Source: Propioniciclava sp. MC1595
GTDB lineage: Bacteria; Actinomycetota; Actinomycetes; Propionibacteriales; Propionibacteriaceae
Length of the DNA stretch: 64,000 bases
Reading direction: 5' to 3'
NCBI RefSeq assembly: GCF_017569205.1
Contig: NZ_CP071870.1
Coordinates: 1,302,001 to 1,366,000 of the forward strand
Below are positions 1 to 64,000 of this stretch, piece by piece. Positions within the stretch are counted from its first letter, which is position 1; each line of letters opens with the position of its first letter. The translations under genes and the position numbers were made by a program. The notes under the pieces are model-generated. The model made no database searches. It saw nothing but the letters and a program-made list of their open reading frames with translations, and was not told the DNA's origin.

Positions 1-2421
1 ATGACTGACCTGCCCGACCTCTTCTCGTTCGACGCCCCGCCCGAGCCCGAGTCCGCGCCCGTGCTGCGGGCCCGTCCGGACGCCGCGGGTGCGGCCGACG
101 CGGTGCCCGCCCGCGAGCCGAAGCGCCGGCGTCCGACGCCCGAGGAGCTGCTGGAGGGCCTGAACCCGCCGCAGAAGGAGGCCGTGGTCCACGCAGGTTC
201 GCCGGTGCTGGTCGTGGCCGGCGCGGGCTCGGGCAAGACGCGGGTGCTGACCCGGCGGATCGCGTGGCTGATCGGGGAGCGGGGCGTCCACCCGGGCTCG
301 GTGCTGGCGATCACCTTCACCAACAAGGCCGCCGCCGAGATGCGCCACCGCGTGGAGGAGCTGGTCGGCAACCGGGCGCGCCTGATGTGGGTGTCCACGT
401 TCCACTCGGCGTGCGTGCGGATCCTGCGCTCCGACATCGACCGCTTCGGGATGTCGCGCACCTTCTCCATCTACGACGACACCGACTCCAAGCGCCTGAT
501 GTCGCTCGTGTGCCGCGACATGGGCCTCGACCCCAAGCGCTACCCGGTGCGCACCGTGATGAACGCGGTGTCGAACTGGAAGAACGAACTGGTCGACTTC
601 GAGTCGGCCGCCCGGGACGCCGGGGCGGGCAACGACGCCGTGTACGCCGAGGCCTACGCGGAGTACCAGCGCCGCCTCGTGGCCGCGAACGCCCTCGACT
701 TCGACGACATCATCATGACGACGGTCCACCTGCTGCAGGCGAACCCTGACCTGAGGGAGAAGTACCGCCGCCGGTTCCGGCACGTGCTCGTCGACGAGTA
801 CCAGGACACCAACCACGCCCAGTACGTGCTCGTGCGCGAGCTCTGCGGCGCGGCCGAGGGCGTCGAGGGCGAGCAGGAGCCGCCCGAGCTGATGGTGGTC
901 GGCGACTCCGACCAGTCGATCTACGCGTTCCGGGGCGCGACGATCCGCAACATCCTCGCGTTCGGCGAGGACTTCCCCGGTGCGCGCACGATCCTGCTGG
1001 AGCAGAACTACCGCTCGACCCAGACGATCCTCACCGCGGCGAACGCGGTGATCGAGCGCAACGAGGGGCGTCCTGCCAAGCGGCTGTGGTCCGACGCGGG
1101 CGACGGCGACCTCGTCACCGGGTACGTCGCCGACACCGAGCACGAGGAGGCCCAGTTCGTGGCCACCGAGGTCGACCGCCTGGTCGACGAGGGCGGCCGG
1201 TACTCCGACGTGGCGGTCTTCTACCGCACCAACGCGCAGTCCCGTGCGTTCGAGGAGGTCTTCATCCGGGTCGGGCTGCCGTACAAGGTGGTCGGGGGCG
1301 TCCGGTTCTACGAGCGGCGGGAGGTGCGCGACGCGATCGCCTACCTGCGCTCGATCGCCAACCGGGCCGACGACGTCAGCGTGCGCCGCATCCTGAACGT
1401 GCCCAAGCGCGGCATCGGCGAGCGTGCCGAGGCGCTGGTGGAGGCGTTCGCCGCCGAGCACCGCATCCCCTTCGGCGAGGCGCTCGACCGCATCGACGAG
1501 GTCCAGGGCCTGGCCCCGCGCTCGGCCAAGCAGCTGGCGTCCTTCGCGGCCATGATGGCCGAGCACCGCACGATGGTCGCCGACGGCACCAGCGCGGACC
1601 GGATCCTGTCCTCGATCCTGGCTGCCTCGGGCTACCTCGACGAGCTCGAGCACTCCGAGGACCCGCAGGACCAGACCCGCCTGGAGAACGTCATCGAGTT
1701 CGTCAGCGTCGCCGGCGAGTTCGTCGCCGCGGCGCACACCGAGGACGTCGGCCCGGGGGAGTCGGGGCTGCTGGGCTCGCCGGAACCCGACGACTCGCTC
1801 CCGGCCTTCCTGGAGCGGGTGGCGCTGGTGGCCGACTCCGACCAGATCCCCGACGCCGACGACGACCAGGGCGTCGTCACCCTGATGACGCTGCACACCG
1901 CCAAGGGCCTGGAGTTCCCCGTGGTGTTCCTGACCGGGTTCGAGGACGGGATCTTCCCGCACATGCGGGCCATGACCGACCCCGCCGAGCTGGCCGAGGA
2001 GCGCCGCCTGGCCTACGTCGGCATCACGCGCGCCCGCCAGCGGCTCTACCTGACCCGTTCGACCGTGCGCGTGATGTGGGGCCAGCCGCAGTACAACCCG
2101 GCGAGCCGGTTCATCGGCGAGATCCCGGCGCACCTGGTGGACTGGCGCCGCCTGGGCAGCCAGGTCGGGGGCTGGGCGTCCAGCGCCTCACGCCGCAACG
2201 AGCAGTCGTGGCGCAGCACGGTCGGGTTCGGCTCCAAGCCGGCCGCACCCAAGGTCGTGGCCGCGCTGGCGACGGGGGACAAGGTCCTGCACACCACGTT
2301 CGGGATGGGCCGCGTGACGGCCACCGAGGGTGCCGGCGACAAGCTGAAGGTGATCGTCGACTTCGGGTCGGCGGGCCTGAAGAAGCTGTCGGTCAAGCAC
2401 GCACCGATGGAGAAGCTGTAG
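1..2421 (+). CDS. pcrA: ATP-dependent DNA helicase PcrA (UvrD/Rep family)
   Basis: Superfamily 1A 3'-5' helicase of 806 aa, the usual PcrA size. It unwinds DNA in nucleotide-excision repair and clears blocked replication or transcription complexes. Seen in the sequence: Walker A GAGSGKT at about residues 74-80, Walker B LVDEYQDTN near 262, QSIYAFRGA, the VTLMTLHTAKGLEFP motif near 630 and the VGITRAR motif near 675. The C-terminal 45 residues (GDKVLHTTFGMGRV...) match the Tudor-like domain that in PcrA contacts RNA polymerase. The first ~45 residues are a Pro/Arg-rich extension. The ATG is base 1 of the window, so no upstream signal is visible. The stop lies 1 bp from the stop of the convergent peptidase gene. 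Confidence 0.95.
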   Translation: MTDLPDLFSFDAPPEPESAPVLRARPDAAGAADAVPAREPKRRRPTPEELLEGLNPPQKEAVVHAGSPVLVVAGAGSGKTRVLTRRIAWLIGERGVHPGSVLAITFTNKAAAEMRHRVEELVGNRARLMWVSTFHSACVRILRSDIDRFGMSRTFSIYDDTDSKRLMSLVCRDMGLDPKRYPVRTVMNAVSNWKNELVDFESAARDAGAGNDAVYAEAYAEYQRRLVAANALDFDDIIMTTVHLLQANPDLREKYRRRFRHVLVDEYQDTNHAQYVLVRELCGAAEGVEGEQEPPELMVVGDSDQSIYAFRGATIRNILAFGEDFPGARTILLEQNYRSTQTILTAANAVIERNEGRPAKRLWSDAGDGDLVTGYVADTEHEEAQFVATEVDRLVDEGGRYSDVAVFYRTNAQSRAFEEVFIRVGLPYKVVGGVRFYERREVRDAIAYLRSIANRADDVSVRRILNVPKRGIGERAEALVEAFAAEHRIPFGEALDRIDEVQGLAPRSAKQLASFAAMMAEHRTMVADGTSADRILSSILAASGYLDELEHSEDPQDQTRLENVIEFVSVAGEFVAAAHTEDVGPGESGLLGSPEPDDSLPAFLERVALVADSDQIPDADDDQGVVTLMTLHTAKGLEFPVVFLTGFEDGIFPHMRAMTDPAELAEERRLAYVGITRARQRLYLTRSTVRVMWGQPQYNPASRFIGEIPAHLVDWRRLGSQVGGWASSASRRNEQSWRSTVGFGSKPAAPKVVAALATGDKVLHTTFGMGRVTATEGAGDKLKVIVDFGSAGLKKLSVKHAPMEKL

Positions 2422-2422
2422 G

Positions 2423-3322
2423 TCAGCGGCGCCCGGCGTAGAGGAACGGCGCCGGGTCGGAGTTCGCGCCGTTCACGTACACCGAGAAGTGCAGGTGCGG
2501 GGCGGTCGACAGGCCGGTGTTGCCGACGGTGCCGATCTGCTGGCCCTTCTTGACCTTCTGGCCGTCGGAGACCGAGATCGAGTTCATGTGGAGGTACGAG
2601 GTCTCGATGTTCTGGCCGTCCATCTGGCCGTGGTCGATGCGCACGTTGTTGCCCGAGCCGCCGTTGTAGCCCTGGGCGGCCTTGGTCACGACGCCGTCGG
2701 CGACCGCGTAGATCGGGGCGCCCACGGCACCGCCGATGTCGGCGCCACCGTGCAGGCGGGTGTAGCGCAGGATCGGGTGCAGGCGCATGCCCCACGGCGA
2801 GCTGATCTCGCCCTCGGTCGGCCAGAAGAACTTCATGGACGCGAACCGCTCGGCCTCGGCGTCGATCGCGGTGCCGGTGTTGGCGAGGGTCTCGCTGCGG
2901 ACCTGGGCGGCGACGGACGCCTGCGCCTCGGCGACCTTCTGGCCCACCTCGTCGAGCTGGGCGGCGCGCTGGGTGACGGCCTCGCTGACCGAGACCGACG
3001 CCTGCTCCTCGCGGGAGAGGTCGCGGTCGGTGGAGGCGGCGCGGGTGACGAAGGCGTCGGTGGTGCCCACGCGGACCGTGGGGTCGACCTCGCCGACGAC
3101 GGTGGGCGCGGGGGCGTTGCTGGCGGCGGCGTTCTGCGCCAGGCCGGGGGTGATCACGGCCAGGGCGCCGACGATGCCGGCGGCACCCAGCGCGATGCCG
3201 CCACGCACGAAGCGGCTGCGGCGGGCGAGGCGACGGGGGAGGGTGGTCTCGTCGTTGAAGGCCTGGTCGGGGTCGACGATGGCGCAGCGAGGCTGGTAGG
3301 AGCCCTGGACCTGTCGTGCCAC
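2423..3322 (-). CDS. M23 family metallopeptidase, membrane-anchored
   Basis: Cell-wall endopeptidase of 299 aa. Residues ~38-62 form one hydrophobic segment (GGIALGAAGIVGALAVI) that anchors or exports the protein. A coiled-coil-like stretch follows (~100-145), then a LytM/M23 domain with RLHGGADIGG (zinc ligands His and Asp) and HLHFSVYVNG near the C-terminus. The family cleaves peptidoglycan cross-links, outside the membrane. The start is GTG at 3322, preceded by AGGAAG about 9 nt upstream. The 5' region is shared with divergent sucC and contains a hairpin at 3350-3367 (6-bp arms GCCGGG/CCCGGC). The exact cross-link cut cannot be told from sequence. Confidence 0.88.
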   Translation of the reverse strand: MARQVQGSYQPRCAIVDPDQAFNDETTLPRRLARRSRFVRGGIALGAAGIVGALAVITPGLAQNAAASNAPAPTVVGEVDPTVRVGTTDAFVTRAASTDRDLSREEQASVSVSEAVTQRAAQLDEVGQKVAEAQASVAAQVRSETLANTGTAIDAEAERFASMKFFWPTEGEISSPWGMRLHPILRYTRLHGGADIGGAVGAPIYAVADGVVTKAAQGYNGGSGNNVRIDHGQMDGQNIETSYLHMNSISVSDGQKVKKGQQIGTVGNTGLSTAPHLHFSVYVNGANSDPAPFLYAGRR

Positions 3323-3460
3323 GCGGTGTGCCTTCCTGAGAAACTCTCCGCCGGGTGATCCCCCGGCAGCCCCTCCCTACGGGGCCAAGGAGACCCTAGC
3401 AGTTCCTGTGTGATTCTCAGAAATCTTCTCAGCTTGTTGTCGCGGACGCCCCTCGAGGAC

Positions 3461-3493
3461 GTGGCAAAGACCCCCCCGTGAGGGGGGTGCCAC
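3461..3493. repeat. Inverted repeat between M23 gene and sucC
   Basis: GTGGCA (3461-3466) pairs with TGCCAC (3488-3493), and the C-run at 3472-3477 pairs with the G-run at 3482-3487 around a GTGA loop, leaving a small one-sided bulge. It lies in the 242-bp divergent promoter region, so it is either a DNA operator or a leader hairpin. No T-tract follows on either strand, so a classical terminator is unlikely. Confidence 0.6.
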
Positions 3494-3513
3494 GGGTTGG
3501 GGGCGGCCGGTAC

Positions 3514-3554
3514 CCTCGTGCGGGAGTTGCCGCGCCGAGGCGGCACGCACGAGG
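3514..3554 (+). promoter_or_regulatory. Two-tier inverted repeat before the sucC ribosome-binding site
   Basis: CCTCGTGCG (3514-3522) is perfectly complementary to CGCACGAGG (3546-3554), and within it TGCCGC (3528-3533) pairs with GCGGCA (3540-3545) around a 6-nt loop, with a GGAGT bulge on the 5' side. The structure ends 2 nt before the Shine-Dalgarno GGGAG (3557-3561) of sucC. A possible -10 TACCCT (3511-3516) overlaps its left arm; if that is the promoter the repeat would act as DNA, if transcription starts further upstream it is a leader hairpin. Confidence 0.55.
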
Positions 3555-3564
3555 ACGGGAGATC

Positions 3565-4749
3565 ATGGATCTTTTCGAGTACCAGGCGCGGGACCTCTTC
3601 GAGGCCCACGGCGTCCCGGTGCTGCGGGGCATCGTGGCCCGCACACCCGGCGAGGCCCGGGCCGCAGCCGAGCAACTGGGCGGCGGCGTCGTGGTCGTCA
3701 AGGCGCAGGTCAAGGCCGGCGGCCGCGGCAAGGCCGGCGGCGTCAAGCTGGCGAAGTCGCCCGACGAGGCGGAGAAGCACGCCCGCGCGATCCTGGGGAT
3801 GGACATCAAGGGGCACCTCGTCGAGGCCGTCATGGTCGCCGAGGGTGCCGACATCGCCGAGGAGTACTACTTCTCGGTGCTGCTGGACCGCGCCAACCGC
3901 AACTACTTGGCGATGTGCAGCCTGGAGGGCGGCGTCGAGATCGAGCAGCTGGCCGAGGAGCGCCCCGAGGCGCTGGTCAAGCTGAACCTCGACCCCCGCA
4001 CGGGCCTGGACGAGGCCGCGGCGTCCGAGATCGTCGCCAAGGTCGGGTTCGCCGAGGACATCGCCGACCAGGTGACCGACGTGCTGGTCAAGCTGGGTGA
4101 CGTGTACCGCGAGGCGGACGCCACGCTGGTCGAGGTCAACCCCCTGGTGAAGACCGGGGACGGGCGGATCATCGCGCTCGACGGCAAGGTCACCCTCGAC
4201 GACAACGCCGACTTCCGTCACCCCGAGCGCGAGGAGCTCGTCGACGCCACCGCGATCGACCCGCTCGAGCTGCGCGCCCGGGAAAAGGACCTCAACTACG
4301 TCAAGCTCGACGGCCAGGTCGGCGTCATCGGCAATGGCGCGGGCCTCGTGATGAGCACGCTCGACGTGGTCGCCTACGCGGGCGAGGACCTGCCGGGCAG
4401 CCCGAAGCCGGCCAACTTCCTCGACATCGGCGGCGGCGCCTCGGCGCAGGTCATGGCCGACGGCCTGGACATCATCCTGTCCGACCCGCAGGTCGAGGTC
4501 GTGTTCGTGAACGTGTTCGGTGGCATCACCGCCTGCTCCGAGGTCGCCAAGGGCATCCGGGAGGCGCTCAAGCAGCTGGGCCACCGGGCCTCCAAGCCGA
4601 TCGTCGTGCGCCTCGACGGCAACGCGGTCGAGGTCGGCCGCGCGATGCTCGAGGAGTACGCGCACCCGCTGGTCAAGGTGGTCGAGACGATGGACGAGGC
4701 GGCCCGCACGGCCGCGGAACTGGCCAGCGCGGCCATGGAAGGGAAGTGA
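3565..4749 (+). CDS. sucC: Succinate-CoA ligase (ADP-forming) subunit beta
   Basis: Beta subunit of succinyl-CoA synthetase, 394 aa, close to the usual length (~388). It carries the ATP-grasp nucleotide-binding half that with SucD converts succinyl-CoA to succinate plus ATP/GTP in the TCA cycle. The N-terminus [17 protein letters not shown] and [18 protein letters not shown] are diagnostic, as is the [13 protein letters not shown] ... [16 protein letters not shown]-terminal domain. An upstream in-frame GTG/ATG region exists, but homology starts at the ATG at 3565, which has GGGAG 3 nt ahead of it. sucD follows after 1 nt, so the two are translated together. Confidence 0.96.
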
Positions 4750-4750
4750 C

Positions 4751-5632
4751 ATGGCCATCTGGCTGGACCACCGCAGCAAGGTGATCGTGCAGGGCATGAC
4801 CGGCACCGAGGGGCGCAAGCACACCAACCGCATGCTGATGTTCGGCACGCGGATCGTGGCCGGCGTGACCCCCGGCAAGGGCGGGCAGTCGGTGACCTTC
4901 GAGGAGGACCCGATCCCGGTGTTCAACACCGTGCGGGAGGCCAAGCACGCCACGGGCGCCAACGTCTCCTGCGTGTTCGTGCCGCCGCCCTTCGCCAAGC
5001 AGGCCGTCATGGACGCCATCGACGCCGGCATCGAGCTCGTCGTCGTCATCACCGAGGGCATCCCGGTCAAGGACACCGCCGAGTTCCGCGCGGCGGCGGA
5101 GGAGAAGGGCGTGCGGCTCATCGGGCCCAACTGCCCCGGACTCATCTCGCCCGGGCGCTCCAACGTGGGCATCATCCCGCCGAACATCGCGCGCTCGGGC
5201 CACATCGGCCTGGTGAGCAAGTCGGGCACGCTGACCTACCAGATGATGTTCGAGCTGGGCGACATCGGCTTCAGCTCCTGCATCGGCATCGGCGGCGACC
5301 CGGTCATCGGGACCACGCACATCGACGCGCTCGCCGCGTTTGAGGAGGACCCCGAGACCGACTCCATCGTGATGATCGGCGAGATCGGCGGCGACGCCGA
5401 GGAGCGTGCGGCCGAGTACATCCGCAAGCACGTCACCAAGCCGGTCGTCGCCTACGTCGCCGGTTTCACCGCACCCGAGGGCCGCACCATGGGCCACGCG
5501 GGCGCGATCGTGTCGGGGTCGTCGGGCACCGCGCAGGCCAAGAAGGTCGCGCTGGAGAAGGCGGGCGTCAAGGTCGGCCGGACGCCGAGCGAGACCGCCC
5601 AGCTGGTCCGCGACATCATGAAGGGCCGCTGA
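4751..5632 (+). CDS. sucD: Succinate-CoA ligase subunit alpha
   Basis: Alpha subunit of succinyl-CoA synthetase, 293 aa, normal length. It has the CoA-binding Rossmann domain ([15 protein letters not shown] near the N-terminus), the ligase domain [11 protein letters not shown], and the phosphohistidine loop [10 protein letters not shown] that carries the phosphoryl group between the active sites. The ATG at 4751 follows the sucC stop by one base, and the sucC end supplies GGAAG as ribosome-binding site. A short CCCCGCGGGG repeat lies between its stop and the convergent sensor-like gene; only 12 bp separate the two. Confidence 0.96.
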
Positions 5633-5644
5633 GGCCCCGCGGGG

Positions 5645-7243
5645 TCAGGGCAGCTGCGTGAGGCGTTCGGCCGCGCGCAGCGCCACCCCGTGCCACGCGT
5701 CGTCGGCGAAGTCGAACTCCGGCGTCGGGTTGGCCATCAGGTAGATGACGTGGTTGCCGGCCGCGATCACCGCGACCCGGTACCGGGCGGTGGAGTCGGC
5801 CTCGTCAGTCTTGCGGGTCACGACCCAGGCCGGCCCCGTGCCGGGGCCGGTCAGGTCGGCGGTGCGCGCCACCTCGGCCGTGCCGGTGCGGGCCGCGCAG
5901 TCGTCGATGTTGGCCGACAGCGACGCCGCGAACGCGTTGGCCTCCTCGGGTGTGTTGTACGAGAACAGGAGCTCGTCGACGCCGAACAGGGGCGGGGCCG
6001 CGGCGTCGTCCTGGAGCATGACCGTGCGCTCCTGGACCTTCACCGCACCCGCGGGGGCGGTCTTGAGGTCGATGCCCTCGCAACGCGAGCCGGTGGTGTT
6101 CACCGCGGCCGACATCGGGGCACCCCGCCACACGCCGGCGCCGGCCGTGATGCGCGGCAGGTCGACCCCGGCGAGGTAGCCGAGGGGCTCGACGGCCGGC
6201 GGGACGCCCGGGGTGGTGGCCGGGGAGGCCGGGCAGGTGCCCGTGTCGGTGCACTGGCGCGTCGACACCGCGGCGAGGACCGGCAGCAGCGCGGCCGGCT
6301 CGAGGGCGGCCTCGGCCTGGGTGGCGTCGACGATGTTGACCCGGGTGCCGGTGCGGCTCAGCAGCAGCGTGTGGTACTCGGGCGTCTCGCCCTGGAGCAC
6401 GAGCGTGGAACCGGTGGCCTCGTCGGACAGCCCGGTCACCTGGGCGCCGGCCTGCACCCAGGCGGTGTTGCGCTCGCACGTGCCCAGCTGCTCGGCGCGT
6501 GCCGCGTAGGCCGCGACGGCCTCCTCGGGCGTGGCGTAGGTCTCCACCTGGTGGAGCAGGCCGGCGGCCGCACCACTCTCGGGGGAGAAGGTGCGGACCA
6601 TGGTGTCCACCGGCTGAGTCTCGGCCTCGAGCACGGGGGCCAGGCACTTCGCGGCCGGGGTGGACGCGTCGGGCTCGGTGACCGTCGCCGCAGCGGTCCA
6701 GGTCACGTCGGGGCGGACGGCGGCCAGGTCCTCGGGCTGCAGCAGGTAGGTGGCCACGGGGTCGACCGTCGGGGTGGGGGTCGGGGCCGGACGCCCGGAG
6801 CCCGGGTTGGCCAGCACGAAAGCGGTGATCGCGATGGCGGCCACGACGAGGGCGGCGACGATGCCGATGGCCAAGCCCTTGTAGCTGCGCGGCGCGGGCG
6901 CATCGGCGGCGGGGGCGACGGGGCTGTCGGGGGTGCGGGGGGACATCGCCCGGGTCGCGGCCGGGGAGAGGGCTGAGCGGCGGGGGAGCGGGCGGTCCTC
7001 GTCCTCGGGCAGGTCCACCGCCGAGAAGCGGCGGCCGGCGCTCGCGGGCGCGACGTCGGGGACGGGCAGGACGGCGGGCGGCGGGATCGGGGTGCCGGCA
7101 CGGGAGGGGGTCGACTCGGCGCCGGGGCCGGTCGCCGACCACTCGCCGCGACGCGGGGCGGGACCGTCGTCGACGGCGTCCTCGGGCTCGTCGTCGCGTG
7201 GCGGCAGCGCACGGCGCGGGGTCGGGTCACCCTGCTCGGACAT
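5645..7243 (-). CDS. Membrane-anchored protein with two extracellular sensor-like domains
   Basis: Protein of 532 aa with no enzyme motif. Residues 1-120 are a Pro/Arg/Asp-rich cytoplasmic tail, ~122-146 one membrane helix (GLAIGIVAALVVAAIAIT), then a Pro/Thr linker and an exported part. The exported part looks like two related domains, each with a Cys pair and a helix with EEAxAxxA: CLAP...TPEEAVAAYAAR...TCER and RCEGI...TPEEANAFAASL...DCAAR. This resembles the extracellular sensor domain found in PknH-type actinobacterial proteins, but no kinase domain is present. The ATG at 7243 is chosen because GGGAGGAAC precedes it; the frame stays open upstream without coding character. Function unknown; ligand sensing is a guess. 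Confidence 0.75.
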   Translation of the reverse strand: MSEQGDPTPRRALPPRDDEPEDAVDDGPAPRRGEWSATGPGAESTPSRAGTPIPPPAVLPVPDVAPASAGRRFSAVDLPEDEDRPLPRRSALSPAATRAMSPRTPDSPVAPAADAPAPRSYKGLAIGIVAALVVAAIAITAFVLANPGSGRPAPTPTPTVDPVATYLLQPEDLAAVRPDVTWTAAATVTEPDASTPAAKCLAPVLEAETQPVDTMVRTFSPESGAAAGLLHQVETYATPEEAVAAYAARAEQLGTCERNTAWVQAGAQVTGLSDEATGSTLVLQGETPEYHTLLLSRTGTRVNIVDATQAEAALEPAALLPVLAAVSTRQCTDTGTCPASPATTPGVPPAVEPLGYLAGVDLPRITAGAGVWRGAPMSAAVNTTGSRCEGIDLKTAPAGAVKVQERTVMLQDDAAAPPLFGVDELLFSYNTPEEANAFAASLSANIDDCAARTGTAEVARTADLTGPGTGPAWVVTRKTDEADSTARYRVAVIAAGNHVIYLMANPTPEFDFADDAWHGVALRAAERLTQLP

Positions 7244-7343
7244 GTTCCTCCCGTTCGTCGTGCCTCCTGAACGCCCCGACTTTACCAAGGAGGGGCGTGT
7301 CCCCACGGCCACCACGCGCCCCGCGGGCGACCATGGACCCATC

Positions 7344-8600
7344 ATGCGCACGCCCTTGGACCCCCGCCACACGCCCGTGGGCCTCACCGTGGCCTCTCCC
7401 AGCGAGCCGGCGCCGGAGGAGCACTCCCGGTTCCCGGCCGTCCCGTGGCTGCTCGCCGCGGTGGCGTGGACGGCGGCCGTGGCCCTCGTCGGCTGGGTGC
7501 TCGTGGGTGCCCTGGTCAGCGTCTCGTGGCTCACCGCCGTGCACGTCCCCGCCGCCGAGGTGTTCGGCACGATCGGGCAGGGCTGGCTGGTGCTGCACGG
7601 CGTCCCGGGTGGGCTGGCCGGTGCGACCGTCCGGCTCGTCCCGCTGGGCGCGACGCAGCTGTTGGCGCTCGGGTGCGGGTTCGCGGCCCACCACGCCGCG
7701 GCGCAGTACGACCTCGAGGACGGCGCCCCCCGTTCGCAGCGGGCCATCGCGTGGGCGAGCGTCGTGGGGGCGTGCGTCGGCGCGTACGTGCTCGTCGGCG
7801 GGATCCTCGCCGTGGTGGTCGGCAGCCCGGGGCAGCTGGGCCAGGCGATCCCGGGCCTGCTGCTCGTCCCGCTGGCCGGGGCCGCGCCCGGCGCCGTGCT
7901 GGGCCTGGGCCTCGACCTGTTCGAGGGCCTCCCCGCGTGGACGCGCCGCCTCCCGCGCGCCATCGGCCTGGGTGTCGGGGTCCTCGCGCTGGGCTCGCTC
8001 GCGGCCCTCGTCATGACCCTGGTCGCCCACCTCGACCGCGTGAGCGACCTCCACGGGGCGCTGGCGCCCGACGGCGTGGGCGCGGTCGTGCTCACCCTCG
8101 TGCAGGTGGCCTACCTGCCCAACCTGCTCGCGTGGGCGGGCGCCTTCGTCCTCGGCGCCGGGGTGACCCTGGGTCCCGAGGGGCTGGTCGCCCCCGGCGT
8201 CGTCGAACCCACCGTCCTCCCGGCGATCCCCGTCCTGGGTGCCGTCCCGAGCGTCCCCGGCGTCGCCGACCACGCGTGGCTGGTGGTCGGGCTGGCCGCG
8301 GCCGCGGCGTCCGCGTGGTGGCTGCTGCGGGGCAGCGGCCACGCCTGGCTGACCGGGCTGTGGCAGGGGGCCGTCGCCGGCGTCGCCCCCGGCCTGGCCT
8401 GGATCGTGTTCTCCCTGTTCTCCGGCGGCGACCTCGGCGTCGAGCGGCTCGCCGGGATGGGCCCCCGCCTGCCCGACCTGCTGCTCTGGGCGACCCTGCC
8501 GCTGGCCGCGGCCGGGGCCCTGTACGGGCTGGGCCGCGCCCTGTGGCTCTCCCGCCGGTCGACCCCGGCGCCGGTCGAGGAGCCCGCTGCAATAGGGTGA
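7344..8600 (+). CDS. DUF6350 family polytopic membrane protein
   Basis: Integral membrane protein of 418 aa with roughly ten hydrophobic segments (VPWLLAAVAWTAAVALVGW, ALGCGFAAHHAAAQ and others). Its place between sucCD and purN-purH is where actinomycetes encode the DUF6350 family, sometimes called cell-division protein PerM. Molecular function is not established. Start ATG 7344 is the first in frame that gives a short hydrophilic N-terminus ahead of the first helix. The gene is divergent from the sensor-like gene (100 bp apart), and purN follows 4 bp after its stop. Confidence 0.75.
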   Translation: MRTPLDPRHTPVGLTVASPSEPAPEEHSRFPAVPWLLAAVAWTAAVALVGWVLVGALVSVSWLTAVHVPAAEVFGTIGQGWLVLHGVPGGLAGATVRLVPLGATQLLALGCGFAAHHAAAQYDLEDGAPRSQRAIAWASVVGACVGAYVLVGGILAVVVGSPGQLGQAIPGLLLVPLAGAAPGAVLGLGLDLFEGLPAWTRRLPRAIGLGVGVLALGSLAALVMTLVAHLDRVSDLHGALAPDGVGAVVLTLVQVAYLPNLLAWAGAFVLGAGVTLGPEGLVAPGVVEPTVLPAIPVLGAVPSVPGVADHAWLVVGLAAAAASAWWLLRGSGHAWLTGLWQGAVAGVAPGLAWIVFSLFSGGDLGVERLAGMGPRLPDLLLWATLPLAAAGALYGLGRALWLSRRSTPAPVEEPAAIG

Positions 8601-8604
8601 GCCC

Positions 8605-9180
8605 ATGACGTTGCGGCTCCTCGTCCTGGTCTCCGGTGCGGGGACCCTGCTGCAGGCACTGCTCGACGCGCAGGCGTCCGGTGACCTCGCGGCCGAGGTC
8701 GTCGCCGTCGGCGCCGACCGTCCCGGCATCGAGGGCCTGGCCCGTGCCGAGCGGGCCGGCGTCCCCACCTTCGTCGTGCGGCTCGGCGACTTCGCCGAGC
8801 GGGCCGACTGGGACGCCGCCCTCAGCGAGGCCTGCGCCGCCCACACCCCCGACCTGGTGGTCAGCGCCGGCTTCATGAAGCTGTGCGGCCCGGCGTTCCT
8901 CGACCGCTTCGCCGGCCGCTTCGTCAATACGCACCCCGCCCTGCTGCCCAGCTTCCCCGGCGCCCACGGCGTCCGGGACGCGCTGGCCCACGGCGTGAAG
9001 GTCACCGGCTGCACGATCTTCGAGGTGGACGCCGGGGTCGACACCGGCCGCATCCTCGACCAGGTGGCCGTCCGGGTGGAGCCCGGGGACACCGAGGACA
9101 CCCTGCACGAACGCATCAAGGTCGCCGAGCGCCGCCTGCTCGTCGACACCGTGAACGCGCTCGCCGCGGCGCGCAACTGA
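8605..9180 (+). CDS. purN: Phosphoribosylglycinamide formyltransferase
   Basis: 10-formyl-THF-dependent GAR transformylase, third step of de novo purine synthesis, 191 aa. Visible: N-terminal LLVLVSGAGTLLQALLDA (folding like the family's SGxGSNLQAL), the catalytic Asn/His segment NTHPALLPSFPGAHG, and EVDAGVDTGRILDQ with the catalytic Asp. A TAGGGT hexamer (8593-8598) lies 6 nt before the ATG, so an independent leaderless transcript is likely in addition to read-through. purH follows after 12 bp. Confidence 0.95.
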   Translation: MTLRLLVLVSGAGTLLQALLDAQASGDLAAEVVAVGADRPGIEGLARAERAGVPTFVVRLGDFAERADWDAALSEACAAHTPDLVVSAGFMKLCGPAFLDRFAGRFVNTHPALLPSFPGAHGVRDALAHGVKVTGCTIFEVDAGVDTGRILDQVAVRVEPGDTEDTLHERIKVAERRLLVDTVNALAAARN

Positions 9181-9192
9181 GGAAGAAGGAAC

Positions 9193-10749
<1,557 letters not shown>

Positions 10750-10761
10750 TCGGACGCTGAC

Positions 10762-11622
10762 ATGACCGCACAGAAGCTGGACGGGGTGGCCACCGCCGCC
10801 GCGATCAAGACCGAGCTGACCACCCGCGTGGCCGCGCTGCGCGAGCGGGGCGTCGTGCCCGGGCTGGCCACCGTGCTGGTCGGGGAGGACCCGGCCTCGC
10901 AGAACTACGTGCGCATGAAGCACCGTGACTGCGAGCAGGTGGGGATCTCCTCGATCCGGGTCGAGCTGCCCGCCGACGCCACGGCCGCGCAGGTCGAGGA
11001 GGCGATCCGGGGGCTGAACGCCGACGACGCCTGCACGGGTTACATCGTGCAGCTGCCGATCCCGAAGCACCTCGACGAGAACTGGGCGCTGTCGCTGATC
11101 GACCCCGACAAGGACGCCGACGGCCTGCACCCCATCAACCTCGGTCGCCTCGTGCTCAACGAGCCCGCCACCCTGCCGTGCACTCCGCGCGGCATCGTCG
11201 AGCTGGTCCGGCGCCACGGCGTGGGGTGGAAGGGCGCCGAGGTCGTGGTCGTCGGCCGCGGCATCACGGTGGGTCGCCCCCTGGGCCTGATCCTGACGCG
11301 CCGCTCCGAGAACGCCACGGTGACCCTGTGCCACACCGGCACCCGCGACCTGGCCGACCACACCCGCCGGGCCGACATCGTGGTGGCGGCCGCCGGGGTC
11401 CCCGGCATGGTCACCGCCGACATGATCCGCGAGGGTGCGGTCTGCATCGACGTCGGCGTCAGCCGCGTCGACGGCAAGACCGTGGGTGACCTGGCCCCCG
11501 ACGTCTGGGACAAGGCCGCGTGGGTCACCCCCAACCCGGGCGGGGTTGGGCCGATGACCCGCGCGATGCTGCTGTCGAACGTCGTGGACCGCGCGGAGGC
11601 GCTGGTAGCGTCCGGTTCGTGA
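10762..11622 (+). CDS. folD: Methylenetetrahydrofolate dehydrogenase / methenyl-THF cyclohydrolase
   Basis: Interconverts 5,10-methylene-THF and 10-formyl-THF with NADP+, 286 aa. Motifs: [15 protein letters not shown] (the family's Y-x3-K catalytic segment), [26 protein letters not shown], and the nucleotide site [15 protein letters not shown]-terminal [15 protein letters not shown]. It lies 12 bp after purH and feeds one-carbon units to purN and purH. The stop overlaps the GTG of the DUF3017 gene in a GTGA. Confidence 0.96.
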
Positions 11623-11951
11623 GCCACGCCGACCCCGGGGGCCCCTGGTCGCCCGCCCAGGGGCCGCGGGCCCCGCGCCCGTGGTACCAGCTCGTCCTCG
11701 GCCAGTGGCCGTTGTTCGTGGTGCTCGTCGGCATCTCGGTGGGGCTGGCGTGGGTGGGGCTGAGCCACTGGAAGCGCGGGTCGTTCACCATCGGGGCCAC
11801 GTTCGTCGTCGCCACGCTGCTCCGGGCGTTCCTGCCCGAGGACCGGGTCGGCCTGCTCAACGTGCGCAAGCGGTGGGTGGACGTCGTCTGCCTCGGCCTG
11901 CTCGGCGCCGGCATCGTCACGCTGTCGCTGGTGGTCCCCCCGCAGCCGTGA
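11619..11951 (+). CDS. DUF3017 family small membrane protein
   Basis: 110 aa, three hydrophobic segments ([58 protein letters not shown]) joined by short basic loops such as LNVRKRW. DUF3017 proteins routinely sit directly after folD in actinomycetes; no function is known. GTG 11619 overlaps the folD stop by 4 nt and has TAGCGT (11606-11611) 7 nt upstream. The last 35 bp overlap the tail of the convergent MFS gene. Confidence 0.75.
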
Positions 11952-13107
11952 GCCGCTGTGCGGCCAGCCAGGCCGTGGTCACGGCCGCGATGCCCGCCCC
12001 GGCGGCGAGCGCGATCCAGGCGGGGCCGACCAGCGACAGCACGGCGATCACGTAGGGCGACAGGAACCCGATGTAGGTCAGGCAGTAGGTCACCGCGGTC
12101 GTCGCCGCCATGAGTTCCTGCGGCGTGTTGAGCTCGAGCGTGGTCATGCAGCACACGAGGACCAACCCATGGGCGGACCCCAGGACCACGGCGATGAGCG
12201 GCAGCCACCACCACGCCGGCCGCAACGCAGCGGCCGTCGCGAGCCCCATGCCGAGCGCCGTGACGCCCATGCCGAGGGCGGTCACCCGACCCGGGTGGCT
12301 GGTCGCCCAGCGCTTCATCGACGGCTGCAGCAGCACCGACGTGCCCAGCGTGAGGCCGGCGAGCGCGCCGGCGGCGGCGATCCGCGGCAGGCCGGGGAGC
12401 GGGCCGATCACCGAGGGCATGACCGCGAACGACACCGAGGCGCAGCCGAACACCCACGGCGCCGTGAGCAGCACGGCGCGCAGGAACCAGCCCTGGGTCA
12501 CGTGCCGGACCACGCGCCCCACCGAGGGGGTGGGGTGGTCACCCCGGTCGAGCTCGGGCAGGTTCCAGACCAGGACGGTCGCGACCGCCTGCACGACCAG
12601 GTGGAGGGCGTAGGTGAGGTGGAGCGGGGCCGGCAGCCACTGTGCGGCGATGCCGGCGGCCAGGGGGCCCAGCGCGAACCCGCCGGTCAGGGCCAGGGCC
12701 GCCCGGCGCGCGCCGGTGCCGGGCACCTCACCGGCGGAGAGCTCCTTCATCCACGCGGTACCGGGCCCCATCGCGAAGCCGATCCCGACCCCGCCGACCA
12801 CGCGCCCGGCGGCCAGCAGCCACGGGGCGTCCGCACCCGCCAGCAGGAGGAGGGACCCGAGCAGCATCAGGACGGTGGAGATGCGCAGCATCGGGCGCTT
12901 GCCGTGGTGCTGGCTCCACCACGCGGCGACCAGCAGGGCGGGCACGAGGCCGGCCACGTAGACGGCGAACATGCCGGTGACGGCCTGTTCCGTCAGGCCC
13001 CGCTCGGCCCGGTAGACCAGCAGCATGGGGGCGAACTGGTTCGCGCCCCAGCCGGCCGCCACGAGCGCTGCGGCCAGGCGGTGCCACGGCTGGGCCACGC
13101 GGGTCAC
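11917..13107 (-). CDS. MFS transporter
   Basis: 396 aa with about twelve membrane helices. The first helices (LAAALVAAGWGANQFAPMLLVY; GMFAVYVAGLVPALLVAAW) and the loop SQHHGKRPML match the Major Facilitator loop between helices 2 and 3 (consensus GxxxDRxGRR). Substrate cannot be deduced. The chosen GTG at 13107 begins 1 nt after the upstream ligase stop; an ATG at 13143 would add 12 residues and overlap that gene by 35 bp, and is the alternative. Same strand as the ligase, hence likely co-transcribed. Its 3' end overlaps the DUF3017 gene on the other strand. Confidence 0.8.
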   Translation of the reverse strand: MTRVAQPWHRLAAALVAAGWGANQFAPMLLVYRAERGLTEQAVTGMFAVYVAGLVPALLVAAWWSQHHGKRPMLRISTVLMLLGSLLLLAGADAPWLLAAGRVVGGVGIGFAMGPGTAWMKELSAGEVPGTGARRAALALTGGFALGPLAAGIAAQWLPAPLHLTYALHLVVQAVATVLVWNLPELDRGDHPTPSVGRVVRHVTQGWFLRAVLLTAPWVFGCASVSFAVMPSVIGPLPGLPRIAAAGALAGLTLGTSVLLQPSMKRWATSHPGRVTALGMGVTALGMGLATAAALRPAWWWLPLIAVVLGSAHGLVLVCCMTTLELNTPQELMAATTAVTYCLTYIGFLSPYVIAVLSLVGPAWIALAAGAGIAAVTTAWLAAQRLTAAGGPPATA

Positions 13108-13108
13108 C

Positions 13109-14851
13109 TCATCGGAAGTCGCGGTAGAAGTACTGCCCCTCATCCTGCCCCGCCTCGACCCGCTGCGCCTCGGCGGCGCGCAGTTCGACCCGGCGGATCT
13201 TCGAGCTGATCGTCTTCGGCAGCGCCGGCGTGAACTCGATGATGCGCACCAGCTGGTAGCCGTTGAGGTGCTCGCGACAGTGCGCGAACACGGACGCCGC
13301 GACCTCGCGGCCGCCTTCGTGCCCGCCCGCGAGCGTCACGTAGGCCTTCGGGACGGCACCGCGCACCTCGTCGGGGGAGGGCACCACGGCGCACTCGGCC
13401 ACGGCCGGGTGCAGCATGAGCGCGCTCTCCAGCTCGAAGGGCGAGATCTTGTAGTCGGACGCCTTGAACACGTCGTCGGCGCGGCCCACGTAGGTGATGT
13501 AGCCGTCCTCGTCCCGGGTGCCGATGTCACCGGTGTGGTAGTACCCGCCGCGGCAGGCCTCGGCGGTCAGCTCGGGCGCCTCGTAGTAGCCGCCCATCAG
13601 GCCGGCGTGGTGGTAGGACAGGTCGAGGCAGATCTCGCCCTCGCCGGCGCCCTCCACCAGCTCGTCGGTGTTGGGGTCGACCAGGACGACGCGGTAGCCG
13701 GGCATGGGGCGTCCCATCGCGCCGGTCTTGACCGGCTGGCCGGGGGAGTTGCCGATGCAGCACGTCATCTCGGTCTGGCCGTACCCGTCGCGGATGGTGT
13801 TGTGCCACGCGTCGCGGACCTTGTTGATCACCTCGGGGTTGAGTGCCTCGCCGGCGCCCACGAGCTCGCGCGGCGGGCGGAACAGGCGGGTCAGGTCGGC
13901 CTGGATCAGCATGCGCCACACCGTGGGGGGAGCACAGAAGCTCGAGACCTGGTGGGTGTCCATCACCTGCAGCAGCCGCTCGGCGCTGAACCGCTCGTAG
14001 TTGAGGATGAACACCGTCGCCTGCGCCAGGAACGGGGAGAAGAAGTTACTCCACGCGTGCTTGCCCCAGCCCGGCGAGGAGATGTTCAGGTGCACGTCGC
14101 CGGGGCGCACGCCCAGCCAGTACATGGTCGACAGGTGGGCGACGGGGTAGGAGACCTGCGTGTGCCGCACGAGCTTCGGGCGCGCGGTCGTGCCCGAGGT
14201 GAAGTACAGCAGCGACGTCGCGTCGGCCGGGGTCGGCCCCGCCGGGGTGAAGGCCTCGGACGCCCCGAACGAGGCTCCCCAGCGCTCCCAGCCCTCGGGG
14301 GCGGGCTCGTCGTGGGCCCACGTGGCGGGCACGGCGATCTTCAGGGTGTCGGCCCGGGCGAGGTCGAACCGGTCGGCGAGCGTCACCGGGGCGATGGCGA
14401 ACCGGGCGTCGGCGGTCGCGATGCGCCAGGCCAGGTCCTCGTCGTTGAGCAGGGTCGAGGTGGGGATCGCCACCGCGCCGACCTTCATCAGCGCCATGAG
14501 GATCTCCCACAGCTCGATGGTGTTGTTCAGCATCACGACCATCTTGTCGCCGGGGCGCATGCCCAGGTCCACGAGCCACGAGGCGACCTGGTCGGAGCGA
14601 CGGGCCAGCTCGCCGTAGGACCAGGAGTGGGTCTCGCCCGTGGCCTCCTCGACGATCGTCACCGCGGCGCGGTCGGGGTGCTCGCCGGCGACCACGTCGA
14701 ACCACTCGAGGGCGAAGTTGAACTCCTCCAGCCGCGGCCAGGCGAAGTCGCGCACGACGGTGTCGTAGTCGTGGGGGTGGTGCAGGAGGAAGTCGCGGGC
14801 GGCGCGGACGGCGTCCGTGGCGGAGGTTGCGGGGCGGCCGGCGTAGGTCAT
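13109..14851 (-). CDS. AMP-dependent acyl-CoA synthetase/ligase
   Basis: ANL-superfamily adenylating enzyme, 580 aa, which activates a carboxylic acid with ATP and joins it to CoA. Seen: phosphate loop YFTSGTTARPKLV (family TSGTTGxPK), aromatic motif DGYGQTEMT, YYHTGDIGTRDEDGYITYVGRADDVFK, and the catalytic Lys in LPKTISSKIRR close to the C-terminus. The architecture (N-terminal FNFALEWFD) is that of medium-chain/acetyl-type ligases. ATG 14851 has a TAGAGT -10 seven nt upstream and no Shine-Dalgarno, so a leaderless mRNA is expected; a GTG 9 bp further up is less fitting. A 22-bp palindrome covers the -35 position. Confidence 0.9.
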   Translation of the reverse strand: MTYAGRPATSATDAVRAARDFLLHHPHDYDTVVRDFAWPRLEEFNFALEWFDVVAGEHPDRAAVTIVEEATGETHSWSYGELARRSDQVASWLVDLGMRPGDKMVVMLNNTIELWEILMALMKVGAVAIPTSTLLNDEDLAWRIATADARFAIAPVTLADRFDLARADTLKIAVPATWAHDEPAPEGWERWGASFGASEAFTPAGPTPADATSLLYFTSGTTARPKLVRHTQVSYPVAHLSTMYWLGVRPGDVHLNISSPGWGKHAWSNFFSPFLAQATVFILNYERFSAERLLQVMDTHQVSSFCAPPTVWRMLIQADLTRLFRPPRELVGAGEALNPEVINKVRDAWHNTIRDGYGQTEMTCCIGNSPGQPVKTGAMGRPMPGYRVVLVDPNTDELVEGAGEGEICLDLSYHHAGLMGGYYEAPELTAEACRGGYYHTGDIGTRDEDGYITYVGRADDVFKASDYKISPFELESALMLHPAVAECAVVPSPDEVRGAVPKAYVTLAGGHEGGREVAASVFAHCREHLNGYQLVRIIEFTPALPKTISSKIRRVELRAAEAQRVEAGQDEGQYFYRDFR

Positions 14852-14870
14852 GGGCGTCACTCTAGGGCTT

Positions 14871-14892
14871 CAACCTACGGGCCCGTAGGTTG
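14871..14892. promoter_or_regulatory. Perfect 22-bp palindrome, probable repressor operator
   Basis: CAACCTACGGG (14871-14881) is followed directly by its exact reverse complement (14882-14892). It lies between the acyl-CoA ligase (-10 at 14859-14864) and the divergent SulP gene (-10 at 14939-14944), and occupies the -35 position of the ligase promoter. A palindrome of this length and place is typical of a dimeric repressor such as a TetR-family protein; no such regulator gene lies in this window. Confidence 0.7.
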
Positions 14893-14950
14893 TGCCACGG
14901 GTTGGCGCGCCCCGGCCCCGCGGACGCCCACCGACCACTACCCTCCCGCC

Positions 14951-16690
14951 ATGGAGAGCGCGCGGACCCGGGGCTGGGAGCGGTACCTCCCGGGCCTGGC
15001 CGTGCTGCGGAACTACGACCGGGCCTGGCTGCGGCCCGACGTCATGGCCGGCCTCACCGTGACGGCCTACCTCGTCCCCCAGGTGATGGCGTACGCCCAG
15101 ATCGCGGGTCTACCGCCGGTCGTGGGGCTGTGGGGGATGCTGGCGCCGCTGGCGATCTACGCGCTCGTCGGGTCCTCGCGCCAGCTGTCGGTCGGCCCCG
15201 AGTCGACCACGGCGCTGATGACCGCGGCCGCGCTGGGGGTCGTCACGGCGTCCATCGGGCCCGAGCGCTGGGCCGACGCGGCCGCGGTGCTCGCGCTGGC
15301 CGTCGGCCTCGTCGGCCTGCTGGGGTGGGTGGCCCGCCTGGGGTTCCTGGCCACGCTGCTCTCCAAGCCGGTGCTGCAGGGCTACCTCATCGGGGTCGCG
15401 GTCCTGATGATCTCCTCGCAGCTGGGCCGGGTCACGAAGCTGGACGTCACCGGGGACGGCCCCATCGAGGAGGTCGCCTCCCTCGCGGCGCAGGTGGGCG
15501 CCGTCCACCTGCCCTCCGTCGGGATGGCTGCGGCCGTGCTGGTCGCCGTGTTCGCGCTCAAGGCGTGGCGGCCGCGCTGGCCCGGACCGCTGCTGGTCAT
15601 GCTGGCCGCGGGCGGGGTGGCGGCGCTGCCGGCCGTGGCCGGCTGGGGGCTGGTCACGATCGGGGAGGTGCCGTTGGGCCTGCCCCTGCCGCGCCTGCCC
15701 GACTTCGCCGGCATCGACCTGCTGGCGGTCCTGCCGTGGGCCGTGGGCATCGCGCTGGTCGGCTACTCCGACAACGTGCTGACCGGGCGTGCGTTCGCCG
15801 CCCGCCGCCACGAGGACATCGACGCGGGGCAGGAACTGCTCGCGCTCGGGGCCACCAACCTCGCGGCGGGCCTGACGCAGGCCTTCCCGGTGAGCTCGAG
15901 CGGCAGCCGCACCGTGCTCGGCGACGCCGTCGGCAGCCGCACCCAGGCGCACTCGCTGGTGGCGCTGGCCGGGGTCGTCCTCGTCCTGCTCGTCGCCGGC
16001 CCGGTGCTGTCCACGTTCCCCAGCGCGGCGATGGGCGCCATCATCATCTTCGCCGCGACCCGGCTCGTGGACGGGGCGGCCCTGGCCCGCATCGCCCGCT
16101 TCCGGCGCAGCGAGGTCGTGCTCACGGCCGCCACCGCCATCGGCGTCGTGGTGCTGGGCGTGCTCGGGGGCATCGGGGTCGCGGTGGCGCTCAGCATCCT
16201 GGACGTCATCCGGCGGATCGCCCAGCCGCACGACGGCGTCCTCGGCTTCGTGCCCGACGTGGCCGGCATGCACGACATCGACGACCACCCGGGGGCCACC
16301 CAGGTCGAGGGCCTGCTGGTGTTCCGCTACGACGCGCCGCTCTTCTTCGCCAACGCCGCCAACTTCGTCCAGCGGGCGCGTCTGGCCCTCGACGAGGCCG
16401 ACGGCCCGGTGCGGTGGTTCCTGCTGAACGCCGAGGCCAACATCGACCCCGACCTCACCGCCGTGGACGCGCTGGAGGAGTTGCGCTCCGACCTGGAGTC
16501 CCGGGGGATCACCTTCGCGCTCGCGCGCGTCAAGGCCGAGGTGCTGGAGCTGTTCGACAAGGCCGGGCTGCTCGCCGCGGTGGGTCCGGAGAACGTCCAC
16601 GCGACCCTGCCCACGGCCGTGGCCGCCTACGCGGAGGCCTTCACCGCGGCGGAGGGACGCCCGCCCGCCGGCCTGCCCACCCGTCGCTGA
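14951..16690 (+). CDS. SulP family anion permease with STAS domain
   Basis: 579 aa inorganic-anion carrier (sulfate, bicarbonate or dicarboxylate). N-terminal sulfate-transporter core: LRPDVMAGLTVTAYLVPQVMAYAQIAGLPPVVGLW, the SulP signature region, then many hydrophobic helices to about residue 420. The C-terminal ~130 residues form a STAS domain (VEGLLVFRYDAPLFFANAANF ... NAEANIDPDLTAVDALEEL), where the usual regulatory Ser/Thr region reads NIDPDLTA. ATG 14951 has TACCCT (14939-14944) 6 nt before it and no Shine-Dalgarno. It ends 1 bp before the convergent acetyltransferase stop. The anion carried is unknown. Confidence 0.88.
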   Translation: MESARTRGWERYLPGLAVLRNYDRAWLRPDVMAGLTVTAYLVPQVMAYAQIAGLPPVVGLWGMLAPLAIYALVGSSRQLSVGPESTTALMTAAALGVVTASIGPERWADAAAVLALAVGLVGLLGWVARLGFLATLLSKPVLQGYLIGVAVLMISSQLGRVTKLDVTGDGPIEEVASLAAQVGAVHLPSVGMAAAVLVAVFALKAWRPRWPGPLLVMLAAGGVAALPAVAGWGLVTIGEVPLGLPLPRLPDFAGIDLLAVLPWAVGIALVGYSDNVLTGRAFAARRHEDIDAGQELLALGATNLAAGLTQAFPVSSSGSRTVLGDAVGSRTQAHSLVALAGVVLVLLVAGPVLSTFPSAAMGAIIIFAATRLVDGAALARIARFRRSEVVLTAATAIGVVVLGVLGGIGVAVALSILDVIRRIAQPHDGVLGFVPDVAGMHDIDDHPGATQVEGLLVFRYDAPLFFANAANFVQRARLALDEADGPVRWFLLNAEANIDPDLTAVDALEELRSDLESRGITFALARVKAEVLELFDKAGLLAAVGPENVHATLPTAVAAYAEAFTAAEGRPPAGLPTRR

Positions 16691-16691
16691 G

Positions 16692-17942
16692 TCAGAACCC
16701 CGAGGCGTTGACCGGGGGCAGGGCCGTGCGGAACAGCGCCGACAGCGCGTCCACCTCGGACGCCGGGCCCGTCACCTGCCCCGCGGCGGCCAGCACGTGG
16801 GCGTCCACGAGGCCGAGGTAGAGGCTGCCCAGGGCCCGGACGTCGAGGCGTAGGTGCGCGCCGGACGCCGGGGCCACCTCGGCCCGCCCGTCGCGGACCA
16901 CGAGCCGGTACGACCCCGAGGCCAGCCCCTGCGCGTCGTCGACGGTGAAGCTGACCTCACCGTCGGACTCGAACGCGCGCACGCCCAGGGCGCGGGGCAC
17001 GTCCAGCACCCGGAGCCACGTGTAGTCCCCGCTCCCGGTGACCTTGAGGCGGTGCGGGTCCGCCAGGGCCCAGGGCAGGGCCGTGGTGGGGGGCAGCCGC
17101 CGCACCACGACCTTCTCCACCAGGTCGATCGCCCCGAGGAACTGCCACAGGCCCAACTCCGCCTCGGCGTTGGCGGCGAGCAGGTCGAGCACCCGCAGCT
17201 GCGACCCGTTCTCCTCGAACAGGTAGGAGACCGCGCCGTCGGGGCGCCCGTCGGCGCCCAGGTGCACGGCGCTGCGGACGTCGTGGTTCGGGCCGTTCTT
17301 GTCGAAGTCCCACTCGCCCGACAGGTAGGGGTCGTAGAACGCCAGGCGCTGGTGCGACCCGCGGTGCGTCGCGTGGAAGGTGTCGAAGACCTCCCGGCGC
17401 GCCGCCACGGACGCCGCGGGCGTGGCCAGCTCGACCCGGGGCTCGATGTCGCGGGTCAGTTGGAACCGGGGGCCCGTGTCGAGCTCGGCGCGGGTGTACG
17501 TCGTCGCCACGCCGAACCCGAACCGGCCGTAGATGCCGCCCTCGGTCACGGTCAGGGCCGCGAGGGACAGGTCCTCGTCGCGGGCGCGGCGCAGGGCGTC
17601 ACCCATGAGCCGGGTCAGCAACCCGCGGCGGCGGTGGGTGGTGCGCACGGTGACGTCGGTGATGAAGCAGGCCGGCTCGAGGTGCCCGGCGCCGGTGTTG
17701 ATGGTCTGGGTCGTGGTGGCGAACGTGCCGACGGGGACGTCGGCGCCCAGCCCGAAGGCCGGGGAGGCCGCGTACGCGCCGTCGAGGCGCCAGCCGTCAC
17801 GGACGATGTCGGCCCGCCAGCGGGTGAACGCCTCGTCCTGGGCGCGGCCCTGGCCGAAGCCCAGGCCGACCGCCTCGAACCAGCCGCGGAGCTCGTCGTC
17901 GCCGACGTCGGAGGGGGTGAAGCTGCGGTAGTCGATCTGCAC
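16692..17942 (-). CDS. Eis-like GNAT family N-acetyltransferase
   Basis: 416 aa with the three-part layout of mycobacterial Eis: GNAT domain 1 (CFITDVTVRTTHRRRGLLTRLM, the acetyl-CoA site V-x-x-x-x-R-R-R-G-L), a second degenerate GNAT domain, and an SCP2-like C-terminal domain (GSYRLVVRDGRAEVAP ... LDVRALGSLYLG), ending in Phe as in Eis, where the C-terminal carboxylate takes part in catalysis. Family members acetylate amines on aminoglycosides, polyamines or proteins; the substrate here is unknown. GTG 17942 has TAGGGT 6 nt upstream (17949-17954), and only 42 bp separate it from the divergent DUF2344 start. Confidence 0.85.
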   Translation of the reverse strand: MQIDYRSFTPSDVGDDELRGWFEAVGLGFGQGRAQDEAFTRWRADIVRDGWRLDGAYAASPAFGLGADVPVGTFATTTQTINTGAGHLEPACFITDVTVRTTHRRRGLLTRLMGDALRRARDEDLSLAALTVTEGGIYGRFGFGVATTYTRAELDTGPRFQLTRDIEPRVELATPAASVAARREVFDTFHATHRGSHQRLAFYDPYLSGEWDFDKNGPNHDVRSAVHLGADGRPDGAVSYLFEENGSQLRVLDLLAANAEAELGLWQFLGAIDLVEKVVVRRLPPTTALPWALADPHRLKVTGSGDYTWLRVLDVPRALGVRAFESDGEVSFTVDDAQGLASGSYRLVVRDGRAEVAPASGAHLRLDVRALGSLYLGLVDAHVLAAAGQVTGPASEVDALSALFRTALPPVNASGF

Positions 17943-17984
17943 CCTGCCACCCTAGCCAGTCGCCGTGGCGGTAGGCTCCGCGCC

Positions 17985-18710
17985 GTGACGAACGCTCCCC
18001 GCAAGCAGCCCGAGCAGCAGGCCCCGCCGGTCCAGAAGCTCCAGGTGCGCTACGCCAAGCGCGGCCGCGCCCGCTTCACCAGCCACCGCGACTTCAGCCG
18101 CGCCTTCGAGCGTGCGCTGCGCCGGGCGGGCGTCCCCATGGCCTACAGCTCCGGCTACAACCCCCACCAGCGGGTGTCGTTCGCGAACGCGTCCCCGACC
18201 GGCGCGGCCACCGAGGCCGAGTACCTCGAGATCGGGCTGCGCGAGGTCGCCGACCCCGAGGCCGTGCGGGTCGCCCTCGACGCGGCGCTGCCCGACGGGC
18301 TGCACGTCCTCGAGGTGGTGCCGGCGCCGCCGGGCGGCATCGCGGACCGGCTCACGGCGTCCGCGTGGCAGATCGGGGTCACGGGGGTGCCGCGCGAGGT
18401 GCTCGACCGCGCCGTGGCCGCCCTGCTGGCCGCCGAGGTGGTGGAGGTCCAGCGCATGACCAAGACCGGCATGCGCACCTTCGACGCCCGCGAGGCGATC
18501 ATCGGCCTCGAGGTGGCCGACGACGCCACGCTGCGCCTGGTCTCCCGCCACGGGACGCCGCTGGTGCGGCCCGACGACGTCCTGCAGGCCCTCGGGCAGG
18601 TCGAGGAGGGCTTCGTCCCGACCGACCCGCCCCTGCTCACCCGGCTGGCCCAGGGCGAGTGGGACGGCACCCGGATCGTGGGTCCCTTCGAGGCTCGCCC
18701 GTCCGACTAG
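17985..18710 (+). CDS. DUF2344 / TIGR03936 family protein
   Basis: 241 aa. The N-terminal core VRYAKRGRARFTSHRDFSRAFERALRRAGVPMAYSSGYNPHQRVSFA is the signature of the radical-SAM-linked TIGR03936 family (DUF2344), which in many bacteria is fused to or encoded next to a B12-binding radical SAM protein and sits before RNase E. Here the radical SAM partner is not adjacent. Molecular role unknown, presumably RNA-related from its neighbour rne. GTG 17985 has TAGGCT (17972-17977) 7 nt upstream and no Shine-Dalgarno. Confidence 0.8.
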   Translation: MTNAPRKQPEQQAPPVQKLQVRYAKRGRARFTSHRDFSRAFERALRRAGVPMAYSSGYNPHQRVSFANASPTGAATEAEYLEIGLREVADPEAVRVALDAALPDGLHVLEVVPAPPGGIADRLTASAWQIGVTGVPREVLDRAVAALLAAEVVEVQRMTKTGMRTFDAREAIIGLEVADDATLRLVSRHGTPLVRPDDVLQALGQVEEGFVPTDPPLLTRLAQGEWDGTRIVGPFEARPSD

Positions 18711-18765
18711 CTGGGGTTTCGGCACGGGGTGTGGAACAATGAGCGACAGGTTGGACGCCGCCACC

Positions 18766-18899
18766 GGCGCCCGACCGGGCGCCAGGCCGCGACGAATGTG
18801 AGCCCTCGACCGCGGCGGGTTCCCGAGAAAACCGCAAGCTTTGGCACGCCCCGGCCGTCCGGTCGCCGCGTGCCCCATGTCCGGCAGGTCCGCCTGCCG
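18766..18899 (+). promoter_or_regulatory. rne leader with two perfect tetraloop hairpins
   Basis: Within the 203-bp gap before rne, GGCGCCC (18766-18772) pairs with GGGCGCC (18777-18783) around GACC, and CGGCAGG (18882-18888) pairs with CCTGCCG (18893-18899) around TCCG. The second hairpin ends 2 nt before the GAGGAGAG ribosome-binding site. The first could terminate the DUF2344 transcript or belong to the rne leader. RNase E is known in enterobacteria to control its own mRNA through 5' structures; extension to this gene is inference. Confidence 0.5.
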
Positions 18900-18913
18900 T
18901 GTGAGGAGAGCAC

Positions 18914-21544
18914 ATGCTCGATTCGGATGTCCCGACCGGCGCTACCCCCGAGTCCGCCGACTCCGCCCCCGCGACACCGCCGCGCCGCCGCCGGCGCGCC
19001 GCGAGCCGCCCGGCCGGCCCGCCCAAGGAGATAGCGCCCACCCCGGCGCCCGCCGAGATCGCACCGCCCGCCGCCGAGCCCGAGTCCGTCGAGGCCGAGT
19101 GGGCCGAGGTCGCCGGCGAGCCCGTCGCGGAGGCCACCCCGCTCGAGGAGGAGGCCGTCGCCGACACCGACGACGCCGTCGAGGAGGAGGCTCCCGTCGA
19201 GGACGCCGCCGCCGAGGCCGTGGAGGGTGACGAGCCCGCCGAGGAGGCCGAGGAGCCGGCCGTCGACGAGTCCGTCGAGCTCCAGCCGGAACCTGAGCCC
19301 GAGCCGGCCCCCGCCCCCCGCCGCCGCACGTCCCGCCGCCGCACGCGGGCGACGCAGCCCGAGCCCCAGCCCGAGGCGGACGCCGAGGGCGCCGACCCCG
19401 TTGCCGAGGGCCTGGCCCAGCTGAGCGCCGAGCACCAGCACGACGCCACCGCCGACGCCATCGACCCCGACGACGTCTCCGCCGCCCTCCAGGACCTGGC
19501 CGCCGCGATCAGCGGCGACGCCGGTGACGAGGAGGCCGCCGACGAGGCCGAGGACGGCGACGACTCAGACTCCGACGACTCCACCGACGCCGAGGGCGCC
19601 GACGACGGCGACGACTCCGACGACTCCGACGACGCGGCCCCGCGCCGCCGCCGGCGCCGCCGTGGTGGCCGCCGCCGCCGTCGGGGCTCCGACTCCGAGG
19701 ACGGCGACGACTCCGACGCCGACGACTCGGGCGACGACCAGGCCGAGGGCTCGGCGTCCGAGGACGACGACAGCGACGCCGACGACGAGAACGGTGAGGG
19801 CGAGGAGGCGACGCCCAGCAGCGGCCGCCGCCGCCGTCGCCGCCGCCGCCGCGGTGAGGACACCGGGACCGAGGGCGCCGAGGACGGCGTCGACGTCGTG
19901 GTGAAGGTGCGCGAGCCGCGCGCCAGCCGCAGCCGTGGCGGGTCCGAGAGCGCCGCCGACCAGATCACCGGCATCGAGGGCTCCACCCGCATGGAGGCCA
20001 AGCGCCAGCGCCGCCGCGAGGGGCGCGCCGCCGGCCGCCGCCGGGCTCCGATCCTGTCCGAGGCCGAGTTCCTGGCCCGCCGCGAGTCGGTCGACCGGCA
20101 GATGCTGATCCGCCAGGCCGACGACTACACGCAGATCGCGGTGATGGAGGACGGCGTCCTCGTCGAGCACTACGTCGACCGCGCCAGCTCCGCCTCGCTG
20201 ATCGGCAACGTGTACCTGGGCCGCGTGCAGAACGTGCTGCCCAGCATGGAGGCCGCGTTCATCGACATCGGCCGCGGCCGCAACGCCGTGCTGTACGCCG
20301 GCGAGGTCGACTGGGAGACGTTCGGCGTGACCGGCGACGACCGCAAGGTCGAGAAAGTCCTGAAGTCGGGGCAGGCGATCCTGGTGCAGGTCACCAAGGA
20401 CCCGATCGGCGCCAAGGGGGCGCGCCTGACCGCGAACATCTCGATCCCCGGCCGCTACGTGGTCTACTGCCCGGGCGGCCAGCTGTCCGGCATCTCCCGC
20501 AAGCTGCCCGAGAACGAGCGCAACCGCCTCAAGGGCATCCTCGACGAGGCCGTCGGCGACGACGCCTCGGTGATCGTCCGCACCGCCGCCGAGGGCGCCT
20601 CGCAGGAGGAGCTCGAGCGCGACGTCAGCCGCCTCAAGGCGCAGTGGGAGGTCATCGAGAAGAAGGTCAAGCAGGGCTCCGCCCCGCAGCAGCTCTACAC
20701 CGAGCCCGACCTGACCGTCCGCATCGTGCGTGACCTGTTCACCGAGGACTTCACCAAGCTCATCGTCGACGGCAACGGCGAGGGCGAGGACGCCTGGGAC
20801 ACCATGGAGGCCTACGTCACCCACGTGGCGCCGCACCTGGCCGAGCGACTGCGCCGCTGGGACCGCGCGAGCGAGGGCGACATCTTCGAGAAGTTCCGCG
20901 TCCACGAGCAGGTGGCCAAGGCACTCGAGCGCAAGGTGCACCTGCCCTCGGGCGGGTCGCTGATCATCGACCGCACCGAGGCCATGACCGTCATCGACGT
21001 CAACACCGGCAAGTTCACCGGCACGCAGGGCAACCTCGAGGCGACGGTCACGTCGAACAACCTCGAGGCGGCCGAGGAGATCGTCCGCCAGCTGCGCCTG
21101 CGCGACATCGGCGGCATCATCGTCATCGACTTCATCGACATGGTGCTGCCCGCCAACCGCGAACTGCTGCTGCGCCGCCTCGTCGAGTGCCTGGGCCGCG
21201 ACCGCACCCGCCACCAGGTGGCCGAGGTCACGTCGCTGGGCCTGGTCCAGATGACGCGCAAGCGGATCGGCACCGGCCTCGCCGAGGCGTTCACCGTCCA
21301 GTGCGAGACCTGCAAGGGCCGCGGCTACCACACCCACGAGGCCCCGGTCGCCGACCAGGCGCCGGCCGACGGTGGCGACCGTGACCCGAACGGACGCCGT
21401 GGCGCCCGGTCGCGCGGAGGCCGGTCGCGGGGCGGTCGCTCCGAGTCCTCGCCGTCGTCCCCGGCCGAGGCGCCCGCCGAGCCCGCGGCCCACGCCGAGG
21501 CCCCGGGCGAGCAGGTCGACACCGCGGGTCCCGCGGGGTCCTGA
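18914..21544 (+). CDS. rne: Ribonuclease E/G with long charged N-terminal extension
   Basis: 876 aa endoribonuclease that starts mRNA decay and processes rRNA/tRNA precursors. Catalytic part at ~395-825: S1 domain with IAVMEDGVLVEHYVDR and GNVYLGRVQNVLPSMEAAFIDIG, the Mg-binding Asp in MTVIDVNTGKFTG (near 693) and IIVIDFIDMV (near 736), and the zinc-link CxxC in QCETCKGRGYH (near 797). Residues ~1-370 are disordered: acidic Asp/Glu/Ser blocks alternate with two Arg runs, as in other actinobacterial RNase E proteins, where such tails carry RNA and protein contacts. A short Arg/Gly-rich tail ends the protein. ATG 18914 follows GAGGAGAG. Confidence 0.93.
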   Translation: MLDSDVPTGATPESADSAPATPPRRRRRAASRPAGPPKEIAPTPAPAEIAPPAAEPESVEAEWAEVAGEPVAEATPLEEEAVADTDDAVEEEAPVEDAAAEAVEGDEPAEEAEEPAVDESVELQPEPEPEPAPAPRRRTSRRRTRATQPEPQPEADAEGADPVAEGLAQLSAEHQHDATADAIDPDDVSAALQDLAAAISGDAGDEEAADEAEDGDDSDSDDSTDAEGADDGDDSDDSDDAAPRRRRRRRGGRRRRRGSDSEDGDDSDADDSGDDQAEGSASEDDDSDADDENGEGEEATPSSGRRRRRRRRRGEDTGTEGAEDGVDVVVKVREPRASRSRGGSESAADQITGIEGSTRMEAKRQRRREGRAAGRRRAPILSEAEFLARRESVDRQMLIRQADDYTQIAVMEDGVLVEHYVDRASSASLIGNVYLGRVQNVLPSMEAAFIDIGRGRNAVLYAGEVDWETFGVTGDDRKVEKVLKSGQAILVQVTKDPIGAKGARLTANISIPGRYVVYCPGGQLSGISRKLPENERNRLKGILDEAVGDDASVIVRTAAEGASQEELERDVSRLKAQWEVIEKKVKQGSAPQQLYTEPDLTVRIVRDLFTEDFTKLIVDGNGEGEDAWDTMEAYVTHVAPHLAERLRRWDRASEGDIFEKFRVHEQVAKALERKVHLPSGGSLIIDRTEAMTVIDVNTGKFTGTQGNLEATVTSNNLEAAEEIVRQLRLRDIGGIIVIDFIDMVLPANRELLLRRLVECLGRDRTRHQVAEVTSLGLVQMTRKRIGTGLAEAFTVQCETCKGRGYHTHEAPVADQAPADGGDRDPNGRRGARSRGGRSRGGRSESSPSSPAEAPAEPAAHAEAPGEQVDTAGPAGS
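19508..19865. repeat. Low-complexity coding repeat in rne (acidic and Arg blocks)
   Basis: GACGACTCC-like units and CGCCGC runs alternate, encoding Asp/Ser/Glu-rich stretches broken by two poly-Arg blocks (about 19640-19690 and 19825-19853). The repetition is imperfect, so it is a compositional repeat inside the gene and not a tandem array. Confidence 0.6.
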
Positions 21545-21570
21545 CGCGTTGACGTGGGCGTCGGCCCGGC

Positions 21571-22026
21571 TCAGGCCGGGTCGGCGTCCAGCGCCGCCCG
21601 GAGGGCGTCTGCCGACGGGTTGACCAGCACCCGGTCGCCGACGAGCGCGGTGGGGGTGAGCTCGTTGCCGTCGTTGTGCGTGCGCACCGCGGCGTTGGCC
21701 TCGGGGTCGGCCCACACGTTGACCCAGGTGACGCGCGGGTCGTCGCCGACCGCGCGGAGGAGGAGCTCGCAGAAGGCGCAGCCGGGCTTCCAGAGCACCA
21801 CGGCGTGGCCGGGCGCCACCCGCCCCCGCGCCTGCGACCACGGGGTGTGGCGTCCGGTGCGCAGCTGGGGCAGGACCAGCGCGGCCCCGAGGGCGAGCAC
21901 CAACCCGGCCACGACGAGCCCGCGGACCGGGTCCTCCCGCCCGAAGAGCGACCCCGCGGTGACCGCCGCGAGGACCACCACCCCGGCCGTCGTGACCAGG
22001 GTGCGGGTGCGCTCCGGGCCGGCCAT
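21571..22026 (-). CDS. Membrane-anchored mycoredoxin/glutaredoxin-like protein
   Basis: 151 aa. Two N-terminal hydrophobic segments (TLVTTAGVVVLAAVTAGSLF; GLVVAGLVLALGAALVL) precede a thioredoxin-fold domain: VVLWKPGCAFCELLLRAV with a CxxC redox centre and the later LTPTALVGDRVLVNPS, which matches the cis-Pro and NPS segments of mycoredoxins. Such proteins reduce mixed disulfides with mycothiol; here the domain would lie at the membrane surface. The ATG at 22026 shares a base with the TGA of the upstream DUF445 gene, so the two are coupled. An in-frame GTG one codon upstream is possible. Confidence 0.78.
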   Translation of the reverse strand: MAGPERTRTLVTTAGVVVLAAVTAGSLFGREDPVRGLVVAGLVLALGAALVLPQLRTGRHTPWSQARGRVAPGHAVVLWKPGCAFCELLLRAVGDDPRVTWVNVWADPEANAAVRTHNDGNELTPTALVGDRVLVNPSADALRAALDADPA

Positions 22027-23273
22027 CACAGGACGAGCTGGCTGACCGTGTGGATCACGAGGCCGGCGAGGGCACCCACCACGGTGCCGTTGATGCGGAT
22101 GAACTGCAGGTCGCGGCCCACGTAGAGCTCGATGCGCTTGCTGGCGTCGCGGCCGTCCCAGCGCTGGATCGTGTGGCTGATCACCGAGCTGAGCTCGTGG
22201 CCGTAGGTGGTGACGAGCCAGGCGGCGGCGTCCGAGGCGGTGGAGTCGACGCGGTCGGCCATGGCCGGGTCGTTCTCGAGGGCCTCACCCAGCTCCTGGA
22301 CGCCGCGGACCGCCCGCGCGTGCAGGTCGGAGTCGGCGTCGTCGAGGGCCGACTCGAGGCTGCGGCGCACGCTGGCCCACAGCGACACGACGGTCTGGCC
22401 GATCTGCGGGTGCGTGAGCAAGCGGGTCTTGAGCGCCTCGAACCGGGCCTGCACCGACGGGTCGGCCTGCAGGTCACCGGCGATGCGGAGCAGCAGGTCG
22501 TCCAGCCCCTTGCGGGCCGTGTGCTCGGGGTCGTCGCGCACCGCGGAGACCCAGTCGAGGGCCTGCCAGTACAGCGCCGAGACCACCCGCTGGTTGACGA
22601 AGTGGGGCGACCACCGGGGCGCCCGCTCGTGCAGGATCGCGGTGAAGGCCTTCGGGTTCTTGGTCAGCCAGGTGTGCACCTCGCGCAGCACCAGGTCGAC
22701 GAAGCCCTTGTGCGCGCGGTCGGCGACGATGCTGTCGAGCAGGGCGCCGGTCACCTGCGAGACGGGCTCGCGGTCGAGGCGGGGGAGCACCACGTCGACG
22801 GCCAGGGTGCGCACGTCGTCGTCCTTGATCCGGCCGAGCAGCGCCCGGGCGACCCGGACGCCCTCGCCCACGACCCGGCGGGCGTGGGCCTCGTCGCGCA
22901 GCCAGCGCCCACCGCGGCGGGCGAGGCCGGCGTCGGCGATGCGCTCGCGGACGACCTCCTCGGTGAGGAAGTTGGAGGCGAAGAAGGACTGCAACGAGCC
23001 GGCCAGCTCGTCCTTCTTGCGGGGGATGATCGCGGTGTGCGGGATGGGGATCCCCAACGGGTGGCGGAACAGCGCGGTCACGGCGAACCAGTCCGCCAGG
23101 GCGCCGACCATGGCCGCCTCGGACATCGTGTTCACGTAGCCCCACACGCCGCTGTGGTCGAGCCGGAGGGTGGCGAGGTAGACCACCGCGGCGAACACGA
23201 GCAGGGACAGGGCGATCGCCTTCATCCGCCGCAGGCGGGCCAGGCGGACCTCGTCGCCGGCGGTCAGGGACAT
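22026..23273 (-). CDS. DUF445 family membrane protein
   Basis: 415 aa. N-terminal helix (AIALSLLVFAAVVYLATLRL), then VNTMSEAAMVGALADWFAVTALFRHPLGIPIPHTAIIPRKKDELAGSLQSF in pieces matching the DUF445 core, and a C-terminal helix (FIRINGTVVGALAGLVIHTV). The long middle is amphipathic and helical. Function unknown. ATG 23273 is preferred over the GTG at 23282 because GAGGAG lies 8 nt before it. It overlaps the redox gene by one base and is divergent from the PIG-L gene. Confidence 0.85.
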   Translation of the reverse strand: MSLTAGDEVRLARLRRMKAIALSLLVFAAVVYLATLRLDHSGVWGYVNTMSEAAMVGALADWFAVTALFRHPLGIPIPHTAIIPRKKDELAGSLQSFFASNFLTEEVVRERIADAGLARRGGRWLRDEAHARRVVGEGVRVARALLGRIKDDDVRTLAVDVVLPRLDREPVSQVTGALLDSIVADRAHKGFVDLVLREVHTWLTKNPKAFTAILHERAPRWSPHFVNQRVVSALYWQALDWVSAVRDDPEHTARKGLDDLLLRIAGDLQADPSVQARFEALKTRLLTHPQIGQTVVSLWASVRRSLESALDDADSDLHARAVRGVQELGEALENDPAMADRVDSTASDAAAWLVTTYGHELSSVISHTIQRWDGRDASKRIELYVGRDLQFIRINGTVVGALAGLVIHTVSQLVL

Positions 23274-23325
23274 CAACTGCACTCCTCAAGGTTGCCACGC
23301 CCGCGTTCTGGCACCATGGACCACC

Positions 23326-24111
23326 GTGTCCACCATCGTGTTCGTCCACGCCCACCCCGACGACGAGGCCAGCCAGACGTCGGGCAGCATGACCCGCCTG
23401 TCCGCCGAGGGCCACCGCGTCGTCGTGGTGTACGGCACGGGCGGCGACCACGGCACGATCCCCGACGGCCACGACGGCGACCTCGCCGAGCTGCGCCGCG
23501 CCGAGGCCGCGGCGTCCGCCGAGGTGACCGGCGCCCAGCGCCTGGTCTGGCTCGACCACCTCGACTCCGGCATGACGGGCTGGGACACCAACGGCCACCC
23601 CGACGCCTTCATGAACGCTGACGTCGCCACGGTGGCGCGCACGATCGCCGACGTCCTCGACGAGGAGGACGCCGACGTCGTCGTCGGCTACGACTGGCAC
23701 GGCGGCTACGGCCACCCCGACCACATCCAGGTGCACCGGGTGGTGCGGCAGGCCGCGGAGCTGGCCGCTCGGCGTCCGCGGTACCTCGAGGTGACCATGA
23801 ACCGGGACGCCGCGCGTCGCCTGTTCGCGCTGGCCGTCGAGGCGGGCATGGAGGGGGACTGGGACGTCGACGCGCCCCTGGACGACGGCAACCCGCTGGG
23901 GACGCCCGAGGCGGAGCTGCACTGGGCCGTGGACGTCACGCCGTGGCTGGACGCCAAGCGCGCGGCCCTCGCCGCGCACGCCTCCCAGCCGGACGCCGCG
24001 GGCATGCTCGCGATGCCGGAGCAGGGCTTCGCGGCGATGATGGGCTGGGAGCACTACATCGAGCCCGGCCGCCCCGACGGGATGGTCGTGGGGTGGCCCT
24101 TCGCCGGATGA
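23326..24111 (+). CDS. PIG-L/LmbE family deacetylase, Mca/MshB-like
   Basis: 261 aa zinc-dependent N-acetylglucosaminyl deacetylase fold. The zinc site AHPDDE lies at residues 9-14 and the second ligand motif GYGHPDHIQVHR near 130. The family includes MshB (mycothiol synthesis) and Mca (mycothiol-conjugate amidase); length and the C-terminal MGWEHYI favour this actinobacterial group, but which reaction is not certain. GTG 23326 is the only good start before the first beta strand. A 7-bp inverted repeat (24107-24113 / 24118-24124) spans the stop codon and may end the transcript. Confidence 0.82.
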   Translation: MSTIVFVHAHPDDEASQTSGSMTRLSAEGHRVVVVYGTGGDHGTIPDGHDGDLAELRRAEAAASAEVTGAQRLVWLDHLDSGMTGWDTNGHPDAFMNADVATVARTIADVLDEEDADVVVGYDWHGGYGHPDHIQVHRVVRQAAELAARRPRYLEVTMNRDAARRLFALAVEAGMEGDWDVDAPLDDGNPLGTPEAELHWAVDVTPWLDAKRAALAAHASQPDAAGMLAMPEQGFAAMMGWEHYIEPGRPDGMVVGWPFAG

Positions 24112-24124
24112 GAAACCTCTCATC
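24107..24124 (+). terminator. Hairpin overlapping the PIG-L stop codon
   Basis: GATGAGA pairs with TCTCATC around AACC, followed by TT. It contains the TGA stop. The stem is A/T-rich for this genome and the T-tail short, so termination is plausible but weak. Confidence 0.35.
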
Positions 24125-24190
24125 TTCCCGTCAACGGATGCTCATGGTGGGCCGGTTGACTGGGGCGAGATCAAGGAGAGGTGTGTCGGC

Positions 24191-24628
24191 GTGCGCAACA
24201 AGGTGACGGTCATCGCGGTGACGGCGCTGCTCGCGAGCAGCGCTGCGATCGGCGCGACGGTGGGGATCCTGGGCGCCTCGCCCGACCACCAGCGCGAACT
24301 GGGTGCCGCGATCGTGGTCGGCGCCCGGTCGGGCGCGACGCACCCTCCCGCGACCGCGACCGAGACCGCGACCGAGGCCGGCGCCGTCGACACCGCCGGC
24401 CAGCAGCCCGAGGGTGACGGCCTGGTCGCCCCCGGCGCCTCGTGGTCGGTCGCCCTCGACGAGGTCGTGGCCCAGCGCGAGGCCGAGGCCGAGGCCGCCC
24501 GGATCGCCGGCGAGCGGGCTGCCGCCGAGCGCGCGAAGGTCACCGCGGTCAAGAAGGTCGTGCAGAAGCCCGTGTACGGCGACGATGACGATGACGAGTG
24601 GGACGACGACGACGAGTGGGACGACTGA
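24191..24628 (+). CDS. Small exported protein with acidic Asp/Trp tail
   Basis: 145 aa, not recognised. An N-terminal signal-like helix (VTVIAVTALLASSAAIGATVGIL) is followed by a Thr/Ala linker, a charged helix (~95-125, EAEAEAARIAGERAAAERAK) and a tail made of Asp/Glu blocks broken by Trp (DDDDDEWDDDDEWDD). Such a tail could bind calcium or basic surfaces, but that is a guess. GTG 24191 has an excellent AAGGAGAGG 9 nt upstream. It is not obviously in an operon: a hairpin follows it. Confidence 0.7.
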   Translation: MRNKVTVIAVTALLASSAAIGATVGILGASPDHQRELGAAIVVGARSGATHPPATATETATEAGAVDTAGQQPEGDGLVAPGASWSVALDEVVAQREAEAEAARIAGERAAAERAKVTAVKKVVQKPVYGDDDDDEWDDDDEWDD

Positions 24629-24648
24629 GTCCCTCCCGCCCCCGCTGA

Positions 24649-24666
24649 GGCCCCGTCTCCGGGGCC
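24649..24666 (+). terminator. Hairpin after the small acidic protein gene
   Basis: GGCCCCG (24649-24655) pairs perfectly with CGGGGCC (24660-24666) around TCTC, 20 nt after the stop. There is no T-run, as is common for terminators in such GC-rich genomes. Confidence 0.5.
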
Positions 24667-24808
24667 GGGGCCGAGGATCAGGCGCCACCGGATGCTGCCG
24701 CGCCCCTGGGGGGCGGGTGCGTTCGAGGTGGGCATGTCCGTCATCGTGCCAGACCCCACCCTGCAGGCCGGTGAGACGACCATGAGAACAGATGAGAGGA
24801 TGTGGCCC

Positions 24809-25459
24809 GTGACGAGCAGCGACACCCGCGAGGTGGCCACCCCCGACGGTCCCGGCCTCCTGCACGTGGCCGCACCCGACCAGGTGCGCGGCGTCCTGTT
24901 GCTCGGCGGCGGGCACTCCGGCCAGGTGCGCACCGTCGACCTGGACGCCGTGGCGGCCAAGCTGCCCGGCCACGGCTGGGCGGTCGTCACCTACGAGTTG
25001 CCCTGGCGCGTGGCGGGCCGCAAGGTCGGCCCCCGCCCGCCGGCGTCAGACCCCGCCTGGCTGTGCGGGGTGGAGGCGGTCCGCGCGACCTGGCCCGGCG
25101 TCCCGGTGGTCACGGGCGGCCGCTCGGCCGGCGCCCGCATCGCCTGCCGCACGTGGGACGCCGACCTGGCCGGCGTCGTCGCGCTCAGCTTCCCGCTGCA
25201 CCCGCCCGGCAAGCCCGCGCAGTCGCGGCTGGGGGAGCTGGCGCCGGTCGGCGTCCCCGTGCTGCTGGTCTCGGGCGCGCGCGACCCGTTCGGCTCGCCG
25301 GCCGAGCTCGAACAGGCGCTGGCCGAGCCCCAGGCGGGGCCGCGCGAGCTCGTCGTGGTGGCGGGCGCCACCCACTCCTTCCGGCGGCCCGCGGGCGCGC
25401 GCGTGGCGGCGGCGGTCGCCGAGTTCGTCGGGCGGCTCGCCGCAGACCGCTCGGTTTGA
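24809..25459 (+). CDS. Alpha/beta hydrolase, KANL3/Tex30-like
   Basis: 216 aa. Catalytic triad candidates: nucleophile Ser in GGRSAGARIACR (GxSxG), Asp in SGARDPFGS and His in AGATHSF near the C-terminus; N-terminal REVATPDGPG and the oxyanion strand GVLLLGGGHSG fit the KANL3/Tex30-like hydrolase family. Substrate unknown. Three in-frame starts exist (ATG 24782, ATG 24800, GTG 24809). GTG 24809 is chosen because AGAGGA lies 8 nt upstream and family proteins begin just before REVxTPxGP. The stop codon lies inside the -35 box of the rplU promoter. Confidence 0.75.
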   Translation: MTSSDTREVATPDGPGLLHVAAPDQVRGVLLLGGGHSGQVRTVDLDAVAAKLPGHGWAVVTYELPWRVAGRKVGPRPPASDPAWLCGVEAVRATWPGVPVVTGGRSAGARIACRTWDADLAGVVALSFPLHPPGKPAQSRLGELAPVGVPVLLVSGARDPFGSPAELEQALAEPQAGPRELVVVAGATHSFRRPAGARVAAAVAEFVGRLAADRSV

Positions 25460-25484
25460 CCCTCGTGGTGGCGGGACGTATTCT
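25456..25484 (+). promoter_or_regulatory. Promoter of rplU-rpmA
   Basis: TTGACC (25456-25461), 17-nt spacer, TATTCT (25479-25484). This is the closest match to the housekeeping sigma consensus in the window. The -35 overlaps the stop codon of the preceding hydrolase. Predicted start near 25491 gives a leader of about 114 nt. Confidence 0.8.
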
Positions 25485-25490
25485 TGATCC

Positions 25491-25604
25491 CCGGTGCCCG
25501 TGCGGGCGTGCGTCCATGCGTCGCCTCCGGCACCGCGTGAATGCGAGGCGCTCGACGCCTCGTTGTTCGACACAGACGATTTGATTCAGGAAAGCAGGTC
25601 AGGC
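25491..25604 (+). promoter_or_regulatory. Structured leader of rplU (candidate ribosomal-protein leader)
   Basis: CGGTGCC (25492-25498) can pair with GGCACCG (25529-25535), and CGAGGCG (25544-25550) pairs perfectly with CGCCTCG (25556-25562) around CTCGA, followed by TTGTT. L21 leaders that bind ribosomal protein are known in Firmicutes; this one is not a recognised member and its role is inferred. Confidence 0.5.
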
Positions 25605-25916
25605 GTGTACGCGATCGTGCGCAGCGGCGGACGCCAGCACAAGGTGGCTGTCGGTGATGTCCTCACCGTCGACAAGATCACCGACGCTGAGGTGGGCTCC
25701 ACCGTCAACCTCACCCCGCTCATGCTGGTGGACGGCGACGCCATCACCACCGACGCGGGCAAGCTGGAGAAGGTGTCCGTGACGGCCGAGATCGTGGCCG
25801 AGCACAAGGGCCCGAAGATCCGCATCCTCAAGTACAAGAACAAGACCGGGTACAAGAAGCGCATGGGTCACCGTCAGCGCTACACCCGCGTCAAGATCAC
25901 CGGCATCGAGAGCTGA
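25605..25916 (+). CDS. rplU: 50S ribosomal protein L21
   Basis: 103 aa, standard length. [18 protein letters not shown] at the start, then [21 protein letters not shown], the conserved basic C-terminal loop that contacts 23S rRNA. The start is GTG 25605; the frame remains open for 37 codons upstream but those residues are not homologous. AGCAGG lies upstream as ribosome-binding site. rpmA follows 13 bp later, as in most bacteria. Confidence 0.96.
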
Positions 25917-25929
25917 AGGGGTTCACGAC

Positions 25930-26187
25930 ATGGCACACAAGAAGGGCGCATCCAGCTCGCGCAACGGTCGTGACTCGAACGCGCAGCGCCTCGGCGTGAA
26001 GCGCTTCGGCGGCCAGGAGGTCAACGCCGGCGAGATCCTCGTCCGCCAGCGTGGCACCAAGTTCCACCCGGGCGACAACGTCGGCCGCGGCAAGGACGAC
26101 ACCCTGTTCGCCCTCAAGGAGGGCACCGTCGAGTTCGGTGAGCGTCGCGGTCGCAAGATCGTGAGCATCGCGCAGGCGGATGCCTGA
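25930..26187 (+). CDS. rpmA: 50S ribosomal protein L27
   Basis: 85 aa. [28 protein letters not shown] is diagnostic; the N-terminal tail reaches the peptidyl-transferase centre and starts directly with AHKKG, with no cleaved leader as in Firmicutes. [15 protein letters not shown]-type segment present as [24 protein letters not shown] precedes the ATG. A strong hairpin with a T-tail (26202-26231) ends the L21-L27 unit. Confidence 0.96.
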
Positions 26188-26201
26188 GCAAGCACGTGAC
26201 G

Positions 26202-26231
26202 ACGGGGGTGGCCTGATGGCCGCCCCCGTTT
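26202..26231 (+). terminator. Rho-independent terminator after rpmA
   Basis: ACGGGGGTGGCC (26202-26213) pairs with GGCCGCCCCCGT (26218-26229) with one G-U pair, loop TGAT, then TTT. It is the best intrinsic terminator on the plus strand here. The ATG chosen for the next gene lies in its loop and right arm. Confidence 0.8.
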
Positions 26232-27190
26232 CGCATGCACGCACCCTCGGACGCCGCGGGCTGCTGCTGGGTGCCGCTGCCGCGGTCGGGGCCGGCTGCG
26301 CCCGACCGCCGGCCGCGGAGCCTTCCGACCTCGCGACCACGGGTTCCGCGGCGAGCACCCCTGCAGCGACGCCGAGCACCGCCCCGACCCCGGCCCCCAG
26401 CCCGTCGGCCAGCCCGAGCCCGACGGCCGGGCCGGCCACGGCGTCCCGTACCCTGCCCTCGCGCGCGGAGATCGTGTCGCGGTACGCGGGGCGCGCGGCG
26501 TCCGAGTGGGGCTGGGAGGTTGACGGCGTGGTCAACCGCCTCGGTGACCAGAACAGCCCCGCCCCCGACGCCGACGGCGTGGCCCTCACGCTGGACGCGT
26601 GCGGCGGCGGCACCGCCGGGTCGGGCTACGACGAGGCCCTGATCGAGACGCTGCGCCGCCACGAGGTGGCCGCCACCCTGTACCTGAACGCCCGCTGGAT
26701 CGCCGCGAACCCCGCCCTGGCGGCCGAGCTGGCCGCCGACCCACTGTTCGTGCTGGCCAGCCACGGGACGCGCCACGTGCCGCTCTCGGTGGCCGGGCGC
26801 AGCGCCTACGGCATCGCCGGGACCGCCGACGTCGGCGAGGTGTACGACGAGGTCACGGCGGGGTTCGACTGGTTCGTCGAGAACACCGGGGCGCTGCCCG
26901 CCACGATGCGCCCGGGCACCGCACACTGCGACGAGGTGGCCGCGGCCATCGCCATCGACCTCGGGGCGCCCATCGCGGGGCTGAGCGTCAACCTCGACGA
27001 CGGCGCCACCCTCGGTCCGGCGGGCGTCGCCCAGCGGCTGGCCAGGGCCCGGGCCGGGGACATCGTGCTGGGCCACTTCAACCGCCCGGCCGGCGGGACG
27101 GCCGAGGGCGTGGCGCAGGCGCTGCCCCGCCTGCTGGACGCCGGGACGAGGTTCGTCGGACTCGGCACGCGGGGGCCGAAGGCGCCCTAG
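26216..27190 (+). CDS. Polysaccharide deacetylase-like exported protein (NodB fold)
   Basis: 324 aa. The N-terminus RTLGRRGLLLGAAAAVGAGC has a twin-Arg export motif and a Cys that might be lipidated, although the lipobox (VGAGC) is not ideal. A Pro/Ser/Thr linker (~35-85) leads to a NodB-like domain: TLDACGGG in place of TFDD (Asp ~127), SHGTRH with the metal His pair (~183 and 187), MRPGTAHCDEV in place of RPP, and GDIVLGHFNRP near the end. These changes are typical of divergent actinobacterial members; the substrate is unknown. The ATG 26216 lies in the rpmA terminator; ATG 26180, overlapping rpmA by 8 bp, is the alternative. Confidence 0.72.
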   Translation: MAAPVSHARTLGRRGLLLGAAAAVGAGCARPPAAEPSDLATTGSAASTPAATPSTAPTPAPSPSASPSPTAGPATASRTLPSRAEIVSRYAGRAASEWGWEVDGVVNRLGDQNSPAPDADGVALTLDACGGGTAGSGYDEALIETLRRHEVAATLYLNARWIAANPALAAELAADPLFVLASHGTRHVPLSVAGRSAYGIAGTADVGEVYDEVTAGFDWFVENTGALPATMRPGTAHCDEVAAAIAIDLGAPIAGLSVNLDDGATLGPAGVAQRLARARAGDIVLGHFNRPAGGTAEGVAQALPRLLDAGTRFVGLGTRGPKAP

Positions 27191-27199
27191 GCTTCCGGC

Positions 27200-29293
27200 A
27201 TGCGCCAGCCCAACCTCCAGGTCCGTTCCAAGCAGCTCATCAGCGTCGACGGGCTCGACTTCAAGGACCTCAACGGCAACGGCGAGCTCGACCCGTACGA
27301 GGACTGGCGCCTGACCCCGGCCGAGCGCGCCGCCGACCTCGTCTCCCGCATGGAGGTGGACGAGAAGGTCGGCCTGATGCTGATCAACACCCGGTTCACC
27401 GGCTACGGCGTTCCCGAGGGGGAGGCCACCTCCGACGACGGCGTCCTCGACGAGCGCACCATCGAGGCGGGGACGTCCATCTTCGCGACGCGGAAGGTGT
27501 ACCCGACCACGCACACGATCGAGCAGATGCACCTGCGCCACTTCATCCTGCGCGACAACTTCTCCCCGTCGCAGCTGGCGGAGTGGAACAACCGGATGAA
27601 CGAGGTCGCCGAGGGCACGCGGCTGGGCATCCCGACGATCGCGGCGTCCAACTCGCGCAACGAGAACGGCGAGATGGTGTTCGGGATGAACGACTCGGTC
27701 GGCATGTTCTCGACGTTCCCGGCGACGATGGGCATCGCCGCGGCGATCCTGGGCGACAAGGCCGCCGGCGGGGACGCCTCGCTGGCCAGCGAGTTCGCCG
27801 CCGCCGTCCGTGCCGAGTGGCTGGCCGCGGGTATCCGCAAGGGCTACATGTACATGGCCGACGTCGTCACCGACCCGCGCTGGCAGCGCATCTACGGCAC
27901 GTTCGGCGAGGACCCGGAGCTGATCTCCGAGATCGTGGAGCGCCTCGTGGCCGGGCTGCAGGGCGACGAGCTGGGCCCCGACAGCCTCGCCACCACGATG
28001 AAGCACTTCCCGGGTGGCGGCGCCCGCGAGAACGGCTTCGACCCCCACTACGTCGAGGGCAAGTGGAACTGCTACCCGACCCCGGGCAGCTTCGAGACCT
28101 ACCACCTCCCGCCGTTCCGCGCCGCGGTCAAGACGTCGTCCTTCATGCCGTACTACTCGGCGCCGTCGATCAAGAAGTCGAGCTGGCAGTCGGTCGACGG
28201 CAAGGACATCCCCTACGAGGAGGTCGGCTTCGCGTTCAACCACTACATCCTCAACGACCTGCTGCGCGGCCAACTGGGGTTCACCGGCTACATCAACTCC
28301 GACTCCGGCATCACCGACAACATGTGCTGGGGCGTGGAGGAGCTGTCGATCCCCGAGCGGTTCGCCAAGACCATCAACGCGGGCACCGACATCGTCGCCG
28401 ACACCAACAACACCGCCGACCTGCGCGCGGCGATCGAGGCCGGCTGGATCTCCCCGGCCCGCGTCGACGCGGCCTGCCGCGCGCTGCTGGAGGAGATGTT
28501 CACCCTCGGCCTGTTCGACGAGAAGACCTACGTGGACGCCGCGGGTGCTGACGCCGCGGTCAAGGGCTCGCCGGGCTGGGAGCTGGCTGCGCGGACGCAC
28601 CGCAAGTCGCTGGTCGTGCTGAAGAACTCGGCCGGCACGCTGCCGCTCGCCCAGGGCGCGAGCGTGTACGTGGAGGTGTTCCACAAGGACCCGCGCCAGT
28701 CCGCGGCCAAGACCGCCAAGGCGCGGCAGGAGGCGCGCGAGAGCGCCGTCGTGGAGCTCGTCGAGACCCCCGAGGCGGCCGACGCGCTCTACCTGATCCT
28801 CGACCCGCAGTCGGGGCACTACTTCAACGCGACCCCGGGCCTGCTCGAGCTCACCCTGTGCGAGGACCGCATGCTCAAGGCGCTGAACGACGAGTGGTAC
28901 ACCGAGACCACGCTGACCGGCATCAAGCGGGTCACCGAGCTGTGCCGGACCGCGCGGCAACGCGGCCAGAAGGTGGTGCTGTCGGTCAACGTGTCCCTGC
29001 CGTGGATCCTCGACTCGGTCGAGCCGCTCGCCGACGCCGTGGTGGCGGGCTTCTCGACGTTCTACGACGCCCAGTACGACGTCATCACCGGGGCCAGCCC
29101 GGCCCACGGCAGGCTGCCGATCACGCTGCCGGCGTCCGAGGCCGTCATCGCGGTGGACGCCGACGGCGTCTGCGTCTCGCCCAACGACGTGCCGGGCTAC
29201 GCCAAGGAGCAGTACATGCCCGAGGGACTGACGTACGCCTACACCGACACCGACGGCAACGTCTGGCGGCTGGGCCACGGCCTGACCTACTAG
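27200..29293 (+). CDS. Glycoside hydrolase family 3 protein with N-terminal EF-hand
   Basis: 697 aa, likely a beta-glycosidase. Residues ~18-34 form an EF-hand-like calcium loop ([17 protein letters not shown]). Then the GH3 TIM barrel with [32 protein letters not shown] and [15 protein letters not shown], whose Asp (~368) is the predicted nucleophile. The alpha/beta sandwich follows from [15 protein letters not shown]. It ends at WRLGHGLTY, without the fibronectin-III domain many GH3 enzymes have. No signal peptide is visible, so it is probably cytoplasmic. ATG 27200 has TAGGCT 6 nt upstream, whose TAG is the stop of the previous gene. Confidence 0.85.
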
Positions 29294-29304
29294 GCTCGGC
29301 CGGT

Positions 29305-29688
29305 ATGGCACGACTCGACGCCTGGCTGTGGGCCGTGCGCCTGTACAAGACGCGGTCCGAGGCGACCGCGGGGGTGCGCGGCGGGCACGTGCGCGTCAAC
29401 GACAAGCAGGCCAAGGCCGCCCAGCTCGTCGCGACCGGGGACACCATCCGGGTGCGCCGGGCCGACGAGGAGCGCATCGTCGAGGTCGTCGACCCGACCC
29501 TGGTCAAGCGCGTGGGCGCCGCGATCGCCCAGCAGGCCTACCTCGACCACACGCCGGCCAAGCCGCCGCCCATCCCCGAGATGGTGGGGAAGGTGGCGGT
29601 GCGCGACCGGGGCGCGGGGCGTCCGACGAAGCGGGAGCGGCGGGTCATGGACGCGTTCCGCGGAACCGGGCCCGGCCGGGGCCGGTAG
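29305..29688 (+). CDS. S4-domain RNA-binding protein, Hsp15-like
   Basis: 127 aa. [37 protein letters not shown] in pieces is the S4 fold of Hsp15 (HslR), which binds stalled 50S subunits with nascent chains. The C-terminal half is basic and Pro-rich ([14 protein letters not shown]), also as in Hsp15. ATG 29305 lies 8 nt after TAGGCT (29291-29296), again overlapping the upstream stop, and has no Shine-Dalgarno. It lies between GH3 and obg. Confidence 0.85.
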
Positions 29689-29699
29689 ACTCTGCGCCC

Positions 29700-31205
29700 A
29701 TGGCCATTCCCTCGTTCGTCGACCGCGCGACCCTGCGTGTCTCCGGTGGCAACGGTGGCCACGGGTGCGCCTCTGTGCACCGCGAGAAGTTCAAGCCGCT
29801 GGGCGGCCCCGACGGCGGCAACGGCGGTGACGGCGGCTCGGTCGTCCTGCGCGTCGACCTCGGGCTGACCACGCTCGTCGACTACCACCGCCAGTCCCAG
29901 CGCCGCGCCACCAACGGCCAGCCCGGCGAGGGCGACCACCGCCGCGGCGCCAACGGCGACGACGTCGTGCTGGCCGTGCCCGAGGGCACCGTGGTCAGCG
30001 ACGCCGACACCGGCGAGGTCCTGGCCGACCTGGTCGGCGAGGGCGCCGAGGTCGTGATCGCGGCCGGCGGCAAGGGCGGCCTGGGCAACGCCGCGCTGGC
30101 GACCGCCGCGCGCAAGGCCCCGGGCTTCGCCCTCCTGGGCGAGGACGGCGAGGAGCGCACGATCGTCCTCGAGCTGAAGGTGCTCGCCGACGTCGGGCTC
30201 GTCGGCTTCCCCAGCGCGGGCAAGAGCTCCCTCATCGCGGCGATCAGCCGCGCGCGGCCGAAGATCGCCGATTACCCCTTCACCACGCTGGTGCCGAACC
30301 TGGGCGTCGTCGTCGCGGGGGAGACCACCTACACCGTCGCCGACGTGCCCGGCCTGATCGAGGGCGCCTCCGAGGGCCGCGGTCTGGGCTTCGACTTCCT
30401 GCGCCACATCGAGCGCTGCCAGGCCATCGTGCACGTCATCGACTGCGCCACCTACGAGCCCGGCCGCGACCCGGTCACCGACCTCGACATCATCGAGGGC
30501 GAGCTCGCCGCCCACGGCGGCCTGGAGGACCGGCCGCGCCTGGTCGCACTCAACAAGGTCGACATCCCCGACGCCGCCGAGCTGGCCGACCTGGTCACGC
30601 CCGACCTCGAGGAGCGCGGGCTGAAGGTCTTCCGCATCTCCACCAAGTCGGGCGAGGGCCTGCAGGGGCTCACCTTCGCGATGGCCGACCTCGTCCGCCA
30701 GCGCCGGGACGCCGCGCCCGCCCCCGCGCCGCAACGGATCGTGATCCGGCCCGCGCCGGTGGCCGGCGGCCCCGAGTTCGGCATCCGCCGCATGGGCGAC
30801 GGCGAGGGCGGCTTCGTCTGGCGCGTGGAGGGCACCAAGCCCGAGCGCTGGGTCAAGCAGACCGACTTCACCAACCCCGAGGCCGTCGGCTACCTCGCCG
30901 ACCGGTTCACCCGCCTCGGCATCGAGGACGAGCTGCTGCGCCTCGGTGCCCGCGAGGGGGACGCCGTGGCCATCGGCGCCGGCGAGAACCCGGTCGTGTT
31001 CGACTTCGCGCCCCAGATCCAGTCCGGCGCCGAGATCCTCACCCGTCGCGGCGACGACGAGCGCCTCCACAGCGAGCGTCCCTCCGTCGTGCGCCGCCGC
31101 GAGATGGACGCCGAGTACCACGCGGCCAAGGCCGATGCCGAGGGCAAGCCCCGTGACCCCAAGCAGAGCTGGCGCGCGGCGTCCGACGAGGAGGACGGCT
31201 GGTGA
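29700..31205 (+). CDS. obg: GTPase Obg (CgtA)
   Basis: 501 aa ribosome-associated GTPase acting in 50S assembly and growth control. Three domains: the glycine-rich Obg fold ([25 protein letters not shown] ... [12 protein letters not shown]), the G domain with P-loop GFPSAGKSS (~169-177), [10 protein letters not shown] and NKVD, and a C-terminal OCT domain (~350-430), followed by a charged tail. Start ATG 29700 has TAGACT (29686-29691) 8 nt before it; its TAG is the stop of the S4 gene. proB overlaps the stop in GTGA. Confidence 0.95.
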
Positions 31206-32332
31206 GTGCCGCCATCCGGCGCTCCGTCGGCGAGGCGCGGCGGATCGTCGTCAAGGTGGGGTCCTCTTCGCTCACCGACGCCTTCGGGCGCATCGACATG
31301 GCCCAGATGAACGCCCTCGTGGACGCCATCGCCGCGGCCCGGGCGTCCGGCCGGGAGGTCGTGGTGGTCAGCTCCGGCGCTGTGGCCGCCGGCCTCGACC
31401 CGCTCGGCATGCGGGCCAGGCCCCGCGACCTCGCCACCCGGCAGGCGGCCGCCTCGGTGGGCCAGGGCCTGCTGCTGGCGCGCTACACCTCGCTGTTCGC
31501 CGCGCACGGACTCACCGTCGGCCAGGTCCTGCTCACGGTGGAGGACATCACCCGGCAGTCCTCCTACGCCAACGCCCTGCGGACCCTGACCCGGCTCCTC
31601 GACCTCGGCGTCGTGCCCGTCGTCAACGAGAACGACACCGTCGCCACCAACGAGCTGCGCTTCGGCGACAACGACCGCCTGGCCGCGCTGGTCGCCCACG
31701 TGGTGCAGGCCGACGCGCTGTTCCTGCTCTCCGACGTGGACGCCCTCTACACCGACCACCCCGCACGCCCGGGCGCGCGGCGGATCACCGACGTGCCCGA
31801 GGTCGACGAGCTGGTCGTCGACACCTCCCGGAGCGGGTCCACCGTCGGCACCGGCGGCATGGCCACCAAGCTGGAGGCCGCCCGCATCGCCACCCACGCC
31901 GGCGTGACCACCGTGCTGGCCTCGGCGACCGCGGTGGCCGAGGCGCTGGCCGGCGAGCCCGTCGGCACCCTGTTCCACCCGTCGGGCCGCCGCCGCTCCC
32001 GGAAGATGCTCTGGCTGGCCTACGCGTCCAAGGTCGAGGGCGTCCTGACCCTCGACGCGGGTGCCGTGCGCGCCGTGGTCGAGCGCGGGGCGTCCCTGCT
32101 GCCGGCCGGCGTGACCGGCTTCACCGGCGAGTTCCACGCCGGGGACCCGGTGCGCCTCGACGGCCCCGACGGCCAGCTGGTGGGGCACGGCCTGGTCAAC
32201 TACGACGCGACCGACGTGCCCTCGATGCTCGGCCGTTCCACTCGCGAGCTCGCCGCCGAGCGCGGGGAGGGCTTCGACCGCGAGCTGGTGCACCGCGACG
32301 CGCTCATCCTGCGCAAGAAGTTCCGGGGCTGA
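31202..32332 (+). CDS. proB: Glutamate 5-kinase
   Basis: First step of proline synthesis, phosphorylating glutamate with ATP; 376 aa. Amino-acid kinase domain with [36 protein letters not shown] and [12 protein letters not shown], and a C-terminal PUA domain from ~285 ([25 protein letters not shown]). GTG 31202 overlaps the obg stop by 4 bp, so it is translationally coupled to obg. proA, the next enzyme, is 294 bp downstream, with a small membrane-protein gene between. Confidence 0.95.
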
Positions 32333-32358
32333 CGCGTTCGGCGTCTAGGGTGTGGCCC

Positions 32359-32571
32359 ATGGCGTCCGACCCCTCCGAGCAGCAGCAACTGGCCGGCTAC
32401 CTCACCCGCAGCGGGGTGGCCCTGGTCGCCGGTGGCGTCCTGCTGTTCCTCAGTGGCACGTTCGCGCAGGCGGGCCCGCCCTCCCTCGGCCTGATGGGCG
32501 GCCTGGGCCTGGGCATGATCGTGCTCGGCGTCGCCCTGCTGTGGTACGCCCGCACCCTGCGCCGGGCCTGA
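32359..32571 (+). CDS. Small two-helix membrane protein
   Basis: 70 aa, not recognised. A short polar start (MASDPSEQQQLAGYL) precedes two hydrophobic helices (SGVALVAGGVLLFLSGTFA; LGLMGGLGLGMIVLGVALLWY) and a basic end (RTLRRA), so both ends probably face the cytoplasm. TAGGGT (32346-32351) is 7 nt before the ATG; no Shine-Dalgarno. Codon third positions are nearly all G/C, supporting coding. It lies between proB and proA. Confidence 0.65.
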   Translation: MASDPSEQQQLAGYLTRSGVALVAGGVLLFLSGTFAQAGPPSLGLMGGLGLGMIVLGVALLWYARTLRRA

Positions 32572-32625
32572 ACCAGTCCTCGGGCACGACCGGGGGAGCG
32601 GGCGCCGAATCCTAGACTGGCGGCC

Positions 32626-33870
32626 ATGACGACCTTCACCGACCAGGCCCGCGCCGCGCGCACCGCCGCGCGCACGCTCGCCACGGCGTCCCGGGCGACC
32701 AAGGACGCCGCGCTGGGCGCGATGGCCGACCGCCTGCTCGCCGCGCAGGACGCGATCCTGGCGGCCAACGCCGAGGACGTGGCCGCCGCCGAGGCCGCGG
32801 GCACGAGCGCCGCCCTGATCGACCGGCTCCGCCTCACCCCCGAGCGCCTGCAGGGCATGGCCGACGGCTTGCGCCAGCTCGCCGGGCTGCCCGACCCGAT
32901 CGGCGACGTGCTGCGCGGCTGGACCAACGCCAACGGCGTCACCGTGCGTCAGGTGCGGGTGCCCTTCGGCGTGGTCGGCATCATCTACGAGGCCCGCCCC
33001 AACGTGACCGCCGACGCCGCCGGCATCGCCCTGAAGTCCGGCAACGCGGCGCTGCTGCGCGGGTCGAGCTCGACGCTGGCCTCCAACCGCGCCGTCATGG
33101 CCGCCCTGCGCGACGGCCTGCTCGACGCCGGCCTGCCCGCCGACGCCGCCCAGCTCGTGGAGGGGGACCGCTCGGTCACCGCCGAGATGATGGGTGCCCG
33201 CGGCCTGGTCGACGTGCTCATCCCGCGCGGTGGGGCCGGCCTGATCAACGCGGTCGTCGAGGGCTCGAAGGTGCCCGTGATCGAGACCGGCACCGGCAAC
33301 TGCCACCTGTTCGTGGACGCCTCGGCCGACCACGACATGGCCCTCGGCATCCTGCTCAACGCCAAGACCCAGCGCCCCAGCGTGTGCAACGCGGTCGAGA
33401 CCCTGCTCGTGCACGCGGACGCCGCCCCCGCCTTCCTGCCCAAGGCCCTGGCCGCGCTGGCGGACGCCGGCGTGACGGTCCACGGGACCCCGGCCGTCGC
33501 GGCGTACTCGGCCGACGTCGTGCCGGCCGGGGACGGGGAGTTCGACGACGAGTACCTCTCGCTCGACCTCGCCTGCGACGTGGTGCCCGACCTGGACGCG
33601 GCCATCGGCCACATCCGCGAGCACACGACCGGCCACTCCGAGACCATCGTCACCGCCGACCTGCGCTCGGCCGACCGCTTCGTCGCCGAGGTGGACGCCG
33701 CGGCCGTCCTGGTGAACGCCTCGAGCCGGTTCGTGGACGGGGGCGAGTTCGGGTTCGGCGCCGAGATCGGCATCTCGACGCAGAAGCTGCACGCCCGCGG
33801 CCCGATGGCGCTGCCCGAGATGACCGCCACGAAGTACGTGGTCACGGGCCACGGGCAGACCAGGGCCTGA
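32626..33870 (+). CDS. proA: Glutamate-5-semialdehyde dehydrogenase (gamma-glutamyl phosphate reductase)
   Basis: Second step of proline synthesis, NADPH-dependent; 414 aa. Conserved [30 protein letters not shown] in pieces, [21 protein letters not shown], the catalytic Cys in [11 protein letters not shown], and the C-terminal [25 protein letters not shown] 32626 has TAGACT (32613-32618) 7 nt upstream and no Shine-Dalgarno, so it is probably transcribed by itself besides any read-through from proB. Confidence 0.96.
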
Positions 33871-33889
33871 GTTCGCTATGCTCCCGCGC

Positions 33890-34042
33890 ATGAACCTCCT
33901 GCTCGAAGCAGCCGCCGGCCACGGGGACCAGACCGGCGCCATCATCACCGGCCTCGTCGTGTTCGCGGGCCTGCTCAGCCTGCTCGGAATCCTCGTCGGC
34001 TTCGGCTCGGCCCGTCCGCACGCGGTGGCCGAGCGCGAATGA
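33890..34042 (+). CDS. 50-residue single-helix membrane protein
   Basis: Sequence [16 protein letters not shown] followed by one strong membrane helix ([22 protein letters not shown]) and a polar tail [18 protein letters not shown] (33877-33882) lies 7 nt before the ATG, and the stop overlaps the nadD start in ATGA. The coupling and the promoter argue that this is a real gene, too small for most gene finders. Function unknown; it may serve mainly to carry translation into nadD. Confidence 0.7.
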
Positions 34043-34704
34043 CGTCCACCGGCCTGGCCAACGGCACGGGCCGCGCCACGTGGCGCCTCGGCGTCATGGG
34101 TGGCACCTTCGACCCGATCCACCACGGCCACCTCGTGGCCGCGAGTGAGGTGGCGGCGCGCTTCGACCTCGACGAAGTGGTCTTCGTGCCGACCGGCCAG
34201 CCGTGGCAGAAGGCCCACAAGAAGGTCTCCTCGCCCGAGGACCGCTACCTCATGACGGTCATCGCCACGGCGTCCAACCCCCGCTTCTCGGTGAGCCGGG
34301 TCGACATCGAGCGGCCGGGCGACACCTACACCGTCGACACCCTGCGCGACCTGCGCAAGCTCCGCGGGCCCGAAACGCAGCTGTACTTCATCACCGGAGC
34401 CGACGCCCTCAGCCAGATCCTGACGTGGCGCGGCGCCGACGAGTTGTTCGAGCTCGCCCACTTCGTGGGCGTCTCCCGGCCCGGCGTCGAACTGGACCAG
34501 TCCGACATCGCGCACCTGCCGGCCGACAAGGTCACCCTCATCGAGATCCCGGCGCTGTCGATCTCGTCGACCGCCTGCCGCGAGCGCACGGCGTCCGGCC
34601 TGCCCACCTGGTACTTGGTGCCGGACGGTATCGTGCAGTACATCAGCAAGCGGGGCCTGTACATCCAAGGCCCCGATGACAAGGAGATTCATGGCGGCGA
34701 CTGA
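34039..34704 (+). CDS. nadD: Nicotinate-nucleotide adenylyltransferase
   Basis: 221 aa; joins ATP and nicotinate mononucleotide to deamido-NAD. Nucleotidyltransferase motif [15 protein letters not shown] with the (H/T)xGH catalytic His pair, [19 protein letters not shown] and the closing [11 protein letters not shown] (family ISSTxIR). ATG 34039 overlaps the preceding small gene by 4 bp. The last bases (caaggagattc) hold the ribosome-binding site of rsfS, whose start lies inside nadD. Confidence 0.95.
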
Positions 34705-35074
34705 CCACGCGCTCCACCTCACCCAGTTGGCGGCCCAAGCGGCGGCCGACAAGCAGGCCACCGACCTGGTGGCCTTCGACGTGTCGGAGCGCCTGGCCCT
34801 CACCGACGTCTTCCTGATCGTGACCGCGAAGAACGAGCCCCAGGTGGGCGCCGTGGTCGACGCGATCGAGGAGGCCCTGTTCAAGGACGGCTCCAAGGTC
34901 CTGCGCCGCGAGGGCGAGGGCGAGAAGCGCTGGGTGCTGCTCGACTTCGGCGACATCGTGGTGCACGTCCAGCACGCCGAGGAGCGGCAGCTGTACTCGC
35001 TCGAGCGCCTGTGGCGCGACTGCCCGGCGATCGCGCTCTCCGTCGACGAGGGCGTCGCAGCCGTCGAGGCGTGA
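34691..35074 (+). CDS. rsfS: Ribosomal silencing factor RsfS
   Basis: 127 aa, DUF143 family. Binds L14 on the 50S subunit and blocks joining of 30S when nutrients are low. Conserved segments [46 protein letters not shown] and the YSLERLWRD end. ATG 34691 has AAGGAG 5 nt upstream and overlaps nadD by 14 bp. A phosphatase gene follows with a one-base TGATG overlap, forming nadD-rsfS-phosphatase as in many actinomycetes. Confidence 0.95.
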
Positions 35075-35724
35075 TGCAGGACGCGCCGCGCACCAAGCTG
35101 GTGCTCGTCCGCCACGGCCAGACCGACTCGAACGCGGCCGGGCGGTTCCAGGGGCAGCAGGACGTCCCGCTCAACCGCATCGGGCGCTCCCAGGCCGCCA
35201 CGCTGGCCGAGCGGCTCGTCCGCCTGAAGGCCGCGCGCGTGGTCACCTCCGACCTGCTGCGCGCCTCCGCGACGGCCGAGGCGATCGCCACGGCGTCCGG
35301 CATCGGCGTCGAGGTGGACGCCGGCCTGCGCGAGATCCACGTCGGCTCGTGGGAGGGCCGCACGGCGGTCGAGGTGGCCGTCGAGAACCCGTGGTTCGAG
35401 GACGCCCTCCACACCGGCCGCGACTTCCGCCGCTCCGAGACCGGGGAGACCGCCGAGGAGGCGGGTGAGCGAGTCGCCGGCGTGCTGGCCCGGGTGGCGT
35501 CCGCGCACCCGGGGGAGACCACCGTCGTCGTCGGGCACGGCCTCGCGCTGCGCGTGGGGCTGTCGTTGTTCCTCGGGCTGGGGCTGGACGCGTCCTTCTC
35601 CCTGTCGGGGCTGTGGAACTGCTCCTGGACGATCCTGGAGCACAACCAGCGCTGGCGGCTGCTGAGCTACAACAACGTCGTGGTGAACCACGGCGGGCAG
35701 CCGCCGTCGGCCTCCTCGCGCTGA
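35074..35724 (+). CDS. Histidine phosphatase (phosphoglycerate-mutase-like) family protein
   Basis: 216 aa. RHG motif LVLVRHGQTDSNAAGRFQGQQDVPLN holds the phosphohistidine, and the second catalytic His is in VVVGHGLALRVGL. In this position next to rsfS some actinomycetes encode glucosyl-3-phosphoglycerate phosphatase, but the substrate cannot be fixed from sequence. ATG 35074 shares a base with the rsfS stop; a GTG codon directly before it is also in frame. Confidence 0.85.
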   Translation: MQDAPRTKLVLVRHGQTDSNAAGRFQGQQDVPLNRIGRSQAATLAERLVRLKAARVVTSDLLRASATAEAIATASGIGVEVDAGLREIHVGSWEGRTAVEVAVENPWFEDALHTGRDFRRSETGETAEEAGERVAGVLARVASAHPGETTVVVGHGLALRVGLSLFLGLGLDASFSLSGLWNCSWTILEHNQRWRLLSYNNVVVNHGGQPPSASSR

Positions 35725-35728
35725 GCCG

Positions 35729-36148
35729 TCAGGCCCAGTCGACCGGGCCCTCGTGGATCGTGTCGCCCACGATGTAGTGGCGCAGCCAGTGCGGGTGCAC
35801 GCGCACGATCGTGAACGCCGCGTCCGCCGCCTGCGAGTCGGGGAAGCGTGCCTCGTACGCGGCGGCCCATGCCCGCTGCTCGGCGGCGTCGGCCGGGAAG
35901 GCGGCGGTGCCCTCGACCTGGATCGAGGACTCCTCGGTCGTGCCGATGACCAGCGCGACCCGGGGGTCGGCGGCGAGGTTGTGGGCCTTGCGGGAGGACA
36001 CCTGCGTGTCGAAGAGCACGTCGCCGTCGGGCAGGGGCGCCAGCGTCAGCAGGGCGGCCTCGGGGCCGCGCTCGGCGTCATGGGTGGACACCACGCCGAG
36101 CGGGTGGTCGGTGACGTAGCGGACGAAGTCGTCCCGTGGGATCGCCAT
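35729..36148 (-). CDS. Pyridoxamine 5'-phosphate oxidase family (split-barrel flavin-binding) protein
   Basis: 139 aa. MAIPRDDFVRYVTDHPLGVVSTHD starts a split beta-barrel; SSRKAHNLAADPRVALVIG and FPDSQAADAAFTIVRVHPHWLRHY are typical of PPOX-like proteins that bind FMN, F420 or heme. No residue choice tells which cofactor. Start ATG 36148; no clear Shine-Dalgarno, but CATGAT lies 5 nt before. Convergent with the phosphatase gene and 23 bp from the deoD stop. Confidence 0.78.
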   Translation of the reverse strand: MAIPRDDFVRYVTDHPLGVVSTHDAERGPEAALLTLAPLPDGDVLFDTQVSSRKAHNLAADPRVALVIGTTEESSIQVEGTAAFPADAAEQRAWAAAYEARFPDSQAADAAFTIVRVHPHWLRHYIVGDTIHEGPVDWA

Positions 36149-36171
36149 GGCCCATCATGGCGCGCGGTGGG

Positions 36172-36885
36172 TCAGGCGAGCAAAGCTGCCGCGGCGATCC
36201 GCACGCTGGTGGCGTAGAGGGTCTCGCGCTCCTCGGAGCTCATGTCGCGGCTGGAGTCGAACAGGTGGTCGCTGACCGTGAGCACGGTGAGCGCCTCGCC
36301 GCCCTCGGCGGCCGCGCAGGCGTACAGGCCGGCGGACTCCATCTCCACGCCCAGGGTGCCGTACTTCGCGAGGCCACCGATGATGTCGGGGTTGGCGAAG
36401 TAGAAGTGGTCGGAGCAGTAGACCGGGCCGGTGTGGACGGTGGCGTCGGTGAGGCCCGCCGCGGCGTCCATGGCCCCGCGCAGGAGCGGGTAGGAGGCCG
36501 TCCACGACAGCGAGATGCCGGGGACGAAGAGCGTCGACAGCGACGCGTTGGTGTGGGCGGCCGTGGCCACGATGGTGTCGCCGACGGCGACCTTGTCGCT
36601 CATGCCGCCGCAGGTGCCCACGCGCACGATGCGCTCGACGCCGTAGAAGCGGAACAGCTCGGTGGCGTAGATGGAGACGCTGGGGATGCCCATGCCCGAG
36701 GCCATGACGCTCATCGGGGTGCCCTGCCACGAGCCCGTCCAGCAGCCGATGCCGCGGACGTCGCTGACCAGCTCGGCACCCTCGAGGTGCTCGGCGGCGA
36801 TGCGGGCGGCGCGCTTGGGGTCGCCGGGCATGAGGACCAGCGGGGCGACCTGGCCCGGCTCGGCGGCGATGTGCGGGGTTGCCAT
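36172..36885 (-). CDS. deoD: Purine-nucleoside phosphorylase, DeoD-type
   Basis: 237 aa, the length of hexameric DeoD enzymes. Phosphorolysis of (deoxy)purine nucleosides in salvage. MPGDPKRAARIAAEHL near the N-terminus, GMGIPSVSIYATEL, RVGTCGGMSDKVAVGD, and GVEMESAGLY, which binds the ribose. The catalytic Asp segment reads TVSDHLF. ATG 36885 has GAGAGG 8 nt ahead; homology begins there although the frame is open back into the tRNA gene. The terminator at 36928-36951 insulates it from tRNA transcription. Confidence 0.94.
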   Translation of the reverse strand: MATPHIAAEPGQVAPLVLMPGDPKRAARIAAEHLEGAELVSDVRGIGCWTGSWQGTPMSVMASGMGIPSVSIYATELFRFYGVERIVRVGTCGGMSDKVAVGDTIVATAAHTNASLSTLFVPGISLSWTASYPLLRGAMDAAAGLTDATVHTGPVYCSDHFYFANPDIIGGLAKYGTLGVEMESAGLYACAAAEGGEALTVLTVSDHLFDSSRDMSSEERETLYATSVRIAAAALLA

Positions 36886-36927
36886 GGGCGTGCCTCTCGT
36901 CGTGCGGATCACGGGCCCCCAGACGCG

Positions 36928-36951
36928 AAAACCCCGGCCGGAGCCGGGGTT
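36928..36951 (-). terminator. Intrinsic terminator of tRNA-Ala
   Basis: On the minus strand CCCCGGC pairs with GCCGGGG around TCCG, with two extra A-U pairs and a TTTT run next to the stem. It lies 13 nt after the tRNA CCA end. Confidence 0.85.
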
Positions 36952-36963
36952 CACGAGGGATCG

Positions 36964-37039
36964 TGGTGGAGCTAAGGGGATTCGAACCCCTGGCCTCTTC
37001 CATGCCATGGAAGCGCGCTACCAACTGCGCCATAGCCCC
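36964..37039 (-). tRNA. tRNA-Ala (anticodon GGC), CCA encoded
   Basis: 76 nt. Acceptor arm GGGGCTA/TAGCTCC includes the G3-U70 wobble that marks alanine tRNAs. The anticodon stem CTTCC/GGAAG encloses ATGGCAT, giving anticodon GGC, which reads GCC, the most used Ala codon here. T-arm AGGGG-TTCGAAT-CCCCT is complete. A73 and CCA are encoded. Confidence 0.97.
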
Positions 37040-37065
37040 GATGTTCCGGTGCGGAACGAAGAAGA

Positions 37066-37095
37066 ACTTTACCCCGACAACCCCGAGGAGTCCAA
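37066..37095 (-). promoter_or_regulatory. Promoter of tRNA-Ala
   Basis: Minus strand TTGGAC (37090-37095), 18-nt spacer, TAAAGT (37066-37071). The predicted start is about 20 nt before the mature tRNA end, leaving a short 5' piece for RNase P. Confidence 0.6.
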
Positions 37096-37117
37096 ATCGG
37101 CCCGTACCGGACTCGTC

Positions 37118-37761
37118 TCAGTCGTTCTCCAGGCGCCCCCGGACGGTGAAGCCCGCGGCGGCCAGGTCCGCCTCGAGCTCGGTGGTGTCGGTGGTGTTGA
37201 CGCCCAGCACCACGTCGGAGGTCTCGCCCGAGCCCCGGTAGACGGCCAGGTGCTGCACGTTGGCACCGTGCTTGCTGGTGATCGAGCCCATCTGCGCCAG
37301 GGCGCCGGGGACGTCGCGGGCCTCGATGACCAGGCGGGTGCCGTGGTCGCGGAAGCCCATGATCTCGATGAACGCGTCGATGAGGTCGGACTCGGTGATC
37401 ACGCCCACGAGGCGGCCGCCCTCGACCACGGGCAGCATCTCGATCTTGGCCTCGCGCATGACCACGGCGGCCTGCTCGAGCAGGGCCTCGGGGGAGATCG
37501 TGATCGGGTCGCGCGACATCACCTTGGCGATCGACAGCTTGTTGACCAGGTAGGTGAGCTCGTTGACCGACAGCGAGGTCGCCTTGCTCGGCAGGGCCGA
37601 GTCGATGTCGCCCTCGGAGATGACGCCGACCACGCGGCCGGCGTCCATGACCGGCAGGTGGCGGACGTGCTTGTCCTTCATCAGGGCGATCGCCTCGGGG
37701 ATCGTCGCGTCGGCACGGACGGTCCACGGGTTGGCGGTCATGCGGTTCTTGACGAACACGG

Positions 37762-37765
<4 letters not shown>
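37118..37765 (-). CDS. CBS-pair plus ACT domain protein (AcuB-like)
   Basis: 215 aa. Two CBS motifs (residues ~1-60 with DKHVRHLPVMDAGRVVGVISEGDI; ~75-130 with IEMLPVVEGGRLVGVITESDL) bind adenine nucleotides in this fold. A C-terminal ACT domain (~140-210, LVIEARDVPGALAQMGSITSKHG) usually binds amino acids. No catalytic domain, so it is a small-molecule sensor resembling AcuB. ATG 37765 overlaps the livF stop by 4 bp, making it the last gene of the branched-chain amino-acid transport operon; it could sense the transported amino acids or energy state, which is inference. Confidence 0.82.
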
Positions 37766-38455
<690 letters not shown>

Positions 38456-38463
<8 letters not shown>

Positions 38464-39244
38464 GGTCGACCTCCTCGCCGAGGTAGGCCTCGACCACCTT
38501 CGGGTTCGCGCGCACCTCGGCCGGGGTGCCGGAGGCGATCACGATGCCGTGGTCGAGGACGTAGATGCGCTCGCAGACCTGCATGACCAGGCTCATGTCG
38601 TGCTCGATGAGCAGGACAGTGAGGCCGAAGTCGCGCCGGATCTGCCGGATGAGCTCGGTGAGCTGCGCGGTCTCGGTGGGGTTCATGCCGGCCGCCGGCT
38701 CGTCGAGCAGCAGCAGGGTGGGCTGCGTGGCCAGGGCCCGCGCGATCTCGAGGTGGCGCTGGCCACCGTAGGAGAGGTTGACCGCGCGCTCGTCGGCGAC
38801 GTGCTCCAGGTGCATGACCCGCAGCAGTTCCATCGCGCCCTCGCGGATCTCGTCCTCGGCCTTCCGGAAGCCCGGCAGGCGCAGGAACGTCGTGGGGAGC
38901 GGGTAGCGCTGGTTCTGCTGGAACGCGATCATCACGTTCTCCAGGACCGTGAGCTCCTTGAACAGGCGGATGTTCTGGAACGTGCGGCCCACGCCCGCGC
39001 GGCAGATGGCGTAGGGCGCCTTGCCGCCGATCGACTGGGTCTTCCCGTGCGAGGTGAACACGATGGTTCCCGACGAGGGCGGGTAGACGCCGGTGAGCAG
39101 GTTGAACACCGTGGTCTTGCCGGCGCCGTTGGGGCCGATCAGGCCGACCAGCTCGCCCTGCTCGAGGGTGAGGTCGACGTTGGAGACGGCGGTCAGGCCG
39201 CCGAAGCTGCGGGTCAGCGCGGTGACCTCCAGGATGCGGCTCAC
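38456..39244 (-). CDS. livG: Branched-chain amino acid ABC transporter ATP-binding protein LivG
   Basis: 262 aa. Walker A GPNGAGKTTVFNLLTG near residue 37, the LivG-type insertion GRTFQNIRLFKELTVLENVM, signature LSYGGQRHLEIARALA, Walker B LLLLDEPAAGMNP and VLLIEHDMSLVM. GTG 39244 overlaps the livM stop in GTGA, so the product is made in step with LivM. Confidence 0.93.
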
Positions 39245-40218
39245 GGGGCCTCCGTCCCGGACGCCGTGGCGTCCTTCTGCCTGCCGAACCGTGGCAGGAG
39301 CCTCAGCGACAGCTCGCGGTTGCCCAGCAGGCCCTGCGGGCGGAAGATCATGATCACGATCAGCAGCAGGGCGTACAGGATCATGCGGACGCCGGGGAAG
39401 GGCTGCAGCAGCGTCGAGATGATCGCCAGCAGGAACGCCGCGATGACCGACCCCGACAGGGAGCCCAGGCCGCCCAGGACCACGATGACGAGGATGTCGA
39501 TCGACTTCAGGAAGCCGAACTGCTCGGGCTTGATCACGTAGAAGTACGAGGCGTACATACCGCCCGCGATGCCGCCGAAGAAGGCGCCGATCGTGAAGGC
39601 GAGCACCTTCGAGCGCGTGGTGTTCACGCCGATGGACTCCGCCGCGATCTCGTCCTCGCGCACCGCGATGGCGTCGCGCCCCTGCCGGGAGCGGATGAAG
39701 TTGCTGATCAGCATCACGCTGCCGACGGTGAGGATGAAGAACCAGGTCCAGTCCATGTGCTGGGGGACCGGGGACAGGCCCGCCGCGCCGTTGGTGAACT
39801 CGAAGTTCTGCAGCAGGATGCGGATGATCTCGGCCATGCCGAGGGTGGCGATGGCGATGTAGTCGCCGCGCAGGCGCAGCGTCGGGAGGCCGATCAGGAA
39901 GCCCACCAGCGCCGCGATCACACCGCCCAGGAGCAGGCCGCCGACGAAGCCGAAGACGTTGTCCCAGCGCATGGTGACCAGGGCGGTGGAGTACGCGCCG
40001 ATCGCCATGAAGCCGGCGTGGCCCAGGGAGAACTGGCCGGTGAAACCCGTGATGAGGTTCAGCGAGACCGCCAGCACGATGTTGATGCAGATCGTGGCGA
40101 TCGTCACCTGCATGTAGGCGTCGATGATGCCGGCCTGCACCAGCAGCAGGACGATGACGTAGGTGGCGACCAGCGGCAGCCACAGGGTGAGCGCCTGGCG
40201 CACGAGGGGGTTCTTCAT
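39241..40218 (-). CDS. livM: Branched-chain amino acid ABC transporter permease LivM
   Basis: 325 aa, eight to ten membrane helices. Typical LivM features: NLITGFTGQFSLGHAGFMAIGAY, LRGDYIAIATLGMAEIIRI and GGLGSLSGSVIAAFLL. The C-terminal tail is basic and cytoplasmic. ATG 40218 shares one base with the livH stop (TGATG). Confidence 0.93.
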   Translation of the reverse strand: MKNPLVRQALTLWLPLVATYVIVLLLVQAGIIDAYMQVTIATICINIVLAVSLNLITGFTGQFSLGHAGFMAIGAYSTALVTMRWDNVFGFVGGLLLGGVIAALVGFLIGLPTLRLRGDYIAIATLGMAEIIRILLQNFEFTNGAAGLSPVPQHMDWTWFFILTVGSVMLISNFIRSRQGRDAIAVREDEIAAESIGVNTTRSKVLAFTIGAFFGGIAGGMYASYFYVIKPEQFGFLKSIDILVIVVLGGLGSLSGSVIAAFLLAIISTLLQPFPGVRMILYALLLIVIMIFRPQGLLGNRELSLRLLPRFGRQKDATASGTEAP

Positions 40219-41102
40219 CACACCTTCTCCCGGACGTTCTTGCCGAGCAGGCCGGTGGGCTTGAAGATCAGCACGAGGATGAGGATCGCGAACACGACGG
40301 CGTCGGTGTACAGGCTCGACCAGTAGCCGGCCACCAGCGTCTCGGACGCCCCGATGAAGTAGCCGCCCAGCAGCGCGCCGGGGATCAGGCCGATGCCGCC
40401 GAACACGGCGGCGACGAAGGCCTTCAGGCCGGGCAGCAGGCCCATGAGCGGGTTGATCGCGTTGTAGTAGACGCCCACCAGCACGCCCGCGGCGCCGGCC
40501 AGGGCCGACCCGATGGCGAAGGTGAAGGAGATGGTGTTGTCGACGCTGATGCCCATCAGGCGGGCCGCGTCCGCGTCCTGCGACACCGCGCGCATCGCCT
40601 TGCCGACCTTGGTGCGCCGCACGATGTACTGCAGCACCACCATCAACAGCACGGAGACGCCGACGATGATGACCTGCTTCATCGTGACCAGCACCCCGCC
40701 GACGTTGAAGCTCTGCTCCATGAACGGGGGCAGGACGCCGTAGGTGCGGGTGTCGGCGCCGACGAAGAACATCATCGTGTACTCGAGCAGGAGCGAGACG
40801 CCGATGGCCGTGATCAGGACCGCGATGCGCGTCGACTTCCGCAGGGGTTTGTACGCCACCCGTTCGATGACCACCCCGAGCACCGTGCACGCCGCCATGG
40901 CGATCAGGAGCGACTCCACGAAGCCGAGCTTCAGGTGGACCATGCAGAAGTAGCCCACGTAGGCGCCGACCATGTAGACGTCGCCGTGGGCGAAGTTGAT
41001 GAGCTGGATGATGCCGTACACCATCGTGTAGCCCAGCGCGATGAGCGCGTAGATGCTGCCCAGCGCGAGGCCGTTGACCAGCTGTTGTGCGAGTTGCTCC
41101 AC
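40218..41102 (-). CDS. livH: Branched-chain amino acid ABC transporter permease LivH
   Basis: 294 aa, about eight membrane helices. NGLALGSIYALIALGYTMVYGIIQLINFAHGDVYMVGAY in pieces is the conserved LivH N-terminus; RAVSQDADAARLMGISVD is the coupling loop to the ATPases, and GGIGLIPGALLGGYFIG follows. GTG 41102 is preceded by AGGGGGAG at about 10 nt. A long hairpin separates it from livK. Confidence 0.92.
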   Translation of the reverse strand: MEQLAQQLVNGLALGSIYALIALGYTMVYGIIQLINFAHGDVYMVGAYVGYFCMVHLKLGFVESLLIAMAACTVLGVVIERVAYKPLRKSTRIAVLITAIGVSLLLEYTMMFFVGADTRTYGVLPPFMEQSFNVGGVLVTMKQVIIVGVSVLLMVVLQYIVRRTKVGKAMRAVSQDADAARLMGISVDNTISFTFAIGSALAGAAGVLVGVYYNAINPLMGLLPGLKAFVAAVFGGIGLIPGALLGGYFIGASETLVAGYWSSLYTDAVVFAILILVLIFKPTGLLGKNVREKV

Positions 41103-41126
41103 GGGTGTCGAGTCTCCCCCTGATCG

Positions 41127-41165
41127 GACGAGGAGTGGGACGGACGCGCCGTCCCACTCCTCGTC
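41127..41165 (-). promoter_or_regulatory. 17-bp perfect hairpin between livK and livH
   Basis: Bases 41127-41143 are exactly complementary to 41149-41165, with loop ACGCG. It starts 20 nt after the livK stop in transcription order and has no T-tail. The likely role is partial termination and protection of the livK 3' end, so that more binding protein than permease is made. That role is known for other ABC operons and inferred here. Confidence 0.7.
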
Positions 41166-41184
41166 GAGTGGTCTACCGGGAAGG

Positions 41185-42345
41185 TCAGGCCTTCTCGGTC
41201 ACGGCGACCTCGCCGTCCTTGTAGCCGATGAAGACGACGGCCTTCACCGGGTTGTGGTTCTCGTCGACCGAGAAGGTGCCGGTGACGCCGGCGAAGTCCT
41301 TGGTCTCGGCCAGGGCCTTCTGGACGCCCTCACCGGTCTTCTCGGAGGCGCGCGCGACGCCGTCCGCGACGAACTTCATGGTGTCGTAGCCCAGCGCGTT
41401 GAACGCGTTCGGCTCGGTGTTGTACTTCGCCTGGAAGGCCTTGATGAAGTCCTGGACCTTCGGGTCCTGGTCGGCCGAGCTGTAGTGGTTGGTGAAGTAC
41501 ACGTCGGTCAGCTGGGCGCCGGCCTGCTCGGCGAGCACGGGGGAGTCGAAGCCGTCGCCACCGAGGATGGGCTGGGTGACGCCGAGGTCGCGGGCCTGCT
41601 TGATGGCCTTGCCGGCCTCGGTGTAGTACCCGGGCAGGTAGATGACGTCGAACTGCTGGCCCTTGAACTTGGTCATGACCGCGTTGAAGTTGTCGGCGCC
41701 CTTGGCGTAGGCGTCCTCGGACACGATCTCGCCGCCGGCCTCGGTGAAGGTGGTGCGGAACGCGTCGGCCAGGCCCTTGCTGTAGTCGCTGGAGCTGTCG
41801 CGCAGGATGACGGCCTTCTTGGCGTCGAACTTCTTCACCGCGTAGTTCGCCGCGGCGGTGCCCTGGAAGGAGTCGTTGAAGCAGGTGCGGAAGGCGAACT
41901 GCTTCACGCCGGTGGCGTCCACCGTCACGTCGTCGGCGGTCGCCGAGCCGGACACGACCGGGATCTTGTTCTGCTCGGCCACGGGGATGGTGGCCTTCAT
42001 GCCGCCGGAGGTGGCCGGGCCGATCACCGTGATGACCTTGTCCTGCGTCATCAGCTTGGTGGCCAGCGTGGTGGCCTCGGCGGCGTCGGACTTGGTGTCG
42101 TACTTGACGAGCTCGATCTGCTTGCCGTCGATGCCGCCGGCCTGGTTGATCTCCTCGGCGGCCATCTCGATGCCCTGGACGTTGGCCTCGCCGTAGGTGG
42201 CCACGTCGCCGGAGAGCTCGAAGTTGACGCCGATCTTGATCGTGTCGCCGGCGGGGGCCTGAGCCTGGCCCGCACCGCCGGAGCAACCGGCGAGCATGGC
42301 GAGGCCGACCGTCGCGGCCGCGAGGCCGGTGAGGATGCGCTTCAT
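41185..42345 (-). CDS. livK: Branched-chain amino acid ABC transporter substrate-binding lipoprotein LivK
   Basis: 386 aa. Signal peptide MKRILTGLAAATVGLAMLAGCS with lipobox LAGC, so it is a lipoprotein at the outer membrane face. Mature part TIKIGVNFELSGDVATYGEANVQGIEMAAEEIN in pieces, then IGPATSGGMKATIPVAEQNKIPVVSGSAT, the Leu/Ile/Val-binding type I fold. The ATG at 42345 has GGGAG 9 nt upstream. First gene of livKHMGF plus the CBS-ACT gene; other amides or amino acids as ligand cannot be excluded. Confidence 0.92.
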   Translation of the reverse strand: MKRILTGLAAATVGLAMLAGCSGGAGQAQAPAGDTIKIGVNFELSGDVATYGEANVQGIEMAAEEINQAGGIDGKQIELVKYDTKSDAAEATTLATKLMTQDKVITVIGPATSGGMKATIPVAEQNKIPVVSGSATADDVTVDATGVKQFAFRTCFNDSFQGTAAANYAVKKFDAKKAVILRDSSSDYSKGLADAFRTTFTEAGGEIVSEDAYAKGADNFNAVMTKFKGQQFDVIYLPGYYTEAGKAIKQARDLGVTQPILGGDGFDSPVLAEQAGAQLTDVYFTNHYSSADQDPKVQDFIKAFQAKYNTEPNAFNALGYDTMKFVADGVARASEKTGEGVQKALAETKDFAGVTGTFSVDENHNPVKAVVFIGYKDGEVAVTEKA

Positions 42346-42412
42346 GTGGTGTATCTCCCTGGTCGGCCGCTCCGGATGGGGAGGAGCGGATGCGCCGCAT
42401 GGTACAAACGCA

Positions 42413-42469
42413 CGGCCCCGGCGGGGGGCCAGTCTCACGGACGTGAGCCGGACGCCCCCGCCGGGGCCG
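42413..42469 (-). terminator. Large inverted repeat between the aquaporin remnant and livK
   Basis: A 15-bp perfect arm (42413-42427) pairs with 42455-42469; the 27-nt loop has its own small inverted repeat (CTCACG 42434-42439 with CGTGAG 42442-42447). It fits the position of an aquaporin terminator and insulates livK. A possible livK -10 TACCAT lies at 42399-42404 on the minus strand. Confidence 0.55.
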
Positions 42470-42522
42470 GATTCGTGACCGGTCCGTTATGCAACCTCGG
42501 CTGCACGACGGGCCGCCGGGGC

Positions 42523-42981
42523 TCAGGCCTCGGTGGCCGCCCGCTGGACGGGCTCGTTCTCGGCCACGTCGCCACGGTCGCCGGTCAGGGCGGCGTAGGA
42601 GATGCCGGCGATCAGGGCGCCGACGATCGGGGCCACGATGAACGCCCAGACCTGCATGAGGGCGTCCGCACCCGCGAACCACGCCACGCCCAGCGAACGG
42701 GCCGGGTTGACCGAGGTGTTCGACACCGGGATGGAGATCAGGTGGATCAGGGTCAGCGCGAGGCCGATGGCCAGCGGGGCGAAGCCCTTGGGGGCCTTGT
42801 TGGAGGTGACGCCGAGGATGATCCAGATGAAGATCGCGGTCAACACGACCTCGGCGACGAGCACGGCGAGCAGGGAGTAGCCGCCGGGGGAGCGGTCGCC
42901 GTAGCCGTTGGTGGCGAGGCCTGACGCGACGGCGTCGAAGCCCGGCTGGCCGGAGGCGATGACGAACAGCACGAGGCCGGC
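42523..42981 (-). pseudogene. aqpZ: Aquaporin Z C-terminal half; N-terminal half deleted
   Basis: From 42981 the minus strand reads [17 protein letters not shown], then [40 protein letters not shown] and the second pore motif NTSVNPARS, all very close to bacterial AqpZ from about its residue 95 on. The first three helices and the first NPA motif are absent. Upstream of 42981 the frame runs without homology into the end of the neighbouring 183-aa protein gene (stop at 43010), so the join lies within 42981-43010. Three of six helices remain, so a working pore is unlikely. The frame is still open and its codons intact, so the loss looks recent. Confidence 0.75.
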
Positions 42982-43009
42982 GGGCGGCCTGTCACCCGCC
43001 CGGGCGACG

Positions 43010-43561
43010 TCAGCCCGGGATGGGCAGCGCCGACATCTGCCGGCCCTGCGCCGTGGTGAGGATGAGCGTCGAGTCGCCGCGCGGGAGGGGGATGTAGAGG
43101 TTGCCCTCGACGTACTGTCCGGCCTCGAGCACGCCGGACCCGATCTCGGGATCCGGCGCACCGGGGAGCGGCTCGTAGACCTCGGTGCCCACGTTGGAGA
43201 AGGCCACGAACCCGTAACTCACCCGACCGCCGTCGGCGGTCACGCGGACGCGCAGGGTGACGCCGTCGACGTCCCAGGAGTGGTCTAGGACCTCCCACCG
43301 GCCGTGGCTGGTCGTGCTGCCGGGCATGGTGAAGGGCATGCCGGGGCCCGCGTTGGCGGCCTCGGAGGCGCTCGGGGAGGGGGCGGGCTCGCTCGGCGCG
43401 GGCGGGGTGGGCCGCAGGAAGAGGGCCGCGAGGACGACGCCGACGAGCGCGATGCCGACCAGGGCCAGCCACCAGCCGCCGCCACCGCGCTTGGGCGGGG
43501 CGTAGGCGTTGATGTCGACAGGACGCCGCTGGTACGGGTCCTGCTGCCACGGCTGGCTCAT
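43010..43561 (-). CDS. Single-helix membrane protein with exported Ig-like (DUF4352-like) domain
   Basis: 183 aa. A Gln/Pro-rich cytoplasmic start, one helix ([21 protein letters not shown], ~32-52), a Pro/Ser linker and a beta-rich outer domain: [41 protein letters not shown] and [18 protein letters not shown], like DUF4352/telomere-repeat-fold exported domains. Function unknown. TAATCT (43568-43573 on the minus strand) lies 6 nt before the ATG. Its stop lies at the deletion edge of the aquaporin remnant, so the original 3' end cannot be vouched for. Confidence 0.65.
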
Positions 43562-43586
43562 GGGGCGAGATTACTAGAGGGGTGGT

Positions 43587-43640
43587 TGTGGACAACGGGC
43601 GGGCCCGTGACGGGCCCTGTGGACGGTTGGAACCGGGTGC
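43587..43640 (+). promoter_or_regulatory. DnaA-box-like pair and GGAACCGGGTGC element before the DUF4192 gene
   Basis: TGTGGACAA (43587-43595) is the reverse complement of TTGTCCACA, the GC-rich DnaA box; TGTGGACGG (43618-43626) is a variant. GGAACCGGGTGC (43629-43640) follows, 33 nt before the ATG. The same order and the same 33-nt distance occur before comEA. Between the boxes a GGGCCCG/CGGGCCC hairpin is present. Confidence 0.6.
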
Positions 43641-43673
43641 ACGGGGCGCGGGCAGCCCGCCGACAACTAGGGC

Positions 43674-44600
43674 ATGACCGAAGCGCCCGAACGCACCACC
43701 GTGACCAGCCTGACCGACCTCGTCGAGGTCGTCCCGAGCCTGCTGGGCTTCCACCCCCACGATTCCCTCGTCCTGCTGGCGATCCGCGACGGGATGGTCC
43801 AGCTCACCGCCCGCACCGACCTGTTCGACGCCCCGCCGGCGCGGGCGCTTGCCCCCGCCTGGCACCGCCTGCCGGGGGCGCACTTCGTCGTGATCGCGTT
43901 CTCCGCCGACGCGGGGTGCGCCTGGTGGGGGCTCGACGACGTCGACCTTGCCCTCCCCGGGGACGCCGAGCGCATCCTCGTCCACGCCGACGGGGAGCGG
44001 TGGTACGAACACCCCGACGACGAAGGGACGCCCTACGACGCGCTGGGCGGCGTGCTGCTGGCCGAGGCGGCGTACGCCGGGCGGCCGATCCGGGGCTCGC
44101 GGGAGGAGCTGTACGCGCTCGTGGAACCCAACCGGACGCCGGCGGAGGTGACGGCGTCCCTCGACCGGGTCGCGGCGCGGGCGGAGGGCCTGTCGGACAT
44201 CCTCGGCGAGGCGCGCGCCCTGCTGGCCGCGCACGACGACGCCCCGGGCGACCTCGAGATCGACGACGCGACCGTGCTGTGCCTGGCCAGCCACGACCCG
44301 TGCTTCCTCGACGAGGCGCTGCTGTCGACCACGCGGGCCAACGCGGCCCCACGCGTGTCGCTGTGGCTGCAGGTCGTGGGCTGCGGGGTGCCGAACTGCG
44401 TCGGCGGGGCACTGGCCGCGGCGGCGCTCGCCGCGTGGCTCAACGGCGACGGCGCCCTGCAGTCGGTGTGCCTCGAGGCGATGGACGACCGGCCCGGTCC
44501 GGCCGAGTGGGCCCGCTTCCTGCAGGCCGTGAACCTGGGCGCGGTACCTCCCGCGGAGTGGGACTCGCTGGCGGCCGAGCTGCGGCGGGCCCGCGCCTGA
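43674..44600 (+). CDS. DUF4192 family protein
   Basis: 308 aa. The start SLTDLVEVVPSLLGFHPHDSLVLLAI is the signature of DUF4192, an actinobacterial family without known function. Two Cys clusters (VLCLASHDPCFLDE; VVGCGVPNC) and Trp-rich segments are present; no enzyme motif is evident. There is no Shine-Dalgarno before ATG 43674 and no clear TANNNT, but the upstream region matches that of comEA. A GC hairpin (44605-44622) follows the stop. Confidence 0.8.
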   Translation: MTEAPERTTVTSLTDLVEVVPSLLGFHPHDSLVLLAIRDGMVQLTARTDLFDAPPARALAPAWHRLPGAHFVVIAFSADAGCAWWGLDDVDLALPGDAERILVHADGERWYEHPDDEGTPYDALGGVLLAEAAYAGRPIRGSREELYALVEPNRTPAEVTASLDRVAARAEGLSDILGEARALLAAHDDAPGDLEIDDATVLCLASHDPCFLDEALLSTTRANAAPRVSLWLQVVGCGVPNCVGGALAAAALAAWLNGDGALQSVCLEAMDDRPGPAEWARFLQAVNLGAVPPAEWDSLAAELRRARA

Positions 44601-44604
44601 GGGC

Positions 44605-44622
44605 GGCGCCCGCCGGGGCGCC
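44605..44622 (+). terminator. Hairpin after the DUF4192 gene
   Basis: GGCGCCC (44605-44611) pairs with GGGCGCC (44616-44622) around GCCG, ending 1 nt before the -10 of the kinase gene. The same stem with loop GACC occurs at 18766-18783 ahead of rne. Confidence 0.5.
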
Positions 44623-44635
44623 CTACGATACCCCC

Positions 44636-45568
44636 ATGCGACGGATCGTGGTGTGCGGCGAGGCCCTGATCGACCTGGTGCCCGGAGCGGCGTCCGACGA
44701 CACGCGGGCCTCCACCTGGCGCGCGCTGTCGGCCGGTGGGCCCATGAACAGCGCCATCGGGCTCGCGCGCCTCGGGGTGCCCGTGGAGTTCCTCGGGCGG
44801 CTGGGGGACGACGCGTTCGCCGCCCAGCTTCGGGGCCACCTGGCCGCGAACGGCGTCGGGACGACCCTGGCCGTCGCGGCGGCCCAGCCGACCTCGCTGG
44901 CCGTGGTGAGTCTCGACGAGGTGGGCAAGGCCTCCTACACCTTCCACTTCGCGGGGACCGCCAACTTCGGCTGGCGGGCCGACGAACTGCCCGAGCTGGG
45001 GGAGGGGGACTGGCTGCACGTGGCGTCCTTGGTCACGGTCGTCGGCCCCGGCCACGAGGCGCTGCTGGCCTGGGTGAAGTCGGGGACCGGGCCGCTCTCG
45101 GTCGACGTCAACGTGCGCCCGACGGTGATCCCCGACATGGCCGCGTACTGGGCGGCGATCGAGCCGTGGCTGCGCGTGGTCGGGGAGCGTGGGGGCCTGG
45201 TCAAGGGGTCGGACGAGGACTTCGAGCACCTGGCCGCCCACTCGGGGCTGCCCGTCGACCCCGCCGAACTGGTCGTGGCCCTGCGCGAGCGCTACGGCGT
45301 CACGTGGGCCGTGGTGACCCGGGGGGCGGACGGCGCCGTGTCCGCCGGGCCCGACGGGCTCGCGTCCGTCGCCAGCCCGCCGGTCGACCTGGTCGACACC
45401 ATCGGCGCGGGGGACACGTTCATGGCGGGCCTACTGGACGGCCTGGTCGTCCGCGGGCTCCCGCTGGAGGACGCCCTGGGCCGGGGCGCCCTGGCCGCGT
45501 CGCTGGTGTGCGAGCGGGAGGGGGCCGACCCGCCCACCGCCGCCGAGCTGGACGCCGCGCGGGCGTAG
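44636..45568 (+). CDS. PfkB/ribokinase family carbohydrate kinase (fructokinase-like)
   Basis: 310 aa. N-terminal VVCGEALIDLVPG and GGPMNSAIGLARLGVPVEFLGRLGDDAF, C-terminal VDTIGAGDTFMAGLLDGL, in which GAGD holds the anion hole and catalytic Asp. The start resembles fructokinases/2-keto-3-deoxygluconate kinases. TACGAT (44624-44629) lies 6 nt before ATG 44636. It stands alone between DUF4192 and the convergent EEP gene; substrate uncertain. Confidence 0.85.
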   Translation: MRRIVVCGEALIDLVPGAASDDTRASTWRALSAGGPMNSAIGLARLGVPVEFLGRLGDDAFAAQLRGHLAANGVGTTLAVAAAQPTSLAVVSLDEVGKASYTFHFAGTANFGWRADELPELGEGDWLHVASLVTVVGPGHEALLAWVKSGTGPLSVDVNVRPTVIPDMAAYWAAIEPWLRVVGERGGLVKGSDEDFEHLAAHSGLPVDPAELVVALRERYGVTWAVVTRGADGAVSAGPDGLASVASPPVDLVDTIGAGDTFMAGLLDGLVVRGLPLEDALGRGALAASLVCEREGADPPTAAELDAARA

Positions 45569-46546
45569 TCAGCGCACGACGAGGTCGGCCACGACCACCG
45601 CGTGGTCGGAGCCCTCGAGGGGGGCGGTCCTGAAGCTGCGGGTCGTCACGTGCTCGTTGGTGAGGACGTGGTCGATCGCGATCAGGGGCGGGCCGAACGG
45701 GAGGCTCGTGAACGTGGGCTGCCACCCGGCTCCGGCCTCCTGTGACCCGAGGGTGAGGCCCTCCGCGAGGAGCATGCGCAGCGTGAGGTGCTCGGCGGTC
45801 GCATTGAGGTCGCCCACCACGGCGAGCGGCTCGGCCAGGTGGGGGCGGATCGCGTCGCGCAGGATGGCGCCCTCGCGCTCCCACGTCGACGCGCTGCCCA
45901 GCATGTTGGCCGGGTGGGCCGCGACCAGGACCAGGGGCGTCCCGGGGGCGGAGACCTCGACCACGTACTGGTCGAACCGGCTGGGGACGCGGCCGCGCTC
46001 GGCGAGGGGCAGGCGGGAGAACACGACGGTTCCCGACGGGTCGCGTTCCGCCTGCGGGCCGGAGGCCGCCCGGCCGACCGTCCACGGGTGGCCGGCGAGT
46101 GCGTCCGCGACGTCCTCCGACCCCAGGAACCGCTCGGTCGCCTCGGTGACGACCACCACGTCGGCGTCCGCCTCCGCGACGACGCGGGCGAAGCTCGCCG
46201 GGTCGGCCCCGCCGAAGCGCACGTTGGCGGCCAGCACCCGGACGGGAGCACCGCCCGGCTCCGGTGTCGTCCGGATCGGCCAGTACGGGCGCGCCCACCC
46301 GACCTGCACGATCAGGGCCACGAGCGTCGGGAAGGCCAGCAGCCGGGACCAGCGCGTGCCGCCCAGGAGGAACAGCACCGTCGCGGCGAGCCACAGGACG
46401 ATGCCGTAGGGGATGAACGAGGCCGCCATCGCCACCCACGCGGTGGACGCCTGGGCCTCCGGCTGCACGTACAGCAACACCAGGGCCGATGCCGTCAAGG
46501 CGCACGCCCACCCCAGGGCCAGGGCGAGGTGTCGGAGGGTGCGCAC
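45569..46546 (-). CDS. Endonuclease/exonuclease/phosphatase (EEP) family membrane protein
   Basis: 325 aa. Three N-terminal helices (LALALGWACALTASALVLLYV; VAMAASFIPYGIVLWLAATVLFLL; LLAFPTLVALIVQVGW) precede an EEP domain: VRVLAANVRFGGADP, VVVVTEATERF with the metal Glu, AAHPANM, VVGDLNATAEH and the final AIDHVLTNEHV ... GSDHAVVVADL with catalytic Asp-His. The enzyme part would lie outside. GTG 46546 gives a short basic start; a GTG at 46591 adds 15 residues and is the alternative. Substrate unknown (nucleic acid or phospholipid). Confidence 0.8.
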   Translation of the reverse strand: MRTLRHLALALGWACALTASALVLLYVQPEAQASTAWVAMAASFIPYGIVLWLAATVLFLLGGTRWSRLLAFPTLVALIVQVGWARPYWPIRTTPEPGGAPVRVLAANVRFGGADPASFARVVAEADADVVVVTEATERFLGSEDVADALAGHPWTVGRAASGPQAERDPSGTVVFSRLPLAERGRVPSRFDQYVVEVSAPGTPLVLVAAHPANMLGSASTWEREGAILRDAIRPHLAEPLAVVGDLNATAEHLTLRMLLAEGLTLGSQEAGAGWQPTFTSLPFGPPLIAIDHVLTNEHVTTRSFRTAPLEGSDHAVVVADLVVR

Positions 46547-46562
46547 GGCCCCAGCGTGCCAC

Positions 46563-46620
46563 CTGTGGACAACCGAACCGCCCGCGGACACGGTTGTCCA
46601 CAGCGGTCGGAACCGGGTGC
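46563..46620 (+). promoter_or_regulatory. Inverted DnaA-box pair and GGAACCGGGTGC element before comEA
   Basis: CTGTGGACAACCG (46563-46575) and its exact reverse complement (46591-46603) are 15 nt apart. Each arm holds a perfect TTGTCCACA nonamer, in opposite orientations. GGAACCGGGTGC (46609-46620) follows, 33 nt before the comEA ATG. It lies between the divergent EEP gene and comEA. Confidence 0.7.
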
Positions 46621-46653
46621 TCGGATGGCCCCGGGATCGCCCAAGATCCGGGC

Positions 46654-47490
46654 ATGCGCCCGTCCCGAGCCCGTCCCGTCCAGGGCGACGTGGTGCGCGC
46701 CCGGCTGGACGCGCTGGTCGCCGAGCTCGGTGCGGCCCGCGAGGCGGTCCCCGGGGACGACGTGCTCGCGCCCGACCCGCCGCCGGTTGTTGACGTGGGG
46801 GCCGAGGAGGCGGGTGTCGACCCGGCGCCGCGCCGGGAACTCCCGCGGGCGGGGGTCGCCGCGGCCCTCCGTTCGGCCTGGGTCTTCGGCCGGGCCCACG
46901 CGGCCGTCATCGGCGTGATCGGGCTGGTCGCCCTCGTGGGCGCGGTCTGGGCGATCAGCCAGGCGCGCACGGTCCCGATCGCCGTGGCGGCCCCCACCCC
47001 TGTCGCGCCCGTCCTGGCGACCCCGTCGCCCACGCCGACCCCCGTGCCGCTGCGCGTGCACGTGCTGGGCGAGGTCGCCTCGCCGGGCGTGGTGCGCCTG
47101 CCTCAGGGTTCCCGGGTCGAGGACGCGATCGCGGCTGCGGGCGGCCTCACGCCCGAGGCGCGCCCCGGCGAGCTCAACCTCGCCGCACCAGTCGTCGACG
47201 GGGGCCAGGTGGTGATCGGTGACGGCCGCAACCCGGGCGGAGAGATGCGCGCGGGCGCGGCACCGGGAGCCGGGGGCGGCGCTGGTGGCGGTGGCTCGGG
47301 GAAGCTCGACCTCAACACGGCAACCGCCGACCAGCTCGACGGCCTGCCGGGCGTCGGGCCCGTGACGGCGTCGGCCATCCTGGCCTGGCGTGAGCAGCAC
47401 GAGCGGTTCTCCCGGGTGGAGGAGCTGCTCGAGATCGAGGGGATCGGGACGAAGACCTTCCAGCGGCTCGAGCCGCTGGTGACGGTGTGA
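46654..47490 (+). CDS. comEA: ComEA family competence DNA-binding protein
   Basis: 278 aa DNA receptor of natural transformation. One membrane helix (VIGVIGLVALVGAVWAIS, ~86-103) follows a cytoplasmic N-terminus; outside come a Pro/Thr linker, an SLBB domain (VHVLGEVASPGVVRLPQGSRVEDAI), a Gly-rich spacer and the helix-hairpin-helix DNA-binding end (LDLNTATADQLDGLPGVGPVTA ... FSRVEELLEIEGIG). The ATG at 46654 has no Shine-Dalgarno; CAAGAT lies 6 nt upstream as a possible weak -10. comEC overlaps the stop. Confidence 0.92.
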   Translation: MRPSRARPVQGDVVRARLDALVAELGAAREAVPGDDVLAPDPPPVVDVGAEEAGVDPAPRRELPRAGVAAALRSAWVFGRAHAAVIGVIGLVALVGAVWAISQARTVPIAVAAPTPVAPVLATPSPTPTPVPLRVHVLGEVASPGVVRLPQGSRVEDAIAAAGGLTPEARPGELNLAAPVVDGGQVVIGDGRNPGGEMRAGAAPGAGGGAGGGGSGKLDLNTATADQLDGLPGVGPVTASAILAWREQHERFSRVEELLEIEGIGTKTFQRLEPLVTV

Positions 47491-49832
47491 CCGTGGCGTC
47501 GCACGAAGAGGACCAGGGCGGGGCCGGTGGCGACCGGGGCGCCACGCAGGTGCTCGTCCTGGGGGTGGTGGCGTGGGCGGCCATGGGGTTGGCGACCTCG
47601 GGGGACCAGCGGGTGCTGGCCCTGACCGCCCTGCTCACCGCGGGGGTAGGACTGCTCGCGTGGCGGCGCTGCGACTGGTTCCTCGCCGCCGTCGTCGGTC
47701 TGGCTGCCGTGTGCGTGGTGACCGGGGGCGCCCGGGCCGCGGCGCAGGCGGCCGACCCGCTGACCGGCCTCGTGGCCGACGGGGCGAGCGCCGTGGTCGA
47801 CGTCCGGGTCTCGGGAAACGGGCGCCTGTGGGCGCCGTCCGGGACCCGGCCCGGCCTGTGGCGCGGCTCCGCCCAGCTGGTGCACGTCGAGGCCCGCGAC
47901 GGGGTGTGGCGCAGCGGCGCGTCCGTGCAGGTGCGGGCGACCGGCGACCTGGCCGCGGCGTGGGCGGGTGTCCCGATGGGGACCACCGTGCGGGCGGCGG
48001 TCCGGCTGGGTCCGGCGGAACCGGGCAGCGGGCTGGCCGCCGAACTGCGCGCCACCGACCGGCCGGAGGAGGTCGCCCCGCCCGACCCCGTCGCGGCCGC
48101 CGTCGGGGCGCTGCGGCGCGGCCTGGTGGTGGCGTGCGCGGGCCTGTGGCCGGAGCCGAGGGCGCTGGTCCCGGCCTTGGTCGTGGGTGACGTCACGGGC
48201 ATGACCACCGAGATGCGCGACCGGTTCGTCGTCACCGGCCTCACCCACCTGACCGCCGTCAGCGGGGCGAACCTGACGCTCCTGCTCGGGTTCCTGCGCG
48301 CGCTGGCGGTCGGCTGCGGCCTGCGCGGGCGGTGGCTGAACGGAGTGCTGGTCGCGGGCGTGGCCGGGTTCGTCGTTCTCTGCCTGGGTGAACCCAGCGT
48401 GCTGCGGGCCGCTGCGATGGGCCTGGTCGGGCTCGCGGCGCTGGGCCGGGCGGGCCGAGGGCGCCAGGGCCTGCGGTTCCTGGGCGTGGCCATGGTCGCC
48501 GTGGTGCTGGCCGAGCCCGCCATGGCGCGCTCGCTCGGGTTCGCCCTCTCCGTGCTGGCCACGTTCGGGCTGCTGCGCTGGGCCGGCGCGTGGACCGCCC
48601 TGCTGGCACGCTGGATGCCGCGCTGGTGCGCCGAGGCGCTCGCGGTGCCCCTGGCCGCGCAGGTGGCGACCGAACCGGTCGTGGTGTACCTCTCGGGGCA
48701 GGTCAGCGTGGTCTCGGTGCTCGCGAACCTGGTGGCCGGGCCGATGGTCGGGCCCGCGACCGTGCTCGGGTTGGCCGCCACGCTGCTCGGCCCCCTCCCG
48801 CTGCCGCTCGCCCTCGCACCCGCCTGGGGCGCCGGGTGGTTCGCCCAGGGCATCGCGTGGACCGCGCGCCTCGGCGAGGCACTCCCCGGCGCCGCAGTGC
48901 CGTGGCCGGTGACCCCGGCGTCGCTGGCCGTGGTGGTCCTCGGGTGCGTGGTGCTGGTGCTGCTCGCGCCCCGGGTCCTGGTGCGCCCCTGGCTGGCCCT
49001 CGGGATCGCCGCGGTGGTGGTCGTGGCCCTGGCCCGGACGCCCACCCCACCGGGATGGCCGCCCCGCGCCTGGGCGGTGGCCTCCTGCGACGTGGGGCAG
49101 GGCGACGCGACCCTCGTCGCGGTCGCGCCCGGGCAGGCGGTCCTCGTCGACACCGGGCCCGACCCGGGCCTCCTGCGGCGCTGCCTCGACCAGCTGGGCG
49201 TCACCCACGTCCCGCTCCTGCTGCTCACGCACCTGCACGCCGACCACGTGGGGGGCATCCCCGCCCTGGCCGACCGGGGTGTGGCGGTCGTCGCGACGTC
49301 CCCCGGCGCAGCGCCGGCTGCGCAGGCGGGGTTGGCCGTCGCCCTGCCGGAGGCCCGGCTGGGACCGGCCGCCGCGGGCTCGGCCTGGGCGATCGGCGCC
49401 GCCCGCGTCGAGGTGCTCGCGGCACCGGGCCTGGCCCGGGACCTGGTCGCCGGCGAGGGCGAGTCGTCGGCCGAGAACGACGCGTCGTTGCTGCTGCGCG
49501 CCGACGTTGGGGGAGTCAGCATCCTGCTGGCCGGGGACGCGGAGGAGGGGGCCCAGGGGCGTCACGTCGCGCTGGGGGATGTGCTGGACGTGGACGTCCT
49601 GCTCGTCCCGCACCACGGGAGCGGCCGGCATGCGCCGGGGTTCATCGCCGCGGCGCGTCCGGAGGTGGCGCTGGTGAGCGTGGGGGAGGGCAACGACTAC
49701 GGCCACCCGGCGGCCCGGACGCTCCGCTCGGTGGAGGTCACCGGTGCGGCCGTGTTCCGGACAGACCAGCGGGGCGCGGTGGCGGTGGCGCGGTCCCCGG
49801 ACGGAGGCCTGGTGGTGACGACCCAGCGGTAG
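47487..49832 (+). CDS. comEC: ComEC/Rec2 family DNA uptake channel
   Basis: 781 aa. N-terminal helices and DUF4131-like region, the competence domain (LVVGDVTGMTTEMRDRF, LTHLTAVSGANLTLLLG) with many helices, and a C-terminal metallo-beta-lactamase-like domain with SCDVGQGDATLV, LLTHLHADHVGG (near 580), LLAGDAEEGAQ and LLVPHHGS. It passes single-stranded DNA across the membrane; the lactamase-like domain may degrade the other strand. GTG 47487 overlaps comEA by 4 bp. holA, often next to comEC in actinomycetes, is 5.6 kb away here, with the sugar locus between. Confidence 0.93.
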   Translation: MTVASHEEDQGGAGGDRGATQVLVLGVVAWAAMGLATSGDQRVLALTALLTAGVGLLAWRRCDWFLAAVVGLAAVCVVTGGARAAAQAADPLTGLVADGASAVVDVRVSGNGRLWAPSGTRPGLWRGSAQLVHVEARDGVWRSGASVQVRATGDLAAAWAGVPMGTTVRAAVRLGPAEPGSGLAAELRATDRPEEVAPPDPVAAAVGALRRGLVVACAGLWPEPRALVPALVVGDVTGMTTEMRDRFVVTGLTHLTAVSGANLTLLLGFLRALAVGCGLRGRWLNGVLVAGVAGFVVLCLGEPSVLRAAAMGLVGLAALGRAGRGRQGLRFLGVAMVAVVLAEPAMARSLGFALSVLATFGLLRWAGAWTALLARWMPRWCAEALAVPLAAQVATEPVVVYLSGQVSVVSVLANLVAGPMVGPATVLGLAATLLGPLPLPLALAPAWGAGWFAQGIAWTARLGEALPGAAVPWPVTPASLAVVVLGCVVLVLLAPRVLVRPWLALGIAAVVVVALARTPTPPGWPPRAWAVASCDVGQGDATLVAVAPGQAVLVDTGPDPGLLRRCLDQLGVTHVPLLLLTHLHADHVGGIPALADRGVAVVATSPGAAPAAQAGLAVALPEARLGPAAAGSAWAIGAARVEVLAAPGLARDLVAGEGESSAENDASLLLRADVGGVSILLAGDAEEGAQGRHVALGDVLDVDVLLVPHHGSGRHAPGFIAAARPEVALVSVGEGNDYGHPAARTLRSVEVTGAAVFRTDQRGAVAVARSPDGGLVVTTQR

Positions 49833-49848
49833 GGCCCGGGGAGGTGGC

Positions 49849-50337
49849 TCAGCCCCGCTCGGCCCAGAACAGCCGGGAGGGGACCACCTCGAGCTCGGAC
49901 CAGGCGCCGGAGAACTCGATGCCGGCCGCCATGGCGGTGGGGTAGTGGTGCAGCGCCGCCGCCGCGGCGCGGGGGTCGGGGTCGGGCCCGGCCAGCGCAT
50001 CCACCAGCGCGGGGACGCCCGGGGCGTGGGCGACCACGGCGGCCGCCGCGACGCCCTCGTCGAGGGTGCCCAACTCGCGGAGCAGGCCGACCGTGCCCGC
50101 GTGGTAGAGGTCCTCGACCAGGCGCACCTCGGCGTCCAGGCCCATGCCGTGGGCGGTCTGGGCGGCCCGGTCGGCGGTCGAGGCGAGCACGACCTGGATG
50201 CCGGCGTCGGCCAGCAGTTCGCCGAGGTGGCGGGCCTGCTCGTGCCCCTCGGGCGTGAGCTCCCGCCCGTGGTCGCCGCGCACGCCGCGCCCCATGAACT
50301 CGGCCTCGCCGTGGCGGATCAGGTAGACGCGCTTCAT
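49849..50337 (-). CDS. SixA-type phosphohistidine phosphatase
   Basis: 162 aa, short histidine-phosphatase fold. MKRVYLIRHGEAEF holds the catalytic His, LTPEGHEQARHLGELL and VVLASTADRAAQTA are typical of SixA, and VVAHAPGVPALV has the second His. SixA proteins remove phosphate from phosphohistidine on other proteins; the target is unknown. TAGGGT (50345-50350, minus strand) lies 7 nt before ATG 50337. Confidence 0.83.
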   Translation of the reverse strand: MKRVYLIRHGEAEFMGRGVRGDHGRELTPEGHEQARHLGELLADAGIQVVLASTADRAAQTAHGMGLDAEVRLVEDLYHAGTVGLLRELGTLDEGVAAAAVVAHAPGVPALVDALAGPDPDPRAAAAALHHYPTAMAAGIEFSGAWSELEVVPSRLFWAERG

Positions 50338-50351
50338 GCGCCCCACCCTAA

Positions 50352-51221
50352 TCAGAGATGCGGCTCGATGTACCGGCCGTGGCGCTCCACCAAGGTCGCG
50401 AGGGTCTGCTCGCCGGGCGTCGCCCAGATCTCCTCGTTGAAGATCTCGACCTCGATGTCGCCGGTGTACCCGGCCTCGGACACCCAGCGGGTGATGGTGG
50501 CGAAGTCGACGTACCCGTCGCCCACGTGCCCGCGCGAGTTCAGCGCGACGGGGGCCAGCGGCAGGATCCAGTCGCAGACCTGGTAGGACGCGATGCGCCC
50601 CTCCGCTCCGGCACGGCGGACCATGTCGCCGAGCTGGGGGTCCCACCACACGTGGTAGGTGTCCACCACCACGCCCACGTCGTGGGCGTCGAAGGACGCC
50701 GCGATGTCGAGGCACTGCCCGAGGGTGCTGAGCACGGCCCTGTCGGCCGCGAACAGCGGGTGCAGGGGCTCCAGAACAAGGCGGACGTCCTGCTCGCCCG
50801 CGAACCCCACGAGGTCGCCCAGCCGGTCGATGACCCGCTGCCGGGCCGCGACCAGGTCGCGGTCCCCGTCGGGGATGGCCGGTTGCTCGGGGCCCGGCGC
50901 GGCGGGAAGCCCGCCGACGACCATGATGAGCTCCCGCGTGCCCAGGGTGGCCGCCTCGACGATCGCGGCGCGGTTGTCGGCCAGCGCGGCCTCGATCCCA
51001 TCCGCCGTCGTGGCCGTCAGGAAGCCCCCACGGCACAGCGAGGAGACGCGCAGGCCCCGCTCGGCGACCATGCGGGCGGCGTTGTCGAGGCCCGCCTCGG
51101 CGACGCGGTCGCGCCACAGCCCGACCGCCCCGATGCCGGCGGCCACGGCGCCGTCGAGGGCCTCGGCCAGGGTCCAGTGCTTCGTGGTCGCCGTGTTCAG
51201 CGACAACCGGTGCGTGCTCAC
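50352..51221 (-). CDS. Sugar phosphate isomerase/epimerase (xylose isomerase-like TIM barrel)
   Basis: 289 aa, AP_endonuc_2/IolE-IolI fold. Metal-ligand segments: VRLVLEPLHPLF (Glu), VVVDTYHVWWDP (Asp/His), NSRGHVGDGYVDF (His/Asp) and YTGDIEVEIFNEE (Glu). GTG 51221 overlaps the stop of the upstream oxidoreductase in GTGA, so the two are a translational unit under the LacI-type operator at 52411-52424. Probably epimerises the oxidised sugar or polyol made by its partner. Confidence 0.85.
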   Translation of the reverse strand: MSTHRLSLNTATTKHWTLAEALDGAVAAGIGAVGLWRDRVAEAGLDNAARMVAERGLRVSSLCRGGFLTATTADGIEAALADNRAAIVEAATLGTRELIMVVGGLPAAPGPEQPAIPDGDRDLVAARQRVIDRLGDLVGFAGEQDVRLVLEPLHPLFAADRAVLSTLGQCLDIAASFDAHDVGVVVDTYHVWWDPQLGDMVRRAGAEGRIASYQVCDWILPLAPVALNSRGHVGDGYVDFATITRWVSEAGYTGDIEVEIFNEEIWATPGEQTLATLVERHGRYIEPHL

Positions 51222-52378
51222 GCCTGCAGGTCCTCGATCGCGATGCGGCGACCCTCGGCCGAGCTCTTCAGGCCCAGCTCCGCGAGCTGGACGCCGCGGG
51301 CTGCGGACATCAGGTCGAAGCGGTGCGGGCGGTCGTTCACGACGTCGGCCAGGAACTCCTCCCACTGCGCGCGGAATCCGTTGGGGAGCTCGGCGTTGGC
51401 CGGGACGTCCATCCACTGGTCGCGGAACTTCTCGGTGGTGGGCAGGTCGGGGTTCCACACGGGCTTGGGCGTGTGGCCGCGCTGCTGGGCGCGGCAGTTG
51501 AACAGGCCCGCGACGGCGGAGCCGTGGGTGCCGTCGACCTGGAACTCCACGAGCTCGTCGCGGAAGACGCGGACGGCCCAGGAGCTGTTGATCTGGCCGA
51601 TGACCGGGTCGCCGTCGGGCGTCCGGAGCTCGAAGATCCCGTAGGCGGCGTCGTCGGCGGTGGCGTCGTAGGCCCGGCCCTGCTCGTCCCACCGGGTGGG
51701 GATGTGGGTGACGGCCTTGGCGGTGACGGCCTCGACCCGACCGATGATGCCCTCCATGACGTAGTTCCAGTGGCAGAACATGTCGATGGTCATGCCGCCG
51801 CCGTCCTCCTTGCGGTAGTTCCAGCTGGGGCGCTGCGCGGGCTGGTGGTCGCCCTCGAAGACCCAGTAGCCGAACTCGCCGCGCAGGGACAGGATGCGGC
51901 CGAAGAAGCCCTCCTCGACCAGGCGACGGAGCTTGACCAGGCCCGGGAGGTAGAGCTTGTCGTGGACGACGCCGGCGTTGACCCCGGCCCGGGCGCGCAC
52001 GCGCTCCAGCTCGACTGCCTCCTCCAGCGTCTCCGCGGTCGGCTTCTCGGTGAAGATGTGCTTGCCCGCCTCCATGGCCTTGGTGAGGGCGGCGCGGCGC
52101 AGGTTGGTCAGCTGGGCGTCGAAGTAGATGTCCACGCCGTCGTCGGCCAGGACCTTGTCCAGGTCGGTCTCCCAGCGCTCCACCCCGTGCCGCTCGGCGA
52201 TCTCGGCCACGGCGTCCGGACGGCGGCCCACCAGGATCGGCTCGACCTCGATGCGCGTGCCGTCGGGCAGCTCGAGGCCCTCCTCACGCAGCGGCAGGAT
52301 CGAACGCACCAGGTGCTGGCGGTAACCCATGCGGCCGGTGATGCCGTTCATGGCGATGGTGAGCTTCTTGGTTCCCAT
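51218..52378 (-). CDS. Gfo/Idh/MocA family oxidoreductase
   Basis: 386 aa NAD(P)-dependent dehydrogenase of sugars or inositol. Rossmann start TIAMNGITGRMGYRQHLVRSI, EKPTAETLEEAVELER (the EKP motif), VHDKLYLPGLVKLRRLVEEGFFG, and the C-terminal domain with YRKEDGGGMTIDMFCHW. ATG 52378 follows AGGAGAGG. Its promoter (TTGACG 52452-52457, 18 nt, TACTTT 52428-52433, minus strand) is followed at once by a LacI-type operator. Confidence 0.87.
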   Translation of the reverse strand: MGTKKLTIAMNGITGRMGYRQHLVRSILPLREEGLELPDGTRIEVEPILVGRRPDAVAEIAERHGVERWETDLDKVLADDGVDIYFDAQLTNLRRAALTKAMEAGKHIFTEKPTAETLEEAVELERVRARAGVNAGVVHDKLYLPGLVKLRRLVEEGFFGRILSLRGEFGYWVFEGDHQPAQRPSWNYRKEDGGGMTIDMFCHWNYVMEGIIGRVEAVTAKAVTHIPTRWDEQGRAYDATADDAAYGIFELRTPDGDPVIGQINSSWAVRVFRDELVEFQVDGTHGSAVAGLFNCRAQQRGHTPKPVWNPDLPTTEKFRDQWMDVPANAELPNGFRAQWEEFLADVVNDRPHRFDLMSAARGVQLAELGLKSSAEGRRIAIEDLQA

Positions 52379-52410
52379 GGGAGGTCCTCTCCTGACAGGC
52401 ATCAACGGTG

Positions 52411-52424
52411 GGAATGCGCTTTCC
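52411..52424. promoter_or_regulatory. LacI-family operator 1 (oxidoreductase-isomerase operon)
   Basis: GGAATGCGCTTTCC: GGAA and TTCC arms about a GCGC centre, the LacI-family form. It sits just after the -10 of the operon, where a bound repressor would block RNA polymerase. It differs at one position from the core of operator 4 (55341-55354). Confidence 0.75.
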
Positions 52425-52471
52425 ATGAAAGTACACACCGGGCCGTTCCCCCGTCAAGGGGTCGCGCACCC

Positions 52472-53512
52472 TCAGGTGCGCGGAGGGGTGGAGTCCCGGA
52501 CGACCGGCGTGACCGACACGACCTGGCTGCCCGTCCCGTCCCCGGGGCCGTTGAGGGCCAGGTCGAGGGCGAGCGTGGCGAGCTGGTCGGTGGGGACCCG
52601 CACGGTGGTCAGGCCCGGTTGGACGTCGCGCAACGACGTGATGTCGCCGAAGCCGGTGAGGCCGGCGTCCTCGGGGATGCGCACGCCGGAGCGGCGGGCC
52701 TCGTGGAGGGCGCCCAGCGCCATCACGTCGCTCGTGGCCACCACGACGTCGAAGTCGAGCCCGCTCTCCAGCGCCAGGCGCATCGCGACCTCGCCGCCGC
52801 CGCGCGTGAGGTCCGACGAGATCTGGTTCGACTCGTCGACCTCCACGCCGAGCTCGGCCATGCGGTCGACGAACGCCGAACTGCGGGCAGCGGCGGTGGA
52901 GTGCCGCACCGGCCCGACGAGCACGAGCGGTCGGCGGTAGCCCAGGGTGAAAAGGTGCTCGGCGAGCTGCGCGGACCCCTTGGCGTTCTCCACGATGACG
53001 CCGTCCATGCCGGGCAGCTCCATGCCGATCGTGACCAGGCGGCCCCCGCGGTTGATGTAGCGGCTGGCCGCGGCGCCCAGGGTGTCGGCCAGGTCGTCGT
53101 CCTTCCAGCGTGCGCCCACGAGGATGATCGCCCGCACGCGCATCGAGTCCAGTGACGAGACCACGTCGCTGAGCGCGTCGATGTTGTTGCCGGTTGTTGC
53201 CAGGGTCATGAACAGGCGACCCTCGCGGGCCGCCGTGGCCATCCCGTCGGCGATCGCGGCGAAGTAGGGGTCGGTCAGGTCGTGGACCACGACGCCGATG
53301 GTCTGGGTCGCGCCCCGCGCCATCGCCTGGGCGTTGGCGTCGGGCGCGTAACCCAGTTCCCGCGCCGCCTCGCGCACGCGGTCGGCCAGGTCCTCGCCGA
53401 CCGTGCGGGTGGAGGAGCCGTTGATCGCCCGGGACGCGGTGGCCAGCGACACCCCCGCGTGGCGTGCGACGTCGCTGAGGGTGGGGGAGCTGCCGCGCTG
53501 CCTCCGTGCCAT
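52472..53512 (-). CDS. LacI family transcriptional regulator
   Basis: 346 aa. Helix-turn-helix TLSDVARHAGVSLATASRAING at 10-32 (hinge and recognition helix of the LacI type), then a periplasmic-binding-like effector domain with GVVVHDLTDPYFAAIADGM and FDVVVATSDVMALGALHEARRSG. ATG 53512 has AGGAGG 5 nt upstream. Four matching operators (52411, 53542, 53687, 55338) lie around it, one before its own gene, so self-control is likely. The effector is probably a sugar. Confidence 0.92.
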   Translation of the reverse strand: MARRQRGSSPTLSDVARHAGVSLATASRAINGSSTRTVGEDLADRVREAARELGYAPDANAQAMARGATQTIGVVVHDLTDPYFAAIADGMATAAREGRLFMTLATTGNNIDALSDVVSSLDSMRVRAIILVGARWKDDDLADTLGAAASRYINRGGRLVTIGMELPGMDGVIVENAKGSAQLAEHLFTLGYRRPLVLVGPVRHSTAAARSSAFVDRMAELGVEVDESNQISSDLTRGGGEVAMRLALESGLDFDVVVATSDVMALGALHEARRSGVRIPEDAGLTGFGDITSLRDVQPGLTTVRVPTDQLATLALDLALNGPGDGTGSQVVSVTPVVRDSTPPRT

Positions 53513-53541
53513 GGTCGCCTCCTGGTGGACGTGCTGGACAA

Positions 53542-53554
53542 GGAAACGCTTACC
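53542..53554. promoter_or_regulatory. LacI-family operator 2 (before lacI-type gene)
   Basis: GGAAACGCTTACC, 30 bp upstream of the regulator's ATG. Read on the other strand it matches operator 3 at 12 of 14 positions. Confidence 0.65.
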
Positions 53555-53653
53555 ACGGATGGACGCCGGAGGACAGGGGGCGCGACGACTGCGGGACGGG
53601 GGGCGGGCGGGAATCTCCCGCGAGCCTTCCAGTTGCCAGTCTCAGAAAACTCC

Positions 53654-53734
53654 TTGACGACCGTGCAGACCGGAGTTACTGTTTCCGGTAAGCGCTTCCC
53701 AGCGAAGAAGCTGGATGCACTACCAAGCAGGAGC
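53654..53734 (+). promoter_or_regulatory. Orphan promoter with LacI operator and ribosome-binding-like AGGAG, no gene behind it
   Basis: TTGACG (53654-53659), 17-nt spacer, TACTGT (53677-53682), then operator 3 GGTAAGCGCTTCCC (53687-53700) at the start point, a ~30-nt leader and GCAGGAGC (53727-53734). No open reading frame with coding character follows on the plus strand; the sequence is the antisense of the truncated oxidoreductase gene. Layout matches a divergent sugar operon whose genes are missing. Confidence 0.65.
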
Positions 53735-55311
53735 AGGTCGGCGTCCAGCACCCAGACGTGCTCGTCGGGCCGCGACCAGTCCAGCGTGCGGGTCTCGAGG
53801 AGCTCCACGGGGTCGATGGGGTGCTCGAGGGGTTCGACGATCGGGCCGGCCCAGACGAGCTCCTGCGCCAGGTGCCCGGGGGAGCGCTCGAGCCAGCGGT
53901 GGTGGGTGATCGCACCCTGGTCGCCGAGCCACGTGTACCCGCGGCCGCGGACGTACGTGCGCCCGCCCCAGAAGTTCACGCCGTTGACGTCCTGCATGGT
54001 GAAGGACAGGCCGCAGTGCCAGTCGTGGTCGGCTGGGTGGCTCTCGCTCACCCGGACGCCGGCCGGCGTCCGCACCCGGTGCAGGTAGGGGCGGGGGCTG
54101 GAGGTGGGGATGATGTCGGTGCCGTCGACGTACTCGGCGAGCGTGGCCCCGTCGAGCGCCAGCGTCGCGAGCGGGGTACAGGGGCGCCAGACCCGAGTGG
54201 CCTCGGGGTCGCCCCACGGCGCGCCGGCGGCGAGGAACCCCCGCTGGGTGCGCAGGGCCTCGTCCAGCCAGTGCTCGATGCCATCGACGACGGGGTGCGC
54301 CGCGTCGTCCTCGCCGACCCAGGCGACGTGCGCGGGGTCGAGGGCGACGGGGGCGGTCCGGTCCTGGGTCGCCTCGAGCACGCACGTGAACCCGACGGTC
54401 TCCTCCAGGGGGACGAGCAGGGGGGTGCCGTCGGTGAGGTGGTCGACGAGGTTCTCGAGGAGGTCCGTGCGCCCGAAGGTCTCGCGGGTCGTCTCCCCGT
54501 CCACGGTCAGGATGAGCTCGTCGGTGGTGTAGGAGAACTCCGCCGTTCCGCGGGTGCCCACCAGGGAGACGGTGGGGTCGACCTGCTCGGTGGCGCACAG
54601 CGTGAGGGCGGCGCAGATCGGGGGACCCTCCGCCAGGTCGATCCGGACGAAGGAGGTGTCGTCGGCCTCGATCGCGTGGGCGTGGTACATCTCGGTGGTC
54701 ACGGACACGAGGTCGTCGATGCCGGTTGCCCCGGCGATGGCCAGCGCGGTGGCGATCGCGTGCGCGAGGGGGTTGGTGACCACGCCGTCGGCCACCCGTT
54801 GGCCGCCGACGGTGCGCTTGCCGGCCCAGGCGGCCCGGCCGTAGTAGGCGCGGTCGCGGACCCAGGCGCCCCGGGCGTTGATGCCGGTGACCTCGCCGAG
54901 GGTGCCGTCGGTGAGCAGGGCGCGCATGCGCGGGACGCCGGCGGACCCGAGGCTCTGGAACCCGACCTGCAGCGCCCTCCCGGTCTCCTTGACGGTGCGC
55001 AGCAGCCGCCAGAACTCGGGCAGGGACGGGACGGGGGGCTTCTCCAGCATCACGTGGGCACCGGCGGCCATGGCCGCCGTCGACAGCGCCGCGTGGGTGC
55101 CGATCGGGGTGGCGATGCTCACGATGTCGACGTCGTGCCGACCCAACAGGGCGTCGAGGCCGTCGTACCAGGGCAGGTCCCGGTCCTCGGGCGGGCCGCC
55201 CGGGTCGGCGGTGGCCACGAGGTCGATCCTGCCGAGGCCTGCGAGGCGGTCGATCCGCTGGAGGTGGATGCGGCCGAAGCCGCGGACGCCGACCTGTGCG
55301 ACGGTGGTCAT
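53735..55311 (-). pseudogene. Gfo/Idh/MocA oxidoreductase fused to PmoA-like (DUF6807) domain, 3' truncated
   Basis: ATG 55311 with GGGGAGG upstream. Residues ~1-330: Rossmann start AQVGVRGFGRIHLQRIDRL, EKPPVPSLPEFWRLL, and a MocA C-terminal domain. From ~400: TPAGVRVSESHPADHDWHCGLSFTMQDVNGVNFWGG in pieces, typical of the PmoA-like DUF6807 domain. That domain normally continues well past the WVLDADLL strand, but here homology stops near 53735 and the frame runs on without a stop through the lacI promoter and part of lacI (to 53275). The 3' part of the gene is therefore missing. Operator 4 and a TAAGGT -10 precede the start. Confidence 0.65.
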
Positions 55312-55337
55312 CGGGATGGTCCTCCCCGGGGAATCGG

Positions 55338-55363
55338 GTGGGAATGCGTTTTCCCACACCTTA
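55338..55363 (-). promoter_or_regulatory. LacI-family operator 4 and -10 of the fusion oxidoreductase gene
   Basis: GTGGGAA (55338-55344) and TTCCCAC (55351-55357) are perfect 7-bp arms around TGCGTT. TAAGGT (55358-55363 on the minus strand) lies directly upstream, so the operator covers the start point, as at operators 1 and 3. Confidence 0.7.
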
Positions 55364-55433
55364 TCACCGGGCACCGGGCCCGGGGGAGGGGGTGGCGGGT
55401 GGAATGTCGGTGCGGGCTGGCAGGATGGACCCC

Positions 55434-56429
55434 GTGAACGACCAACCCCTCTTCGGGCGCGTGGTGCTGGTGAGCGGCCCCGAGTCGCTGCTGGCCGAGC
55501 GGGCCGTCGAACGCCTCGTCCGGGCGGCGCTGGCCGAGCGACCCGCGGCGTCGGTGACGAAGGTGGAGGCGGGCGACCTGGACGCGGGCGGCCTGGCCGA
55601 GGTGACCGGCGGCTCGTTGTTCGCCGAGGAGTCGGTGGTCGTGGTGCAGCAGCTCTCCGACCTCGACCCCGGCCTGTTCGACGCCGTCCTGGCGTTCGTG
55701 TCCGACCCGTCCGAGGAACTGGCGCTCGTGCTCGTGCACCCGGGCGGCGTCAAGGGGAGGGGGCTGCTCGACAAGCTCAAGAAGGCGCGCATCGAGGTCG
55801 TCGACTGCCCCACGATCAAGGCGTGGGAGCTGCCCCAGTTCGCCGCCGCCGAGGCGCGCCTGCTCGGCGGGCGGATCGACAAGGCCACCGCCGACCGGCT
55901 GGTCGAGGCGCTCGGCGCCGACGTGCGGGCGGTCGCCGGTGCGGTGCGCCAGCTGCTCGCCGACGCCGACGACCGGGTGATCAGCGAGGCGGCGGTGCGC
56001 CGCTACTTCGCCGGCCGCGCCGACGTCACGAGCTTCACCGTCGCCGACCACGTGATGGCGGGCCGCCGCAACGAGGCCCTCGGCGCGCTGCGCTGGGCGC
56101 TCGAGACCGGCGTCGCCCCCGTGCTGGTCACCTCCGCGCTCGCCAACGCGCTGCGCGCGCAGGGGCGGTACACCGACTTCGTGGGCCAGCGGATGCGCGA
56201 CGTCGACCTCGCCCGCGACCTCGGGGTGCCGCCCTTCAAGGTCAAGGAGATCGTGCAGCGCTCGCGCGACTGGACGCCGCGGGGCCTGGCCTCCTCCCTC
56301 AAGCTCGTGGCCGAGGCCGACGCCGCCGTCAAGGGGCAGGCGGCCGACCCGTCGTTCGCCCTGGAGCGCATGGTCATGGGAGTTGCCGGGCTGCGCGGCC
56401 GGCGTCCGGATTCGGGGATGGGGCGCTGA
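55434..56429 (+). CDS. holA: DNA polymerase III subunit delta
   Basis: 331 aa clamp-loader subunit that opens the sliding clamp. VLVSGPESLLAERAVERLVRAAL at the start, LDPGLFDAVLAFVSDPSEELALVLVHPGG in pieces, KARIEVVDCPTIKAWELPQF, and a C-terminal helical collar (FTVADHVMAGRRNEALGALRWALETG). GTG 55434 is 7 nt after CAGGAT; an ATG at 55425 adds three residues. It is followed by rpsT and lepA, the common actinobacterial order. Confidence 0.88.
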   Translation: MNDQPLFGRVVLVSGPESLLAERAVERLVRAALAERPAASVTKVEAGDLDAGGLAEVTGGSLFAEESVVVVQQLSDLDPGLFDAVLAFVSDPSEELALVLVHPGGVKGRGLLDKLKKARIEVVDCPTIKAWELPQFAAAEARLLGGRIDKATADRLVEALGADVRAVAGAVRQLLADADDRVISEAAVRRYFAGRADVTSFTVADHVMAGRRNEALGALRWALETGVAPVLVTSALANALRAQGRYTDFVGQRMRDVDLARDLGVPPFKVKEIVQRSRDWTPRGLASSLKLVAEADAAVKGQAADPSFALERMVMGVAGLRGRRPDSGMGR

Positions 56430-56441
56430 CCGGCCGACGAT

Positions 56442-56495
56442 TTTGGGGCGACCCCGTGGGCTGGTAAGCTGTTCAATCGCGCCCAGCGTGGGCGC
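56442..56495 (+). promoter_or_regulatory. rpsT promoter and leader hairpin
   Basis: TTTGGG (56442-56447), 17 nt, TAAGCT (56465-56470) is a plausible promoter. In the leader GCGCCCA (56479-56485) pairs with TGGGCGC (56489-56495). S20 is known in E. coli to repress its own translation; here this is only suggested. Confidence 0.45.
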
Positions 56496-56532
56496 ACACC
56501 TCATTCATCAACCTGAACTGAAGGCTTAGCCC

Positions 56533-56793
56533 GTGGCGAACATCAAGTCCCAGAAGAAGCGGATCCTCACGAACGAGAAGGCGCGCCTGCGCAACAAGGC
56601 CGTGAAGTCTGCTCTCAAGACGCACATTCGCAAGTTCCGCGAGGCCGCGGCCGAGGGTGACGTGGAGAAGGCCCAGGAGCTGGCCAAGGTCGCGTGCAAG
56701 GCGCTCGACAAGGCCGCCACCAAGGGCGTCATCCACGCCAACCAGGCTGCGAACCGCAAGTCGGCCGTCGCGTCGGCCGCTGCCGCTCTCTGA
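56533..56793 (+). CDS. rpsT: 30S ribosomal protein S20
   Basis: 86 aa, standard length. [30 protein letters not shown] is diagnostic; the all-helical protein binds 16S rRNA early in assembly. It starts with GTG (56533), GAAGG about 8 nt upstream. A long GC hairpin follows the stop, so the gene is a single-gene unit between holA and lepA. Confidence 0.96.
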
Positions 56794-56803
56794 CGAACTC
56801 CTG

Positions 56804-56844
56804 CGACGTCGCCCCGCACCGCTGCCGGTGCCGGGGCGACGTCG
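56804..56844 (+). terminator. Hairpin terminator after rpsT
   Basis: A 13-bp perfect stem (56804-56816 with 56832-56844) continues through a one-base bulge into 5 more pairs around CTGC. No T-run follows. Confidence 0.65.
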
Positions 56845-56891
56845 TGCCGTACCCATGTGAAGATGGGCGAACACGAAAGAGGGAACGCCGC

Positions 56892-58724
<1,833 letters not shown>

Positions 58725-58725
58725 C

Positions 58726-59498
58726 TCAGGCCGGGAAGGCGTCCCGGGCGGCCTGCTTGCCCAGCGCGGCCAGGCGTCCGTCGAGCGTGCCGTGGTCGCG
58801 CAGCTGCGTGGCCAGCTCGGCTAGAGCCCCCAGCGCCGAGAAGGCGAAGGACCCACCGACCGTGATCCGGGCCACGCCGGCCTCGGCCAGCTCGGCGACG
58901 GTCGGCCCGCCGGGCACCAGCAGGGCGTTGACCGGCACGCCCACGGACGCCACCACCGCGCGGACGTCCTCCACCCGGCGCAGGCCGGGGGCGTAGACGA
59001 CGTGGGCGCCGGCGTCCGCAAAGGATTGCAGGCGCGCGATCGTGTCGGCGAGGTCCTCGACCCCGTGGAAGTAGTTGTCGGCCCGCGCGGTCAGCACCAC
59101 CGCGTCGCCGCAGGCCTCGATCGCCGTGGCCACACGCTCGGTCGCCTCGGCCACGCCGCGGAAGCGGGTGCCGTCCCAGTCCTCGATGGACGCCCCGGCC
59201 ACCCCGAGCGCGCGGGCCCGCCGAAGGTGTCGCGCACGCCCTCCGGGTCGGGGGCGTAGCCGTCCTCCAGGTCCACGGTGACGGGCCACCCTGTCGCCTC
59301 CGCCATCGCCCGGGCATTGGCGAGCATCGCGTCGCACCCCACCGCACCGTCGCGCACCCCGTGCGCCACGCCCAGGCCGCTGCTCGTCGTGCCGAGGGCG
59401 GCGAAGCCGAGCGAGGCGAGGGCGCGCGCGGAGCCGAGGTCCCAGGCGTTCGGCGCGACGAGGGGGTCGCCGGGGCGGTGGCGGTCGAGGAAGCTCAC
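58726..59498 (-). pseudogene. Isocitrate lyase/PEP mutase family gene with frameshift
   Basis: The first frame reads VSFLDRHRPGDPLVAPNAWDLGSARALASLG, GTTSSGLGVAHG and VTVDLEDGYAPDPEGVRDT, the second RRARALGVAGASIEDWDG, VVLTARADNYF and VYAPGLRRVEDV. Both belong to one ~257-aa PEP mutase/isocitrate lyase-like TIM barrel (carboxyvinyl-carboxyphosphonate phosphorylmutase group). They meet at 59224-59225, where two bases stand in place of a codon: a one-base deletion. TACGAT (59506-59511) lies 7 nt before GTG 59498. Either a recent pseudogene or a sequencing error. Confidence 0.8.
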
Positions 59499-59514
59499 CC
59501 GCGTGATCGTAGGG

Positions 59515-60150
59515 TCAGCCGCGCCGCTGCAGCCACCAGGCGGCGAGCACGCCGCCGACGGCACCGCCGAGGTGGCCCTGCCAACTGACGCCGGGCAGGG
59601 TCGGGAACACGCCCCACAGCATGCCACCGAAGAAGCCGAACACGGCCGCGGAGATGAGGATCTGCTTCCAGTTGCGGTTGAACAGGCCGCGGACCAGCAG
59701 GAACGCCAGCCAGCCGAACACCAGGCCGGACGCCCCCGCGGTCACCGTGCTGGGGGCCGACAGCAGCCACGCGAAGAGCCCCGACACCAGGATCGACGCG
59801 AGCGTCGCGACCCAGAACGGACGGCGTCCGGCCATGCGCGCCAGCACGCCCAGCACGAGGAAGGGGAGCGAGTTGGCCATCAGGTGCTCGAACCCGAAGT
59901 GCAGGAAGGGCGCGGTCAGCACCTGCGGTAGCTCGGCGATGACGCGCGGGCTGACGCCGAAGCCGTCGAGGGCCCCGAGCAGCACGACGTCGAGCGCCTC
60001 GAGCACCCACAGCAGCACGAGCCAGCCACCGACGAACACGACCGACGACCCGAGGGTCGGGCGGGCGGGCGCCAGCGTCGAGGCGGGGGGCGGCACGGCC
60101 ACGCGGCCGTAGCTGGGCGGGGGCGGGGTCCATCCGTACTGCTGGGACAT
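59515..60150 (-). CDS. Rhomboid family intramembrane serine protease
   Basis: 211 aa, six helices. Catalytic Ser in TAGASGLVFGWLAFL (GxSG), catalytic His in SWQGHLGGAVGGVL, and the helix-2 motif FLHFGFEHLMANSLPFLVLG. A short Pro-rich N-terminus faces the cytoplasm. ATG 60150 has CACACT 6 nt upstream. Substrate unknown. Confidence 0.87.
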   Translation of the reverse strand: MSQQYGWTPPPPSYGRVAVPPPASTLAPARPTLGSSVVFVGGWLVLLWVLEALDVVLLGALDGFGVSPRVIAELPQVLTAPFLHFGFEHLMANSLPFLVLGVLARMAGRRPFWVATLASILVSGLFAWLLSAPSTVTAGASGLVFGWLAFLLVRGLFNRNWKQILISAAVFGFFGGMLWGVFPTLPGVSWQGHLGGAVGGVLAAWWLQRRG

Positions 60151-60208
60151 GACCCCAGTGTGCCCAGACGACCCAAGGCGCCCGCGCCGTCGACACTAGG
60201 CTGCCGCC

Positions 60209-60517
60209 ATGGACAACGTGCTGGTCGTGAACTACACCTACATCGCCGACCCCGACGCCATCGCCGAGCACCGCCCCGCCCACCGGGCGTTCCTGGCGAC
60301 GCTCGCCGAGACGGGCACCCTCCTGCTGTCCGGCCCGATGGCGCCCGGCGTGGGTCAGCCCGACGCGGGCCTGCTGGTTCTGCGGGGCGAGACCCCCGAC
60401 GAGGTCCTGGCCGCGTTGGCCGACGACCCGTTCCAGCAGAAGGGGATCGTCGCGAACATCGAGGTGCGCGGCTGGAAGCCCGTGCTGGGCGCTTGGCTGG
60501 AGAAGGTCTCCGACTAG
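60209..60517 (+). CDS. YciI family protein
   Basis: 102 aa ferredoxin-like fold. VVNYTYIADPDAIAEHRPAHRAFLATLAETGTLLLSGPM in pieces and DDPFQQKGIVANIEVRGWKPVLG match YciI, with the conserved His-Asp type site (HRPAHRAF, DDPF). TAGGCT (60197-60202) lies 6 nt before the ATG. Exact reaction unknown. Confidence 0.82.
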   Translation: MDNVLVVNYTYIADPDAIAEHRPAHRAFLATLAETGTLLLSGPMAPGVGQPDAGLLVLRGETPDEVLAALADDPFQQKGIVANIEVRGWKPVLGAWLEKVSD

Positions 60518-60663
60518 TCCCGGGGCTCCCAGCGGGCGACCATCACGTCGTAGGGGCCGGCCTCGACCGGCGGGGCGTCGGGCGGCAGCTGCGCCAGGGC
60601 CGACTCCGGCACGACGTTGCACATCGTCATCGCGGCGTCCGGACCGGCCAGGTCCAGGGACAC
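60514..60663 (-). CDS. Possible small protein or gene remnant
   Basis: 49 codons from GTG 60663 to TAG. Almost every codon ends in G or C in this frame, as in real genes here, and the reading ends YDVMVARWEPRD. No homologue is recognised and no ribosome-binding site or -10 is clear; an internal ATG is at codon 12. It overlaps the YciI stop by 4 bp on the opposite strand. Could be the C-terminal remnant of a longer gene. Confidence 0.35.
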   Translation of the reverse strand: MSLDLAGPDAAMTMCNVVPESALAQLPPDAPPVEAGPYDVMVARWEPRD

Positions 60664-60689
60664 GGTCCAGCCCCACTACGCTGGCCGCC

Positions 60690-61520
60690 ATGCAGGCTGA
60701 CATCGGCATCATCGGCGGGTCCGGCTTCTACTCGTTCTTCGACGATGCGACGCGCGTCGAGGTCGACACCCCGTTCGGGCCCCCGTCGGGGCCGCTCACG
60801 GTCGGTGAGGTCGCCGGACGCCGGGTCGCGTTCCTGCCCCGGCACGGGGAGCGCCACCAGTACGCCCCCCACACGGTCAACTACCGCGCCAACCTGTGGG
60901 CCCTCAAGGCCGTCGGCGTGACCCAGGTCCTCGCCCCGTGCGCGGTGGGCTCGCTGCAGCACCACCTCACGCCCGGCACCTTCGTCGTGCCCGACCAGGT
61001 CGTCGACCGCACCTACCGCGCGGGCCACACGGTCTGGGAGGCCGAGGGGCCCGTCGTCCACGTCCCGTTCGCCGACCCCTACTGCGCGCGGGGCCGGGCC
61101 GCAGTGCTGGGCCAAGCCGACGCGGACACCGAGCTCGTGGACGGCGGCACGCTCGTCGTGATCAACGGCCCGCGGTTCTCCAGCCGGGCGGAGTCGCAGT
61201 GGCACTCGGCGGCCGGCTGGTCGGTGGTGGGGATGACCGGCATGCCCGAGGCGTCCGTGGCCCGCGAGCTGGCGCTGTGCTTCACCTCGGTCGCGTGCGT
61301 CACCGACATGGACGCCGGCCTCGAGGGCGACGAGGGCGTCACCCACGCCGAGGTGCTCGAGGTGTTCGCCGGCAACATCGAGCGCCTGAAGGCCCTCCTG
61401 TTGCGCACCGTCGGGGTCATGCCGACCGGCGACTGCACCTGCCACCACGCGCTGGACGGGATCCCGCTCCCGTTCCCACTGCCCGAGGTTGGCGCCGGAG
61501 TCCGCGTGCTCGACGCCTGA
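60690..61520 (+). CDS. mtnP: S-methyl-5'-thioadenosine phosphorylase / purine nucleoside phosphorylase family
   Basis: 276 aa trimeric PNP/MTAP type. GIIGGSGFYSFFDD, LPRHGERHQYAPHTVNYRANLWALK in pieces, CAVGSL, NGPRFSSRAESQ, VGMTGMPEASVAREL and VTDMDAGLEGDEGVTH. Phosphorolyses methylthioadenosine (polyamine and methionine salvage) or another 6-aminopurine nucleoside. TACGCT (60677-60682) lies 7 nt before the ATG. A second phosphorylase, deoD, is at 36 kb. Confidence 0.88.
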   Translation: MQADIGIIGGSGFYSFFDDATRVEVDTPFGPPSGPLTVGEVAGRRVAFLPRHGERHQYAPHTVNYRANLWALKAVGVTQVLAPCAVGSLQHHLTPGTFVVPDQVVDRTYRAGHTVWEAEGPVVHVPFADPYCARGRAAVLGQADADTELVDGGTLVVINGPRFSSRAESQWHSAAGWSVVGMTGMPEASVARELALCFTSVACVTDMDAGLEGDEGVTHAEVLEVFAGNIERLKALLLRTVGVMPTGDCTCHHALDGIPLPFPLPEVGAGVRVLDA

Positions 61521-61529
61521 GCCGCACGT

Positions 61530-62309
61530 TCAGCGACGGTCGGCGTCGACGAGGCCGAAGAGGTCCTCGGCGAGCGTGGTCAACAGCGGCAGGAGCCCCG
61601 CGTCGTCGCCCTGGAGCAGGGTGGCCGCCTCCCAGCGGGTCCGCTGGTCGGCGACCCGGGTGCCCAGCCCATCCGCGTGGTCGAGGAGGCGCTTCTCGCC
61701 GGGGTGGTACGCGCGGTTGAGGGCGAACAGGGCGTCGAACCACGCCGTCTGGAAGGCCGCCCGCCGGTGGACGACCGAGGCCCAGTCGCGACGCTTCTGC
61801 GCCTTCCGCAGTTGCTCGAGGTAGCCCGCCAGCTCGGTCCGCGTGCCGCCGAGGATCCGGTGCGCGGTCGCCTCGGGATAGGTGGCCAGCCGCGCCCGGC
61901 GGCGGGTCAGGTCGCCGTACGGGTCCGCCAACGGGACGCCACGGGCCAGCGTGTGCAGGAACGCGGTCGTGTAGCCGTTGGGATCCAGGCCGGGGTCGAA
62001 CGCCTCGTCGACCCGGAACTCGGCGAGGTCGAAGTGCATGACCTCGACCAGACGCCCGTCGTGGTGCAGGCGGTCCTCGACGCCCCACGTGTCGTCGTGG
62101 GTGACGGTGCCGCCGTCGGCGAACGGGGCCAGGACGCCCGCGCGCACGCCCTCGGGGGCGGGGGGGCCGCTGCGCAGCGCATACAGATCGGTGTCGGACG
62201 CCGCGTCGGCGACCCCCGTGGCGCGGGAGCCGCCCAGCAGCACGGCGCGGACGCCGGGGATCCGGAGCAGGGCGTGCGCGATCTGGTCGTCGGTGCTCGG
62301 GGCGGGCAT
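61530..62309 (-). CDS. Nucleotidyltransferase domain protein
   Basis: 259 aa. Pol-beta-type nucleotidyltransferase motif AVLLGGSRATGVADAASDTDLYAL (GS...DxD) at ~23-45, followed by a helical part (~155-250, RKAQKRRDWASVVHRRAAFQTAWFDALFALNRAYH) that resembles the nucleotide-binding partner domain of aminoglycoside adenylyltransferases. Target unknown. TAGGTT (62316-62321, minus strand) lies 6 nt before ATG 62309. Confidence 0.78.
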   Translation of the reverse strand: MPAPSTDDQIAHALLRIPGVRAVLLGGSRATGVADAASDTDLYALRSGPPAPEGVRAGVLAPFADGGTVTHDDTWGVEDRLHHDGRLVEVMHFDLAEFRVDEAFDPGLDPNGYTTAFLHTLARGVPLADPYGDLTRRRARLATYPEATAHRILGGTRTELAGYLEQLRKAQKRRDWASVVHRRAAFQTAWFDALFALNRAYHPGEKRLLDHADGLGTRVADQRTRWEAATLLQGDDAGLLPLLTTLAEDLFGLVDADRR

Positions 62310-62350
62310 GCGCCCAACCTAACGTGCCCCGGGTCGCCTACAGTGCGTGC

Positions 62351-63565
62351 GTGACTCCTTCCGCGCTGCCCGACGGCGAGCCGGCCCCCGACGACGGGGC
62401 CCTGCCGGCGTCCGCACTCGCCGAGGTCGGGGCGCGCGGGCTGTCGGCGTACGTGCACGTGCCGTTCTGCGCCACGCGCTGCGGCTACTGTGACTTCAAC
62501 ACCTACACCGCGGCCGAGCTGGGGTCGGCGCCCGGGGCGTCCCGGGAGGCCTACCTCGAATCGGTGGCCCGTGAGGTCGCCCTGGCCCGGGGCGTACTGG
62601 GCGACCCGCCCCCGTTCGCCACCGTCTTCTTCGGCGGCGGCACCCCGACGCTGCTCGACCCGGCCGAGCAGGGCGGGATCCTGGCCCGGCTCCGCGACGA
62701 GTTCGGCCTCGCCCCCGACGCCGAGGTGACGACCGAGGCCAACCCCGACTCGGTGACCCCCGCCTCCCTCGAACGGCTGGTCGAGGCCGGGTTCACGCGC
62801 ATCTCGTTCGGCATGCAGTCCTCGGCGCCGCACGTGCTGCGGATGCTGGAGCGCACCCACACCCCCGGCCGCGCGCTGGAGGCCGTGCGCTGGGCCCGCG
62901 AGGCGGGCTTCTCCTCGGCCAGCCTCGACCTCATCTACGGCACCCCGACCGAGACGCTCGACGACTGGCGAGCCACCGTCGAGGACGCCCTGACCGCCGA
63001 GCCCGACCACCTCAGCGCCTACTCGCTCATCGTCGAGGACGGCACCCGCTTCGCCGCACGCGTCCGCCGCGGCGAGGTGCCCCTGCCCGACGAGGACGAC
63101 CTCGCCGACAAGTACGAGGTGGCCGACACCCTGCTCCGGCAGGCGGGGCTGGAGTGGTACGAGGTCTCGAACTGGGCGCGCCCCGGCCACGCCTGCCGCC
63201 ACAACCTCGCCTACTGGCGCGGCGACGACTGGTGGGGCTTCGGCCCCGGCGCGCACAGCCACGTGGGCGGCGTCCGGTTCTGGAACGTCAAGCACCCGCG
63301 CACCTACGCCGGACGCCTCGCCGACGGGTTCTCGCCGGCCGCGGGTCGCGAGCGCCTCACCGCCGAGGACCGGCGGATCGAGCGCATCCTGCTGGAACTG
63401 CGCCTGCGCGAGGGCCTGCCCCGGGCCGTGCTCACGGACGCCGAGGCGGCCCGGGTGCCCGACCTCGCCTCCCGCGGGTGGCTGCACGTGTGGGACGACC
63501 GGGTCGCCGTCACCGACGACGGCCGCCTCCTCGCCGACGCCGCGGTGCGGGAACTCCTCGGCTGA
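62351..63565 (+). CDS. hemW: Radical SAM heme chaperone HemW (coproporphyrinogen III oxidase-like)
   Basis: 404 aa. The [4Fe-4S] motif HVPFCATRCGYCDF (CxxxCxxC, near 40), GGGTPTLL, the SAM-binding TTEANPDS, RISFGMQSS, and LDLIYGTPTETLDDWRATV in pieces. HemW proteins lack coproporphyrinogen oxidase activity and pass heme to respiratory enzymes. TACAGT (62339-62344) lies 6 nt before GTG 62351; the gene is divergent from the nucleotidyltransferase gene, 41 bp away. Confidence 0.93.
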   Translation: MTPSALPDGEPAPDDGALPASALAEVGARGLSAYVHVPFCATRCGYCDFNTYTAAELGSAPGASREAYLESVAREVALARGVLGDPPPFATVFFGGGTPTLLDPAEQGGILARLRDEFGLAPDAEVTTEANPDSVTPASLERLVEAGFTRISFGMQSSAPHVLRMLERTHTPGRALEAVRWAREAGFSSASLDLIYGTPTETLDDWRATVEDALTAEPDHLSAYSLIVEDGTRFAARVRRGEVPLPDEDDLADKYEVADTLLRQAGLEWYEVSNWARPGHACRHNLAYWRGDDWWGFGPGAHSHVGGVRFWNVKHPRTYAGRLADGFSPAAGRERLTAEDRRIERILLELRLREGLPRAVLTDAEAARVPDLASRGWLHVWDDRVAVTDDGRLLADAAVRELLG

Positions 63566-63590
63566 GCGCGCCCGACGTAGGGTGTCGGGC

Positions 63591-64000
63591 GTGAACCGCT
63601 ACTCCTCCGACGTCCTGGCCAAGGGCTGGCAGCAGGCCAACCGGCCCACGGCCACCAAGACCCCCGTCGAGCGCGACATGGTGCTCGAGGAGCCCACCTC
63701 GGGCTTCGTCGGCGCCGTCGTCGGCTGGGAGAACGGCGTCGTCATCCTCGAGGACCGCAAGGGCAAGCGGCGCAGCTTCCCGTTCGGCCCCAACTTCTGG
63801 CTCGACGGCAAGCCGGTCGACCTGACCGCCCCGGCCCGTCCGGCGCCCACCGCCCGCGACCGGGCCCAGCAGTACAACCGCACGCACACGGCGTCCGGCT
63901 CGCGGGTCGGGCCCGCCGAGAAGGCCAAGGTCGCGCTGCCCAGCCGGATCTACGTCGAGGGACGCCACGACGCCGAACTCGTCGAGAAGGTCTGGGGCGC
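63591..64000 (+). CDS. DUF3097 family protein, runs off the window
   Basis: Reads MNRYSSDVLAKGWQQANRPTATKTPVERDMV and FVGAVVGWENGVVILEDRKGKRRSFPFGPNFW in pieces, the start of the actinobacterial DUF3097 family, and reaches IYVEGRHDAELVEKVWG, which resembles a Toprim-like strand, at the window edge. 136 codons are visible; the rest lies outside. TAGGGT (63578-63583) is 7 nt before GTG 63591. Confidence 0.85.
   Translation, partial: MNRYSSDVLAKGWQQANRPTATKTPVERDMVLEEPTSGFVGAVVGWENGVVILEDRKGKRRSFPFGPNFWLDGKPVDLTAPARPAPTARDRAQQYNRTHTASGSRVGPAEKAKVALPSRIYVEGRHDAELVEKVWG

Follow-up and report, generated by a model that had tools for sequence, protein, structure and literature searches.

The stretch of DNA analysed here (the window) comprises 64,000 nt of the genome of Propioniciclava sp. 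MC1595, which is a single contig of 3.43 Mb. It carries a gene of the DUF4192 family and, about 3 kb away, the core uptake gene comEA, with comEC next after comEA. The DUF4192 protein scores 98.2 bits against the Pfam profile PF13830 (cut-off 27.8), which meets the requirement for family membership. The genes and the elements that we assign to their promoters lie as follows.

43587..43595, minus strand: distal DnaA-box-like nonamer of the DUF4192 promoter, TTGTCCACA on the minus strand, an exact match to TTRTCCACA (genome coordinates G000:C1:1345587-1345595)
43618..43626, minus strand: proximal box-like nonamer of the DUF4192 promoter, reversed, reading TGTGGACGG on the plus strand, with two mismatches
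43629..43640, plus strand: presumed -35 region of DUF4192, GGAACCGGGTGC, inferred from its place, where relatives have [GT]TGAC-like words
43662..43667, plus strand: candidate -10 hexamer GACAAC of DUF4192, 6 nt from the ATG, at a position matching that in relatives; the leaderless start is inferred
43674..44600, plus strand: DUF4192 gene, 308 aa, ATG at 43674 (PF13830, E 1.1e-27; structural model with pLDDT 95.1)
46564..46572, minus strand: distal DnaA-box-like nonamer of the comEA promoter, read from the sequence and in the genome scan with TTRTCCACA
46594..46602, plus strand: proximal box of the comEA promoter, TTGTCCACA(G), its end 51 nt from the ATG, within a match to the promoter model R1 (see below)
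46609..46620, plus strand: presumed -35 region of comEA, GGAACCGGGTGC
46642..46647, plus strand: candidate -10 hexamer CAAGAT of comEA, its xAnnnT position matching that in relatives
46654..47490, plus strand: comEA (SLBB and helix-hairpin-helix domains), ATG at 46654 (PF12836, PF10531; TIGR00426 over its cut-off)
47487..49832, plus strand: comEC (PF03772, E 3.5e-42)

The AlphaFold2 model of the DUF4192 protein (pLDDT 95.1, pTM 0.92) is alpha/beta in its N-terminal part and helical in its C-terminal part. No relative was found in the PDB by sequence (best E 0.026) or by fold (none at E ≤0.001, with query-normalised TM no higher than 0.23 among the 50 rows listed), and a protein search of named genomes confirmed none. 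The family is present in 78 of the 98 class genomes searched and, among 14 control genomes, in C. glutamicum only. Any role for the protein is inferred from the company its gene keeps alone. On the minus strand at 42523-43000 of the window lies an aquaporin-like frame, judged by eye, whose N-terminal half is apparently missing.

The 12-mer and the adjoining promoter parts

The first-pass annotation had described one promoter layout for the two genes, built around the 12-mer GGAACCGGGTGC and exactly 33 nt between it and the ATG. Both promoters do contain this arrangement (43629-43640 to the ATG at 43674; 46609-46620 to that at 46654), as well as the flanks described, CGGT(T/C) before the 12-mer and GGGC-ATG at the end. 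The layouts are alike but not identical, as the second nonamer is forward at comEA (46594, plus strand) and reversed with two mismatches at DUF4192 (43618-43626), where its TGTGGA core ends 50 nt upstream of the ATG. The 12-mer was also said to occur, as far as could be seen, at these two places only, which is true within the window, where there is no other exact copy, but not of the genome, which has seven. A third copy (L006) lies 0.75 Mb from the window in the promoter of yraN, 35 nt before the ATG and 6 nt after TTGTCCACA, a spacing equal to that at comEA. No box was found within 90 nt on either side of the other four copies.

With one mismatch allowed, the 12-mer has 62 matches in the MC1595 genome and the same pattern read backwards has 79, so that the 12-mer alone is not enriched. 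Unrelated matches at other distances had been named in advance as an outcome that would refute the idea, and for the 12-mer this outcome occurred. Given the four of seven exact copies without a box in their 90-nt flanks and the lack of enrichment at one mismatch, we ruled out the 12-mer as a regulatory signal. As a shared signal, the 12-mer with its exact 33 nt is true of both window promoters, but the part conserved in relatives is the DnaA-box-like site described below; judged from such comparisons, the 12-mer is merely the local spelling of the -35 region.

That region reads GGAACCGGGTGC before comEA, DUF4192 and yraN in the MC1595 genome, GGATCGGGTGC before Ssd and GGAATCCGGTGC before the pilin gene. 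In relatives, [GT]TGAC-like words stand 3' of the box at some 35-45 nt from the start, and roughly six bases, in many cases GAGGGC, separate an xAnnnT from the start codon. Together these words look like the -35/-10 pair of a leaderless transcript, although this is an inference made without start mapping. A reading of GGAAC as the -35 element of an ECF sigma factor, which rested on recall only, was dropped because relatives have [GT]TGAC-like words there.

The DnaA-box-like site in the family

Exact matches to TTRTCCACA number 27 in the 3.43 Mb of the MC1595 genome, compared with 8 for the reversed control. Among 117 genomes of the family, 108 have a match to DUF4192 (112 in the tally from which upstream regions were drawn) and 113 have one to comEA. 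Upstream regions were sampled wherever enough upstream DNA had been fetched, which gave 119 regions: 81 of DUF4192 (79 orthologues and two paralogues, from 79 of the 112 genomes with a match) and 38 of comEA (from 38 of 113). Start codons were picked from the reading frame and the bases just ahead of the start, without use of the box.

Allowing one mismatch, 62 of the 119 upstream regions, from 19 genera, have a forward TTRTCCACA whose end is 49-52 nt from the start, and 44 of these sites are exact. At the same distance we found no reversed boxes and none in the coding stretch checked, and up to 300 permuted words put through the same test gave a mean of 0.05 and a maximum of 3. Directly 3' of the box, 58 of the 62 sites have a G. 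A second box, 76-116 nt before the start, is forward in 33 cases and reversed in 11. For comEA alone, the forward box is in place in 25 of 38 regions; the DUF4192 promoters share a cis-element with a core uptake gene.

Among the 117 orthologous upstream regions, 62 have the forward box in place, five have a reversed box at 42-52 nt, 36 have a box at another place within 200 nt, and 14 (eight DUF4192, six comEA) have none within 200 nt, although some of these starts may be wrong. The TGTGGA/TCCACA core occurs near the start of 65 of the 79 DUF4192 orthologues; read backwards, the core is near five of the 79 starts. Within the genus of MC1595, all 12 DUF4192 upstream regions contain the reversed TGTGGA core, and in 11 of them it ends at one of two places separated by one helical turn, 38-40 or 48-51 nt ahead of the start codon. 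For the twelfth (G052) the assigned start is uncertain. Neither of the two DUF4192 paralogues (L155 in G052, L144 in G058) has the box in place. Seen by eye, both have a ribosome-binding-site-like leader. By this comparison, the conserved signal is the DnaA-box-like TTRTCCACA(G), ending 49-52 nt before what looks like a leaderless start.

The two window promoters might also resemble each other through recent duplication or conversion between neighbours only 3 kb apart, and DUF4192 and comEA do lie within 10 kb of each other in at least 59 genomes of the family (by match coordinates, and fetched as single stretches). The copies before yraN and Ssd, far from the window, already speak against such a local accident; in the yraN promoter, 0.75 Mb away, the 12-mer lies as far from the box as at comEA. 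It is also at odds with the retention of box and distance over 19 genera and in genomes with the two genes on different contigs (see below), and we regard it as very improbable.

Genes behind the promoter in the family and in the class

We built a sequence-only promoter model, R1, from 62 (of 63 listed) comEA and DUF4192 promoters of relatives, none of them from MC1595; its E-values are rough. Its six best matches in the MC1595 genome (E 3.1e-6 to 3.0e-5) stand before a gene for a 315-aa protein (L189), the Ssd gene at the head of the tad operon, the yraN-comM-dprA genes, a DUF4244 Flp pilin gene, recA, and comEA, where the match (G000:C1:1348589-1348656, window 46589-46656) covers the proximal box. 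Assignments rest on Pfam or NCBIfam profiles for YraN (UPF0102), the pilin (DUF4244), Ssd (TIGR03815), ComM (TIGR00368), DprA (PF02481) and T2SSE and T2SSF in the tad operon; RecA was assigned by eye. The L189 protein has no Pfam match and was placed in a nuclease-like family by its BLAST cluster. Between the box and the likely start there are 90 nt at the pilin gene and 121 nt at recA, more than the 50 or so elsewhere.

Weaker R1 matches in the same genome include those before genes for a DUF2695 protein (2.4e-4), a DUF222-HNH protein (1.5e-3) and SSB (0.017), and the DUF4192 promoter of the window, in which the proximal box is reversed and degenerate, is matched only weakly (E 0.08). Other boxes and weaker R1 matches lead to unrelated genes. 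Two DUF222-HNH genes carry a box, one forward and 50 nt before the likely start (L160, G000:C1:552999), the other reversed and 68 nt before it (L159, G000:C1:396461, assigned by its likeness to L160).

All 57 family genomes searched have R1 matches at E ≤0.1, four of them one or two only; this figure is not independent, since the comEA and DUF4192 matches are partly the training set. We excluded comEA and DUF4192 rows from a sample of 60 fetched matches, which was drawn from the matches listed, with only some of the rows from G030, G006, G052, G009 and G014 and none from the remaining genomes. Genes were assigned by BLAST clusters, ten rows by eye after other frames had been viewed, and representatives by Pfam or NCBIfam. 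The matches precede 19 nuclease/AbiEi-like, 12 Ssd, seven M23 peptidase, six pilin, five SSB, four YraN, two ComF-like and two RecA genes, one CpaB/SAF gene and two others (an IS256-like transposase frame and an unclear frame). Among the matches listed, 58 of the 60 fetched are thus upstream of uptake, pilus, recombination, peptidase or nuclease-like genes, and a single element stands before both pilus genes and genes for handling single-stranded DNA (tad, the dprA operon, ssb, recA, comF).

The nuclease-like family (A2), a multigene family that possibly acts on imported DNA, matches MTES_1575 in 15 of 20 members, DUF559 in 14 and AbiEi_4 in three, with invariant E and D residues. Its proteins, of about 300 aa, have an AbiEi-like head and a PD-(D/E)XK-like (MTES_1575/DUF559) tail; examples are L255, L268 and L189, the last in the MC1595 genome at G000:C1:1019312.

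Beyond the family, R1 has matches at E ≤0.01 in 77 of 148 class genomes, that of MC1595 included. We opened 29 loci from other genomes, naming the genes mostly by eye and confirming the DUF4192 and comEA cases by separate searches. They comprise two DUF4192, two comEA, two ComF-like, one M23, one Ssd-like, one SSB, five nuclease/AbiEi-like, five S9-peptidase-like, one RecQ-like and one glpD-like gene and eight others or unassigned. A further candidate for comEA (L350) was not borne out, the comEA of that genome (G157) lying elsewhere, and was excluded from the counts. R1 matches precede DUF4192 in G180, G196, G134 and G183, and comEA in G132, G190 and G210.

We also took the best 30 PF13830 matches and 29 comEA matches of the class, two of the latter being dropped for short upstream DNA. 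A box lies 47-53 nt before a possible start in 12 of 27 comEA regions (seven of 15 families) and in eight of 30 DUF4192 regions (three of 12 families), and permuted words gave means of 0.04 and 0.09 and maxima of 2 and 3, respectively. The box is absent at that distance from 22 of the 30 DUF4192 and 15 of the 27 comEA regions. In G161, G195 and G210 the two genes lie on different contigs with the box at both, and in G179, which belongs to the same genus as G161 and G195 and has its genome on one contig, 0.5 Mb separates them.

Named genomes were scanned with the composite pattern GTTGTCCACAG-N44-47-GGGCATGA, and 80 of 116 stretches were listed, 78 of them Actinomycetota by title. These 80 include at least seven DUF4192, at least five nuclease-like and at least two comEA genes and at least one each for CpaB, YraN, M23, Ssd and, judged by eye, comEC. 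Among the matches listed, the DUF4192 cases are from Amycolatopsis (two), Actinoallomurus, Actinoplanes, Paractinoplanes, Propionibacterium acidifaciens and Ornithinimicrobium. Of the rest, 12 rows have a RecQ-like helicase behind the pattern (the eight shown are Streptomyces), 26 have short first ORFs (all six opened lead into a glpD-like gene), three have S9-peptidase-like genes and 20 are other or unassigned. Streptomyces makes up a large part of the listing; in rows such as L389, L395, L398, L400, L406 and L463 the pattern precedes a glpD-like gene, and in others a RecQ-like helicase. The RecQ-, glpD-, S9- and RecA-like names, like the class-wide ones, were given largely by eye from sequence.

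Since the pattern stands before unrelated Streptomyces genes, the site serves other genes too, at least there. For the box, the refuting outcome named above applies in Streptomyces. It could even be that the box is a general high-GC promoter motif or a motif for DnaA titration, in which case its presence before DUF4192 would be uninformative about competence. The glpD-like, RecQ-like and S9-like genes of Streptomyces and the unrelated genes behind other boxes and weaker R1 matches in MC1595 are in keeping with this reading. Against it stand the mere 27 exact copies in 3.43 Mb and the genes of the kinds named above behind 58 of 60 fetched family matches (among those listed), and we consider it unlikely.

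The proposed competence regulon and its reader

The first-pass annotation had suggested that DUF4192 is regulated together with the DNA-uptake genes. Comparison supports this in the absence of any experiment: box and distance recur before both genes in the family, the model built from the comEA and DUF4192 promoters of relatives finds the promoters of dprA, tad, pilin and recA genes, and the box stands before DUF4192 in other families, including where comEA is on another contig. We consider it probable that the DUF4192 and comEA promoters are members of an actinomycete competence regulon with the scheme and gene set proposed here. Site, position and gene set are established by comparing sequences alone, whereas activation, leaderless start and the role of DUF4192 are inferred, without expression data. 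As a member of the regulon, DUF4192 most likely acts in DNA uptake or in processing imported DNA, its need for transformation and its co-induction being predictions only.

As we picture it, an activator would bind the directional DnaA-box-like site (G)TTRTCCACA(G), often paired with another site some 30 bp further up. The forward site would end 49-52 bp before the start codon, and reversed copies mostly 38-42 or 48-51 bp before it, one helical turn apart. The bound activator may contact RNA polymerase at the adjoining -35 region (roughly GGAAnCGGGTGC in MC1595) and the -10 element xAnnnT, and the mRNA would begin at or adjoining the start codon. One switch might in this way govern comEA/comEC, yraN-comM-dprA, the Ssd-led tad (Flp pilus) operon, the Flp pilin gene, an SSB paralogue and recA, as well as ComF-like genes, the CpaB/SAF gene, the M23 peptidase, the PD-(D/E)XK-like proteins with AbiEi-like heads, and DUF4192.

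In other phyla, competence regulons use ComK boxes, CIN boxes for ComX and CRP-S sites for Sxy/CRP. There, one class of site likewise precedes uptake, pilus, ssb, dprA, recA and comF genes; the actinomycete case differs in its DnaA-box-like site, in the fixed distance to leaderless-looking starts and in the tad-type pilus. No activator like ComK, ComX or Sxy was identified in this analysis.

Natural transformation has been known in Actinobacteria for more than four decades (PMC4322843), but its regulatory cascade was still described as unidentified in 2026 (PMC12849477). Micrococcus luteus has the same kind of gene set, with comEA/EC and tad needed for transformation and a CpaB/SAF protein involved (PMC4322843, PMC8467076, PMC12849477). 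DnaA is absent from the main texts of these papers and of PMC6667448, and the passages found in them contain no com promoter motif. The lone Micrococcus match to the composite pattern among those listed (M. lylae) is not before a com gene. In the dark, expression of comEC, dprA and tad genes increases jointly in the actinobacterium Rhodoluna lacicola, comEA being excepted in the Results; the words motif, promoter and DUF are absent from that text (PMC8591293). In the literature searched, we found no report of a DnaA-box-like site before competence genes. The conserved element at com, tad, dprA, ssb and recA genes could serve as bait for the unidentified regulator and would predict which species keep the competence programme, and it places two uncharacterised families, DUF4192 and the MTES_1575/DUF559-like proteins, into DNA uptake.

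DnaA is the leading single candidate for the protein that reads the site, with a dedicated regulator of similar specificity next. That DnaA is the activator, the com boxes being DnaA boxes and competence being tied to the state of replication initiation, is a serious possibility that we would stop short of calling probable, there being no binding data. The com box equals the actinobacterial DnaA box and is identical to a box just before the dnaA gene of MC1595 (TTGTCCACA at G000:C1:105-113), which presumably works as a DnaA box, and the paired sites, their two orientations and their helical phasing also suit DnaA. DnaA of B. subtilis likewise binds boxes near the genes it regulates, although the passages found describe no uptake-gene regulon under DnaA boxes (PMC11841835), and DnaA binding at com boxes is without data here.

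Less easily explained by DnaA is the lack of an exact TTRTCCACA in the dnaA-dnaN gap of MC1595. Genus g21 points neither way: its comEA boxes read TTRTCCCCA (G099, G108) while none of seven boxes in the dnaA stretch of G099 and one of five in that of G108 are so spelled, but the Ssd boxes there keep TTATCCACA; the dnaA-stretch boxes were counted at one mismatch or fewer and in the fetched stretch only.

Elsewhere, competence regulons have dedicated activators, namely ComK, ComX and Sxy. On this precedent, the reader might be a dedicated competence activator with DnaA-box-like specificity, a tenable second choice to which we give somewhat less credence. The conserved word exceeds the nonamer, with G as the next base in 58 of 62 sites, and an HTH_17 protein of M. 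luteus influences com expression (PMC8467076). No clear candidate was found, however. AbiEi_4, which Pfam labels a transcriptional regulator, is matched by three of 20 nuclease-like members, and it cannot be excluded that the AbiEi-like heads of this family are DNA binders.

Returning to DnaA, the most inclusive version is one we offer only tentatively and with some doubt: that across many families of Actinomycetes DnaA, acting as an activator from pairs of boxes some 55 bp ahead of leaderless starts, would switch on a transformation programme (com, the tad pilus, dprA, ssb and recA), with DUF4192 and a multigene PD-(D/E)XK-like family acting on imported DNA also under its control. If DnaA is indeed the activator, DNA uptake would be tied to the state of replication initiation.

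As to spelling within g21, TTRTCCCCA takes the place of TTRTCCACA in several com boxes (L081 in G099, L076 in G108 and L384 in G115).
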